This document shows positions 1-64,000 of a stretch of DNA of 64,000 nucleotides, piece after piece. The translations under genes were made by a program, and so were the position numbers. Source of the stretch: Blepharisma japonicum (lineage: Eukaryota > Ciliophora > Heterotrichea > Heterotrichida > Blepharismidae). The notes beneath the pieces are model-generated. The model worked only from the letters and a program-made list of their open reading frames with translations, ran no database searches and was not told where the DNA came from. How positions within the stretch are numbered: position 1 is the first letter of the stretch; every line of letters begins with the position of its first letter. The stretch is from assembly GCA_949751835.1 (NCBI GenBank), contig CATKHK010000049.1, positions 124,001-188,000 of the forward strand, in the 5' to 3' direction.

Positions 1-1097
1 ACTAATTCTTTTGAACTATTTTGCATTTTAAGTGCTAAACATTGGGAATAAAAATATTTTTGTAGAGACTCTTTTGTGTCTCCAATTGAAATCCTGCTAT
101 TTTCAGTTTCAACCGTATCAAATTCTCCTTGATTTTCATCACAAAACGTCGATCTAAAAGAGCTAGCTGAATTTAATGATTCAGTGCTGCTAAATTCACT
201 GTTAACACTTTCCAATAATTTCAAATTCAGCCTTAATTCGGGGTTATTTTTTTTAAAAAATATTTTTTCTAAGCTTTCAGCCTTATCTTTAAAACCTTTT
301 ACTTGCTTTTTTAGTTCAGTGACTTCTTTTATTTTGCTTTCGATTTCGATTTTTTCAACACTCTGTATGGCTTGAGACTGTTCCTGGGAGATGGTGAGTA
401 GCCGCTCGCTATAGATTCTTAATGATAAAGAGCCTTTGAAAATTTCCAACATTGATTTAATTGATTTTATTACTTCTAAAGTTGCGACACCGTTGCAGGA
501 ATTATTAGAATCCAGTAACCTTTTGCATAGCCGCTTAAGAACGGCTATAATATTCCTCTCCGAGGGCCTATATAGTTCTTCTTTTTCTTTAATTTCTAAA
601 AAATTTCCCATTTTTTGGATTTTTATGTGTAAATTCTCAAGGTCACTTTGACTGTCACTCTTTAAAATTGAAACTGACAATTTTGTACAAATAAACGAAT
701 GCCTTTCGATAAAGCTTTCAGGAATCATTTCTTGGCAATTAATACAAAGAATCCCAAACTCAACTTCAGCCGTGTCATCATTAATTGAATTAAAATCTCC
801 AAGAGGAGGAACCAAATATTTTACTGGACTTTTTGTATTTTTCAAGGGAATTTTTTTGATTATTTTCTTGGTTTGTTTTTTAAAGTGAATTAGATTTATT
901 TTGGGATTCTCGTTAGGAGGTGACTCAATGTCGTCTTGGGTCTCATTGAAATTTAGCATGCTTAGATCTCCTTTTACAGGTGATAAATAGTTTTTAAATT
1001 GCTTTTTGAGGTCTTTTTCGGAAATATTTCGATGATGATAATTTGGATGGTGATTTATTTGAGAGTTAGGAGTAAGAAATAAATTTTTTTCCACCAT
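1..1097 (-). CDS. Zinc-finger and coiled-coil protein, C-terminus beyond window
   Basis: The frame is open from an ATG at 1097 down to base 1, so at least 365 residues are present and the stop lies outside the window. Around residues 125-150 there is a C-x2-C-x11-H-x4-C finger (CINC ... RHSFIC), like the UBZ/C2HC fingers that bind ubiquitin or nucleic acid. It is followed by a long charged, Lys/Glu-rich helical stretch typical of a coiled coil. The N-terminal 100 residues are low-complexity and basic. No enzyme motif is visible and I do not recognise the family. The 313-bp gap upstream separates it from the 3' end of the MORN gene. Confidence 0.7.
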   Translation of the reverse strand, partial: MVEKNLFLTPNSQINHHPNYHHRNISEKDLKKQFKNYLSPVKGDLSMLNFNETQDDIESPPNENPKINLIHFKKQTKKIIKKIPLKNTKSPVKYLVPPLGDFNSINDDTAEVEFGILCINCQEMIPESFIERHSFICTKLSVSILKSDSQSDLENLHIKIQKMGNFLEIKEKEELYRPSERNIIAVLKRLCKRLLDSNNSCNGVATLEVIKSIKSMLEIFKGSLSLRIYSERLLTISQEQSQAIQSVEKIEIESKIKEVTELKKQVKGFKDKAESLEKIFFKKNNPELRLNLKLLESVNSEFSSTESLNSASSFRSTFCDENQGEFDTVETENSRISIGDTKESLQKYFYSQCLALKMQNSSKEL

Positions 1098-1410
1098 GAT
1101 TATTTATGGAGTCTTTAACTATAATCCTATATTAAATTATTGCTAAATAAACTAATTTTATATTTTTAATTAAATAATTTTAGAAATAAAATGCTGCAAT
1201 TTCTCTGATAAATTTTTAGAGAAAAAAATAAATTAAGATTAACAAGTTAGATTAATGTAATATTTATTTATAGTTTATTATATAAGCAATTATTTAACAA
1301 TGCTATTTGGCTCATCTAATCAAAGCCTTTTGAATTAACAAAGCATAGAACATATTCCAAAAATCTTAAAATAAGCCAGTTTATATAATATTTTAATAAT
1401 CTTATAATTC
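1098..1410. other. AT-rich intergenic, promoter side of the partial gene
   Basis: This 313-bp spacer lies between the start of the partial zinc-finger gene and the stop of the MORN gene, both on the minus strand. It is very AT-rich, and I see no RNA gene, repeat or open frame of note. Confidence 0.5.
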
Positions 1411-2496
1411 TTAATCTTTATCTACTGGCTTCCCATTTTTCCAAACCCCTTTTTTAGATTTTCCTTTTGAATTATACAGTGTTCCTTCCCCATGCTGTTT
1501 CCCATCTTTCCAATATCCTTCATATTTTTTCCCATTCGGCCATATAAAAATCCCAAACCCTTCTTTTTTATCCATATTATAATCTCCTTCATACACCCTC
1601 CCATCGCTCCACTTAAAAACTCCATACCCATGCATTTTATTGTCTTTCCAGTCTCCATCATACTCTCTCCCATTCATCCAAATATATTTCCCTTTTCCCT
1701 CTATATTACTTGCTACAAAATCTCCTTCATAACTGCTCCCATCAGACCACACAAATTTTCCTTTCCCATCTTTTAGCCCTGCTTTATAATTTCCTTCAAA
1801 TCTTGCCCCATCAGGCCACACTTCTTCTCCAAATCCATCATTTTTATCTCCTTTCCAGCTTCCTTTATAAGTGCTTTTTCCAACACAATATAGCGACCCT
1901 TCTCCGTCCATTTTTCCTTCTACAAGTGCTCCCTCATATACATCTCCATTAGCGAAAATTCTTCGGCCTTTTCCATTGGGTTTGCCGTTTTTCCATTGTC
2001 CTTCAATAATACCTCCATCAGTGCTATACATGATGCCTTCTCCATGAGGCTGCCCACGCGAGTTTCATTCTCCTTCATATACAGCTCCATCAGGCAATTT
2101 GGTAGGCCCACGCCATGTGACACCTGGAGTTGGCTTTTTATTTAGACTATAAGGACCAAGTCTTGTCCTGGCTTGTAAAGCTTCAGGCGTTGAGAGGTTT
2201 TCTGGGATATCGTTGAGTTCGTGGTCGTTTGTGACCTCAATATTATTATTTGTAAGCTCTTTAGAAGCAGATGCATATTTTTTCCTTGAAATATAGCTAC
2301 GGACACAAGATTGGACTTTTACGACATCGCATGAAGGTTGCTGTGGGGTGACTTCTACAGATAAAGTGATTTCTTGAGGTTTATTATTGATAGTTTCAGC
2401 TTGCTGGAGCTGCTTTTTAGACGTTGGGAGAGCTTTTTGTTCAACATCTACGCTACCTTGCTCTTTTTTTTCTCCGACACAATTGCAGGTTCCCAT
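1411..2496 (-). CDS. MORN-repeat protein with acylated N-terminus and IQ motif
   Basis: This 361-residue frame has one in-frame TGA, read as Trp in the first MORN unit (YEGEW). The N-terminus MGTCNC is a classic N-myristoylation plus palmitoylation signal (Gly2, Cys4, Cys6), which suggests membrane anchoring. Near residues 62-80 the pattern VQSCVRSYISRKKY is an IQ calmodulin-binding motif. From about residue 140 to the end there are about ten MORN units of the form Y-x-G-x-[WYF], the last one degenerate. MORN arrays usually tether membrane or cytoskeletal structures; a cortical role here is inferred. It diverges from the carboxypeptidase gene across 145 bp. Confidence 0.9.
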
Positions 2497-2641
2497 TAGT
2501 AGCCTATTAAAATATTTGAATTTATTGGGTATAAATTTGAAAAGATTTTATTATTGGTAATATTTCCTAAAAAGTCTAAAAAATTTAATTATTTTCGGTA
2601 TTTTTTAACTTCGTTAGCCATGTCAAAAATACAATTTTCCA
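2497..2641. promoter_or_regulatory. Short divergent intergenic (shared promoter region)
   Basis: These 145 bp separate the start codons of the MORN gene (minus) and the carboxypeptidase gene (plus), so both promoters must lie here or overlap. It is AT-rich, with no element I can name. Confidence 0.4.
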
Positions 2642-5120
2642 ATGAAAAATTTAAGCACAGATTCTGGCTTTGAAAATGAGTCTTCTGAATATGCCTCTGA
2701 CATGTTTCCTTCTAATTTATCACCGAGTCATAGAGAAATTCCTGAATTAAAAGAAGATCGACTGCCTGATTTTATTCCGCTAGCAAAATCAGGACATAGC
2801 TTAGAAGCTGACATGCTGTTTGGGTAATTTTCTAATTAGCTGGCGACCTACCTCAATATTACAAAATGGCCCAGTGCCTCTGTCTTTTACATTAGACCGA
2901 ATTTCCACACAGAATGCAATTTTCTATGGGTTTCGTCCGACAGATTCTCTTGAGCTTCACGAATGTTACTCAAGCCCAGAAACATACAAATTTACTATAA
3001 ACCCAACCTTAAGGCATGCATGAAATACTATTAAAAAGCTCGAGCCAAACAAAAAAGTCCAACCTTTTAAAGGAATGAAAACAGGGCTAAATATAAATGA
3101 CTTGATTTTTTCCTCATGTTTTGAGAGCGGAAATCTTGATAAAGTTGTAAAAGTAAAAGAAAATGAATACGATTTGTATATAAGGACAGATTCGAACTCA
3201 TATGGTCATAATTGATGATATTATTTTAAAGTAGAAAATAAATGAAACGATCAGGAAGTTAAATTCAACATAGTAAATTTTTCAAAAAGAAGCAGCCTAT
3301 ATAACCAAGGAAATATGCCTTGTGTTTTTGATATAAATAATCCTGAAAAAGGGTGATTTAAAGGTGGATATAAAATTAGCTATACCTCAAGTAAAGTCAA
3401 TAAGCCAAACCAAAGGAGAATTTATTATTGTCTATCTTTTTCTTATCAATTTAAAGAAAACGATGCTTTTTATTTTGCGTATTCGGTGCCTTATGGATAT
3501 TCAAAATTATGCAAATTTGTGAAGGAGATGGAAAAATCGAATTTTGTGAAAAATGAAGTTCTGTGCAAAAGCTTAAGCGGGGTTGATGTACCGATCTTGA
3601 CGATAACTGATTTTATGGAAACAAAGCAGAAAGAGATTGCTTTTCTTACTGCAAGAGTCCACCCAGGAGAAACTCATGGATCATGAGTAATGGAAGGGCT
3701 GCTAAAATTTCTTATCAGTGACCATCATGAAGCAAAAAGATTGAGGAAAAAAATAATTTTTAAAGTAGTGCCAATGCTAAATCCCGATGGAGTTATATTA
3801 GGAAATGGTAGATGCTCCTTAACAGGCGAAGACTTAAATCGACGATTTCAAAGTCCTGACCCAAGGCTACACCCAATTATATATACTTTAAAAAATACTA
3901 TAAAAAAGGAAAAAATTTCTTTTTATTTTGATTTTCATGCGCATTCGACCAAAAAAGGAATGTTTATGTACGGTCCTCATTATCCTCTTCATTCAGATAA
4001 ATATATCAGCATTAAAGTCCTCCCAAAGCTTTTTAGTGAAAAAACAGAAATGTTTAGATATTTTTCGTGTAAGTTTCAAAATGACTGGTCGAAAAGAAAA
4101 TCTGCGAGACTTGCGATATGAAAAGAATTGAAATTGCCGTTCGTGTATACAATTGAGACGTCGTCTTATGGATATTTAGATAATGAAAGAAATACTTTTC
4201 CGTTCAATGAAGAGCTTTTATATACTTTAGGAAAGAATTTTTGTGAAGCACTACTTGAGTATATAATTATCCGAAATAGATTTATAAAAGAAAAAGAAAT
4301 TAAGAAAACTGAAAGATTAAAAAAGAAAAAATTCGGCAAAAAAGACTACTCTGCTAAAGAAGGATTTAATGCAAGATCATTATTAGAAATCATGAATTGC
4401 ATAAAAGAAGAAAATATAGAAGAAGATAGTGATTCAGAACCTTCAGAAAGTGAAGACGATGAATTCGACCCAGAATACGAAGAGCAGCAGCAAAAAATCA
4501 ATCAAAAAATTTTAAGAGTTTTAGACAAAGCCAAAAATCTTATGGGTTTTGGCAAAAAAGAATCTTGTTCTGCTCGAAGGTCAAGCAAAAAAGACGATAT
4601 TTTTGAGATTAGAGAATCCAAAGAGAAACTCCCAAAAAGCATTTCAAAAATCATCAAATCAAGCTTAAAATTAAAAAAGCCTAAAAAAAGTGATGAGACT
4701 CCACACAAATACCTATTAAATGACAGATTTTTTAAGCCAAGACCAAGCACAAGCTTAAAACCACGGCTAAAAATCCACGAAACTCGAAAAAGACAAATAA
4801 ATGACATGCAGTCAATAAAACCCAATGTAGTTGACGTCAGTTTTAAAAGGAGAAATTACGTTGATAAATTGCCTAATAAAAGATATAAGCAATTTGGGAC
4901 TGAAAAAAATCCAGAGTCACCTTTCTTAAAATATGGTGATTTTAATGAAATTGAGCAGAATGACGGAAAAACCATTAGAGCTGGAAGTGTTGAAAATATT
5001 TCTTATAAGCACATGCTTTCGCGGTATAAGCTTGATTTTGGGTGTGAGTCTCCTACCAATATTGAGACAGTGCTAAAGAGTGAAAAAAGATTAAACAGGA
5101 AGTTTTTAGATGATTTTTAA
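2642..5120 (+). CDS. Cytosolic carboxypeptidase (M14, AGBL/CCP family)
   Basis: Exons 2642-2823 and 2840-5120 are joined over a 16-nt GT...AG intron, giving about 820 residues with several TGA-coded Trp. The CCP N-terminal beta domain comes first, then the M14 zinc carboxypeptidase. Zinc ligands are in HPGETHGSW (His, Glu) and FDFHAHS (His). Substrate residues are in NPDGV and LNRRF, and the catalytic Glu is in YTIETSSYGY. Trp after THGS is coded TGA. CCP enzymes remove glutamates from tubulin tails. After the catalytic domain there is a basic, acidic-patch low-complexity tail of about 250 residues. A TTLL glutamylase, the opposing activity, lies 40 kb away. The start is the first ATG in the frame. 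Confidence 0.93.
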
Positions 5121-5155
5121 AATAATTATTAAAAAAATATTTTGTATATAAATTT

Positions 5156-6688
5156 TTAATTTAACAAAAATTTATAAAGTTTGCGAGTTCTATGGCCTCT
5201 GTAATATGATTGGATAAAAATAGTGGCAGCTAAAATAGATTTATAAATCTTTTTTAGTCTGAACATTTTATAATTCTTTTGAATAATAATTGCACTTTTT
5301 CTAAGCCTTTGAAATTTAATTCTATTAAGTCACATTTTTATATAGGAATTGATAATATTTATACTATCAATTTGATCCTCGACACTGCACTCTGGAATTG
5401 TTTTAAGATGACTTAGGTCCCCATAAGTTTTACTGGCAAATGGTATCGGCTTCAGTTGCTGCTTCCCATACCTATCATATTTTGCAGCCAAGCTTTCTTT
5501 TTCTTTTCTTAGTTTTTCAAGCTCATTAAATGCTTTTTGAGCTTTAATTTGTGCTTCTTTTATTTTCTTATTATAAATCCTCATTTTAATTTTTTTCAAA
5601 GCTTTATATCTTTTTCATCATCTTTGTATAGTAATTATTGCTTTAATTTTCCTTCCTTTATTAGTATTTCCATAGCTGAAATTAGCTTGTATTGCTTTGG
5701 AAGCCTTTTGTGTAGGAAAATCACTAGAATTAGAAAAAGAAAAATCCTCAATCTCTAGTAAATTTAGACAGTCATATTTTTGGCTTTTATTTAAAGGGTT
5801 TTGACTATGGGGGAGTGAAGAGTGCCTTGATTTGTGAGCTGGAGCAGTAAATGTTGATCTAATATGCTCTGGGGAGCATCTTAGAGATTGATTGTGAAGA
5901 GAATTGCATTCAGGTGATGACTTTTTAATATGATTTTCAGGGGTTTTTGATAATATTTTTTTAGGCTTGGGCAGTGTAGAATTTAATGGGAATCTGTTTG
6001 AATGAGAAGATAAAGGGGTAAGATGGGGAGGCTTTGGAGAACCTCTAGAACTTCTATGCAAAATCTTGGGAGAGTTTCTCTCTCTTTTATTGAATTTTTC
6101 ATTGTAATTTTCTGAAAACTCTGAAAATAAAGACTTTTTTAAGCTTTTTGTAAGTTGATGGGATATCCCTAAATGCAATGTTGCAATTTCATGACCTTGC
6201 TTATAAAACTGCATTGACTCTTTTTTTCTAGATAAATATCCATACTCTAAGCCTATACAATGATAAGTAATAGCCACAGTAACTCAAAGATTTTCTTTAT
6301 TTTTTATACCTTCATTTATTGTGTTCAACAAATTTAAAGATTCTAAAGCATGTGATAACGCTTTTTCATGTTTTCCCAATTGTGAATAAATCGAAGAAAT
6401 ATTTAGATGGGTTCCCACAATATTTACTATGGAATCAGGCACAGATTTTTCTAAAGCCAAAATTAAATAATTTAGTGCTTCTCTAGGTTTTTTCATTCTT
6501 TTATAATAACAGCCCAAATTATTGTATGTGATAGATCATAAATGATTGAGAGTTTTATCAAATTTTTTTCTTCATAAAACTTCTTTTGCTTTGGAGAGCT
6601 TTATATATGCCTGCTCAAAATTTTGACTGTTAATTAAGCTCATAGCATCCCTATTGAGAGATAAAATTAAGGATTCAGGGTTGATCAT
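5156..6688 (-). CDS. TPR-repeat protein with C-terminal IQ motifs
   Basis: This 510-residue frame opens at ATG 6688 after an in-frame TAA and ends at TAA 5156; several TGA codons inside are read as Trp. Residues 1-190 form helical TPR-like repeats (for example NNLGCYYKRMKKPREALNYL and the next repeat starting THLNISSIYSQLGKHEKAL). A Ser/Pro/His-rich linker follows. The C-terminal part holds three IQ motifs: TIQRWWKRYKALKK, IIIQKNYKMFRLKK and FIQSYYRGHRTRK. These predict calmodulin or centrin binding. The last 58 codons are seen only when TGA at 5330 is read as Trp. It converges on the carboxypeptidase gene with a 35-bp gap. The exact family is unknown. Confidence 0.85.
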
Positions 6689-7446
6689 TTATTTTTATGT
6701 GAATGATGGAATAATAAATAGATTTTACTACATAAAATTGTTATTTTAATTGTAGAGAATAATAGAATTTAGGATTCATGTAGTAATAAAAGGTTCTTGG
6801 AGTAGATAAAACTATTTTTATATGAATTTTGATTTAGAATAAATGGAAAATTGAATAATAAATTGCATTATCTGGCATAGTTCCTTAGAAATTGAAGCAA
6901 TGTCATGCTTCATTTTTATTTAAGAGTGTTATAGAAAAGCTTGATTAATGAGCCATAAGCAATCATACAGCTATTTTAGTATGTAGAATTAAATTAAAAG
7001 CTTAAAATAATGCACTATGATTTAAAAATTTGACATCTATCCCATTAAAAGCTTATAAAAAATCAGTTGCAGTGTTATTAAAATACAACTATCACTTTTT
7101 ATTTTACTTCACTATTATTGCTTAAATTTTAATAAATCTTTCATTTCCTTTATTATATAACTAACGCTTTTTATTCTATTGCTTGTCGAATTAATTATAG
7201 TCGCCCTTATTTTCCCTTAAAAAATGTTCCCTTCTAGCTCCAAAAGATTTTAACAACCACTCAGTAAACTAACGACCTCATCCCTAAATTTTCTTAATAA
7301 AATTCTATAACTCCCTAAAATTAATATCAAAATTAATCCAATTAATTTTCATATTCTATTGAGCTTATATAAACATATAAAATCTGTTAAAAAACGTTGA
7401 TGAAGAATTGAAACTTTTACGTGTCATTACTTTAACATAAATTAAT
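6689..7446. other. 758-bp divergent intergenic region
   Basis: This gap lies between the TPR gene (minus) and the cyclase fusion gene (plus). It is AT-rich with scattered short homopolymers. I found no coding frame, tRNA-like sequence or clear repeat. It is longer than most gaps here, so an unrecognised non-coding RNA cannot be excluded. Confidence 0.4.
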
Positions 7447-10086
7447 ATGAATGTTGAGCCTGAATTTGAGAGACGATTAAGTGATCACAAAACAAGCGTA
7501 GAAGAACGCTCAAATAGGGGAAGTCAAGATATTGACCCAAAAATTCCAGAAGTCCATATTGCTATTGAAGCAAAAGCAAATTGGAGATTACTAATTGCCA
7601 AACTTTTGGATCACTGATATACTCAGATCTTTATGATAACCATTACTCTCTATGCTCTATTCGGAGACGATATCCGGCTATGTGCAACGACCAAAGATGC
7701 TGATATAGCGTTTTATGTTCTAACTATTATTTGCCTCTTTTTCTTTACTTTAGAAATAGTTTTATCCTCATTGGTAAAAGAAGACTATTTCTTAGGATTT
7801 TTCTTTTGGCTAGACTTAATTTCTACGCTGACACTTATCATGGACATTGGCTGGGTTTGGGACGCAATGGTTGATAGTGGCAGCAGTGGAGGATCTAGCC
7901 ATGGCAAAGCTAAAAAAATAGCAAGTGCTGGCAAAGCATCTCGAGGAGCAGCCCGAGCTGCCAGAGTAATTAGGGTTATTCGAGTTATCCGACTCATAAG
8001 AATTACCAAACTGTACAAAATCGCTAAAGAAGCTCGCGAAGCAGCAAAGAAAAATCGTCCAATATTGAGGCGAACAAATATAAAATACAGAGGAGAAGAA
8101 GCAATTCACTTGCCCCGTAATTTAAATCGTGCTTTTGATGAAATCGAAGAAGGAAGCCAGGCTTCAGCCTCCCAGTCTTTTACCTCCCATGAAGATCAAT
8201 CAGCAATGGACGACAGAAAAAATTCTTTTTCTGCAGGGTCAAGTCAAAATTTTTCTGACACCGAAAGTTTGGCAGAAGAAATCGAGATCCCTCAAGAAAG
8301 CAATGTAGGGAAAAAATTAAATGATATTACTACCAAAAGAGTCATAATACTCGTTATTTCGATTATGGTGATGTTACCGTTATTTTATCCCACACTATAT
8401 ATAGACAGCAATAGTTCGGGCACTTATGGATTGGAAGCTCTGAATTCTGTTGTCCATGACCATGACTCCTTTTTGTTAGCTTGAAACAATTATATAAAAA
8501 AACATAAAAAATTATTTTTGCCATTATGCTATTTATATGTGTCAAATAGGAAGACATGGGAAACGGATACAAATCCAGATGATTTGAGGGATGTTGAAAA
8601 AACTACTGTGTATCTGGATAACGAACCTGACGATTATTTTTATTCAAGTTATGCTGTTTTTGATATAAGAAAAGAATCTCAGCTTGGAGCTGGGCTAAAT
8701 ATCATCCGAACTGTTTATATCTGCATACTTTTATCAGCTGCTACAATGCTGCTTTCAGATGATGCCCAAAAAATGCTTTTAAACCCTCTCGAAAACATGA
8801 TTAAAAAAATCCAAAATATCGCGAAAAATCCTCTTCAAGCTGCCCAAAAAGAAGAAAAAAACGAAGTTATGAAAGGTCTAACCTCAAGTGACAAAAAGAC
8901 AAAAGACCAAGAGCCAATGGAAACTGCTTTTCTTGAGCAAACAATTACAAAAATCGGAGCATTGCTTGCATTAGGCTTTGGTGAAGCTGGTTCTGAAATT
9001 ATTGCGACCAATATTCAAAAAGGTGGAGGCGAGGTAAATCCAATGATAGCGGGGAAGCGGACCATTTGTATTTTTGGGTTTTGTGATATAAGAAATTTCA
9101 CTGATACCACAGAAGTACTGCAAAATGAAGTCATGTCCTTTGTAAATGAAATTGCTTATATAGTCCACAGTTTGGTCGATAAATATTCAGGAACTGCTAA
9201 TAAAAATATAGGTGATGCCTTTTTATTGTGCTGAAAATTCCCAGAAGAAACTATAGAAGCTGATGCAATGAATCCAGGAAATCGAGTTTTAGGTAGACAC
9301 CCTTTAATTAAAGAATATGCTGATATGGCAGTTATCAGTTTTATAAAAATCATTGCAGAAATCAATAAAAGCGGAAAAGTGCTGAAATATCGAGACCACC
9401 AAGGTCTAAATGACCGTATGCCCGGGTATTCTGTAAAAATGGGTTTCGGGCTCCACCAAGGATGGGCAATTGAAGGTGCAATAGGTAGCGAGTTTAAGAT
9501 CGACGCCTCTTATCTTTCGCCAAATGTAAACATGGCTTCTAGGCTAGAAGCAGCCACAAAGCAGTTTGGAGTCCCAATTCTCATAAGTAATGCACTATTC
9601 CACATATGTTCAAATGTAACAAAAACGAAAATGAGGAAAATTGATAGGGTCACTGTAAAAGGTAGTAAAGAGCCTATAGAACTTTTTACATGTGACTTAG
9701 ATTTAGAAGCCCTTACGCCAGTCCCAGAAGTAACGCTGACAGGTGCAGAGTCTAAACAAGCTAGGGTGTTAGCAAGAATTGCTAGAGATAAGCTAAGATC
9801 TCAAGCTAAAAGTGGAGAATATCCAATCCACCTACTATGAAATGATGACGCTGACTTAAAAGCTATGAAGGACAGTATTCCAAAAACTTTTCTTGGAGAA
9901 TTCACAAGGGCGCTTGAATATTATTTCGCTGGAAAATGGGATAAAGCAATAGAAGGATTTATTAATGTCCAAAAACTGAAAGGGGGACATGACGGCCCAT
10001 GTGAGACTCTTTTGAATTTTATGAAAGAAGAAGGAAATCGTGCCCCAGCAGGGTGGCCTGGATATAGGGAGCTCCACGATAAATAA
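7447..10086 (+). CDS. Voltage-sensor / adenylyl cyclase fusion protein
   Basis: One 879-residue frame contains five TGA-coded Trp. Residues about 58-190 form a four-helix voltage sensor: S1-S3 are hydrophobic and S4 carries Arg every third residue (RVIRVIRVIRLIRITK). After a polar linker come one more helix (about 298-316), a roughly 100-residue outside segment and a sixth helix (about 417-438). A class III cyclase domain follows (about 538-745). It has both metal-binding Asp (FCDIRNF and NIGDAF), a Lys two residues before the IGD motif, which points to ATP rather than GTP, and NVNMASR for the transition state. No K+ pore signature (GYG) is present. Ciliates are known to fuse channels to adenylyl cyclase; here only the sensor is fused. 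It probably couples membrane potential to cAMP. Confidence 0.88.
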
Positions 10087-10130
10087 TTTTTAATTTTATT
10101 ATTTACTATAAATACTAAAAATATGCACAA

Positions 10131-11294
10131 TTAATTCAAAAATCGGCTGTTCAAGTAGGCATCGTCGTCAAACCATTCTACATCTATGCCAAAATTCCCT
10201 TGTTTGTGTACTGCTTTTTTAATGTATTCACTATAATAAATTGGTAGCATCCACATGCACGCGGACTTTCCTGCAATTATTATAACTGCTTCATATTTCC
10301 GGTCGATACCTATTTTTGTGATTTTATTTAAAGCCACCCTGGCTTTAAATTTATGATCGATATTTAAGGAATAAAGCGCCAAATCAGTCATTAAGAAGTA
10401 TGTGTCGAAAAAATCAGAAGATTCAGGGTATCGGTAGCATGGCTCAAAATAAAGCACGTTTTCACCTATTTTTCCGTGCTTAATTAAAATTTCTGCAATC
10501 AGCATGTTTTCTTGATTATAAAATCTTGAAAAAATTTCTTCAGGGCTTATTTTATTTCGTTTTAGTCTTAGTAAACTTAATGCCCCTTCTGTATATCATG
10601 GGATAAACTGTTTAGTGGACTCATAACTTAGATCTTCAATAGCCCTTAGAATATCTTCCATTCTTGGGCTCGAAATGATAAAATTTCCTTTGCTTTTATA
10701 TTCTTGTTCGACCTGAAATAATACACTTAGTCTACCTTCAGCAATTCAGAAAAATAAAATTGTATCAATTTGAATTCTTCTTATTAATTTTGAAAAATCG
10801 TCTTGTTCAAATAAATAAATTGCAAATGTTGTGAGCATCATCGTTCGGATTACTGAAGAATTTTGTGTATATTCTGTTACTTCAATAATCCCATCTGCCA
10901 GCTCTTCTAGATTTTCTCCATAATTATCTTTATATTTTTGAAGAATTTCGTAAATCTTATTTTGTTGAACTGAGCTGAGGTCACTTATAGAATTTAAATC
11001 ATATTCGATTATAGAATCTTGTGAATACTCTGACGGCGTTTTCTCAGATTTATTTTCCTCATCTTCATTATCTATAATTGGAGAAATTTCTAGCAAATCT
11101 TCTTCAGTTCATTTTTTAACAGTTCTTTTAGATTTCTTTTCTGGAAAAAGATTTGTTTTCTTTAGCAATGATGTCACTATTTGTGACTTAGAAAGCTGTC
11201 TATTCTTTGCTTTTTCCATTGATTTTTGGAAATCATCACAAGATTCATATGGTGATTTTCTCTGAAGTCGCCCTGTGCAGCAGACATTTCCCAT
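10131..11294 (-). CDS. Myristoylated/palmitoylated protein of unknown function
   Basis: This 387-residue frame contains TGA-coded Trp at its internal joins. The N-terminus MGNVCC gives a strong N-myristoylation site followed by two Cys for palmitoylation, so the protein should sit on a membrane. Residues about 65-110 are acidic and Ser-rich; the C-terminal 270 residues look like an all-helical globular domain without signature motifs. It converges with the cyclase fusion (44-bp gap) and lies 39 bp downstream of the PHD gene stop on the same strand. I do not recognise the family. Confidence 0.75.
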
Positions 11295-11333
11295 ATATTT
11301 ATTTTAATTATTTCTTTTTTAAATTTTTCAAAA

Positions 11334-13718
11334 TTATTCTTCTGCTGTAGACATTTCAATAGTTTTTTGCTTTTTTAGACTACAGTCAATGCATAGTCAA
11401 TCTTCGTCACATTGGGCTTGTTCAAGAGTTTCAATATACCCAATACAACCGAAATGGTACCATCTTTCGCATTGAGGGCATTCTATCATTTCGTTTTCTT
11501 TTATTTTGGTTTCATATTCTTCTTGTGACCATTCAGGAAGTCATGGAAGCTGATAATAGAAAGGCTTATTGCAGTAGCAGTATGTGTCTTTGCTGATGAC
11601 AGGCTTTGGGATGATTTTTTTGAGTTTTTTTGCTTGGGATTTTTGATGGGATCCTTTATAGGAATTTCTATATCCAGCAGGTCTCACTTTTTTAACTAAA
11701 TGATGGGAGCCTGGCATCATACTTTGGCCATAATAAATTGATAACCGATCTCCTCTCAATAAAATATCATTTTTTATCCTTGTATAAAGAGTGTCTTGGA
11801 ATCTCTTAAAGCATTCTTCTGGTGTCCTTCTTTCTATTGCAATAGACTCTTCCAAAATTACTTCTGGATGGATCAATGTAAAATATTGAGGCCTCTCCAC
11901 ATCAACACGTGATTTTCTAGTTGACGCTGTCAAATTTATATGAAGAAAAAATGGTCTATTTTGTCCCACATTTAATTTATGCAAATATTTTTGGATTTTA
12001 AATTCCAAATTTTGGTCTTCAATTGCTGTAAAAATTTTTGATGGCTGTGCCAATGATTTTTTTTCTCTTTTTCTTTTGATGCCTCTTTGTGTTGTTGTAT
12101 TTGCATTTTGCTCCCATTTTTCTATTGCTTTATAAAATTTGAAAATATCATCAGTCACTTTTTTTTGCCTTGTTTCAAGCATTTTTCTGAGCTGTAAAGG
12201 TTTATGCAGAGCACAATAAATTTTGTGTTTTCCAAAGCCACGCTTAGTAGCGAAATGATCCTTCCCACACTCAGGATGGAATGCTTTGATGCATCCTTTG
12301 AAGCTACAAAATACACAAGCTCCATTGGCAGTTTTGCACACTTCACATATAGAGGAATAGCAGATATTGTTAATTTTTGATATATCAATTTCTTCTAATT
12401 TTAATGGGCTAGAAATATGGACTTTTTCAACTCTCAGTGCACAAAATACGTGAACCCAAACAAAATTGTCAGTTTTTCCTTTATTTAATTTCAATGGTGA
12501 ATAATTTGGAAAATGGTTTGAATTATTGTTAGTATGGACTGTTTTCTTCATAGCACCGCCTAATTTAGGACATAGAGCACACTGGCATAATGTTCGTTTA
12601 TCTGGAGATAATAATAGACAAGGCTCACAGGTCCAGTCATTAGATTTTTCTGAAATTCCATAGCACTTCATATGAACTTCCATGCCACATTTTACACATT
12701 TTACTAATGGGTCAGCTTCTTCATTATCATTTTCTGAGCACACCCAACAGCCTTCATTTTGCAATTTTTCTAAATTTTTCCTCAACCCCAACGATGAAAA
12801 CCCATTTTCTTTGCTTGACAGTGTTAATGCAGACTCTTCAAAATAATGCAAATAATCTTGCTGAATGGTGCCTAGATCTAATTTTGCCAGCTCAGCATGG
12901 ATTTTTTCTTCAGAAATTCCAGAAGTTTTTTTGGTTTTATCTTTCAAAAATAATGCATCTTGAATTTCTTGGAATAAGGACTGTAACTCTTTTTCCGCAT
13001 TTTTATGTTCAGTATCATAATATTTTATTAAAGAATCAATGAAACTTGGACTTTTGGCTGGCTTTGGTTTGGCTTTTAAAGAGAAAGAAATATATTCAAG
13101 ACTGGCACCGCTTATTAATGGAAATTCAGGAATACTGCTTAAATTTAAGCCTTGCGGGAAATATTCAACACCAATGATGTATCATAGTATATAACCATTG
13201 CAAAGAGATGCTGGAGAATCTTTCTGTTTGTAATCGCTTTGCCAGATTTTGCTGTAAAGAATCTTTTTGCACTGATTTCTGATATTAGGGTACTTATAAG
13301 AGTCTTTTCTTTTAAATCCAGAATGATGAATGTCACAATGAAGCATATCATCTTTGACATCATGCTTAGCAAAATGATGATAAATTGAACACCACTTATG
13401 AACGAATTGGGAGCAATCTCTGATACTACATTGATATAACAATCCACTTTCTCCACATATAAAACACCCTTTTGATTCAATGCATGTCTTATGTGCTAAG
13501 CCCTTTATGTTAATAAAAATGCTTGCGGGAAGTTGTAGCAAAGTAGGAGTCGAACGTTTGCAAAATACGCAAATAGAAGGCTCCTGAGTTGTACTAGTAA
13601 TATCTAAGTAATCTAATTGAGCTTGGTGTGAATTTTTTGGTAAAATCGAAGTCTTTATCTTTCTAGTTTTTGGGTCGAGCGCATCGGAGGCTGCTTTAAC
13701 TTTTCTTTGAGATTGCAT
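11334..13718 (-). CDS. Multi-PHD-finger chromatin protein (JADE/BRPF-like PZP module)
   Basis: This 794-residue frame has TGA read as Trp at least three times. There are three Cys/His regions. First, an extended-PHD-like block near residues 50-150 (ICVFCKR, then GCFICGESG, HKWC). Second, near 330-510, a PHD (CWVCSENDN ... VKCGMEVHMKCYG ... WTCEPC), a zinc knuckle (CQCALCP) and an extended PHD (HVFCA ... CEVCK ... FHPECG); this PHD-knuckle-PHD order is the PZP module of JADE/BRPF and MLL-type proteins that reads histone H3. Third, a C-terminal PHD (YCYCNKP ... CPQCERWYHFGC ... WLCIDC). No SET or bromodomain is visible. It probably acts as a histone-reading subunit in the nucleus. Confidence 0.88.
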
Positions 13719-14085
13719 TTTTTATTAAGTGGTTAAAATCAAATGAAATAAGAAATTTAAAGTCAGTCAGTTAGATATGAAGGTAAGACTAATATAATTA
13801 TGAAATTTTATTCAAGTCTTACTTATAATTCCTTTCATCCATGAACTAATTATGGCAACCTTCAAATAGGGCGGACTGAAATTCTTTAATTGATTTAGGC
13901 AAAAAAAATTTATTGCTTGTGTGGAAAGGTTGGAAAAATATATAAAATTTTCTAGTAAAAGCTGATTTGATTTGCCATATATGATGAAAATCTGGAGGAT
14001 GACCAAAAAGGAAATTTTATTTTTTCAAATCTAATAAGCTTGACTTGGAGATAGCTCTGCTAATTAATCCACATTATATATATAA
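13719..14085. other. 367-bp divergent intergenic region
   Basis: This is the spacer between the PHD gene (minus) and the RanBP2-finger gene (plus). A minus-strand frame without an ATG start crosses it, but its composition is that of spacer DNA. Nothing else is visible. Confidence 0.4.
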
Positions 14086-14340
14086 ATGTCTAGAGTAGTG
14101 ACACTGAAAAATTCAAGAACTCAAGCACAAAGCAGAAATGAAGAAGCAAAGCAAGCTCAAAGCAAAACTAAAAGTTCTAAATCAAAGCGAAAACCACAGC
14201 AAAAAGCAGGGAATAGACCGAATACAATAGGTGATGATACCGATGGAAGATGGCGATGTGAAGGATGCACATTTTTGAATAGCGGAGACACCTGCTCAAG
14301 ATGTGGGTGGAAACATAATGAAAGCAAAATAGATCAATAA
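14086..14340 (+). CDS. Small RanBP2-type zinc-finger protein
   Basis: An 84-residue protein. The first 50 residues are Lys/Gln/Ser-rich and basic. Residues 57-76 fit the RanBP2 zinc finger: WRCEGCTFLNSGDTCSRCGW, that is W-x-C-x2-C-T-x2-N ... C-x2-C. Such fingers bind single-stranded RNA or ubiquitin; the basic tail suggests nucleic acid, which is inference. It is a single-exon gene ending at TAA. Confidence 0.8.
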   Translation: MSRVVTLKNSRTQAQSRNEEAKQAQSKTKSSKSKRKPQQKAGNRPNTIGDDTDGRWRCEGCTFLNSGDTCSRCGWKHNESKIDQ

Positions 14341-14575
14341 TTTTCAGTGTCTGATTAAGATTATATTCAAAAATATAAATAAATCAAATAATTGATGATT
14401 AAATTTCCTCGTTATTTTGGGAATATGCAAAAAGCTTAATACGAAACTATTTTTAGAATTAATTAGAATTTTATAAATTTTTATAAAGAAGCTGATGCTT
14501 GTTAAAAGATCATGATAAACCAATTTTAATGTTGGAGAATTTTTATAATAAATCTTAAGTTATATAACTTTCAGG

Positions 14576-14863
14576 TTAATTACTGGTTCTATTTCTGATA
14601 CCTAGTTTCTCAGGAATATTTGATGTCTCTATAATTGACTTCTCTGGAGGATAAAGTGACTGAATTGCAGCTTGTCTTTCTAATATCTCAATATTTTTTT
14701 CTATTTTTGATAAATCCAATGATTTTTCACGAAAATTATCCCTTGAAATCCTAAGAAAATATTCTCTATAGTTGTAGTCCTTTAATTTCCTGCAGGTTTT
14801 CATTATCTTTCTATAGTGCCTAAGCGCCTCCATTTCAATCAAAATATTATTAAAATTTGGCAC
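14576..14863 (-). CDS. LYRM4: ISD11/LYRM4-like LYR protein (Fe-S cluster assembly)
   Basis: This 95-residue protein matches the small mitochondrial LYR protein ISD11 in length and motif order. The LYR region is ALRHYRKIMK (HYR for LYR) near residue 14. The ISD11-typical blocks YNYREYFLR, FREK, RQAAIQSLY and PEKSIIE follow in the usual spacing. ISD11 binds the cysteine desulfurase Nfs1 together with acyl-carrier protein and is needed for sulfur delivery to the scaffold ISCU in the matrix. No cleavable presequence is obvious, as in the family. The start is the only upstream ATG in the frame. Confidence 0.88.
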   Translation of the reverse strand: MPNFNNILIEMEALRHYRKIMKTCRKLKDYNYREYFLRISRDNFREKSLDLSKIEKNIEILERQAAIQSLYPPEKSIIETSNIPEKLGIRNRTSN

Positions 14864-15120
14864 CAGACTTTCAAAATAAATACAAGCAGACGAAAATTAA
14901 AATTTTTAATTGATATATTTACCACTATAAATATAAAAAACTAAAATATTTTTAGGCCTAAAACTTGCAAATAATTATTTAACAATATTTTTTTTATTTC
15001 ATATATAATGTTCTCTTATTTACTATTTAATTTAGCATATTTCTAATTATTATTAAGTTTCAACATTTATTAGTTTTCATAAATCTTAAATAAATCAATA
15101 TATTTACCTCAGATATAAAT

Positions 15121-17274
15121 ATGTCTGAACCACTGGGGGAACCTGTTAAGCGGCAAAAAATTTCTGATGACGGTGAAGCAGCTATTTCCCTTATGGAATC
15201 TTTGCCTTCTGTTCAGTCTACTCGTCTTTCTGCACGATTACACGATATGCGAGCTGAAATTTCCCAGCTAAAAAATGAAAAATCCCAGTTATCCACAAAA
15301 TTCAATCAAATATCTTCTTTTTTATCTAAATTCAATGCATCTTGAGCAAAGGTATTTGATAAATAGCTTATAAGCAATATCCGATCTATTTGCCAGGCCT
15401 TTAGTAATGAGCCTGGAGAAATAGATACAAACATGGAGCCGAGCCCGTTTGACATTATTCTCAAAGATGAGGATGGCCTAGAGCAGTTCTCAGAACTCAC
15501 CCATGGCTCTATTAAGCAGCTTCTCTTGCTTATTGATTCTTTGAGAAAAAGTCAAAATCACCACGAAACATGTGTAAATAATGAAGAATTGTTTCAGAAA
15601 AATATTAATCTTTCTGCCCAGATACATGAGCTCCAAGGAGAACTTAGCGTTCTTAATGATACTAAAAATGCTTTAACACAGGAAATTTCTAATTTAACCA
15701 ATTTAAATGAGGATTTACGCAGCTTAAATGAACGGCTCAATGTAAGGCTCTCAAATTCGAAAACTGATGGAAATTGTAAATGCCCCTGCAAGTGTGGAGC
15801 CAGAAACCAAAATATTAATGGTGAAGAAGTAAAAGATGTAGTTGAGGTAACTGAAGAGTTAAAACAAATAATCAAAGAAAGAGACATGTTTAAAAAAGGC
15901 TTTGAGGACGATTTTTTATCAAAATTTAAAACAGGGTATGAAGATTTAACATCAGAGGAGCGGCTTTTACAGTCAAAAGTGTTTAAAAATATATTATATC
16001 AGGCTAGGGCTTTAAAGAAAAGACTTGATAGATATAGGGATACAAATGATGATCTTTATAAATATAAAGAAGATTATGATGATAAAATCAGCAGAGAAAC
16101 ATATAAAATAAGGAAAAGAGAGGAGGAAAAAAGAGAGGATTTATTAAAACAAATACATGAGCTTAATAAAAAAATCAATTCTATTGAAAGTGAAAAAAAT
16201 GGTTTGGCAAGTAAATTAGAAAATTTGCAATCCGCTAGCAAAGATACTGCAAACCAAGCACATTATTTAAACTTAATCGAAACTCTTGAAAAAGAATGCA
16301 CAGCCAGAAAAAGCTCAAATGAAGAATTAAGGAGGCTTAACAATGAACTCTCATACAGGCTGGAATCTGCCAACAAAAAAATCACTGATTCTTTAGAAAC
16401 TCTTAAAAATATTGAAGGAGAAGATAGAAAAGCCAAAGAAATCCACATGTTAAAAGCACAAATAGACGAACTTAAAAAAGAAATAAAAATTGAGCAGTCT
16501 ACAAATGAAAATTTAATAAAAGAACTTGATGTCACTGGGACTGCTTATGAAGAATCTCTTAAGAAAAATAAAACACTTGCACAACAAATTAACGAGCAGG
16601 AACAAAATTATATACAATTAATGAATGAAAGAGTGAAAGAAAGTGGATGGAAAGCGCTTCATGATAAAGAAAAACAAGCTTATGAAATTAAGATTCAGTC
16701 ACTTGAAGAGCTAATTAATCAGCTAAATAGTGTAGTAAAAGAAAAAGAAAATCAATATAATGAATTGAAGACAATGATTGATAGTCTTGAGTCAGCCATG
16801 AGAAAAAGTGAACACAAACTTAGAGAATTCCAAGAAAAGCATGAAGAAAGTATTAAAAGATACCAAGAAATCGAGGAATTAAATAAAGAACTCAAACAAA
16901 ATTTAGACAAAGGAAGTAAGCATTGCGAAAAAATTGCAAAAGATATTTTCGAATTAAAAATAAAACTCCAAAAATCTGAAGAAAAATATATTGAGCAAGA
17001 AGAGATGCATAAAAAAGAAATAAATACTGACAACTTAAGATCGACAGATGAAATTCTTAATACTGATCTTGCCAGATACAGGGTAATTTCTATATAGAAA
17101 ATGATTAGATGCTCTCAATGCTCTGAGAGGATTAGAGAAGTGGTTATTACAAAATGTTTCCACACTTTCTGCAAAAAATGTATTGACGACAATTTGGCAT
17201 TGAGAAAAAGAAAATGCCCAAGTTGCCTTACGAAGTTTGGCGACATGGACGTCAAGAAAATTTGGTGGAATTAG
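15121..17274 (+). CDS. BRE1: Bre1-like E3 ubiquitin ligase for histone H2B (RNF20/40 family)
   Basis: Three exons (15121-15351, 15367-17082, 17098-17274) are joined across two 15-nt introns, giving 707 residues. Most of the protein is a long coiled coil. The C-terminus is a C3HC4 RING: CSQCSERIREVVITKCFH, then FCKKC and CPSC, followed by FGDMDVKKIWW. The VVITKCFH ... RKCP ... FG-x-x-DVK pattern is the Bre1/RNF20/RNF40 signature. The second intron sits just before the RING, so a reading without splicing would lose the catalytic domain. Bre1 with Rad6 monoubiquitinates H2B during transcription. A short Cys cluster (CKCPCKC, about residue 215) in the coiled coil is unexplained. Confidence 0.93.
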
Positions 17275-17398
17275 CAATTTTTCAAAAATTTGGATAAATA
17301 AGATAAAATCTGTTGCAAAAATTTATTCTTTTGAATTTATTTTAAAATTATTAATTCGAGTGTAAAATGCAAAGACAGCGGATAATTCATAAAATGCT

Positions 17399-18013
17399 TT
17401 ATGAAAAATGTGAAGAAAATGGCTTGTATAATTGGTAATGAATAATTGGTATCTGTTTACTCAGAATATTTCTCGCAGTATGCTTATGAAAATTATTTTT
17501 ATATCCACCTTTTCCTCTATTTTTAATCAAATCATAATCATCATTGTCTTTATTTTTTTCTTCCTTTTTGGCATTTTCCATATCTTTTGAATTTTCTTCG
17601 ATAATGCTATTCCTGCTTTTTAAACTTGTGTTTGGCCTACTGCCTTTCAAAGAAGGTAAATGTATGAATAATCGTATAGGCGGCGAGGTACTTTTATCGA
17701 CTGGAGTGTTACCTCCAGTTAAAGATTCTCGTTTTAACCTATAAGAGCTTACAGAGCTACAGTTATCATTATGTATTTCTTTTTCACAAGGAAGATTTGC
17801 TATAATAGAATCCGCTATTTCAGTTCCTCGGTGTCGATATTTATGATGGCTTGCATTTGAAATTTTATCTGTGCTAATCTCTTTATTTATATCAATATTG
17901 CGGGATATTATATTGAATTTCTTTAATAAGGATTTTGTAGGTTTTTTAGGAGGTGACGGGGCAAAGAATTTTCCTTTTTGGCTTTGATATGCATCATAAA
18001 GACCATAATTCAT
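17399..18013 (-). CDS. Hypothetical basic, low-complexity protein
   Basis: A 204-residue frame with an ATG start and TAA stop and no in-frame TGA. It is rich in Lys, Ser and Asn, contains a PSPPKKPTKS patch near the N-terminus, and has an acidic/Lys alternating stretch near residue 150. No domain is recognised. It lies 44 bp downstream of the WIPI gene on the same strand and converges with Bre1. Confidence 0.55.
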   Translation of the reverse strand: MNYGLYDAYQSQKGKFFAPSPPKKPTKSLLKKFNIISRNIDINKEISTDKISNASHHKYRHRGTEIADSIIANLPCEKEIHNDNCSSVSSYRLKRESLTGGNTPVDKSTSPPIRLFIHLPSLKGSRPNTSLKSRNSIIEENSKDMENAKKEEKNKDNDDYDLIKNRGKGGYKNNFHKHTARNILSKQIPIIHYQLYKPFSSHFS

Positions 18014-18057
18014 TTTAATTCAGTCAATATGATTCTGTGGAAATTTAAATTATTTTA

Positions 18058-19101
18058 CTAAAGATCTACTACTTGCTCTTGATGAATCAACTGGCATTCT
18101 CCTCCTTCATCTGAGTTAAATGAAGCTAAATAATAGCAGCCGTCAGCATTAAGTACAATAATGGTATTTTTCACAGCCCCAAATGCACAGATTGTTTTGG
18201 CATCTCGAACCCTAAACTGTGCAAAGCTTCACTCAGACTCAAAGTATCCTTTAAGTATGTATTTCATAAACGAAAAGGCTGATCTCGGGTTTAATTGCTT
18301 TGTTGTATCAGTGGAAAATACATGAACTGTTCCTTTATCGCTTGAGCAGATAAGCCATTGTGATGATGGGTGGAAACTTAGACAATAAATTTCAGCTCTG
18401 TCGATACCTCTTCTAAGCTCTTGTAATAGGCTTCCATCGTCAGGTTTAAAAATTCTTATAACCGTCCCTTTATCAGATGCAGTAGCCAGCATAGTGCCAT
18501 TATAATTAAGCTCAAGGCACATAATGGCAGTACCATGTGCATGGATTGATACAGATTTCTCTTCGTTGTAGATTTGGACTCTGACACTTCCTTTGACTTT
18601 ATCTGGGCAAGCGAGAACAATTCTTTCATCTAAATAAGATACAGCACAAATTCCTTTAGGATTTGGTGCAGTTTGAATGTTATCACGAACTTTAAGATCT
18701 TCTAAGTTATAAACATAAATTTTGTTCTCTAAAACGACTATAATACGGTCTTTTCGGAGTTTAACCCCTTTTACTTCTGTTCTGAATGTTAGCTCTCCAA
18801 TCGGCCTCATTTGTTGATCATCTCATATAATAACTTTATTTGGAGGGTACCTAGGTGTTTTGCCGCCACCTACAAGTGCCACTATATTTGATCGATGTAG
18901 AAGTTCTACGATTCCAATACCCCCTGAAAAATCTAATTAGAAATTACCTCTTCGGAAACAGTATTTGAGAGGGTTACTTTTGAAAATTCGGAAACCATTG
19001 TCAGTTCCAACACAAAAACACGAATAATCTTGATTAAATCGGACAGATAAAAGCTCTTCAGCAAATCTTGATCTATGAACAATTGGCTGAGCAGTTGCCA
19101 T
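18058..19101 (-). CDS. PROPPIN/WIPI (Atg18-family) PI3P-binding beta-propeller
   Basis: Exons 18948-19101 and 18058-18932 are joined by a 15-nt intron, giving 342 residues. The sequence shows WD-like blades and the PROPPIN lipid motif LRRG, followed by the [11 protein letters not shown] and [10 protein letters not shown] blades. [18 protein letters not shown] (Trp coded TGA) is the hallmark of the WIPI3/WIPI4 (WDR45B/WDR45, HSV2) branch, as is LRRG in place of FRRG. These proteins bind PI3P/PI(3,5)P2 on autophagosome and endosome membranes. The gene for a UVRAG-like PI3-kinase subunit is in the same window at 58-59 kb. Confidence 0.93.
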
Positions 19102-19332
19102 TAAATTATGTATTATATAAGGATTTTCAAATTAAACTAACAATAATAAACAATAAGGGGTATTTTAAAGAAAGATTTTGAATATTTTAAATAAATTGCA
19201 TAATAAAACAAATTTATTAATAATTTAAAAAACAAAAAAATGCATATTTGCACATATTTTTAGTTAAAAATCCAGTGAATCTATCATTTTGATTTATCAA
19301 AACAATTAATTATTTAATTCATTATGAAAATT

Positions 19333-19992
19333 TTATACATTTCGAGACAAATCCTTCAAAATGCTCATTAAAGCTTCATCTTGATATTTATGTAGGTGTT
19401 TTAATTTTATTGACTTTTTTTCTGTTATTGGTGCCATATATAATTCCTTAGCATGCCTATTTCAATCTTTCTCTCCATGCGGAGATTTTCTTTTAATATG
19501 CATTCTTGATTTTGCTCGGCTTTGTGCATTCGCAGAATAATCAGCCATTCTAGGCAAACAGCTTGTATCATTTCCTTTTGGCAAATTTGGCAATAAATCA
19601 TCTTCAGTTGTGTTTATTAGCCCAATTGATGTGTTAATAAAGCTTAGCTTTTCATCGATTAGCTTATAAGCTGTATCTGCCGTGCTTGTTTGTTTGGAAG
19701 AACATAAAGAAGCTCTTAATGGAATTTACCTTGGTTTTAAATATTCTCCTAGTTCTTGGGTGAATTTTGAGTATTTTGGAAGTTGGTATTTTTGGTCTTC
19801 AAGCTTAACTATTGTATGATAAGTTTTAGAGAAATCATCAATTCATGATTGATTGTCTAATGGCACTATGTGTGTTTTACGGGATCGCATTGTTGCATAA
19901 ACATGATCATGAAGAAGACTGATTAGTCTTGATATCTGAACATTATATGTTGACTCTAAAGATCGAGTTGCAAATCCACTATAAATCGACAT
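19333..19992 (-). CDS. Hypothetical protein, 214 residues, one intron
   Basis: ATG at 19992 opens a frame that reaches a TAA inside a clear 15-nt GT...AG intron (19715-19729). Removing it keeps the frame to TAA at 19333. Two in-frame TGA are read as Trp (NQSWIDD and KDWNR). The N-terminus is MSIYSGFATRSLESTYNVQ. The N-terminal half is helical and the rest is Ser/Lys-rich. I do not recognise the family. It is easily missed by standard-code searches because its longest uninterrupted piece is short. Confidence 0.72.
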
Positions 19993-20048
19993 TATTTATA
20001 TCTAACTTCTAATAATAAAATTGTAACTAATTAGTTAAAACAAAAACA

Positions 20049-20954
20049 TTAATCGCTTGCTATATCAGTGACATCAAAAGGTACATATTCAATGTAATTT
20101 ATCGAAATTTCGTCCAAAAATTGCTCCTCAGGGTTAGGAGTTGCGACATAAGGCCGCTTTGAAGGGGAATGGGAAAATCAATTTTGAGAGTAAAATGTGG
20201 AATTCAAAGAATGGGAACCCATCTGCTTCATAACACTTTCTTTTTTTAGTAAAGTTTGCCTCAGATTTTTTTTGAGTTCTTCTTCTAATGATTCAAGCTC
20301 TTTTATTTTTTGCTTTATATTTTCTTGATAATTTGTTTCGTCTTCTATCCTTTTAATATATTTTAATTCAGCCTCGAGTTTAAGCTTTTTCGCTCTTTCT
20401 TCTTGAATTTCTTTTTTTTTCCTAGATTCACTAACAACCCTTTCTGCCTTATTTTTTGTTATACTCTGATTCAGCTCTTCCTGTTCTTTTCTCACTGATT
20501 CATTCATCATTTTTTCATTTTTAACTGAAGAGCTTGCTCTTTTCTTTTCTAAAATTAATTTTTGCTTTGTTTGCATCAGACTTTCTTTCCTTTTTTCCCT
20601 TTCTTCTGAAACAATTCTCTTTTTGTTATCTAGGTCTTTGGATAAATTTATTTTCTTTTGCGTTTGGAGATCTTTGTCATCGTTGGCCTTTTTTCTGACT
20701 TCTTGCCGCTTTTTCGTCATAGTTTTGGCAAGCTCAATAGTACGTTCAGATCTGCAGCGCTCTGTTTCTAAGTGTTTTATGCGGTTTTGGAGTAGTAAAA
20801 CTTGGTTATCTAGATGCTTTCGAGCTTGCATTAAGGCATGCATTTGAATTCCTTTATTTGGGTGTATCTGAATGTGGGAGCTGCTGAGTTTTGAAGAAGA
20901 ATTTGTGTTACTTCGTGTAGCATCACTTATGCTTACGGGTAAATATTTTTCCAT
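20049..20954 (-). CDS. Coiled-coil protein, Lys/Glu-rich
   Basis: A 301-residue frame; TGA at the position after YSQN is read as Trp and the frame continues 43 codons to TAA at 20049. Residues about 35-245 form one continuous charged helix with heptad character (repeating Lys, Arg, Glu, Gln). The C-terminal tail is acidic. Such proteins in ciliates are often basal-body or cortical components, but nothing specific supports that here. It diverges from the next coiled-coil gene. Confidence 0.72.
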
Positions 20955-21297
20955 TTAAAACTAACTGAAAATTGTATTAGATGGATTGATCTATTATTAC
21001 TTTTTTAATGGGAATAAAATTAGTGAATTGATATTTAGTCAGATAAGTGATATGAAATATATTATAAGGGAAAGTTTATTCTGATATAGATATTATAGAG
21101 GAAATCTATTAATTGGATATTCTATTAAATAAACTTAAAGTTCCAGTTATTTGAAGCAGAATATTATTTAAAAAATCGAAAAAATTATTCAAAGTTTTAT
21201 TCACTAAGAAGATCTTTAATTTATTAAAACAGCTTATTTTTCATAATGAGTTTGCTGTAAAAATTGCAGCACGTATGAATTAATTTTCATTTAAACA
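20955..21297. other. 343-bp divergent intergenic region
   Basis: An AT-rich spacer between two divergent coiled-coil genes. No RNA gene, repeat or frame is seen; it presumably carries both promoters. Confidence 0.4.
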
Positions 21298-22506
21298 ATG
21301 GCCGAGCTTAGTTCAAAAAGACTTTTTGGTGATGAAAGCCCATTACGTCTCCCATCCTTAACTTTAGACCGGGCTTTTCTCACTGAACTTGGAAAACAAA
21401 GCAAAGACAGCAACAATCAAGATAAAATCGGCGAATATTATTCAGCAATCAAGTCCCAGATCTCCACATTAGATACTCATATTGATGGCGTTCTTCAGCG
21501 TCACGAGCAGGATTTTTTAAACGCTTTTAAGTGCCAAATGTATAATTTGTATGCTCAGCTCAAAGAGTTGAAGAAAAAAACTGACGAAAATGAGCTTAAG
21601 ATTAAGAGAGATGAGCAAATAAATAGGTTACAAAAATCAATGGAATGGTTCAGAGAAGAAGCTGTTAAGCTGGGGGAAAGCGCACAATTTTATAAAAAAG
21701 AAGCTGATAAGTGGAAAGCAAAGGCAGAAAGCTTAGAAGATGACCGAAAATTTTTGGAAACTCAGCTAAAAACAGCGAAGAGGAAGATAAAGCTGCTACA
21801 AGGAGAATCAATAATAAAAGATGAAATTGAAGAACCTCAGGAATCATTTATTACACAAAAAGAGCCAATACATAACGAATCAGTAGCGAGTATTAAAAAT
21901 TATTCACCTGTTTCAAAATATGGAATTGTGGTTTTAGATTTACTACAAAAATATTCGATCAAGGACGGGTCTTTTTATATAGAAATTGAAAATTATTTAT
22001 TAAATCAAGAAAAGCAATACAATGAAGCTATAAAGCATTATAAAAATACATTAGACAATAAGAAAAAGAAAATTCAAAATATCACAGCCCAACAGACGTC
22101 AGTATTTTTAGAAAAAAGTGAGTCAGAGAGCTTGTTCTTAGAATGTGTAGAAGAAGTCAGAAAAGAAGTTTTAAGGAGAAGAGCAAAAACACTTCTTAAT
22201 CAAAAATTTGGCAAAAAAGCGAAATTTACTGAAAGAGACACAAAAGAGCATTTTACCCCCGGAGACAAGCGAAAAATATTAGAGCTTCTTATTTCTAATG
22301 AGCAAGTTTTAATTATGCTTTATGAAAAGCTGTTCCCATACCGAGCAAGCCAATTTGCAACAATTCCGAAAAATGAGGATGAGGAGCATAACGATGAAAA
22401 ACTTATTAATTTAGACGAAATGCTTCAACAGATCCCTTTTAAGCCTCCAGAAGAGAAGCCAAATGAAAGTTTTCAGCATAAAGGCAGAAATCTGCTAACT
22501 ACTTAA
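21298..22506 (+). CDS. Coiled-coil protein of unknown function
   Basis: A 402-residue single-exon frame without TGA codons. Residues 40-170 are a long coiled coil (blocks such as RLQKSMEWFREEAVKL and KWKAKAESLEDDRKFLE). A linker follows, then a second helical region with basic motifs (KEVLRRRAK, NQKFGKKAKF) and an acidic C-terminus. The layout resembles conserved ciliary coiled-coil proteins, but I cannot name the family. Confidence 0.72.
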   Translation: MAELSSKRLFGDESPLRLPSLTLDRAFLTELGKQSKDSNNQDKIGEYYSAIKSQISTLDTHIDGVLQRHEQDFLNAFKCQMYNLYAQLKELKKKTDENELKIKRDEQINRLQKSMEWFREEAVKLGESAQFYKKEADKWKAKAESLEDDRKFLETQLKTAKRKIKLLQGESIIKDEIEEPQESFITQKEPIHNESVASIKNYSPVSKYGIVVLDLLQKYSIKDGSFYIEIENYLLNQEKQYNEAIKHYKNTLDNKKKKIQNITAQQTSVFLEKSESESLFLECVEEVRKEVLRRRAKTLLNQKFGKKAKFTERDTKEHFTPGDKRKILELLISNEQVLIMLYEKLFPYRASQFATIPKNEDEEHNDEKLINLDEMLQQIPFKPPEEKPNESFQHKGRNLLTT

Positions 22507-22551
22507 ATAAATTTGCTAAATTTTAAAATAAAATGGAATAAAAAATAAGCT

Positions 22552-23061
22552 ATGGCTGAATATGATGACGTCCATAAAGAAAAACTGGAAGCTGCCAGGA
22601 ATTTGGTTTATACAGAAAACATGTCTTTGCTACTTATTTATTGACCTATAGCTATATTAATGCTAATTGGTAATTTTACATTTGAAGCTATAATTATTAC
22701 GGTTCTTACACAAACACCTTTACTAGCTGGAGTAATATCGACAAAAACAAATAAGCCTATTTGGTTGAAGCTTTATTTTATTCTTTCGATAATATGTGCT
22801 GCGATTGATTTGTATTTTCTGTATAAATTGATTGTCACACTTGTAGAGTTTGAGATTTTTTATAATACAAGTGAATTATGTGAAGATGATGAAAACTGCG
22901 TACTGTTTGCAATAATTTTTACTATAATATGAGGAATTTATGCGGTAGTTTGCTTGTGAATTCTTGTTATTTGCTGCATCAGAATTGCTCATGCAAATGA
23001 ATACAAAAAACTACTACAAAAGACAGAAATCATTCGTAAACAATATGACACAATAAACTAA
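22552..23061 (+). CDS. Small four-helix membrane protein
   Basis: A 169-residue frame with TGA-coded Trp at three places (IYWPIAI, IIWGIY, CLWILV). Four hydrophobic segments are visible near residues 24-43, 46-65, 74-96 and 118-147, with short loops. A small acidic Cys-containing loop (SELCEDDENC) lies between helices three and four. N- and C-termini are charged and probably cytoplasmic. It lies 45 bp downstream of the coiled-coil gene. No family is recognised. Confidence 0.72.
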
Positions 23062-23454
23062 TCATCAGAGCATTTAGCTGTTTCTATCTAAATTCATGTT
23101 GATTGAAAATTGTTTAATAAATAATTTTATTTACAAATCTGCCAAATAAAGTTTTATCGTTATGAGCAAACCTGCTTATTTCTTAATAAGTATAATTTTT
23201 TAAATATAAAATTCAACAATTCAACTTTGTTTTTGATATTATTTTTATTGGCTGAAATAAAAATATATTCGAGATTCGTTAAGTCTTATTTCTAAACAAT
23301 TTTTCCATAATAATTATATTCTTTGATTTAATTTTTTCCACTGATGAAAAATAAGCTTTGGTTAATTTTTAACATTCATTAATCCATAATTTTGCAAATA
23401 AATTTTGACTTGATTTTATAACACTGTGGAATAAACATTTTTTAGAAGGATAAG
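23062..23454. other. 393-bp intergenic region
   Basis: An AT-rich spacer between two plus-strand genes; it must hold the 3' end of the membrane-protein gene and the promoter of the Myb gene. Nothing else is seen. Confidence 0.4.
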
Positions 23455-24327
23455 ATGGATTGGTTACCAGCACTGGAAAATGCGTCTGATTATTGGGATA
23501 ACAATTTCCCAATTATTAATTCCTTATGCATAGAAGACTTCAAATGGCAAGACTCTGCCCCTTCTTATTGCGAAACTAGATTATCTCAATTATCGCTCTC
23601 CTTAGAGCCAAGGTCAATTTCTTCCTCAGAATTCGAAGAATTATCGAGTAACTCTTCAGAAGATGAAATTTCGAAAATCACGGAATTAAATATTGGAGAA
23701 AAGGAAATAGACAATCTTGATAAAACTCCTTTAAACCATATTTTAAATTGTTCTCTAGAAAGAGCAAAACCAGAAATTTACTGTCAAAAGAAAAATGAAA
23801 AAACAAATATATATGATAAAAAACCAAGATGATCAAAAGAGGAAGACAGCCTAATTTTTGAGTTATATAACAAATACGGAGGAAACTGGAAAAAAATATC
23901 TACCTATTTGCCTGGGAAAATTGCTATTGATATAAAAAATCGGTTTTATGGTACTTTAAAAAGAAGGAGAAACCCAATGGGAAGTTCAACTATAGAAGGT
24001 ATGCATAATCAGCTAAATTTTTTATTAGACCCAAAAGAAGCTATACTTTATAACGGTAAATTGTGAAACGAGGACGACATAATTGACTCTTTTCTTATGA
24101 ATCCGAGCCAAATTAAGAAAAATGAATCACAAATAAATGAGCTCGAAAGTCACCTTAAAGAAATTAATTTCACTGAAAAGAAAAGTGAGGTAGGTTCATC
24201 CGAAGCAAAAAGACAAAAATTGCTCGAATTATATAATAAAATATCTACTCTAGATGCATATATATCTCAAACTAAGCAGAAAATGCAGTTAATTGAAATT
24301 GGCTTGAAAAATAAAGGCCACAATTAG
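23455..24327 (+). CDS. Single Myb/SANT-domain protein
   Basis: A 290-residue protein with two TGA-coded Trp, one of them in the Myb domain. The SANT/Myb repeat (about residues 125-175) reads RWSKEEDSLIFELYNKYG, then NWKKISTYLPGK and IKNRFYGTLKRR. It has the spaced Trp residues and the third-helix pattern that contacts DNA, and the first Trp is coded TGA. The N-terminus is acidic and Ser-rich, like an activation region; the C-terminus is a coiled coil (about 225-285) that could dimerise. It is probably a DNA-binding regulator; the exact class is unknown. Confidence 0.82.
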
Positions 24328-24656
24328 TATTAGTTTGTGATAGTAAATTTAAAGTTGATCCTAATACAAAATTAACAGTTACATTAATTAATAAAATACC
24401 CTTTTAAAAAATATATTTCAATTATTGTATATTCATTTATGCATTTTTTTAATTTGAAATTTTTATACATCTCAATAAGTGAAATAAGGATTTTTTCTAA
24501 AGTACATAAGTTTTTTTATTAATAACCTCCAAAAGAAAAACCTTTTGAATTTCACACTTCATAACAATTAAATATATAAATATTATGAAAATTTATAACA
24601 AGTAATTATTTATAATTTAATTATCTCTCTTTTCTTCTTAAGGATAAATTTGAAAA
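24328..24656. other. 329-bp intergenic region
   Basis: A very AT-rich spacer upstream of the next plus-strand gene. No feature is seen. Confidence 0.4.
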
Positions 24657-26033
24657 ATGGAAGTGATCTATAATAGCTCTGCTATAACAAACTTCCTTTC
24701 TCTTTACAACCGTAAAGACTGGCCTAACTGTATTTTAGCAGTGCTTCTTCTAGGACTTTCTAAATTGAATGGAAAACAATACACAGTAGAAGAGTTATGA
24801 GATCTTGTGGAAAATGGAGAATCGTTAAATAGTGACCTTCAAGGGAGCCATTACTCTAATAAAGAAGAAATTATTACAGTGATGCCAAAAACACTTAACC
24901 CTGATCGCAGATATGTATCTGCTCCTAAACGGGAATTTTCGTCACAATCAACAATCACAAACAAACCTCCCCTCAACCAAAAAACACCAAAATCTAGCAT
25001 CAGAGGGTCTTTAAAATCAGAGGAAACCCCTCGATTTAAAGTGAGAGATGACAAACTAAAGCAAAGCAATCGCAGCGAAGGCTCCCCAAATTTAAAAAAC
25101 TCAAGGCTCCGCACATCTCCAAATGTGTCTCCATCAAGAAAAGAAAATGCAGAAACTAGAAAAAGATTTTCACCTAGAATCAACACATATTCACATTGAA
25201 TGTATAATAATCAAAATATCCCAACAGAAACTTCTGGAGCAAAACAAAGGACAATTCCTAAGTACTTGCAAGGGGTGGATTCTAAAATAAGAGATGATAT
25301 TCTTAGAGATATTGCCAGCTATAAAAACATGATGGACATAAGCAAAATAGAAGACCAAAAAATCCCTGTTTGAGATGAAGAGCCAAATGACGAAAAGCCA
25401 TTAAATAAAAATCTAAACTCTGTATTCCAAGAAGTATCCAAAACAAATTTTGGAGTCCAAACTGAGATGCCTTGAAAAGAGCAAGAATCTCAAACCACTG
25501 ATTTTATAGACATACAAGCTCATCAACATATGGAATCAGCTTCAGTTTTACTTGAAGAATCGCGAAATAACTCAATGTATGGACAGCAGATGGGAATCTC
25601 TTTAAATGCATCTCTTGAAGGGACATTTAAAAAATCAGGGGCATCTATAAAAGATTCTTTATATGAAATCCCGTTTGATAAAGACTTTGAAACACCAAGG
25701 CTGCCTATGGAAGCATTAAGAGGAAAGCAGCAAACAAGGGATGAAGAAATCAGGGAATCGCGCGTGAAATTCCAGTCTAGACAAAGTACTGAAGAAGATA
25801 CTAGTGAGCTTATACAAATTGCGAATAATTTTCTGGAGAACCCGCTGATGATTCAGCTAAGAAATAAAGAAATAGATTCATTTGAATCTTCAATGGATAG
25901 TTTGCCTAACTATACAAAAAGCCAGCCTGTCCCACCATTAGATTTATTGAACTCTTCAGAGGTAAATATTGATCCGCCATTTAATCTTCGATGGGAAAAA
26001 GCAATCAAAAGTATTGTTAGCAAGAATTTGTAA
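24657..26033 (+). CDS. Hypothetical low-complexity protein next to the F-box array
   Basis: A 458-residue frame with TGA-coded Trp (ELWDLV, HWMYNN, PVWDEE, MPWKEQ). Residues 1-55 look globular (KDWPNCILAVLLLGLSKLNG); the rest is Ser/Lys/Arg-rich then Glu-rich and probably disordered. No family is recognised. It converges on the first F-box gene with 30 bp between stops. Bases about 25400-25540 have decayed relatives inside the array (27360-27475, 27682-27780, 29090-29215), so part of this gene was duplicated together with its neighbour. Confidence 0.72.
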
Positions 26034-26063
26034 TTTAAAAAATAATTCTTAGACAAATAATAA

Positions 26064-27053
26064 CTACTTTATTATTTTTATGGAATTAAGCTTGTTTAGA
26101 ACTCTTTTTTCTGATTTTTTGTCTCTTATATAATTATAAAACAACTCATGAATTGGGTTTCCATAACTCTCTGGCATCTCTAATCAAGGTTTATCCATGG
26201 TTGTTATATCAATATTTTCAACAAAATCAATCAAAGTAGGGTCTGAATCATGTCTCTTCATTTCTTCAAGCAGAAATTCTTTATTTCGTTTTCTAAATAA
26301 TACCAAAGCTTCATCAACCATATATCTATAAACAATTTTTCTATTTCAAGTACCTACTCCAAATTTCAGTTGCAGAAGATTAGTGTTTATGCCATAAACT
26401 GCCTCAACTTCCGATTTATACATTTGCTCAAATCTTTTAAGTTTTTTGCAATTTTCACAGATAGGCTTTAAAAGTAATGGACATCTATAGAATTTGTCTT
26501 GAGATTGATGTGAATGGCACCAAAAACATGACTCCATTCTAAGAATTACATATTGTGTCCTGTAATTCTTTTTCTGCTCATCCAGTACAACATTTGTATA
26601 ATCCCTTATACAAAAAAAGTGCCACAATTCTTCGTCTCATGAAATATGGTAAAATTCTTTATTCACATGAGAATAGACTTTAAACAATTCTACTGCATCA
26701 AGGAATTTAAATATTTCGACTCAGGCTCTTCTGTATTTGGAAGGAGTCGATTCTACAAGCTTAGAAAAAGCTGGAGGATCATGAAAAGCTTTGTCTAAGG
26801 GTGTATAGTTTTTATTTCAATCATCAAGTCACGCATCAAGAATTTTAGTATTTTCAGGGTCTAAGGTGATCCCCAAATCATTTTTAGAAATATACTGCTT
26901 GATTTTTGGGGTATAACATTTTAAGTGATAATAGTCATAATGATCCATTAAGTGAATTTTAATTCTTATGGTCCCTCTCTCTATGCTTTCCTTGCATGTT
27001 TTGCATTTTGTATCTCTTTTGCTTATTTCTGCTTGAAATGAAGTCCTTTTCAT
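26064..27053 (-). CDS. PARP-zinc-finger/F-box/XPA-like protein, copy A
   Basis: A 329-residue frame with six or more TGA-coded Trp. Three modules are in order: a PARP-type zinc finger (about 10-55; C-x2-C ... H-x2-C, KCKTCKES ... YYHLKC), an F-box (about 105-155; EIFKFLDAVELFKVYSHVNK, then WDEELWHFFCIRDY), and a cysteine module (about 170-265; CFWCH ... CPL ... CENCKK) followed by a helical part resembling the XPA DNA-binding domain. F-box proteins recruit substrates to SCF ubiquitin ligases; PARP fingers and XPA recognise damaged DNA. The start is set by alignment with copies B-D, although the frame stays open about 78 codons upstream without another ATG. Confidence 0.82.
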
Positions 27054-27492
27054 TTTTTGGCTATTAATTAGAATGTATTTCAATAAATCAAGATGTAATA
27101 ACTTTTCATTTGAATAAATTATATTATTTGTTGCATCATGATGCAATAATATTGAGTCTGTTAAAAAATTTTCTAGCCCAAAATGATGATTTTTGAGTGT
27201 TTTACAATTACTTAATGTATAAGGATTTTTAATGAGGTATTGTTGAGTGAAAATTTCTTGAAATACTCTTAGATCGTTGTCTAATTAAGACATTTTATCT
27301 AGCATAGCTATCTTTGTCCTAATTCAAGAACTTTTGATCATGTTTTACACTACAAAAGGACTAAGTAAAATTGAAATTTAATATTCCAAAAAATATCGAA
27401 GTCCAAATTGGCCTCCATTGAAAAGAGCAATAACCCAAATTGCAGACGTGAAAGCCTATCAATAAGGAGAAGTAAGCTATTAATTATTTTAA
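27054..27492. other. Spacer upstream of copy A with a decayed gene fragment
   Basis: The part next to copy A resembles the upstream regions of copies B and C, so it is probably the shared promoter. From about 27360 to 27475 the plus strand resembles a decayed piece of the 24657-26033 gene: it shares the run TTGAAAAGAGCAA in matching context. It has no intact frame. Confidence 0.5.
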
Positions 27493-27681
27493 TTAATCTT
27501 TAGTAGATCTAAGCTTATTTAAGAGTCTTTTTTCTGGTATTCCCATTTTTATGTATAAAATTTCATGAATTGGCAGAAGAATCAGATTTTCTGAGCTTTT
27601 TAATATCTCTGATCAAGGTTTATTCATGGTTGTTATATCGATATTTTCAACAAAATCAATTAAAGCAGGATCTAAATTAAA
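27493..27681 (-). pseudogene. Truncated F-box-family copy, C-terminal end only
   Basis: Only the last 60 or so codons of the family are present (ALIDFVENIDITTMNKPW, then SEILKSSENLILLPIHE), ending at TAA 27493. No zinc finger, F-box or start precedes it; upstream sequence switches directly to the decayed fragment repeated elsewhere in the array. It preserves the uninterrupted form of the site (TA at 27621-27622) at which copy B carries a 114-bp insertion. Confidence 0.75.
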
Positions 27682-27780
27682 TATTCTAAAAACTTGTAGT
27701 CCATCTCGTCTTCATTAAAAAAGTAAGTGCTCAAATCGGAGAATTATGAGCCTAACAATAAAGGAGGAGTTAGACTAGTA
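27682..27780 (+). repeat. Second decayed fragment related to the 24657-26033 gene
   Basis: It closely resembles the fragment at about 29090-29215 (shared blocks around TATTCTAAAAACTTGTAGTC and the ending ATAAAGGAGGAGTTAG) and less closely the one at 27360-27475. It has no open frame and sits just downstream of copy B. Confidence 0.6.
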
Positions 27781-27786
27781 ATTATT

Positions 27787-28899
27787 TTAATTAATTTTAT
27801 GTAGGTTAAGCTTGTTTAAAAGCTTCTTTTCTGATTTTCTGTCTTTTATATAGTTATAAATCTTCTCATGAATAGGCAGAATAATCAGATTTTCTGAGCT
27901 TTTTAATATCTCTGATCAAGGTTTATGCTGACAATATTTAAAATAATTCTTTAAATTGCCATAAATCTTAATTACGTAGAAAATGATAGTAGTTTACATT
28001 GTAAAATCATTGATTTTCAATTCAATTTTAAGTGGAATATTCATGGTCGTTGTATCGATATTTTCAGTAAAATCAATTAAAGTAGGGTCTAAATTATTTT
28101 TATTCATTTCTTTAAGCAAAAATTCTTTATTTCGTTTTCTAAAAGATTGGAGAGCTTCATCAATCATATACCTATAAACAACTTTTGCATTTGAATAGCC
28201 TATTCCAAATTTAAGCCCAAGAAGATTAGGATTTATTCCATACTGTAATTCGATTTGAGACTTGTGGAGCCGCTCAAATCCTTTAAGTTGCTTGCAATTT
28301 TCACATATTGGCTTTCCAAGTAGTGGACACCTATTGAATTTTCCTTGAGCTTGATACGCATGACACCAAAAGCATGATTCCATTCTAAGAATTATATATT
28401 GTGTTCTATAATTCTTTTTCTTATCATCCAGCACAACATTTATATAGTCTCTTACACAGTAAAAATGCCACAATTCTTCATCTCATGAAATATGATAGAA
28501 TTCTTTATTCACATGAGAATAGATCTTAAATAATTCTACTGCATCAAGGAATTTAAATATTTCTAGCCATGCTCTTCTGTATCTAGAAGGAGCTGTTTCT
28601 ACAAGTTTAGAATAAATTGGAGGTTCATGGAAAGGTTTATCTAAAGGTACATAATTTTTATTCCAGTCATCAAGTCATGCATTGAGAATTTTAGCATTTT
28701 CTGGATCTAAACTAATTTTTAAATCATTTTTAGATATATACTGCTTGATCTTTGGGGTATAGCAGTTGAGGTGGTAGTAATCAAAATGATCATACGAATG
28801 GATTTTAATTCTTAAGATCCCTAGATCTATTTTGCTCTCGCATGTCTTACAATACGTATGTCTTCTACTAATCTCTGCTTGGAATGAGATCTTTTTCAT
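27787..28899 (-). CDS. PARP-zinc-finger/F-box/XPA-like protein, copy B (interrupted)
   Basis: As found, the frame runs from ATG 28899 to a premature TAA at 27994 (301 residues), with an unrelated 15-residue ending. Leaving out 27926-28039 gives 332 residues that end at TAA 27787 like copies C and D, with the family tail (LIILPIHEKIYNYIKDRK). All three modules are intact: PARP finger (YCKTCESK ... YYHLNC), F-box, and cysteine/XPA-like module (CFWCH ... CENCKQ). The tryptophan after LGLKFGIGY in the others is Ser here. Whether the somatic gene makes the short or full form depends on whether the insertion is removed. Confidence 0.8.
27926..28039. mobile_element. TA-bounded 114-bp insertion, candidate retained IES
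   Basis: The insertion lies between TA at 27924-27925 and TA at 28038-28039. Dropping it with one TA rebuilds the exact sequence found in the truncated copy (TA at 27621-27622) and restores the family reading frame. Its ends do not follow GT...AG on the gene strand, so it is not an intron. A TA target duplication and precise reconstruction fit internal eliminated sequences of ciliates. End inverted repeats are weak (TATGC versus TATTC). It is AT-rich and non-coding. Confidence 0.6.
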
Positions 28900-29223
28900 T
28901 TTTTCAATTTAATTTTTAACAGAATTGAATAGAATTGATTTCAATAAATCAAAAGAGCAGTAATCTATAGTTAAGAATAATTATATTGTTTATAGAGCCG
29001 TTGAATGAAGATGTATAGACTTAAATTTTGCTTAAGTAGAGTGACCATACCAAAGGCTCCCCTAAATATAAAATTATCAAAAACCAGATACAACAATTAA
29101 ATAAAATCTAAATTCAATATTCTAAAAACTTGTAGTCTATCTAGCCTTCATTAAAAAAAGCAAGTGCCCAAATCGAAGAATTATGAGCCTATCAATAAAG
29201 GAGGAGTTAGTATAGTAATTATT
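28900..29223. other. Spacer upstream of copy B with third decayed fragment
   Basis: Bases 28900-28985 resemble the upstream regions of copies A and C. Bases about 29090-29215 are the third fragment related to the 24657-26033 gene. No intact frame or RNA gene is seen. Confidence 0.5.
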
Positions 29224-30222
29224 TTAATTAATTTTATGTAGATTAAGCTTGTTTAAAAGATTTTTTTCTGATTTTCTGTCTTTTATGTAGTTATAAATCT
29301 TCTCATGAATAGGCAAAATAATCAGATTTTCTGAGCTTTGTAAAATCTCTGATAAAGGCTTATCTATTTTCGTTATATCAATATTTTCAGTAAAATCAAT
29401 CAAAGTAGGGTCTAAATTATTTTTATTCATTTCTTCAAGCAGAAATTCTTTATTTCGTTTTCTGAAAGATTCGAGGGCTTCTTCAACCATATACCTGTAA
29501 ACAACTTTTTTATTTCAATAGCCTAAACCAAATTTCAGCTCCAGAAGATTAGGATTTATCCCATACCGTGCTTCGATTTGTGACTTATGCAATTGCTCAA
29601 ATCTTTTAAGCTTTTTGCAATTTTCACATATTGGCTTTCCAAGTAGTGGACACCTATTGAATTTTCCTTGAGCTTGATGTGCATGGCACCAAAAGCATGA
29701 CTCCATTCTAAGAATTATATACTGTGTTCTATAATTCTTTTTCTGATCATCCAGCGCAACATTTATATAGTCTCTTACACAGTAAAAATGCCACAATTCT
29801 TCATCTCATGAAATGTGATAGAATTCTTTATTCACATGAGAATAGATCTTAAATAATTCTACAGCATCAAGGAATTTAAATATTTCTAGCCATGCTCTTC
29901 TGTATCTAGAAGGAGCTGTTTCTACAAGTTTAGAAAATGTTGGAGGCTCATGGAAAGGTTTATCTAGAGGTACATAATTTTTATTCCAGTCATCAAGCCA
30001 CGTATTGAGAATTTTAGCATTTTCTGGGTCTAAATTAATGCCTAAATCACTTTTAGAAATATACTGTTTGATCTTTGGGGTATAGCAGCCGAAGTGATAG
30101 TAATCAAAATGATCATAAGAGTGGATTTTAATTCTTATAATTCCTATATCTATGTTTTTCATGCATGTTTTACATTTTGTATGTCTTTTACTAATCTCTG
30201 CTTGGAATGAAGTCTTTTTCAT
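29224..30222 (-). CDS. PARP-zinc-finger/F-box/XPA-like protein, copy C
   Basis: A complete 332-residue member, with Trp coded TGA at several conserved positions. Zinc ligands of the PARP-type finger are Cys17, Cys20, His43 and Cys46. The F-box lies at about residues 108-155, and WDEELWHFYCVRDY is its typical end. The cysteine module uses Cys176, Cys179, Cys191, Cys199 and Cys202. Residues 203-265 (LHKSQIEARYGINPNLLELK, then YRYMVEEALESFRKRNKE) resemble the XPA C-terminal DNA-binding fold. Copies B and C are the most similar pair. Confidence 0.83.
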
Positions 30223-30394
30223 TTTTTCGATTTAATTATTAACAGAATTGAATAGAATTGATTTAATAAATCCAAATAACCTTAATTTCTTAAGTTGAGA
30301 ATAATTATATTGCTTATTGCATCAAGAGAGATAGCAAATAGACCTTTGAAAATTTTGCTTAGCTATTTTAACTTTTAATGTTTTTAATAAGCTA

Positions 30395-31393
30395 CTATTT
30401 ATGAGCTTTTAGATTTCTTAGAACTCTCTTTTCATATACCTTGTCTCTCACATAATTATATATCGACTCGCACACTGGCCTTAAAGATTCTGCTAAATTT
30501 ATATCTATCTTTCATTTTAGGTCAAAACTAAACATATTTTTTATATCAATATTTTCAAGAAACTCAATCAAATCTGAGTTTGAATTATTTTCCTTCATTT
30601 TTTCAAGTAAAAATTCTTTATTTCGTTTTCTAAATGACTCCACTGCTTCTTCAGCCATATATCTATAGACAACCTTATTACCCCAGCATCCTTCACCAAA
30701 ATTCAGTTGTAAAACATTAGGATTTATTCCTCATTTATCCTGAATGTCTTGCTTACACATATATTTAAATCTGTCAAGTTTTTTGCAGCTATCACATATT
30801 GGTTTTTTTATTAATGGACACCTTTTAAAGTTTCCTTCAGTTTGGCGCGCATGGCATCAGAAGCACGATTCCATATATATGATCACATATTGTGCGCGGT
30901 AATTTTTTTTCTGGTCATCTAGTATAGAATTTGCATAATCTCTCAGACAGTAAAAATGCCACAATTCTTGATCTCACGATATGTGGTAAAATTCTTTGTT
31001 TACATAACAGTAAAGTTTGAAAACTTCTACTGCATCAAGAAATTTAAATATTTCGAGCCAAGCTCTTCTATATTTAGAAGGAGTAGATTCCACAAGCTTA
31101 GAAAATTGTGGAGGCTCACGAAAAGGTTTATCGAGTGGCATATAATCTTTGTTTCAGTCTTCAATCCAATTATTGATAATTTCAGAATTTGCTGAATCTA
31201 AGCGAATTTTTATATCATTTTTACAAATATATTGTTTAACCTTTGGGGTGTAGCATTTAAAGTGGTAATACTCCAATTTCTGGTAACCCGGAACTTTGAT
31301 TCTTATTGCTCCAATAGGTATGACTCCGCCGCATACTCTACAAATTGATTCTTTTCTTATAGGAGTATCAACTTGAAATACATTTTTCCTCAT
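30395..31393 (-). CDS. PARP-zinc-finger/F-box/XPA-like protein, copy D (divergent)
   Basis: Also 332 residues, with the same module order, but the most diverged member: the N-terminus is MRKNVFQVDTPIRKESICRV, and the finger is CRVCGGV ... YYHFKC. The F-box (EIFKFLDAVEVFKLYCYVNK) and the cysteine module (CFWCHARQ ... CPLIKKPICDSCKK) keep all ligands. TGA is used for Trp at least six times. It is the outermost copy, probably the oldest, and lacks an adjacent decayed gene fragment. Confidence 0.82.
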
Positions 31394-31503
31394 TTCAAAA
31401 TATTTATTATAAGCGGAAATTTATACTTAAATAGTCAAAAATTATATAAACATAATAATTAAAATTAACAAATTAGAAAATTATTTTTAATAATGCTATT
31501 AAA

Positions 31504-32643
31504 TTAAGCATAAGCTAAAAGAGATAATGAAAATCCTAATAAAATAGCTGAGGATGTATCATCATGGTCGTCAGGATCAGTAGTATTACGAAGTGCATTA
31601 TAAGCTTTTTGCACTTCAAAATACTGACTTAAAAATATATTTTGAGTGCACTCATCAGTCATCTGAAGATAAGGCCAGTTATTTGTCTTCAGGCTGAAAT
31701 AATTCAAAAGTGTTACATCATTGGAATCCCACCAGTCAGTCACACACTTCATATTATATCTTCTTAATGTATTGCATTTGTCTACATTAGTTGAAAGAAC
31801 CCACTTTTTCCACATTTGTACGAGGTGGGTGAAGTCTGGATCTCCAGGCCATTGGTTGCAGAAGCTATAGCCATGCTTATTGAGTCCGCAAACGCAATCT
31901 AGTGTATAGTAGTAGCCAGTTCCTGGATCGACAGTTGATTTACATTCTGCGTTATTCTGGCACATAATAGGTAATAGTTTTCCTGTCTCGGACGCTACAG
32001 AGCTCAAACAGATAGGCTCTCCAGCACCATTAGTATCGCACATAGTAGAAGCACATAAATAATTATCCAAAGTGTCGTTACAATGAGCTAAACGAGCACT
32101 ATCAGAAACGCTGAAAAAGGTAACACATGTACCATAAGTGGCTGTGCTTGTAATGTTGCAGCCAGCGCCATTAACGCATTGGAAATCATTCTCGCATTCG
32201 CCACCTACTTTTACTTGGGAAACACATTTTCCTTCTGAGCTACAGTAAAGTCCTGGGTTGCATTCACCATAATGTGTACAGTTTCCGTTAGCGCTTACAC
32301 CTTGGCAGGTACCGCTGACACATCCACCGGTTGCATAAGTCGCGTCACAGTCAGAGGTTGCTGTGCATTTTTCGCCTGGATATTTATTTAAAGCGGTTGG
32401 GGTTGTTTCACAAGTAGAATTGGCTGGGTCTTCGAAGTCAACGAGTGGGCAGTATGAAGTTGAGCTGCAAGCCTCTAAATAATATATGCTTGCTGTTTTA
32501 TCCCAATATGCGCAGGTTTCTGAAGTAAAAGTCTGAGTACTCAGCTTGCATTCGACTGGATAACATACAGTGTCTGCTGCTAAACCTATTGTAGCGAGAA
32601 AACAGAGAGATAAGAACAATTTTTTCATTTGTTCGACAGCCAT
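31504..32643 (-). CDS. Cysteine-rich secreted/GPI-anchored surface protein 1
   Basis: A 379-residue protein. A signal peptide follows Met6 (MKKLFLSLCFLATIGLAA). The body holds about 35 Cys in small disulfide-type repeats (GECNPGLYCSSEGKCV, ECENDFQCVNGAGC). The C-terminus ends in a hydrophobic stretch (ILLGFSLSLLAYA) after an Asp/Ser-rich spacer, which fits a GPI-anchor signal. It shares the Cys pattern and the block CNTLRRYNMKC with the protein at 49818-50864. It is probably displayed on the cell surface; function unknown. The first ATG at 32643 adds five residues before the signal. Confidence 0.82.
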   Translation of the reverse strand: MAVEQMKKLFLSLCFLATIGLAADTVCYPVECKLSTQTFTSETCAYWDKTASIYYLEACSSTSYCPLVDFEDPANSTCETTPTALNKYPGEKCTATSDCDATYATGGCVSGTCQGVSANGNCTHYGECNPGLYCSSEGKCVSQVKVGGECENDFQCVNGAGCNITSTATYGTCVTFFSVSDSARLAHCNDTLDNYLCASTMCDTNGAGEPICLSSVASETGKLLPIMCQNNAECKSTVDPGTGYYYTLDCVCGLNKHGYSFCNQWPGDPDFTHLVQMWKKWVLSTNVDKCNTLRRYNMKCVTDWWDSNDVTLLNYFSLKTNNWPYLQMTDECTQNIFLSQYFEVQKAYNALRNTTDPDDHDDTSSAILLGFSLSLLAYA

Positions 32644-32886
32644 TTAAGGATTATTTAAGCTCATAAAATTTCAGTTTTTGGGGTAAGCTATATTAAAATT
32701 ATCTGAAATCACTTAAATATGATGAATTTTATATATTAATCTAAGAAAATTCGCCTGACAAGAAGATAGCTTAAGAGACGTTAAAGATCTTTATTTAATA
32801 ATATTTTTAAAATTAAGCTGTAGTCGCACTATAAGTATATGCTATCAATATAAGTAAAAACTTGATTAATTTAGATTCATTAATAG

Positions 32887-33405
32887 TTATCTATTAATTC
32901 CTTCAAACAACTGCCTAGCTTTTAGCATAGCCTCACGGTAGGTCGCAAGTCTGTCTGTTTTTTTATTAAATTCTCTTATGGGAATATTTTCCAAAATATC
33001 TGGGGATGGTTTTCTCTGTGATGGATACATTTTAGAGTTTCTTGATGGAAAAATTACAGAAAAAGAGTCTCTTGTAGGTTTACAAGAAAGTGATGACCTT
33101 TCAGGACGACTGAAGGACTCAAAAGTCTCGTCAGTCTCTGTTTTTCAGTCTCAGCCAGATACTCCTTTGTTTATCCTTCTTAAAGGATAATCAGGGACAT
33201 TAAAATCAGTCCTCGGAGGAGATTGGATGATTTTTTTATTCCCAATAAGTTCTGAGACATCAATTGTCGAAAAATTAATTTTATCAGTTTTCCAACGATG
33301 AGGAAGTCTGCTTATATCAGAATATTTAGGTGGCGAAGTGCTGCTTTGGTTTTCAGGGTTTAATAATCTTTTACCTGTAAGTGCATTTCTTGAGCTGAAG
33401 TTCAT
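32887..33405 (-). CDS. Hypothetical 172-residue protein
   Basis: The frame continues through two TGA (GVSGWDWKTE) to TAA at 32887. It is rich in Ser, Arg, Pro and Lys, with no hydrophobic segment and no domain I recognise. The C-terminal 30 residues (REFNKKTDRLATYREAMLKA) look helical. Confidence 0.6.
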
Positions 33406-33627
33406 TTTACTAATTATTAAGTTAAATTTACGTTGTGCTGTATATCAGAGTTAAAATTTTTCTTTATTTTACATAAAATTTTTAATATTTATAACTGACT
33501 CTATTTTATTTATAACAATTGTTTTTAATATCATACATAGGCAATAATTTTATTTTAAACTAAAATTTTTTCCTCTGCTCTAACATTTGAATTCCATCTT
33601 TATTTGCTGGATGCCAAACATTTATTA

Positions 33628-34233
33628 ATGTATAGAGATATTCTGAAAGCATTTTCCTTATCAGACCTCAAGGAAAACATTGTTCGCCTGGAAAACACGA
33701 TTTCAGAGCTAAGCTACTGCTTAGAAGACTTACAAGAAAAGCGAGATGAGCTAAGATCCACTAACGAAATGTTGAAATCTACTGTCGAAACATTTAATTC
33801 AATGCAAACTTTAAAGCCAACTGCTTTTGATCATGAGAGATCATTATCAGCTACATTAAGCACGCAATGCACACAAGCTTGTGAGACGTCCATGGATGAT
33901 ACAGAAGAGGCTGTGAATATAAAAATCAATAAAAGCGCACCTCAAAAGAGTAAAATAAATGATGTTCCTTTATCAACACTGCATGGGAAAAGAGTATCGA
34001 AGCATGATAGCCATGAAAAAACGCTGCATAAGACAAGTGCAAGTATGCAGGAAATTCCTACAGTAAAAGAAGAAGATAAACAGCCAAGAATTTCAATTGA
34101 TTTGGTTGAAGATGTTGCATTGCCCAAACATTACTTAAAAGCTAAAACAATGACAGAAAGTCGATGCACGCCTTATTTTAGAAAAGCGCCTAGACATCCA
34201 AGAAAAAGTACTAAAGACCCTCAAAAAGCTTAA
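33628..34233 (+). CDS. Hypothetical coiled-coil protein, 201 residues
   Basis: The first ATG in the frame is at 33628. Residues 10-60 form a short coiled coil (NIVRLENTISELSYCLEDLQ); the remainder is polar, Lys/Ser-rich and ends basic (RKAPRHPRKSTKDPQKA). No family is recognised. It diverges from the preceding hypothetical gene across about 220 bp. Confidence 0.6.
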   Translation: MYRDILKAFSLSDLKENIVRLENTISELSYCLEDLQEKRDELRSTNEMLKSTVETFNSMQTLKPTAFDHERSLSATLSTQCTQACETSMDDTEEAVNIKINKSAPQKSKINDVPLSTLHGKRVSKHDSHEKTLHKTSASMQEIPTVKEEDKQPRISIDLVEDVALPKHYLKAKTMTESRCTPYFRKAPRHPRKSTKDPQKA

Positions 34234-34481
34234 CTGTGAAGAATTAATAAATTTTATTTTACTAATTATTTGTTATAAAAATGATTTAGATATCTTATCA
34301 CCTTAATTTCAATCTTATAATTATCATTTTAAAATTATTAATTATTTTTACTTTTGAGTCTTATCTCATAAGTCCTTAATTTTGAGCAAAATAAACTTTC
34401 ACTAATTAGCACCATTCCTAATACTTAGTTTTATAAAATTCATTCTCGTTCAAATGCTTTCTAAACTTTCTATGAAATAAG

Positions 34482-36014
<1,533 letters not shown>

Positions 36015-36055
36015 ATAACTAATCATTCTTAGTGTAATTATATAGAATTTATTAT

Positions 36056-37860
36056 TTAAAAACGATACTGCGTTTTTACGCTTTCTTCACGCTTCAAAAA
36101 CTCTTGTAAAATCTCACTTACATTTGTTTTTGGAAAATTCCCTGATTTTTGGTTTTTGCTTGAGCCTGATGGCTGCTTCCCTTTATTCCCCTCTTTAGAA
36201 AAACTATTTTTTCTACTATTTCTCGCATTTGGCTGTGCACTTGATGGTCTCACTTGAGGGCTTTTATACCCACTGAAATCTTTAGAAAAGCTTTCTATAA
36301 AAACATAGCTGCTGTCTGGGATTTTGACAGAGCTTTCTTCTGATCATCCAACTGATTCTTTTGGATTTAAATCTGTGGTCGGTGATATTTCCATCTGTTT
36401 ACGAATCGATGAATGATTTGTTGAAAAATCATGAGAACTTTCATTGAAAAGCCTCGAATCATAATGAAAATTATTCATTTCTATGATATCCTTAATCCTG
36501 GCGTGGGCGATTTTTTCAAGCTCAGCTTTTATTTGTTTTCCGATTTCAGCTACTTCTTCTTGGATATTAAAAATTAAAGTTTGCTTTAAATGGGCTATCC
36601 TTTGGTTTATTTCTCTAGTTATTTGATTCATATTAAACTTGCTCAGCTTATTTTCAAGCTCTTCAAATTGGCTGTCTATATGCTTGAAAATTTGATCTTT
36701 ATGCTCATTTATCCCATCAAATGTTGGCCATTGCAATGCAGGAGATTCTTCATTTTTTTTATAATCTTTTCCTTGTAACTTAGGTGGGCTTTTTTTAATA
36801 GAAAAGTCAACCTCGCTTTTATAGCTTTCAGGGGAAAATTCTACCACGCTTATACCATTATTCAAAAAAATATCATCTACAGCAAGCAGTGTAAAGCCTC
36901 TTAATTTTTCTAATAAATCTTTTGATGATTTTATAAGCAGCTTATCTACTTCATTCTGCAAAGATATTTCAGCTTTATTTATTTCTTCATCTAAAATAAA
37001 CTGTAAATCTTTAGTCCAATCTTCTGTGAATTTTTTTTCAAAATTGCTGGTACTTTTATTTAAATATTTTTCAATTTCATTTTTTAATTTTTTTTTCTCG
37101 TCAAATTTCATAGCGTCAGGGCTTTGAAAACTCTGCTTTTGAGGGGTTGTTGGACGGATATTTGATTTGAATGAGGTATCTGACTTTTCTGAACCGATAT
37201 ATATGCTATTTCTGGAAACAGAACTAGATCGGCTGAAAACAGATGGAGAAATTGATCTATTTTTGGTGCTTATATCTTTAGGCTGATGCATTTCATATTT
37301 TGCAGGGGTCCCAGGCAATGATAAAGAGTTTGATTTTGATTTTTTTCGTTTTTCAGCCCCACTTTTTTGTAATAAAGAAATCATTTCAATGTTTTTGGCT
37401 CTGTCGATTGCTTTTTTTCCAAACTATTTAAAGCTTACACTGTCCTTGTGATCAATATTACAACCTGCGTCTAATAGTATTTGGACTATATTTGCGTAGT
37501 TATGGTATACAGATATGATCAAAGGAGTTCAACCTCTTTGATCTGAAGCATCAATTATAGCGCCTTTATTCAAAAGGAGTTTTGCACAGTCAGCTTGGTT
37601 GTGTCAACAAGCAATAAATAAAACACTTTGTCCGGCCTATCTAAGTAAAACTATACTTGATTTGTTGAGTTTATATCAGCTCCATTAGAAATTAGTTCAT
37701 TCGCAATTTCAAGGTGTCCTGATCTTACAGCAAGGGCTAAAGCTGTATATCCTGACTGATTTTTGCAATTTATGATATTTTTATCCATTAAAGCCCTGAT
37801 TTTTTCAATATTTCCTTGCTCAGCTGCAGTTATAAGGTCATTTTGAATTTTCCCTGACAT
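36056..37860 (-). CDS. Ankyrin-repeat protein with coiled-coil tail
   Basis: Exons 37657-37860, 37439-37636 and 36056-37423 give 589 residues, all junctions in phase 0. Residues 1-145 are four ankyrin repeats (SGYTALALAVRSGHLEIANE, AGQSVLFIACWHNQADCAKL, RGWTPLIISVYHNYANIVQI). The first intron must be 20 nt to align the repeats, and the second is the usual 15 nt. The C-terminal 440 residues are Ser/Lys-rich with helical parts. TGA codes Trp in two of the repeats. It is probably an adaptor protein; partner unknown. Confidence 0.82.
37637..37656 (-). other. Unusually long (20 nt) intron
   Basis: On the gene strand it begins GTATAG and ends ATAG. A 16-nt removal at the inner AG would break the frame, while 20 nt gives NSTNQ/AGQSVL, which lines up residue for residue with the next ankyrin repeat (DASDQRGWTPL). 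Confidence 0.7.
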
Positions 37861-38152
37861 TTGAATATAAAGGCATTACCTGATTAACATGGTTTAAAAT
37901 TTTGAGAATAATTAATTTTTCATTTTATTGGCCTTGCTCTTATAATAGCATAATTTATTTCAAGAATCTTTTAGACACTTATTTATAATTATAATACAAA
38001 AAACCTTTATAACGGTTATTATAGTTATAATCTATTGCATTTTTATATGAGCAGTCCATAAAATCTACATAAGAAAATATTTTAAAATTATATGGCTCAG
38101 GCCTAGTTTTTATAAGATAAATTACATTTAATAAATATCTAGAAGCACCAAA

Positions 38153-39223
38153 ATGGGATGCTGTCAAAGCAGAGAAAATGAAGATGACTCAAAGAGACCT
38201 ATCTTGCTAAAAGAATCAGATTTTGATAAATTCCATATCCAAAAAGAACGACGAAACAGCGAAGGTTCAACAATGTCTGAGACTTATCATAGTGGTGCTG
38301 AATTCCTCCACAATACACCTATGTCTGAACATTTATCATTAAATAATTCCACTACTAAAGCAGAAGAAAAAGAGAGTCCCTGCACTTATCCATTAATTTC
38401 TCCAAAACTTTACAAACCAAAGGTTGGATATCGAAATAAAATACCAGTAACCCCAAGCTCAACAGACGGTAGCGAGCAATACAATTTAAATGAAATTTTA
38501 AGCCTTGATGAGTCAATTATGACTATTTTAGAAAAAGAATCCACCTATTCTCTTGACAACTCTACAATAACACCTAGTGGATTTTTAGAACTACTCGACA
38601 ATTGTGAACAGTCTCAGGACATACAAAGATCCGACCGATATTCACAGATTTATGATCTTTTGCCTGATTTATTAGATACAAAATTATGGAAAGTAGTAAA
38701 AAAGTCAAATACTACAACTGCTTATAAAAGATTTTTTAATAAATTTAACAAAGATATTGTGGCAACCCGCATCGACATTTCTATATCATCACATTTGCCA
38801 GTGGAGTCAATTTTGTCAATATTTTACGATACAGAGAAAAGATGCAAATGGGAAAGTAATTTAATAGAATCAGAATTATTGTCTGGATATTTGTATGGAA
38901 ATTGTGTTATTTCCAGTACAAGAATGCAGAAAAAAGAAAAATTAAAATTTTTTGAAATTTGGGACACAAAAGTTGATGATGATAAAATTTTGACTATAAT
39001 TTGCCCAAAAGAGGATGAGAAAGGAGATGAAAAATGTGGCGAAATGATTTTTAGTGTGATTCAAATTGAAAATAAAAATGATAGACTGCATGCGACTGTT
39101 ATTCAGCAGATTGATTTTAAGAGTCCAATGAAAATGGTTTCGAATGCGATCGCAGTTGAAGATACAGAAAAGTCTTTAAAGAAATTAAAAGAAGCTGTTT
39201 CATCAGCAAAATCTTCCATTTAA
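38153..39223 (+). CDS. Acylated START-like lipid-binding protein
   Basis: A 356-residue single-exon frame. MGCCQS at the N-terminus is a myristoylation plus double-palmitoylation signal. Residues 1-165 are polar. The C-terminal 190 residues fit the START/Bet v1-like fold: LLDTKLWKVVKKSN, RIDISISSHLPVESILSIFY, DTEKRCKWES, then alternating strands and a long C-terminal helix. Such domains shuttle lipids between membranes; the ligand is unknown. It diverges from the ankyrin gene over 292 bp. Confidence 0.75.
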   Translation: MGCCQSRENEDDSKRPILLKESDFDKFHIQKERRNSEGSTMSETYHSGAEFLHNTPMSEHLSLNNSTTKAEEKESPCTYPLISPKLYKPKVGYRNKIPVTPSSTDGSEQYNLNEILSLDESIMTILEKESTYSLDNSTITPSGFLELLDNCEQSQDIQRSDRYSQIYDLLPDLLDTKLWKVVKKSNTTTAYKRFFNKFNKDIVATRIDISISSHLPVESILSIFYDTEKRCKWESNLIESELLSGYLYGNCVISSTRMQKKEKLKFFEIWDTKVDDDKILTIICPKEDEKGDEKCGEMIFSVIQIENKNDRLHATVIQQIDFKSPMKMVSNAIAVEDTEKSLKKLKEAVSSAKSSI

Positions 39224-39263
39224 ATAATCTTGCTTTATTGTAATTTAATTAAATTCATATAAA

Positions 39264-40367
39264 ATGAGTAGTAAAATTCCTCTTCTCGACCTTCAGCAGC
39301 TTAAAAGCTGAGAAAGCTTACCCGGCGAACCTTTTATTGACCAGCTCCAGCGCACTTATAAAAATCAAGGCACAGTCCCAAAAGAAGCTATACAAGAGCT
39401 CAGCGATGAAGGTATGAAACATCTAATAGAAGTCTTAATAAACGACAATTTAAATTTACAAGACCAGCTTGCAATGCGAGACGAAGGGAAAACTCCTACC
39501 TCAGTAGCCTCTAACTCAGAAGACGAATTCCAGCGTGGCACTGCCAATTTTTCAGTCGCCACTACCTACAACAATTCCTATTCGAAACAGCCCACTTTCC
39601 CACAAGTCTACCGACCAATTGCAAGAGAAGAGCTTAAAATGCGGCGATTTAATAATATTTCGACCTATCAAAAAGGCAATGCTTTCAATATTAATGAAGA
39701 AATAAAAAATAATGCCTCAAATTTGTATCAAAATAAAATCATCAAAATCACAGAAGAAATAAATGAAGAAAAACATAGAAAAAATATGCTGATACAGCTG
39801 TTTAGGCTGTCGCCTAAGAAAATGCAGTTTGTGACTGGCTGCTCCAAAGTTCTTGGGCTTTTATCAGTTTATAAAAAAAAATCACAAGAAATTATGGCTG
39901 AAAATAGTGGATTAACGACACAATTGCAAATAGTCCAAGCTGCGAAAAATGCAGGGAACAATTCTGAGTCTGAGGTAAAAGATTATTCAATTTTATCATA
40001 CCATGAAGGAGAAGAAAACAGCTTTTACCAAAGGGAAAAAGAAGACTCTGATCGACAAATTTTAAATTCTTTGAGAGAAGCATTTGAGTCTGGAAACACA
40101 AAGAAATTCAGAGAGTTCGCTTATGGGCTGATGGGGGAATATGAAGCATCAGAAATTACTACAATTTTAGTTAAGCATGCAAAATATCTTGAAGAAAAAA
40201 TTTGCTATGATTTTATGAAGCTTGCTGCTAGAAGGAAAGATATGGTACATCGGCAGCAGCTAATGTATGAAAATATTATATGCCAGAGAGAAGCAACTCA
40301 AGGAAAAATAGAAAAACTGAAAAAAGATATAGAAAGACACAATAATCAATGCAAATGTAAAAATTAA
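39264..40367 (+). CDS. Hypothetical protein with C-terminal coiled coil
   Basis: A 367-residue frame with one TGA read as Trp near the start (LKSWESLPG). The N-terminus has a short helix, then a Ser/Thr/Asn-rich part. Residues 140-205 and 250-360 are helical, the last with coiled-coil character and ending in HNNQCKCKN. No family is recognised. It lies 40 bp downstream of the START gene. Confidence 0.65.
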
Positions 40368-40479
40368 TTAAAATTAATATAAATACATACTTTTCAGCAA
40401 AATCTTATTTCACAGTTAATATTTTTTTTAATTTTATATTATGTGTTATTTTTAAATAAAACGTATAAATTTTATATAG

Positions 40480-43155
40480 ATGAGTGAAGACGATAGCGAA
40501 GAATTTGAATCTTTCAGTTCTGTAGAAGAAGAAATCCCTCAAGAAAATCCTGAAACTGAGTATTTCTTATATAGAATGCTAAAGCATGAGCTAGTGCGAG
40601 CACAAGAAGATTTCCTCCGTCAGCTGAATATAATCAGCAATCAAGAGCAAGCAATTTCTGAATTAAACAGTGAAAAACTGTTATACTCTTCAAAGATTTC
40701 TTTATTAAAGAAAATGAATTCGAAACTAAAAAAACATCTTTCTGAGATGGAAAAATTTGCAATGTCAAAACAAGATCTTCAATCTTCAGCACCAGTTTCA
40801 AAGCTGAAATCATTAGCAATTATAGATAGAATCTACAACTCACAAAGGTTGTTTATTTTAAGAAATTTTATTGGAAAATGGTATAGTAAAGTTGAAGAAC
40901 TTATAGACTTAAGTGAAGAGGAAGATATCGTAGAAATTCCGAAAATAAATATTACAAAGGATATTAGAAAAACCATATCACAGTCTATTTCAAAACAATT
41001 CGGGTCTATGTATGATGGAAACGAAGAAGAGGATTCTGAAGCAAGTGATGATAGTCTTGATGAGATTCCTGATGAGTATGAAGAAGTCAAAGAAATGTAC
41101 GCAAATGCACATCAGGAGCTCGTAAAACATGTAGTAGATGCACATAAAACATTGGTTAAAGAATGCTCAGTAAGGCTTTTGGCTAGAACAATGGTTAATG
41201 CAGTGATGTTTTCGAAGCATATGGCTGTAGAAAGTTTGAAAGCGATGAGAGAAAATAAATGCAGACATTGCAAAGGGGCCTGCGAGTATAATGGAGATAA
41301 AAAAGTATGCCCAGCTGATAATGGAATCAATAAAAGCAATACTTTAAATATCCCAAATCCCCAAATAAATATTAGTCCTCCACCACCCCCTCCACCTCCA
41401 AATATAAAAGCTCCTCCTCCACCTCCTCTTCCAAACACACCTCCACCACCTCCACTTCGAAATGCACCTCCTCCACCTCCACTTACAAATGCACCTCCTC
41501 CACCTCCACTTCCAAATGCACCTCCTCCACCTCCACTAAGAAGCACACCTCCTCCGCCTCCACTTCCAAACCAAAAAGCACCTCCGCCTCCTCCACTTCC
41601 AAGTTCTCAAGCAGCTTTTCCAAACCTTCCTCAGCCTCCTTCAAGGACTCCACCAACTCCCCCTCCCCCTCCTCATCCAAATATGCAAATCCCTCCGCCT
41701 CCCCCTCCTCTTCCCAGCCAAAAATCAATTCCTCCACCCCCAGCTCTTCCAAGCTCTTCTATTCCTCCTCCTCCTCCTCCAAATTCCCGAGTCCCTCCAC
41801 CTCCTCCAATTCCTGGCCAATTTCCTTCTCCATCTCCCCCAAAGCCAAACATGACTACCTTACAAGTCCCCCAAATAGCTCCCCCTCCAGACATTGCTAC
41901 CAAAAAAATCCACTGAGATGTAATCCCAAAATACAAGCTAAAATCTACCCTCTGAGGCCAACCCCCTGCGGTCCTTGAAATTCCTATTGATTTTTCTAAG
42001 CTTGCCTGCATGTTTGGTGAACAGAAAAAAGAAAACGTCGAAGTAAAAGCCCCAGCTAAACAAGTTACTTATATAACCAGCATGAAAAAAGCTAATAACA
42101 CAGGAATTGTGATATCAAATTATCCTTTATCAATAGAACAAACCAAAGTTATGATAAATTCTATGAATGAGTATATGACAAGCCCAGAACAAATAGGGAA
42201 ATTAATTAAATTGGTACCTACTGATGAAGAAATGGACCAGCTTAAAGAATATAAAGGACCTTTAGAAAATCTTGTACAAGCTGAACGATTTTTGTTAGAA
42301 CTTTGGGTAGGAATGCCGATATTTCAAGGAAGAATTGAATGCTTGTATTTTAAGCTGAATTTTACTGTGGATTTTCCTGAGGTTTATAGCCAACTTGCAT
42401 CAATAAAACAGGCGATAGACGCTATTAAGACTTCTAAAAATTTCCAGACAATGATATATGCCATTTTGAAAATTGGGAATTTTTTGAATTATGGGACTAA
42501 TAAAGGGAATGCGCAAGGATTTTCGCTGAATATTTTGCATCAATTAGAAAATCTGAGAGGGTTTGACGGCAAAAAAACTCCGCTTTTGGAATTTGTGATA
42601 CAAAGTGTGATGGCTTCAAATAAGTCAGTATTGAATTTTATTACAGAATTTGAGCCCTGCCAATATTGCAGCAAATTCGATATGGCAGATCTTGATATAA
42701 AATTAGCTGAATTTGAAAAAGGGTTTAATTTAGCAGGAAAATATATAAAACAAGCTTCAACAATTGATTCCAACGATCTTAAAACTTTTATCATAAAAAT
42801 GACCAGATTTGTCGAAGAATCATCTCCTAGACTTCAAGATTTTAAAGGAAAACTAATAGAAGTCAAAAAATCCCTAGAAGAAACCATCGAATTTTACGGG
42901 GAAACTAAAGGTATGAAAAGTAAAGAATTTTTTGAAAAATTTTGAAATTTTGCACAGTCATGCAAACGGTCAATTGAAAATATGAGCAAAGCTGAAGGGA
43001 AAAAAGAGCTGGAGAAGTTGAAAAAAAGCGTCAAAAAGAAAGAAGACGACGAAGGAATAGTTCAAAAGCCAAGGCATACTCAAAGAACTACGATTTCTAA
43101 AAAATCTTTTAGACTTAGCACAAGATATAGGCAGCAAGGCTTGATTAGCTTGTAA
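40480..43155 (+). CDS. Formin (FH1-FH2 actin nucleator)
   Basis: An 891-residue frame with TGA-coded Trp at conserved FH2 positions ([21 protein letters not shown]). Residues 1-285 are acidic and helical without a clear GBD/FH3. FH1 (about 295-465) has more than a dozen runs of four to eight Pro, the profilin-binding tracks, arranged as short repeats. FH2 (about 475-840) shows [19 protein letters not shown] and [10 protein letters not shown], the core actin-binding block. A basic tail follows. Formins nucleate and elongate unbranched actin filaments. Confidence 0.95.
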
Positions 43156-43238
43156 TCTAGAGTCTTTAAAATCATGGCTATAACATAAAATACATGAAAA
43201 ATATTTAATTTAAGTGCCATTATAGCTTAATTTATACT

Positions 43239-43714
43239 TTAGCTGAGTAACCTTTTGAATTCTTCGTATTCAATTGTATGGCTTTGGTCTTCATCAATAT
43301 CCTCAATAAGCCTTTCTATGTCTATAGTCATTTCAAATTGCTGTCGAATGACATTTATCAATTTATCCGTATCGATAGAGCCAGTTGTATCTGGATTCCC
43401 TCCCATTGCCACAAATGCATCAACTATATATAAAATTTACTCATGTCCTGCTCATCCCTGCCATCCTCTGCATTTTGATGCTGTTCATAAACTTTTAAAA
43501 ATTCGTAAAATTCAATTTTACCTGTATTATTATCGTCAACTTCATTTATCATTGCAAAAAGTTCTTCTTCGCTTGGCTTTTGCCCCATCTCTATTTAAAA
43601 ATTACGCTCTAATACTACACGAAGCTCAAACCTATCTATCCTTCCAGTCCCATCCTTATCAAATTGACTGAAAATGCTCTTACAATGCGTTATTTGCTCT
43701 TCCGTCAACCCCAT
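43239..43714 (-). CDS. EF-hand protein, calmodulin/outer-arm dynein LC4-like
   Basis: Three exons (43606-43714, 43441-43590, 43239-43423) give 147 residues after removing introns of 15 and 17 nt. There are four EF-hand positions: DKDGTGRIDRFE and DDNNTGKIEFYE look functional, GNPDTTGSIDTD is degenerate, and DEDQSHTIEYEE is acceptable. The phrase IDAFVAMGGNPD is typical of axonemal LC4-type light chains and related calmodulin-like proteins. It probably acts as a Ca2+ sensor in cilia; centrin or calmodulin relatives are alternatives. The start ATG follows an in-frame stop. Confidence 0.85.
43424..43440 (-). other. 17-nt intron in the EF-hand gene
   Basis: GTAAATTTTATATATAG; only removal of all 17 bases keeps the frame between EQDM and IDAFVAMGG. 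Confidence 0.7.
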
Positions 43715-44067
43715 TTATGGCTATTTTTTCGATCAAAAGTTTCAAATTATATTTATATTGGATAAATCTTTTTAAGAAGCAGAAAACTAAATTAATCGAG
43801 ATAATTCTGGGGTCCATTTTCCTAATTCCATTCAAAAATTGTGGAATATGGAAAACTAGGGCAAAGCACCAACTGAAGAACTTGAAGGAAAAACCAAAAT
43901 TTGTGCTCAAATGTGGCTTTTTTTAAATGGGGAAGGACCCCAGAAGAAAATAATAAAATGAAAAGAAAATTCATAAAACTATTTAGCTGTGCATTAAGAT
44001 AGCCCAATTTCCAACTTTTATCTATTTTTGAATGCTGTAATTTCTAACTAAAGAACTTGATTATAAT
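43715..44067. other. Divergent intergenic with an 11-bp inverted repeat
   Basis: The spacer lies between the EF-hand gene (minus) and the C2H2 gene (plus). TTCTGGGGTCC at 43805-43815 is repeated inverted at 43935-43945 (GGACCCCAGAA), 119 bp apart. The region also has frames of 70-odd codons on both strands that look like chance. Confidence 0.5.
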
Positions 44068-44448
44068 ATGTCTAGTTTAAATGAAGAGCGTCCATTCATA
44101 TGCGACATGTGCCCCTTGCGATTCAAAAGAAAACAATATTTACAAAGGCATATGGCAGTTCATTCAGGTGATAGGAATTTTGTGTGCGAAGCATGCCATA
44201 AAACTTACAAATACAAAAAGGGGCTCAATAGACACATATCAAAAACACATGTCGATTATTGGAAGGAATTGAAAAAGACGCACCCGAAAAGAAAGCCTTC
44301 TAAGCCCCCTACGGAAAAGCCACAAATAAAAGAAGAGGTGCCGGCTATGAACCCGACTCAAGAACAACTCAGGGTGATGTGGTTCTTTGCAATGATGAGC
44401 ATGCAATATTTTTTGTGTTATGCGGCAAGGACTAACAATAATTTATAA
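44068..44448 (+). CDS. Small protein with two C2H2 zinc fingers
   Basis: A 126-residue protein with two fingers at residues 10-32 (ICDMCPLRFKRKQYLQRHMA, VH) and 38-62 (FVCEACHKTYKYKKGLNRH, ISKTH), joined by a TGEKP-like linker (SGDRN). A Pro/Lys-rich stretch and a hydrophobic, Met-rich end (WFFAMMSMQYFLCYA) follow. Two fingers could bind a short DNA site; the hydrophobic tail is unusual for a transcription factor. Confidence 0.8.
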   Translation: MSSLNEERPFICDMCPLRFKRKQYLQRHMAVHSGDRNFVCEACHKTYKYKKGLNRHISKTHVDYWKELKKTHPKRKPSKPPTEKPQIKEEVPAMNPTQEQLRVMWFFAMMSMQYFLCYAARTNNNL

Positions 44449-44725
44449 GCAGTGAGTAATTAGAATTAGTGTTTATGGGAGTTGGCTTGCTTATTGAATG
44501 AATACTGGTTACCTATTACTTTTCTTGGCTCTTTTAATAGCTGTCAACCGAAACTATGATGTACTTATCAAGTTTACTTAGCAAAGTCTATATCAAGGTT
44601 TCACGAATTATGAATGAAGTTTAATCATATCAAAGATCAATTAAAAAAAATCCAAGAAAGTTAATTTCCTTAAAATTTCAAATACAAGAGGAAATATATA
44701 TTTAATTAATATTTCATTAACTAGA

Positions 44726-46103
44726 TTAAACGGAAATTGGGCGTATAGCTGTTGGCGTGGAAGATCTTACTGTGTCTGTCTGTCTTTTCTGTTTTCCCGC
44801 AGTCACTTCAGACCAGAGTTCTCTTGCAGCTTCCAGGAACTGTTGATAATAATCATCATTTTCTCCTGGAAATATTTTTATATACCCTCCACAATGTTTA
44901 TCACTATGCCTATCATTTTTCCGTACTGCCTCATCCTTTAGTCCTTTTTTCTCTTCCAAGCTTTCCTGCCTCGATTTTTTATTAATTATTCTGTTGCTCG
45001 ACAGCGTCTTGCTGATCATTTCATATTCCCTTCTATTTTTCACTTTAATATTCATAATTGTTAAAGCTTCACTAATAATCCTTTCTTTTATCTTAAAATC
45101 CAGCTGTGAATCAGTCGTAAAGCTTGGCGAATGGTTGACTTCTAATAAATAAGGCCTTAATTTGTGGTCTAAAATTATGTCGAAGCCTAAAATCTCAAAA
45201 CACATACCATTGCTGACGTCGTCTGGCTGAGAAGACCTATAGAAATGGGAAAGAGATGGCTGGATTGTACAAATTGTTTTTATAATAATGTCACAAATCC
45301 TATCTCAGAGTGTTGTTACGTCATAGCCTTCTTCTTCGAGCCGAATTAGAACTGAGGAGAGGCTTCTTTTGTGGCCTTGGTCACAGTGTTCTGGGTCTTC
45401 ATTTTGTATGAATTTAGGGTTGTGCTTATTTACTGCGTAATTGGTAAGGTGCATAAACATTTCGTCGAGATTGCCTCTTGAAGGGTTTTGGTACTCTTCG
45501 GTGGCGAATCGGGCTAGTCCTTCTTCGTGTATAAAGATTCGTAATGGGTCGCATGCAGATAGGAGAACATAAATTCTAAGATCAAATTTCAGTCCGTCAA
45601 TTAAAAATGGTTTTTGAAGATATCGCTGGGCAATGCAATGCTCATGGGTTCTTAGGTCTTCTAGTCTTTTAACTAAATATATGCCTCTCCCTTGGGAGCT
45701 TGCTTCTGGCTTTACTATATAAGTTTTTGAACTTTGTTGCAATTCTGCTTTAAATTCATTGAGATCTGAAGGAAGAACCCATGATCTTGGATAAAAATTA
45801 TAATCATGAGGGAATATATTTCTCATCTTATTTAAGTTATTGGCCATACAGTTTTTTCTAGCAATTCCAAACATTCCAGGGAAATGATTAATTTTTTGAT
45901 GCGGCTTCATTCGTGACAAGCGATCTGGGATTACAGAAGTATCTGTCCAAAATAAGTCTCAGTTAGAATCAGTAGGACTATTTGAAAGAATCCACCCAAA
46001 AACATTGCTACCTACATGCTTGATTATTTCATATTTGGTGCCTTAAATAGATATTACTTGATACATTCAAAATAATTTTGCTCCTTTTAACCTCCTTTTC
46101 CAT
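44726..46103 (-). CDS. Tubulin glutamylase, TTLL6/13-type
   Basis: Exons 46058-46103 and 44726-46041 are joined by a 16-nt intron, giving 453 residues. The TTL ATP-grasp domain is complete: KYEIIKHVGSNVFGW, FPGMFGIARK, YIVKPEASSQGRGIYL, FLIDGLKFDLRIYVLL, DPLRIFIHEEGLARF, MHLTNYAVNKH, and LLEVNHSPSFTTDSQLD. The last two blocks are those of TTLL glutamylases such as TTLL6/13. They add glutamate chains to tubulin, mainly in axonemes. The carboxypeptidase at 2.6-5.1 kb performs the reverse reaction. The C-terminal tail is short and basic. Confidence 0.93.
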
Positions 46104-46451
46104 GTTTTGAATTTAATTCTTATTTTTATGCTGTATTTTATTATATAAGAAACTATGTGGTATAAATTTAGAAAAATGATAATTGTCCACATTTATATAA
46201 AAAATATTGAAAATTTTAAATCAAGAATTTTATCAGTAAAATATAAACAGGAAAAATTAAATCAGAAAAGTGATTTACTTTGAAAAGAGAAGATCTAAGG
46301 AAAGGAGAATTGATTTGGAAATATATTTGATTACTGATAGATAAGAAGATTGATCTTATTTACAGAAGAAATTAGTCTATATATTGACTATAAAGGAGAT
46401 GTAATTTTATCTTAAAGTCGATTGATTATTATTCTTGAATTTTATTAATAA
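46104..46451. other. 348-bp divergent intergenic region
   Basis: An AT-rich spacer between the TTLL gene and the m-AAA protease gene. No repeat, RNA or coding frame is visible. Confidence 0.4.
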
Positions 46452-48509
46452 ATGTTTGCACGTCAATGTCTTAAAAGTTATCCTGTTAGCATACTGATGA
46501 GGGAGTTTTCTAAGAAGAAGCCACCAAGGGGTTTTGAAAAGTTTTACAAAAAAGCTAAAGATGAAGAGCAAATAAAACCTGAAGAAGAACCCAGATCCAA
46601 CATCAAATTTACCTCAAACCCATGGTCCAATCGATTTGATGGCTTTTTCAAGAATAATCGCACAATTGCATATGGAATTGGCGGCGCCTTATTCTGTTAT
46701 TACTTATATACCCAGCGTCCAGTACCCCTCATTACATATCATGACTTTCTTAATAACTATCTTATACCTGGTAATATCAAAAAACTTGTTGCGTCCCAGC
46801 CTATGGAAGGTGGTCTCCGTTCTCTATGCACAATCTATGTTTATGACAGCAAAGGTCATAAGGCAGGAATGTTCAAAGTTGCAAACACCCAAGACTTTCT
46901 TAATGAATTGTACCAGGATCAAATTGCGATCTCCAGATTGACACGAATTCCAATAGAGTACAAAAGTGCGTCTGACTGGGTTAGCAACTCAAGAATGCTT
47001 ATTAATCTTGTATTCCTCGTCCTCATTATTTCATCATTTCGCAGTCAATTTAAAAACATGAATGGAGGAGGATCTGCAGGAAAAGGAGGCATGTTTAGCA
47101 TGGCAAAGCAAAATTTCAGAGTTTATGGACTTGATAAAAAAATCGAGGTCGGTTTTAAAGATGTAGCAGGCCTTCACGAAGCCAAAAAAGAAATCATGGA
47201 ATTTGTTGAATTTTTAAAAAATCCAAAAAAATACAAAAATCTTGGAGCAAGAATGCCAAAAGGAGCTTTACTAGTAGGACCGCCAGGGACTGGAAAGACT
47301 TTATTAGCGAAAGCTACAGCTGGAGAAGCAGGGGTTCCATTTTTCGCTATTTCTGGAAGCGATTTTGTGGAGATGTACGTAGGTGTTGGAGCTTCTCGTG
47401 TAAGAGATTTGTTCCAGCAGGCTAGAGAGAAAGCACCATCAATTATTTTTATTGACGAAATTGATGCGGTAGGGAAAAAAAGACATGACAGATTTGGCGG
47501 TAATGACGAAGCTGATAACACCCTGAACCAGCTGCTTGTAGAAATGGATGGTTTTCCAACAGATAGCTCAGTTGTAGTTATGGCTGGGACTAATAGAAAA
47601 GACATTTTAGACGAAGCTTTGCTTCGTCCTGGTAGATTTGATAGGTGTATTGAACTGAATTTGCCTGATATAGAAGCCAGAGAAGAAATACTAAAAATCC
47701 ATTTAAAGCCTCTTACGTTAAGCAATGATATGACTTTAGACGAATACGCCAAAAGACTAGCAGAGCTTACACCTGGCTTCAGTGGCGCCGAACTTGCCAA
47801 TCTTTGTAACGAAGGTGCAATTACTGCAGCCCGCAAAGACAAAGAGTCCGTCGACCAGCTTGACTTCGAAGTCGCCTCAGAAAGAGTAATCGGAGGCCTT
47901 GAAAAATCAAAAAAGCTCAACCCAAAAGAAAAAAAACTTGTCGCTTATCATGAAGCAGGGCATGCTGTCTCTGGCTGGTTTCTAGAAGGTGCAGAGCCTA
48001 TCTTAAAAGTCAGCATTTTGCCACGATCAAAAGGAGCCTTAGGATTTGCACAATATTTGCCAAGAGATATTTCTTTATATTCTAAAGAAGAACTTATAGA
48101 CAGAATTTGTGTAATTCTTGGAGGAAGGGCTGCTGAGGAGCTGTTTTTTGATGAGCCTACCACAGGAGCTTCAGATGACTTACAAAAAGCTACAAAAATC
48201 GCAGAGTCTATGGTAGTGAAATTGGGGATGTGCGAAAATTTTGGAATTGTTGGGTATAAGTATGAAGGAGAAGGATACAGTAAACCATTCAGCCAGGACA
48301 CTGGAAGACTGATTGACGAAGAAATTAGAAAAATTGTGAGAGGGTGCTTGGAAAGGACGAGGCAGCTTGTTTCTGAGAAAAAAGACCAAATTGTGAGGGT
48401 TGCAGAACTCTTGATAGAGAAAGAAAGAATTTTGACACAAGATTTGGTAGAGATTTTGGGGGAAAGGCAATTTGACGATGCAAAAAATTACGCTTTTAAA
48501 AGAGCATAG
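46452..48509 (+). CDS. Mitochondrial m-AAA protease (FtsH/AFG3L2/Yta12 family)
   Basis: A 685-residue single-exon frame. The basic N-terminus (MFARQCLKSYPVSILMREFS) fits a mitochondrial presequence. Two membrane helices flank an intermembrane domain (about residues 75-95 and 178-197), which marks the m-AAA rather than the one-helix i-AAA type. The AAA module has Walker A GPPGTGKT, Walker B IIFIDEIDAV and the second region of homology AGTNRKDILDEALLRPGRFD. The protease zinc site is HEAGH (about residue 500), with downstream Asp ligands around TTGASDDLQKAT. It degrades inner-membrane proteins and processes subunits. Confidence 0.95.
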   Translation: MFARQCLKSYPVSILMREFSKKKPPRGFEKFYKKAKDEEQIKPEEEPRSNIKFTSNPWSNRFDGFFKNNRTIAYGIGGALFCYYLYTQRPVPLITYHDFLNNYLIPGNIKKLVASQPMEGGLRSLCTIYVYDSKGHKAGMFKVANTQDFLNELYQDQIAISRLTRIPIEYKSASDWVSNSRMLINLVFLVLIISSFRSQFKNMNGGGSAGKGGMFSMAKQNFRVYGLDKKIEVGFKDVAGLHEAKKEIMEFVEFLKNPKKYKNLGARMPKGALLVGPPGTGKTLLAKATAGEAGVPFFAISGSDFVEMYVGVGASRVRDLFQQAREKAPSIIFIDEIDAVGKKRHDRFGGNDEADNTLNQLLVEMDGFPTDSSVVVMAGTNRKDILDEALLRPGRFDRCIELNLPDIEAREEILKIHLKPLTLSNDMTLDEYAKRLAELTPGFSGAELANLCNEGAITAARKDKESVDQLDFEVASERVIGGLEKSKKLNPKEKKLVAYHEAGHAVSGWFLEGAEPILKVSILPRSKGALGFAQYLPRDISLYSKEELIDRICVILGGRAAEELFFDEPTTGASDDLQKATKIAESMVVKLGMCENFGIVGYKYEGEGYSKPFSQDTGRLIDEEIRKIVRGCLERTRQLVSEKKDQIVRVAELLIEKERILTQDLVEILGERQFDDAKNYAFKRA

Positions 48510-48535
48510 GTAAATAAATATTAGATTAAAATATC

Positions 48536-49123
48536 ATGACTTTTAATCTTGCAAAAACATGTGAATTTTTGCTTCATGATGCTCCAATCCCTCCAAAAAT
48601 CCCTCACAAACAAATGCTGCCTGGAATTAACCATATTTTAGCCTATAATTTTGCGAGTGCTTTGGATAAATGCATTGATTTTACATCACCATTGAAAGAA
48701 GCAAAGCCCCAAGGACTGATTTTCCATCGAATGTTGTCACATACATGTAAGCATTTGCTTCATAAATATAAAAGAGATGCAGACAAAACTTATCAATATA
48801 AAGTACAGACAATAGAAAATTTTGATACATATAAATCGAGAAATGTTACTTATGTTGAGTATCCACAAACTGATGATTTAATTGCGATGAGAAAAGAAAT
48901 AAATTATAGGACACCCTTAAAAATAAGAGATTTGGAGTTAAATAAAGCCTTAGATGAGCTATGTGAAGGCGCTTTAAGTTACAAATCGTCTTACAGTACA
49001 AATAGTTTTAAGGGCCACTTTTTATATCTTCATACATATTGGTTGAGGTTGATAGAATTTATGCAGGAAGAAAAAAAGAAAACTGAAGAAAAAATAGGCT
49101 TAGAAGATGAAAAACCTAATTAA
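48536..49123 (+). CDS. Hypothetical 195-residue protein
   Basis: A single-exon frame without TGA, starting 27 bp after the protease stop. It is predicted mainly helical, with His-rich spots (RMLSHTCKHLLHKYKRD) and an acidic C-terminus (EEKKKTEEKIGLEDEKPN). No motif is recognised. Confidence 0.65.
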   Translation: MTFNLAKTCEFLLHDAPIPPKIPHKQMLPGINHILAYNFASALDKCIDFTSPLKEAKPQGLIFHRMLSHTCKHLLHKYKRDADKTYQYKVQTIENFDTYKSRNVTYVEYPQTDDLIAMRKEINYRTPLKIRDLELNKALDELCEGALSYKSSYSTNSFKGHFLYLHTYWLRLIEFMQEEKKKTEEKIGLEDEKPN

Positions 49124-49249
49124 AATACTCTTTTTTCATAAATCTGAGCATCACAACTTTAATAAAAAAATATTTCATATTTAATTTAAATTAATTAAGG
49201 ATTAGTTTTTCCTGATATTTTTAAATTTTTTTTAAACATACAATATGAC

Positions 49250-49627
49250 TTATACTAATTCCATAAGCAAATCTTCATTCTGACTGTTGTCTTCATTTTT
49301 CGATACACTTAATGGATCCTTAGATTTCTCAGAAGCATGCAAAGATATAGCATTATTGCTGGCAGTTTTATCAGGCTTAACATTATTTCTTTTATGGGAA
49401 ACTTCTAAATAAGCTTGAAGATGCTTAGGAATATTTTTATAATCAAGCGCTCTTAAGTATTTTGTCTCACAGTTTATGCTTTGGCAACTATTTTCAACTG
49501 GTTTGTATTGGTTTTCTGATGCATATTTATGCAGAATATGTACTTTGTTCTTAATCTGAGGTAGGAATGCTTTGGGTTTTGAGTTTTTCTTGAGAATTGA
49601 AATTGGTTGATTTACAGCCTTCGGCAT
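49250..49627 (-). CDS. Hypothetical 125-residue protein
   Basis: ATG start, TAA stop, no TGA. Basic in the first third (SILKKNSKPKAFLPQIKNK), polar and acidic at the end. No domain is seen. A modest-length frame in AT-rich DNA could be chance, but its composition is protein-like. Confidence 0.5.
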   Translation of the reverse strand: MPKAVNQPISILKKNSKPKAFLPQIKNKVHILHKYASENQYKPVENSCQSINCETKYLRALDYKNIPKHLQAYLEVSHKRNNVKPDKTASNNAISLHASEKSKDPLSVSKNEDNSQNEDLLMELV

Positions 49628-49817
49628 TAATGGAACAAAATTTTTATTACTAACTAAATATGTCAGAGTAATTGGATAAAGAAATTTATTATGGCATACT
49701 TTACCGATTTCTAATATCCATAATTTATTTTATTAAACCATGCTTTCTGCTGCTATTAGCTAATCGTCCATTTTAATAATTTATAAAGTCACTTAAATCT
49801 AATAAAATTAGTCCAAA

Positions 49818-50864
49818 TTATATGATAGCTCCATATAACGCCATCCCAATACAAATCCACAAACTGTTGCTATTTCTATCACTGACTTCAGCACTATAAG
49901 TTGGGAATATTATATCTAGCGCGCAATCATCAACTTTTTGGACTTGTGGGTAATAATTCACTTTATAAGAGTAATAGTCAAACTCTTCAGCTGCATCATT
50001 CCCCAGCATTGTTTGGACACACCCTGTGCTCCATCTCCTCATCGTATTACAATTTAACGCGTTTTTGCTTGAAATCCATTTTTTATAAATTTTCATCAAA
50101 TCTTGAAAAGCATCATCCCCTGGGAATAATGTGCAATAAGATAAGCCATTCCTCCCATAGCCGCATTGGCAAGTTGTGTAAAGTGTGATTCCTTGGCTTG
50201 CCAATTCATGAGAAACACAGTCAGAATTTGAGTAGCAATTTTGAGGTATTTTTTGAGAATTTTTAATAGCTGGCTGACAAAGCCCATAAACACAAAACCC
50301 ACTGTCACAAATTTGTGATTGAGAGTTTTCACACATATCGACCCAGTCTCCATTCCCTACACTGTAATATTCTCTGCAGGTATTAATATCGCACCCTGCA
50401 TTATTGACACAATCATAATCATTTACACAGCCAGTTTGGTTTACAGCGATTTGATTTACACATTTTCCATTACTACAGCGTAAGCCTTTATTACATTCCC
50501 CATGGTTTTGACAATTACTTCCATATTCCTGCCCATAGCAAAGACCATTTGTACAAACCCCATATTTGCACCAAGAATTGTCTTCACAGTATTCTCCTGG
50601 ATAAGCGACTTGATAAGTAGGAGATAGAGGGGTTGTACAAGTCTGGTTAAGTAAATTGAACACAGGTGGACAATATAGGTTTGGAGAATTTGTGCATTCT
50701 TGCAAATAATATGCTTCTCCACCATAATAAATGCAGGTATTTGGGTTCATTGGCTTTGTGCCCCCACAGATGTACTTTTGGCAGTTCAGACTTTGTAGGT
50801 TTGCCTCTGTCTTTAAAGATAATTCTGGAAATGCAGCAACTCCAAGAAATAAAAACAGGAGCAT
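49818..50864 (-). CDS. Cysteine-rich secreted/GPI-anchored surface protein 2
   Basis: A 348-residue paralogue of the protein at 31504-32643. The signal peptide is MLLFLFLGVAAF. Cys repeats match in order (YPGEYCEDNSWCKYGVC, HGECNKGLRCSNGKCV, CVNDYDCVNNAGCDI), and both share a block ending in CNTMRRWSTGC. A hydrophobic end (LWICIGMALYGAII) fits a GPI signal. The first 60 residues differ most between the two. It is probably a surface-coat protein. Confidence 0.82.
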   Translation of the reverse strand: MLLFLFLGVAAFPELSLKTEANLQSLNCQKYICGGTKPMNPNTCIYYGGEAYYLQECTNSPNLYCPPVFNLLNQTCTTPLSPTYQVAYPGEYCEDNSWCKYGVCTNGLCYGQEYGSNCQNHGECNKGLRCSNGKCVNQIAVNQTGCVNDYDCVNNAGCDINTCREYYSVGNGDWVDMCENSQSQICDSGFCVYGLCQPAIKNSQKIPQNCYSNSDCVSHELASQGITLYTTCQCGYGRNGLSYCTLFPGDDAFQDLMKIYKKWISSKNALNCNTMRRWSTGCVQTMLGNDAAEEFDYYSYKVNYYPQVQKVDDCALDIIFPTYSAEVSDRNSNSLWICIGMALYGAII

Positions 50865-50909
50865 TTATTTATTAATTTTAATCACCTTGAAAAGTTTATA
50901 ATTAGAATT

Positions 50910-52682
50910 TTAACCCCACCACACAGGCTTAACGGCTTCATATTTTTTTGGAGCAGCATTTTTGGGGTTCATTGCACTTGGGACTCTGTCGTATTGGGCT
51001 TTTAATTGGTTTCGGTAGTCTGGGCTTTGGCTTTGCTTTGGAGTCCCGACTTCATTGAGGCCAACTTTGCTGACAGGGACATTTGGGACTGATAGATTTC
51101 GAGGCTGCCCAGGTTTTTGAGAAGGTGGCTGCTTGTTTTCTTCTCTTGAGCCTCCACGGGAGTCTGGCTTGAGATTATTTCGAGGGTCAACCCTTTGGAG
51201 TGGAATATTTTGTTGAGGCCCAGGATATTTTGGCTGATAATTTTGGACGATTTTGGCTTGAGGAGGCTGATTATTCTGTACAGGCCGAGATGGCTGAAAA
51301 TTTGGACTTTGGACTGGAGCTTTGGCAGGCTGATTATTTGGACTTTGAATTGGAGCTTTTGCAGGCTGAATGTTTGGACTAACAGCTGGCCTTGGAGGAA
51401 CATTGGGATTTTGAATATTTGGCTTTGGAGGGATATTAGGACTTTGAACAACTGGCTTATAAGGGACGTTAGGACTTTGTACAGCTGCTTTCGGAGGGAT
51501 GTTAGGACTTTGAACTTTTGCTTTAGGCTGAGGTATTGGATTTTTAGCTGGAACTGCAGGACGGTAATTAGGTCCTTGAACTGCTCTGCTTTCTGGAACT
51601 TGCTGATTTAATGATGGCTGAGAAGGACTCCTATACGCTTCCATCTTCTTTTGAGCTTCACTAGGCATAGGTCTTGGTCCTTTTGCACTCGAAATAACCC
51701 TTTGCTTTGGCGGCATTTCATCTATATCTTCTTCAGCTATTGGCCTCGCACTTAACACCCTTTCTTTTTTCTCATAATTTGCCTCAGGCAGTTTATTATT
51801 TAGTCTATGGAAATTAGGCTCAAACTTAATTGTGCCTAATAAATCAGGGTTTTCATGGTTTGCTTCTTCTACTGGTGCTTGGTTTAAATGTCGTAAAACA
51901 TAAGGCATTTCCAAAATTTGAGAACATGAAGGTCTCTGTGCTGGGTTGACCTGTAGCATAGCTTTTATTACATTTGATAAATCTTGACTATAGTTAGAAG
52001 GAATATTAGGGTAAACTCCTCTTATAATTCTGTTATAAAGCGCTTTCATGTCATTTCCCATAAATGGAGGATTAAGTGCAGCCATTTCATAAATAACGCA
52101 GCCAAGTGACCAAATATCTGAGCTTGAGTTATAAGGCTGGTCTTTCCACACCTCAGGGCTTGCATAATAAGGGGTTCCTGTCTGCGTTGATGCCATTCCT
52201 CCTTTGTTTACTTTTGAAACATTCAAATCTCCTAACTTATAAGTCCCATCATTCCCTACAAATATATTCGCACATTTTAAATCTCTATGGAGAATATTTA
52301 GGTCATGGAGTGCTTTTAGCCCTCTTGTTGTTTGAATTAATGCGTCTCATATATCTTTTTCAAGATATCGCGACCTATTCCCCTTATGAGCCTCAATTCT
52401 TTTTAAAATATCCCCACCTTCTGCAAGTTCCATGACTATACACAAGGTATTGGAAGCTTCATCAATAAAAGCTTCTTTGAAAGCAATGATGTTTGGGTGA
52501 TTATAAGAAGCCATAATTCTTACTTCATTTAAGGCGTTTTCTTTTTCTTTAGGTTTTAGAGGGCCAAGTCTAACTTTTTTTAAGGCATATATTTGTCCAT
52601 CAGAAGTTCGCCTTACTTTAAAAACGTTTCCAAAGGCGCCGTCTCCTAGTTTTTTGAGCTGTTCGAAATCTTGAAGTGACAT
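50910..52682 (-). CDS. NEK-family protein kinase with proline-rich tail
   Basis: A 590-residue frame with TGA-coded Trp (KDIWDAL). The kinase domain (about 5-265) shows LGDGAFGNVFKV, ALKKV, HRDLKCANIF and GTPYYASPEVW. The metal-binding motif is DLN (KLGDLNVSK) instead of DFG, a form seen in protist NEKs. The tail of about 320 residues carries a Pro/Gln/Asn-rich repeat (VQSPNIPPK and variants) and ends in KPVWWG. NEK kinases regulate cilia, centrioles and mitosis. Confidence 0.92.
51255..51560 (-). repeat. Tandem peptide-coding repeat in the NEK tail
   Basis: About nine imperfect copies of a 9-14-codon unit, core QSPN-x-P-[PA]-K, lie in frame within the kinase gene. They give a disordered Pro/Gln/Asn segment and probably vary in number by slippage. 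Confidence 0.75.
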
Positions 52683-52762
52683 TTTATGTTTTAAATAAAT
52701 TTCATAAGGGTTTCATCTTGGTTTTTTAAAAATTTTATATTTTTTAGTCTGTTTATATTAAA

Positions 52763-54028
52763 TTATCTCCCTTCGAATGCTTTAAGAACTATTGAGCAAA
52801 ATCCAGTCCCATCATAATTAATAGAGTTTGCAACAATAGCTTTGATCTTTTTTTCTCTTGGTGCTGTCACAAAGTCCGGTCTCTTCCCTTCTACGCTTAA
52901 TGGGCTTTCAAGATTTGTAATAGGTGGAATAACTCCTCTTTGAAGTGCCAAAGCGGCAATCGCCAAATCTGCTGAGCTGCTAGCTCCTTGCATATGTCCA
53001 ATACCTCCTTTAGTTGAAGTTACTGCTGGTCCTCTCTCCCCAAAAAGTCTCAAAATAGCTGCAGCTTCTCCTTCATCCCATTCAAAATTTCCTGAGGCAT
53101 CTGCAAATACAGCGTCAATTTGGTCCTTATTTAGCCCAGACTGCTCAATAGCTCTTTTCATAGACCTAAAAACTCCGTTTCCTTCTCTTGCAGTTTGTGT
53201 GCCTGCTTCAGACAGCATAGAGTATCCTGCCAATTCTGCATAAATTTTGGCACCTCTGTTTAAGGCATGTTCAAGGTCTTCAAGAATCAAGGCACCTCCT
53301 CCTATGCTGTAAACCCAGCCATTACGGTTCGTGTCAAATGGTTTTACTGAGGTAGAAGGATTTTCGTCAGCTCTAAGATTATAGCCATAACTACCTTTCG
53401 TTAAAGCGTCAATTACGACAGAATCGTGGTCATGTTCAGAGGCTCCTGCTATAACGACGTCAGCGTCACTTACTCCTATTGTCCTATAAGTGTCTCCAAC
53501 TGCATTAGCACCAGTGCAGTTTCCTGAACAAAAAGAATTAGCGAAGCCACAAATATGTCGAGGGATTGAGATAGAGCCTACAATCATGCTTGGGATGAGC
53601 TTTGCTAAGATTAAGCGGTCAAGTCTAGCATAGCCATGCTTAACGACTTCTCTATGAGTCAAACTGATATCAGGAGAGCTAGTTCTTGGGCTTCCGAACA
53701 TAACGCCAGTCCTTGTGATTTCTTGTTCTGTCTTTGGATCCCAAGCGCTGTCTTCAAGAGCATCTGAAGCACAATTAACGGCAAGGGCGTGGTAAACAGA
53801 TTTAATGACAGCCACCTTCTTAATCCAGCCTTCTTTGTCCCAAGAATCCAAATACCCTACAGTTTTCACTGATAGCTGGTCTGAAAACTCAAGATCTTTT
53901 GGGGTTACCTTTCGTAAGCCACTCTTTTTCTGAAGTAGGCTCGAAAAAGTATCGTTAATATTGGCTCCTAGTGGGCTGACAAGTCCTAAACCTGTAATGA
54001 CGACTCTTCTAGGAAGAAGACTTGACAT
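52763..54028 (-). CDS. Beta-ketoacyl synthase-like protein with altered active site
   Basis: A 421-residue protein with the KAS I/II thiolase fold from start (RRVVITGLGLVSPLG) to end. The nucleophile region reads SFCSGNCTGANAVGD, with Cys171 in place but one residue fewer after it than in FabF. The first catalytic His (in AHGT of FabF) is Ser312 (DASGNFEWDEGEA). Lys340 and His345 (STKGGIGHMQGAS) remain. The usual GFGGTN gate is NYDGTG. Loss of the first His is a feature of chain-length-factor subunits of type II polyketide synthases. It may be a non-catalytic partner or a changed enzyme. No clear mitochondrial presequence is seen. Confidence 0.8.
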   Translation of the reverse strand: MSSLLPRRVVITGLGLVSPLGANINDTFSSLLQKKSGLRKVTPKDLEFSDQLSVKTVGYLDSWDKEGWIKKVAVIKSVYHALAVNCASDALEDSAWDPKTEQEITRTGVMFGSPRTSSPDISLTHREVVKHGYARLDRLILAKLIPSMIVGSISIPRHICGFANSFCSGNCTGANAVGDTYRTIGVSDADVVIAGASEHDHDSVVIDALTKGSYGYNLRADENPSTSVKPFDTNRNGWVYSIGGGALILEDLEHALNRGAKIYAELAGYSMLSEAGTQTAREGNGVFRSMKRAIEQSGLNKDQIDAVFADASGNFEWDEGEAAAILRLFGERGPAVTSTKGGIGHMQGASSSADLAIAALALQRGVIPPITNLESPLSVEGKRPDFVTAPREKKIKAIVANSINYDGTGFCSIVLKAFEGR

Positions 54029-54095
54029 AATTATATTATATAACGGATAATCTGTCTTTTAAAAATGTCATATATTTATTAAATCATTTTGTTTG

Positions 54096-55925
54096 ATGAA
54101 AAATCAAGCATTGTCAAATTCAGAAAGGCCAACAGCGCGCAGAGGATCAGAAGAAACCAGTAGTAATAATGGAGAAGCCCAAACTCGAAGACTCAGTTAT
54201 CATGATGTTTGGAGAAGAGCAATGTGAAAGATTAAAATAAGAAAAATGATCAATTATATGAACGAAGAAATCTTGGTTTTTGGGACCTCACACACTCTTA
54301 TTGACAACATAACCAGCTTCAAGTCAAATGCTGACCAAATTTTATATTCTTTGCGTGGGGATACGATTAGAAGGGTAGAAAAGCTAAAAACTAGCACAAG
54401 CAAATTCCCATCATATTTGATTCACCCAAAATCTCGCTGAAAAAAGATTTGGGATGCATTTTTGTTTTTGTTACTACTGTATACAGCAATTGTGACTCCT
54501 TTTTATGTGGCATTTTTAGATGTTTACTTCTGAGATTGGCTATCTATAATGGAGTTAATCATAGACTGTGCTTTCGAAATTGACATTTTTGTAAATCTTT
54601 TAAGTGCTACATATAGAGCTGATGGAGTACTTGAAAAATCATTTAAGAAAAATGTTAAAAATTATTTAACAGGGTGGTTCTGGTTTGATTTCACTACAAG
54701 TTTGCCTTTTACTTTAGTAAGCTACGCTGTAGAATCAAAATCACATGGCAGCACTAACCATTATATGAGAATTGCCAGACTTCCAAGGCTTTATAAGATA
54801 ATCAGAGCTACAAGAATGGCAAAAATCATGAAGCACTACAAAAACAACATGCTGATTGAAAAGGTCCAAGACTTTCTCCAAATGAACTCTAGAATGTTCA
54901 AGCTTACAAAATTCGTGGTCTCTGTCTGCGTTGCTGTCCACATTATGGGCTGTGTCTGATTTATGATCGACAATTTCCAAGATTTCCCTTACAATTCATG
55001 GGTTTTTGAAAGAAATATAATAAACACCCCAGTTTTCCAGCAATATTTAGTTTCTGTATACTGAGCTTTAGTAACAGTAACAACAGTTGGATATGGCGAC
55101 ATTCATGCTTACTCTCCTACTGAGCAATGTGTAGCAATGGCCTGAATGTTTGTAGGGATTGGTTTTTATTCAGTCACAATTGGTTCTTTAGCGTCCTGTT
55201 TTGCTGATATTGATACAAAAAATTCAGTTTTAGAAGCAAAACTTGGCGCTATTGATGAATTTTCAAAATCAACAGGAATTTCTAATGAATGTAAGAAAAA
55301 AATAAGACGAGCTATAAAATTTAATACTTCTAAATCAGGAAATATATGGAATGATAAGCATGGATTGCTGCAAGAGCTGGGAAAAGACTTAAGGTACGAA
55401 ATCTGCCTGTCTATGTATGATGGCGCTGCTAGGGAAATCCCATTTTTTTCTGATAAAGACAAAGCGTTTGTAATTGCTTTTATGCCACTGCTCAAGCCAA
55501 TGAAGCTTTCTAATGAAGAATTTTTATATTCTGAAGGAAACTATGCAGGGGAAGTAGTTTTTATTATTAAAGGGAAGCTTAACCTTGTCCTGCGTCCTAG
55601 TAATTTGGCTTATAAAAGTTTTATAAAATGATCATATTTTGGGGAAATAGAGATATTGAAAAAGAAGCCTATTAGAAAAATGAATGTCAGGTCCTATGGA
55701 ACGACCGAGCTTTTGGTCATATCTAGGATGGATTTTCTTGATGTTTTTGCAGAGTTTAGGGAAGACTTGAAACATTTAAAGTATATTGCGAATGAAAGAG
55801 AAAGGAGAATAAAGGCGGCAAGAGATAAAGCTGAAGATGTGCTGAGAAAATCTAATAGACTGACACCTGTTTATACTCCACCAAAGCCTTCTAAAGAGGA
55901 GGAGGAGGTTAAAGAGAAGGACTAG
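54096..55925 (+). CDS. CNG/HCN-like voltage-gated K+ channel
   Basis: A 609-residue frame with about ten TGA-coded Trp. S1-S6 are recognisable: S4 RIARLPRLYKIIRATRMAK, pore helix and filter VTTVGYGD (K+ selective), and S6 VGIGFYSVTIGSL. A C-linker and a cyclic-nucleotide-binding-like domain follow (about 440-560: FFSDKDKAFVIAFMPLLKPM, GEVVFIIKGKL, YFGEIEIL). The phosphate-binding cassette Arg is not evident, so ligand binding is doubtful. It is probably a plasma or ciliary membrane channel. Only 67 bp separate it from the divergent ketosynthase gene. Confidence 0.9.
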
Positions 55926-56003
55926 TAAGGAATATTTAGCTATAAAGAAATTAAAAAAAATATTTTCAAGGTGCAAAAACATTTAAAAACTTTCAACGTC
56001 AAG

Positions 56004-56132
56004 ATGGCGGTTATAGAAGCTGATATGAATAGAGCTCAAGAAGCTTTAAGAAGTATTCAAACTTTACCAGAAGAATTGAGAGAAAAATATATGAAGATTC
56101 TTTATGAAAAGTTAGCTGAAATTATAGAATAA
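56004..56132 (+). CDS. Possible 42-residue microprotein
   Basis: ATG to TAA, 42 codons, giving an acidic amphipathic helix (NRAQEALRSIQTLPEELREK). The sequence is far less Asn/Ile/Phe-rich than chance AT-rich frames. It sits between two plus-strand genes with its own 5' and 3' spacers. Confidence 0.4.
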   Translation: MAVIEADMNRAQEALRSIQTLPEELREKYMKILYEKLAEIIE

Positions 56133-56296
56133 TTGTAATTTTCAATTTTATTGTAATAAAATAATTCATTCAAAAGTGAGTAAAGTAAAAAAAATTGTCA
56201 ATATACTCTAAAAGGAGAATTATGCTTATCGCTCTTAAAAATATTGTCATTTATTTTTAAAACCATTTGCATAGCTTGTTTTTCAAGATAATATTA

Positions 56297-56938
56297 ATGA
56301 ACTCAAAACCTAAATTAATCAAAGACATTTTGACTCCAAAACAGCCTCCAAAGAGGTCAAAAAACTCCCCAGTTAAATCCTCCCCTCGAGTTCTCCAGCA
56401 CATCTATGCAAATTTGCGAGCAATCCCCCACATTTTATCCCAAGACCACTCCACAAATCGTAATTCTATTCACAAAACCAAAAAGGAGCAGCTCTCAATC
56501 CACTCAAATTCCTCCACAAAATCCAATCAATCTTTCTCAAACTACAGCGAAAATTCCAAGATCTTATCAGAATATTTAAACTCAGAAAGCTATTCTGCAC
56601 TTACAAAAGCTGAGCCTGCCCAAAGGAAAAGGATCCCTTCTAGCTATAGAGGCAGCATGCAGATTGACAACTTATATGCACAAGAAAATATTAAAATTAA
56701 TAAAAACCCAAATTTCAGAGCTTCGAAGTCTCCTGTAGAAAAGGTTTATGGTGTTGAGAATAAACTTATTATGATAGAATTTAGTCCTATAAGATTTGTG
56801 GAGTCCTTGGAGACAGAGATCGCAATGGACTTTGTTCCAATGATTCCTGTAAATTCGGCACAGTCTGTTTTAAGATCGATTATCCAAGTGGCAGCAACAA
56901 TGCCAACTGAAAAGGATTTAGAGGTTAGCAATGAGTAA
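56297..56938 (+). CDS. Hypothetical 213-residue protein
   Basis: First ATG at 56297; TAA stop. The N-terminal two thirds are basic and Ser/Asn-rich (KQPPKRSKNSPVKSSPR); the last 60 residues (ENKLIMIEFSPIRFVESLET) look globular. No family is recognised. Confidence 0.6.
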   Translation: MNSKPKLIKDILTPKQPPKRSKNSPVKSSPRVLQHIYANLRAIPHILSQDHSTNRNSIHKTKKEQLSIHSNSSTKSNQSFSNYSENSKILSEYLNSESYSALTKAEPAQRKRIPSSYRGSMQIDNLYAQENIKINKNPNFRASKSPVEKVYGVENKLIMIEFSPIRFVESLETEIAMDFVPMIPVNSAQSVLRSIIQVAATMPTEKDLEVSNE

Positions 56939-57221
56939 TGTATTTTTAAATTTTGATTATTTTTCGTTAATATGGATTTTATATAATATTTATGATGCCT
57001 AGCTATCTAATTTTTAATAAAATTATTTTATTGAGGAAAACCAAAGATAATAATTTTTTAAATTTGAAGGTGCTAGATAAATCTTATAATTTTAAATAAT
57101 AAATTACCTTTGTATATAACTTTCTTACTGATCTCGATCTAATAGCCATTATTGCCCAAATTAATATAAAAAAATCCTACTGTCTTATATATATCATAAA
57201 ATTAATACGTTAAATCTTCAT

Positions 57222-58067
57222 ATGGAATCCTCAAATTCTCCTCCACAAACTTCCCCAGAAAGTAACGAGCTGCTCTTATACATAAATTCCCTAAAAGACG
57301 AGCAGCGAGCTTTTGAAGCTGAAGAACGATACATCGAAGCCCAAATAACAGCCAAAAAAATAGTGGAGTTAAAACAAAAACTAAAGCGAGACCAAGTTGC
57401 CGAGCTAAAATCAAAGCAAAATGAAGAAAGAGAAACCGTTGAACAGTCATATCAAGCCGAATTGGCTGAGTTTAACAACCACTGAAACAAAGTCATTCAA
57501 GACTATCTTGAAAAATGCAGAGATCAAGAAGAAAAAACTCTTCAAAAGCATCAAGCCCAAGCCAAAGAAGAAAGAGAAAGACTAGAATCGACAACTCCAA
57601 CAGCCTTTAAGCCAAGCGCCCAACTATTAAACATGATTAAATGTAAAGAAAAAGCCGTCAGGACACAGAAATATATGGAAGCAAATAGCTTGTTAAAACA
57701 AATAGAAGAAACAAAATCTTATGAACAAATGAAGCATTTGGAGGTAAGACAGGTAAAAATAGAGCAACAAATGATTGTTTTTGAAAGTAAATTACAAAAA
57801 GAAATCGAAAATATTAAGAAAAGACAAAGAACGGGGCTTGATGAGCTGAGCAAACAGAGGAATATTGAGTTAGACTTGGTTAATAAAAAATATGAAAATA
57901 TTAGGAGGGAGTTAGAAAATGTGCAGAAAATTGAAACAAATAAGAAAAAAGGGAAGCATACAACAGCTGCAGGGAGGTGGGAAGGAAGTTTAATTAAACC
58001 TCATACGAGGTCTAATTTAGCAACTCCTCTCAGGTCATCATTAAGCCCAGGTAAACGATCTAATTAA
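57222..58067 (+). CDS. Coiled-coil protein, 281 residues
   Basis: One TGA is read as Trp (FNNHWNKVI). Residues 15-240 are almost continuous helix with repeated Glu/Lys/Gln heptads. Central Pro-rich break: TTPTAFKPS. The C-terminus is basic and Ser-rich (HTRSNLATPLRSSLSPGKRS). Function unknown; possibly cytoskeletal. Confidence 0.7.
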
Positions 58068-58244
58068 CTACGATACATTAAAAATCTTGACTTAATGAGT
58101 TTTAATACTATATAGAAAAATTGATAAGATATTCCTAGATATCAATATCTAATAGGAAAAAATAATTATAACTCTGCTATTTTTAGAGGAAATTCAATAA
58201 TATGAAGAATCTTATTATAAACTCCGTGTAATGAAAACTACTGC

Positions 58245-59450
58245 ATGAATAAACGGATTAAAATGTCTTTAGAAAATGACTGCGCATGAAAATCATTATC
58301 ATCTATAGCAATCCGAAATCTCCCAGGGCAACCATCAGAGCTTACTTTGACATTATCCAACAGAGAAAAGGATTTTCATCTTGAACTACTGCATCCTATT
58401 TCTTTAAATCCTTATTGAACAAGTATAAAAATTCCTCACAAAATCTACCCAGTTTTAGTAATTGTCACAAATTCCTCAAATTCTGTGCTACTTGAAGACT
58501 ATTTAAATCCAAAACATTTAGTTTTCTTAACAAAAGACTTAATATCTCTCAAAGAATTCAGCTTTCCTTTTATATGCTATGAATTTTCTGATGAAAATTG
58601 ATATGCCCAACAAGAGTCCATACAACAGTTCACAAGAGCTACAAGGAAAGAATCCCTCTCATTATCCCCTTTAAGAAGCAGCATCCGCAAAGACTCCTTT
58701 AACGCCGCTGTCGATTTTTTAGAATTAAAAGAAAATTACAAGAAACTATTAAAGGCACGAAAAGAGTTCATATATTTAGACGTAAAAACGCAAGAATTAA
58801 AAGCCTCATTTTCAAAAATCCTACAATCCAAAACTTTTAAGCTTCAAAGGCTTAAAGAAATCAAAGATTTAGCCGAAGAAGAAAATGACTTAAAAAGAAG
58901 CATTGCAGAACAAGCTTTATTAACAGAAAAATCACATAATTTAATAAAAGATTATTTTGGGCATGAACAAGTAGGGAAAAAATTACTTTATGCTCATAGT
59001 AGAAAATTTAAAGAAAGGACTGAGTCTATTGATGAATGATTGATGAAGGTTCAAGCAAAACAAGCATTAGTTCAGCTGAGAAGAATAAAAATGATTGGAG
59101 AAATATATGTAGCTTTGCCTGATTTATTTAGCATTGAGTGACTTGAAATGATTGATGATGAAGGAAATGTCAATGACTGTGAGACAGAAAATTTGGAAAA
59201 GTTAGGGTATATTTCTCATATAATACAAACTATTGCAGAAATATATAGAACGCAGGTGCGGTTTCAGATCATATTTAAAGGGTCTCAATCATCGGTGATA
59301 GTAAATGAGGAAGAGTTGCCTATTTATGTGCCTAATAGGAATAATAATGGGAAAAAGACAAATATTGCTACACAGTGCTTGAGGAATAATTTGCTTCAAA
59401 TTTCCGAATTAGTGCCATCTCCATCAGTGCTTGATAATGAAGATCAATAA
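58245..59450 (+). CDS. UVRAG/Vps38-like subunit of class III PI3-kinase
   Basis: A 401-residue frame (395 if the second ATG, 58263, is used) with six TGA-coded Trp. The N-terminal 130 residues look like a C2 domain. A coiled coil follows (about 150-270). The C-terminal domain has the UVRAG/Atg14 signature: LGYISHIIQTIAEIYRTQVR, then FQIIFKGSQSSVI, ELPIYVP and NIATQCLRNNLLQISEL. C2, coiled coil and BARA2-like ends in this order fit Vps38/UVRAG of PI3K complex II, which makes PI3P on endosomes. The WIPI protein at 18 kb would read that lipid. Confidence 0.78.
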
Positions 59451-60280
59451 AACAAGGATAATTGTAAGTAAACATTTTTTAATTTGGATTATTTACGATT
59501 TTATTGTTAAACTCGCCACTATCGTTTCTATCTTTTATTCCACAATATTTTTGGAATGCGAAATTTCGTTTCATAAAGATTGATGAAAATAATAGCAAAA
59601 AACCTTAGGTTTTCCTCATCTACCCAAAATATTTATTCACTATTCTATATAATAATATGATTTAAGAATTGAATGACCCTAAAAAACCATTCTCAGGTGT
59701 TTCTCTACAGCAATTAAAATTATAAATACCTCCAATTATAATGTTTTATAGATAAAACCCCATAGCACAAAAAATCAGAAGAAAATAGTGATTGAATTTT
59801 CTCTATTAAGGGTTTCGTCTATTTAAAATGCAATATAAACTGTTCAGCCATGCATATATTTTAAATTACAACAATTTAAAGAAAGACCGATAAAATGCAG
59901 TCTCTTACAAAAATTAGCATCTATCTATAGCAACATTTTTGATGTTTTGTACTTAAGCCTCTAAACTTAAATAAGAATAATAATATGTGTAGAAATCTCT
60001 AAGTAAACTTCTCTTTTAAAAACCTGAGGACAGTTATATTTAATTTTTTTTCTTTTTTACTTATACAAAATCTGAGCTTTGGATGATGAAGTATTTCCAT
60101 AAATCTGCTTTGCATAAAAAATATTTATCGATATTCATCTCTTCAAACTAAAAATCCATCTCAAGCTTTTCCATTTTGTTTGAAAATATATCCAATAGGT
60201 ATTCAGTTTTAGGAGTTAAATAAATATTAAAAATCAGACCAATTTAAAGTATTGTAAGGTCCTAATCCTTATTTAAATAT
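59451..60280. other. 830-bp convergent intergenic region
   Basis: Lies between the 3' ends of the UVRAG-like and tetraspan genes. No gene-length frame is seen. A 45-codon frame at 59583 is probably chance. A short palindrome (AAACCT-T-AGGTTT) occurs near 59603. Otherwise plain AT-rich DNA. Confidence 0.4.
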
Positions 60281-61060
60281 TTAAGATTCAGTTGTTTCAC
60301 CATTTCTGTGATGATGGCGATGTCTATGCTTATGTTCGCCTTGCATTTCCACTTCTTCAGGATCTTCTTGTTGTACTTCACTGGCTTTTTGGGCTTTTTG
60401 GTTTCCGTTATCAGTATCTTCTTCACCTATTTTGTATCGCTTGTAGAATACACTCCAAAAGATGCAGACAACAAAGTACCAAAGGACACATGCTAAAGAA
60501 ATACTGGGGCCTTCTTTACCACAGACTCTAGCAGGCTCTTGATGATGGTCCCAGTCTAGTCTACTGCACTCATAGCCCCAGAACATCTTTGCAAGACCTG
60601 ACCATATCACAAGTGCCCAAAAGTGCCAAGCAAGACCAAGCCAAATAAAGAGGACTGCAAGCCATGTCAATTTTGGTTTCTTGCAGAGATCGCTTATTAA
60701 GAAAAATATTGTCAAGCATATACAAAATAGTGAAATAGTTTCGAAAAGAATGTAAACAACTCCGCCTGCCCAAAGATGCTTCATTGCTTTACACTCTCCA
60801 GGAGATAATCCTTGTTTATTCCTATTGGAACCATCATTGCAGTCGTCCCAGAAGTTTGAATAGCTCATCGAGTCTGAGTAGTAATTAGAGTCAGACGTTG
60901 GAGATAAAAGGCCGCCTTCCCAATCGTATGGGTCAGCGCCTTGTTCAAACCACCTCTCAACTCCAAGCGATGCCAATTCTAATCCAATGATGAGCAAAAG
61001 AGATAGGATAGTAAAAATTCAGCAGCATTCTTTCTTTACGCAGCAAACAGTGGCTGACAT
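60281..61060 (-). CDS. Tetraspan (claudin-like topology) membrane protein
   Basis: A 259-residue frame from ATG 61060; TGA codes the Trp at KECCWIFT. Four hydrophobic helices: about 14-34, 97-122, 128-152 and 182-204. The large first outside loop is acidic and aromatic (YDWEGG ... NFWDDCNDGS). The second loop has paired Cys (YECSRLDW ... VCGKEG). The N-terminus has paired Cys (VCC, ECC) that could be palmitoylated. The tail is acidic then His-rich (HKHRHRHHHR). No family is assigned. Confidence 0.75.
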
Positions 61061-62286
61061 TTAATATTACTAGCACTTAATATTTAATTAGATTTGAAAA
61101 TTGAGATTAGAAGGACTCTAGATGTATAGATTAATGCTTAACGGATCATTTGATTCTCTCATAAACGCCATTTAAATATTTTAGACTTCCATTTATTTTG
61201 GCACAGATAAATCGAATTCAAATTTTTATTTATTTTGATTATGTTTTAGAAAGAAAAAGAGCAAGGATATATGATTAACTTGAGAAACTAATTATTTGGG
61301 AATTATTTTTGATTTAAATAAATTTAAACTAAATTGTAAGATAAATCATTTATCAGCTAAATGGCGCTAATTTTGGCTTCATATAGGAAAATGAGCTCAT
61401 TGGTATACATTTATTTTTATCTTAATTTGATTAGATATTTAGTAGATCATTACTTTTGGAAAAGGCCTGAATTAAAATTAGGCTAGCAAGGCTATAGTTT
61501 TTGGTCTTAATTGATGTCATTTTTATTAAGCTTCTAGCTTAAGAAGTAGTTTTGAATCCTGAGTATAAGCATTAATATATTTTTTGTGATAATATTAGAA
61601 TTTTATTTTTCAATGTACCTAATATTATTTAGTTTTAATTATAACAATATCAATGCTAGAGTATCGAATTTCACTTTGCTTCTCTGCTCATTTCGTTTAA
61701 TTTTTCTATATATAATTGCCATACTATTCCTATATTTCAGGGTGATTTATAAATTTATTGAAAAAATTCAGAATAAAATTAGTAAATCAATCTGAATGGC
61801 AAGCATATTCGATTTTTTAAGTTTATTATATTAATTTTTCCCATAAATTTAAAATATACCGAACCTATAAAATTTTATTAAACCTTATGGGCCTGTATTA
61901 AGACAATTCTGTGGAAATTGCTCATATTAACTATTTGATATAGCTCTATTTTTTCATTCCAGTTTCAATTTACCTATGATATTAAATAAACATAATAAAA
62001 GGGAGATATGAAAATGAAATAGAAAATAATTTATACATTGCAGATAATTAAAATTAATTTATATGTGAAAAAGGCTAAAATTTTATATATCAGAATCTCA
62101 TTTTTTCCACAAATTTTAAGAAATCTAAATTTCTTTATATCATGCACATGGATTGCCTGTCACTTTCAAACAAATTATATAATAGAAAATTATTGTATTT
62201 AATAAATCATTTTAATACAATTTCTCAGAAATATACATAAATATTTGAGAAAATTAATTTTCTGATGAACGTTTTTTCCATTAAAA
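61061..62286. other. Gene-poor region, left part
   Basis: 1.2 kb with no convincing gene. A hydrophobic Ile/Leu/Phe-rich frame (ATG 61613 to TAA 61834, 73 codons) is present, but its composition is that of raw AT-rich DNA. No tRNA, repeat array or telomere-like sequence is seen. Confidence 0.4.
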
Positions 62287-62457
62287 ATGGACAACGCAAG
62301 CAGCATAACTCAGAATCCTGCTAGTTGAGCCTCAATAAATTGTGTCCATATAGATGAAATTCCAGCCCATTCTCCTAAACAAAATCGCACAATGAGAAAA
62401 TTTCTTAGCTTATCACATTCAGAGAAGTACAGAATATTGTTAAGCTTTATTAAATAG
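62287..62457 (+). pseudogene. Decayed 5' duplicate of the 63397-63939 gene
   Basis: Similarity begins upstream of the ATG (TTTTTTCCATTAAAAATGGA in both) and runs about 150 bp. It includes a shared IDEIPA motif, SLS-x-SEKYRI, and the same order of residues between. After that, the duplicate loses homology and stops at TAG after 56 codons. The real gene continues for another 130 codons. The start codon is kept, so a short peptide could still be made. Confidence 0.75.
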
Positions 62458-63396
62458 CATTTAGATATCATATGGATAAGTTATTAAATTAGGCTTTTAT
62501 ATTTGCAAAGAGGAATAGTAATTATCAAGATCATTATATTTGTAAAAATGGAGTAAATAGCTGATTGGATAAAATGTAAAAATAATTAATAGCATTTATT
62601 AATATTATTGATAGCTAATTAAGATTTTAAATTATTACTGATTTAAAAACTATTAAATTTAATAGCCAAGCTATCAAATTTTAATTGTTTTTAAGCAAAA
62701 AAATAAAAATTTAGATCTTTTTTAAGGATTGGAAAAAATATGTGTATATCAAAATTCATAAAATCGCAACAGGTTTTTTGAGTTATATTGGTAGAGTATT
62801 AAATTACCTTTGGATTATTCAACAGTCCTCTTAAGGTGCTTTATTTGTATTGTATTTATTATTTCTTCTGCTAGAGACGAAGTTTTTCATCGCTTATATG
62901 ATTAATCTTACGAATATATTTGAAAGTAAAAATAGTACAATTTTTACAAGTTTTTGTTTACTCATGGGATGGAGCTAATTCTATTTGAAATTGCCAATAA
63001 AGAAGAAAAAATCAAATGAATTTAGCTTAAATTTAATGGAGCTATCTCACCTTAAATATTAAGTTTAGGTAGCTTTCTACAAAGCTATTTAAAATATAAA
63101 TCGATTAAATTTTAAAATCAACTTCAGATCATTTTTGTAAGCATAAATTTATATTTTAATTTATAGGGGAAAGGAGACTTTTATTTTATTAGACCAGCAA
63201 TTTTATTATTTTGCCAAAAAACAATTTCCTTGGAAATCTAAATTTCAAGATACATTGCTTGATATTTCAAAACGAATTATGCTTCTAAAATTATAGTGTC
63301 TAAATCATTTAATTAATTTAAACTTTTGGAAACAAAAATAAATATTTGAAAAACCAACTTGCTGGTCTATATCAGCAGAATTTTTTTCCATTAAAA
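62458..63396. other. Gene-poor region, right part
   Basis: About 940 bp between the pseudogene and the last gene, AT-rich, no supported feature; the distal part serves as upstream region of the last gene. Confidence 0.4.
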
Positions 63397-63939
63397 ATGG
63401 AAACTCAGAATCTTACAAGAGGAGCTTCACCAGATGAGGCCCAAATAGATGAAATTCCAGCCCCTCCTTCCAAGCGAGCAAACAAAATTAGAAAGTCTCT
63501 TAGCTTAAGCGACTCTGAGAAGTACAGAATAAAGGAAAAAAATATAATTTCTCCTATCATCAGCACACATAAGAGACACCCAAATCTAATGAATAAAATT
63601 ATGCCTTACAATGATAGATTAGAGCAAGAAACTCATCAAGAGGTAACAATATTTACAGAAGACCCTGACATTTATTATGCAGAAAATTCTGGGAAAAACA
63701 TAGTTGATATAGCAAGGATAAGAAATATCAATGAGAAAAATGATCAGTTATTAGCTCGAAGGTTCAATAAAGCTCATTGAAAACAATGTAAAATATGCAA
63801 AAAATTTGCATATTTTAAAAATAATGTTTGCATAAATTGCAAAAAGCAGCCAGATATGGAGGCAGACAGTAGAAAGGCAGATAGATGTTTAATTCTATTT
63901 ACATCCTTTTGCTGCTGTTTGCTGAATATTGGTAATTAG
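63397..63939 (+). CDS. Hypothetical protein with C-terminal C4 zinc motif
   Basis: A 180-residue frame; TGA at KAHWKQCK is read as Trp. Residues 1-140 are polar with IDEIPAPPSKR and SLSLSDSEKYRIKEK. Residues about 148-165 hold CKICKKFAYFKNNVCINCKK, a C-x2-C ... C-x2-C zinc ribbon. The end is hydrophobic and Cys-rich (LILFTSFCCCLLNIGN), perhaps acylated. A truncated copy lies 1.1 kb upstream. Confidence 0.65.
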
Positions 63940-64000
63940 GATAATTAATTGAAATTTCAATTATTTCTAAACTTAATGCAACTTAAATTTAATCCTAAAT

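Follow-up and report, generated by a model that had tools for sequence, protein, structure and literature searches.

A Blepharisma japonicum gene family joining a PARP-type zinc finger, an F-box and an XPA-like module: candidate substrate receptors of SCF-type ubiquitin ligases

The F-box is a module that usually helps to mark other proteins for destruction. In the genes described here it stands between two zinc modules related to parts of the DNA repair proteins PARP1 and XPA. The fingers of PARP1 hold a DNA break via R18 and via F44 of the base-stacking loop; in the portion of the work available, the grip is the key part of break binding and the base-stacking loop contributes modestly (PMC8150716). 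XPA acts with a hairpin at a DNA junction, according to the accessible text of PMC11445577. A combination of F-box and XPA is already in print, since an XPA phylogeny contains a clade of F-box proteins with XPA_N and XPA_C matches; as excerpted, that work put the clade to one side, regarding its members as distant homologs with poor alignment and missing conserved cysteines, and it treats the many eukaryotes that have no recognisable XPA as an open question (PMC10810185). Trypanosome zf-PARP is listed beside RING ligases, and not with an F-box, in the available part of PMC5976635. The genome of Blepharisma stoltei has been described, in the excerpt of PMC9942806, as 41 Mb in size, 66% AT, and using UGA for tryptophan. 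The full order of PARP-type finger, F-box and XPA-like module was not described among the matches listed in the literature searched, which left most subscription journals outside its scope, and a search for F-box proteins in ciliates, including heterotrichs and gene family expansion, likewise returned nothing among the matches listed. The initial annotation had known of no described family with this architecture; this holds for the full order among the matches listed in that literature, and not for the union of F-box and XPA, given the excerpted account in PMC10810185.

The window analysed here is a stretch of 64,000 nucleotides with a GC content of 26-40% (per 2 kb). Its open reading frames were read with TGA as tryptophan (table 4), a code supported by gene 1, whose codons for W75, W79 and W111 are TGA and correspond to TGG in gene 3. 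The four genes in one orientation that were initially annotated correspond to four minus-strand open reading frames at exactly 26064..31393 (Table 1). In all four proteins a C-x2-C...H-x2-C pattern comes first, an F-box-like stretch second and C-x2-C...C-x2-C third, with a helix-like K-x-x-(I/V)-x-x-x-(Y/W) stretch after it. Identity to gene 3 is 77% for gene 1, 84% for gene 2 and 60-62% for gene 4. The four genes had also been called intact; each indeed encodes the three modules, but gene 2 is not intact. Compared with its neighbours it carries 114 extra bases, within which it ends early and behind which its normal tail sits. The only DNA match of this insertion in the organism's own genome is itself.

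Table 1. Features of the four-gene array, with positions in the window
Feature	Position	Strand	Description
Gene 1 (P0001), 329 aa	26064..27053	-	PARP-type C2HC finger, F-box and XPA-like C4 module
Gene 2 (P0002), 301 aa	27994..28899	-	Same three modules; insertion sequence replaces the C-terminal tail
Gene 3 (P0003), 332 aa	29224..30222	-	Intact; reference for residue numbering
Gene 4 (P0004), 332 aa	30395..31393	-	Intact; most diverged of the four
PARP-type C2HC finger (C17, C20, H43, C46), gene 3 residues 14-50	30073..30183	-	A4 profile vs PDB: PARP1 2e-9 (two stretches summed)
F-box, gene 3 residues 105-148	29779..29910	-	A2 profile vs PDB: KDM2A F-box 3.4e-5; Pfam F-box-like in 20/22 members
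XPA-like C4 zinc module (C176, C179, C199, C202) and helical stretch, gene 3 residues 165-268	29419..29730	-	A3 profile vs PDB: RAD14 3.4e-5, XPA 5.5e-4
IES-like insertion in gene 2, 114 bp	27926..28039	.	TA at both ends; in-frame stop
Severed normal tail of gene 2 (L029)	27790..27927	-	91% identical to gene 3 residues 287-332
Further partial copy, 3' end only (L030)	27505..27687	-	67% identical to gene 3 residues 266-328

The array belongs to a large family. Searching the organism's own genome with gene 3 (45,185,585 bases, 224 contigs; exon by exon, in six frames) gave 29 matches, from which we count at least 25 loci in 45 Mb: the four in the window and 21 elsewhere, five of them on contig C6. 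For this count, split matches were merged, a match on contig C89 that has no first finger was excluded, and a locus on contig C44, found with L025, was added; counts of large families in such a search are lower bounds. An F-box array on contig C87 that at first seemed related is another family. A viral origin was rejected, as none of the 21 pattern matches in a scan of viral contigs with the A2 profile was confirmed and P0003 had no tblastn match among phage records. The A2 profile has 22 rows, omitting L024, L032/L034, the C44 locus (L081), L029, L030, L036, L037, L044 and L047, and including only the first part of L023. The A3 profile, for the XPA-like module, has 20 rows (A2 minus L031 and L035), and the A4 profile, for the finger, has 17 (A2 minus L015, L028, L031, L033 and L035). 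Of the 22 aligned members, 21 retain the full set of eight zinc ligands, even where identity to gene 3 falls to 21%; H43, C46 and the four cysteines of the second module are invariant in all 22. The exception, L015, lacks only C17 and C20 in the alignment, and its CxxC sits in another frame. Outside the alignment, L024 and L034 have lost one cysteine of the second zinc module, with C-I-W-F in place of CxxC. In a tree of the 22 members 5 of 19 inner branches are well supported, and we therefore claim no deeper family history.

All three modules predicted by the initial annotation, which had proposed profile searches for them, were matched by the A2 profile in a search against all PDB sequences. 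Along the protein, the profile matched the PARP1 zinc finger (2.2e-6, profile positions 7-63), the KDM2A F-box (3.4e-5, positions 108-158, with GID2, SKP2 and FBXW chains also among the F-box matches), and RAD14 (0.0014, positions 174-224) and XPA (0.0021, positions 173-232). On sequence comparison, these matches are not due to chance, and the module assignments are borne out at the level of homology. The finger profile reaches its best PARP1 value by adding matches to both PARP1 fingers, the better stretch alone giving 0.0025; against single-finger PARP1 chains it gives 1.9e-4 to 3.8e-4, and against ligase III 0.01. It also matches LIM domains at 0.019 and weaker; a LIM-domain reading of the finger was set aside, these matches being weaker than those to PARP1. 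For the A3 profile, RAD14 and XPA chains are the top nine of 23 matches.

Single sequences give weaker signals. Taken one at a time, the window proteins score 16.4-25.8 bits against Pfam zf-PARP (curated cut-off 39.3) and 17-23.9 bits against F-box-like (curated cut-off 24.3); at E<=10 they show no match to any XPA family. Across the 22 members at E<=1, F-box-like matches 20 (best 1.2e-8), F-box 15 and zf-PARP 11, and no XPA family appears among the best 25 of 27 Pfam matches. A phmmer search of PDB with one member, L081, finds nothing at E<=1, so for the zinc-fingered family the XPA link comes from profiles. Matches to EDS1_EP and RE_Eco47II, below cut-off and in two and one of the 22 members, respectively, were attributed to chance, as was a single NCBIfam match; pannexin and pentatricopeptide matches, at E of 0.045 or worse, were rejected. 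In the whole genome, zf-PARP has six matches at E<=0.001, all within this family and one of them over the cut-off. PARP catalytic domains have 12 matches, at places other than the loci of this family.

Judged by homology, the XPA link gains strength from three sister genes, L044, L037 and L047, which combine an F-box with an XPA-like module without the first finger; zf-PARP has no match in any of them at E<=1. L044, on contig C37 (the same gene as L045), is the genome's sole XPA_C match at E<=0.001, with 33.7 bits in the genome-wide search and 30.9 bits for the protein against a cut-off of 25, and has a weak F-box-like match of 17.7 bits against 24.3. As a single sequence, its residues 170-250 align with a stretch of 85 residues in the DNA-binding domain of RAD14 (5.7e-6), with a phenylalanine at the position read as F262, which we take to be a hairpin residue of RAD14. 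L037 (contig C89) and L047 (contig C24) exceed the F-box-like cut-off and carry a cysteine module of the same type. A profile of the three sister modules matches RAD14 at 9.3e-8, and hhalign of this profile with the XPA-like module of the window family gives 96.6% and 6.5e-10 over 53 columns.

The family is under purifying selection. Values of dN/dS are 0.20-0.34 in the window (for the five pairs tested out of six), and over whole genes 0.14-0.36 in 10 of 11 pairs, which were chosen out of 231 possible, with L019/L020 the exception at 0.59. Constraint is uneven along the protein. Mean pairwise identity is 0.48 in the F-box, the highest of seven segments, 0.31 in the finger and 0.32 in the XPA zinc part (231 pairs each), and 0.19 in the tail (230 pairs). 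The F-box also has the lowest dN of the seven segments in four of five pairs, L014/L015 being the exception; between genes 3 and 4, the F-box shows a dN of 0.064, compared with 0.487 for the finger and 0.626 for the tail. A fixed F-box beside a drifting finger and tail is, as far as sequence can tell, the pattern of diversifying substrate receptors, with a constant part that would serve the ligase and variable parts that would serve the target.

We propose, with a probability of roughly 0.62, that the family consists of F-box substrate receptors of SCF-type ubiquitin ligases, with the finger and the XPA-like module as the target-binding part. The F-box would bind Skp1 and thereby hold Skp1-Cul1, and the genome has 12 matches to the Skp1 domain (PF01466), all over the cut-off. 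The N-terminal PARP-type C2HC finger and the C-terminal XPA-like C4 module, with its basic helical region, may together form the target-binding part; the target would most likely be a protein, whether or not on nucleic acid. We counted against this reading that the window proteins singly fall below Pfam cut-offs, that the F-box dN is not the lowest in L014/L015, the cysteine loss in L024 and L034, and the LIM matches of the finger profile. Some F-box proteins also act outside SCF complexes, and we counted this in the same way.

One alternative interpretation is that the zinc modules have lost nucleic-acid binding and are protein-interaction platforms only, as in the contact of the XPA zinc finger with RPA. 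We regard this as possible, though it is not the reading we favor. XPA offers a precedent, its zinc finger being wedged between RPA domains in the accessible text of PMC11445577. In the same direction, the PARP finger does not retain its DNA-contact residues, and divergence is faster in the finger and tail than in the F-box. Against it, the XPA-like region is still basic in all four window proteins, with 18-20 lysines and arginines versus 8-13 aspartates and glutamates.

Alternatively, the proteins could be receptors that recognise lesions or breaks in DNA and bring about ubiquitination of repair or chromatin proteins at such sites, in UV repair or in developmental genome editing. In favor of this, the modules on either side of the F-box share ancestry with DNA-binding parts of PARP1 and XPA/RAD14, L044 provides the RAD14 alignment and XPA_C match described above, and within the basic XPA-like region 14 of 22 members have a lysine at the position of RAD14 K229, presumably a DNA contact and numbered here on our own assumption. 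The residues that would carry such a function speak against it. The family finger has a six-residue gap at FDGKVP, the PARP1 segment that carries the base-stacking F44, and its loop is 18-25 residues long in the 21 members with both loop ends, compared to 28 counted in the PARP1 chain. Of 21 members, 5 have a lysine or arginine at the R18 position; the four window genes do not. With the F44 base-stacking segment absent and the R18 grip not retained in the window genes, a PARP1-like way of sensing breaks is unlikely on sequence grounds. In the window family the similarity to XPA spans 50-60 residues, from the zinc site into the first helix, and ends short of the hairpin, and a tryptophan that can be aligned by eye with human W175 is found in only 6 of 22 members. 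The modules are, by homology, related to parts of PARP1 and XPA, with the known damage contacts not kept, at least in the finger. We consider this alternative unlikely. The initial annotation had proposed a DNA-lesion-sensing SCF receptor family; the SCF receptor part agrees with the three modules and the Skp1-domain genes, and lesion sensing finds no support in the sequence.

The sister genes also permit a more speculative reading of the lineage. Genome-wide, XPA_N has no match over the cut-off; the best, outside this family, scores 17.1 bits against 27.1. The XPC-domain control BHD_3 is equally unmatched here and in all control genomes, and the XPA_N result is therefore no proof that XPA is absent. 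We speculate, as a rather improbable scenario, that in this lineage the XPA module occurs only in F-box proteins, that F-box-XPA receptors, of which L044 is the most XPA-like, took the place of XPA in excision repair, and that the PARP-fingered branch, the sole carrier of zf-PARP matches in the genome, became nucleic-acid-guided ubiquitin ligase receptors. Finally, a decaying expansion without present function, its array kept by duplication, would account for the altered gene 2 with its adjoining partial copy, the frame change in L015, the matches of L022/L036 in two overlapping frames and the C44 copy broken after 260 aa, but is very improbable in view of the dN/dS values and the zinc ligands retained in distant members.

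If the modules of these candidate SCF receptors still touch nucleic acid, the family would be a large set of receptors that direct ubiquitin ligases to targets bound to DNA or RNA, possibly in a type of organism that cuts and rejoins its genome. An XPA hidden within an F-box protein would offer a testable explanation for the apparent lack of XPA in many eukaryotes. Even if protein binding alone remains, repair-type zinc modules would have been recruited into a diversifying receptor family.

Among known systems, Blepharisma stoltei resembles the window, in the excerpted description of its genome, in reading TGA as tryptophan and in AT-richness, and differs in genome size; a telomere octamer attributed to Blepharisma is absent at five contig ends examined here. 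KDM2A and other F-box proteins share an F-box with a tryptophan ahead of the hydrophobic core and differ in their flanking modules. PARP1 zinc finger 1 and the DNA ligase III finger (Pfam zf-PARP) share the C2HC ligand pattern and flanking sequence; compared to PARP1, the family lacks the six F44-bearing residues, R18 is not kept in the window genes, and the four window proteins have no PARP match. XPA and RAD14 share C-x2-C...C-x2-C and the following helix. In the window family, by contrast, the match does not reach the hairpin, an F-box precedes the module, and the genome has no XPA_N match over the cut-off. The F-box-XPA clade, as far as it is described in the excerpts of PMC10810185, shares the joining of an F-box to an XPA-like module, and L044, L037 and L047 would fit it. 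That clade is described there as lacking the conserved cysteines, whereas the family reported here keeps four cysteines in all 22 aligned members and carries a PARP-type finger in front.

In three members of the finger and F-box family, all on contig C6 of the same genome (L023, L024 and L034, the last representing the 3' part of its gene), the reading frame runs on into a Ras-type GTPase, with Pfam Ras E-values of 2.8e-47, 9.7e-21 and 3.7e-21, respectively. Judged from sequence, these loci are apparent fusions of finger, F-box and GTPase. The genome contains 12 matches to the PARP catalytic domain, yet all six of its zf-PARP matches (6/6) fall within the F-box family. Other family copies (L015, L022/L036 and L081) carry apparent frameshifts or breaks, reflecting either real decay or assembly error.

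A distinct F-box family forms an array of at least nine tandem genes on contig C87 (7.5-29 kb; L048-L050), with a long C-terminal part common to the array. In one copy, a stretch resembling a papain-type protease by eye precedes the 3' part in a single open frame. Two further ORFs in the window look related to each other by eye (see table).

Features in the window outside the intact family genes
Feature	Position	Strand	Remark
Cysteine-rich ORF	31504-32643	minus	signal-peptide-like start, by eye
Cysteine-rich ORF	49818-50864	minus	signal-peptide-like start, by eye
TA-bounded insertion, 114 bp	27926-28039		inside gene 2

Between tandem genes 2 and 3, synonymous divergence is 0.06-0.08 across the F-box and spacer (residues 105-173, gene 3 numbering) and 0.29-0.57 in the remaining segments, with few changes counted. 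The pattern resembles that left by gene conversion.

The sole genome match of the gene 2 insertion is itself. The insertion may be an IES retained in the somatic genome, because the IESs of B. stoltei are mostly short and TA-bound, with a periodic class of approximately 65 to 115 bp (PMC9942856); the TA at both ends of the insertion may also be due to chance.
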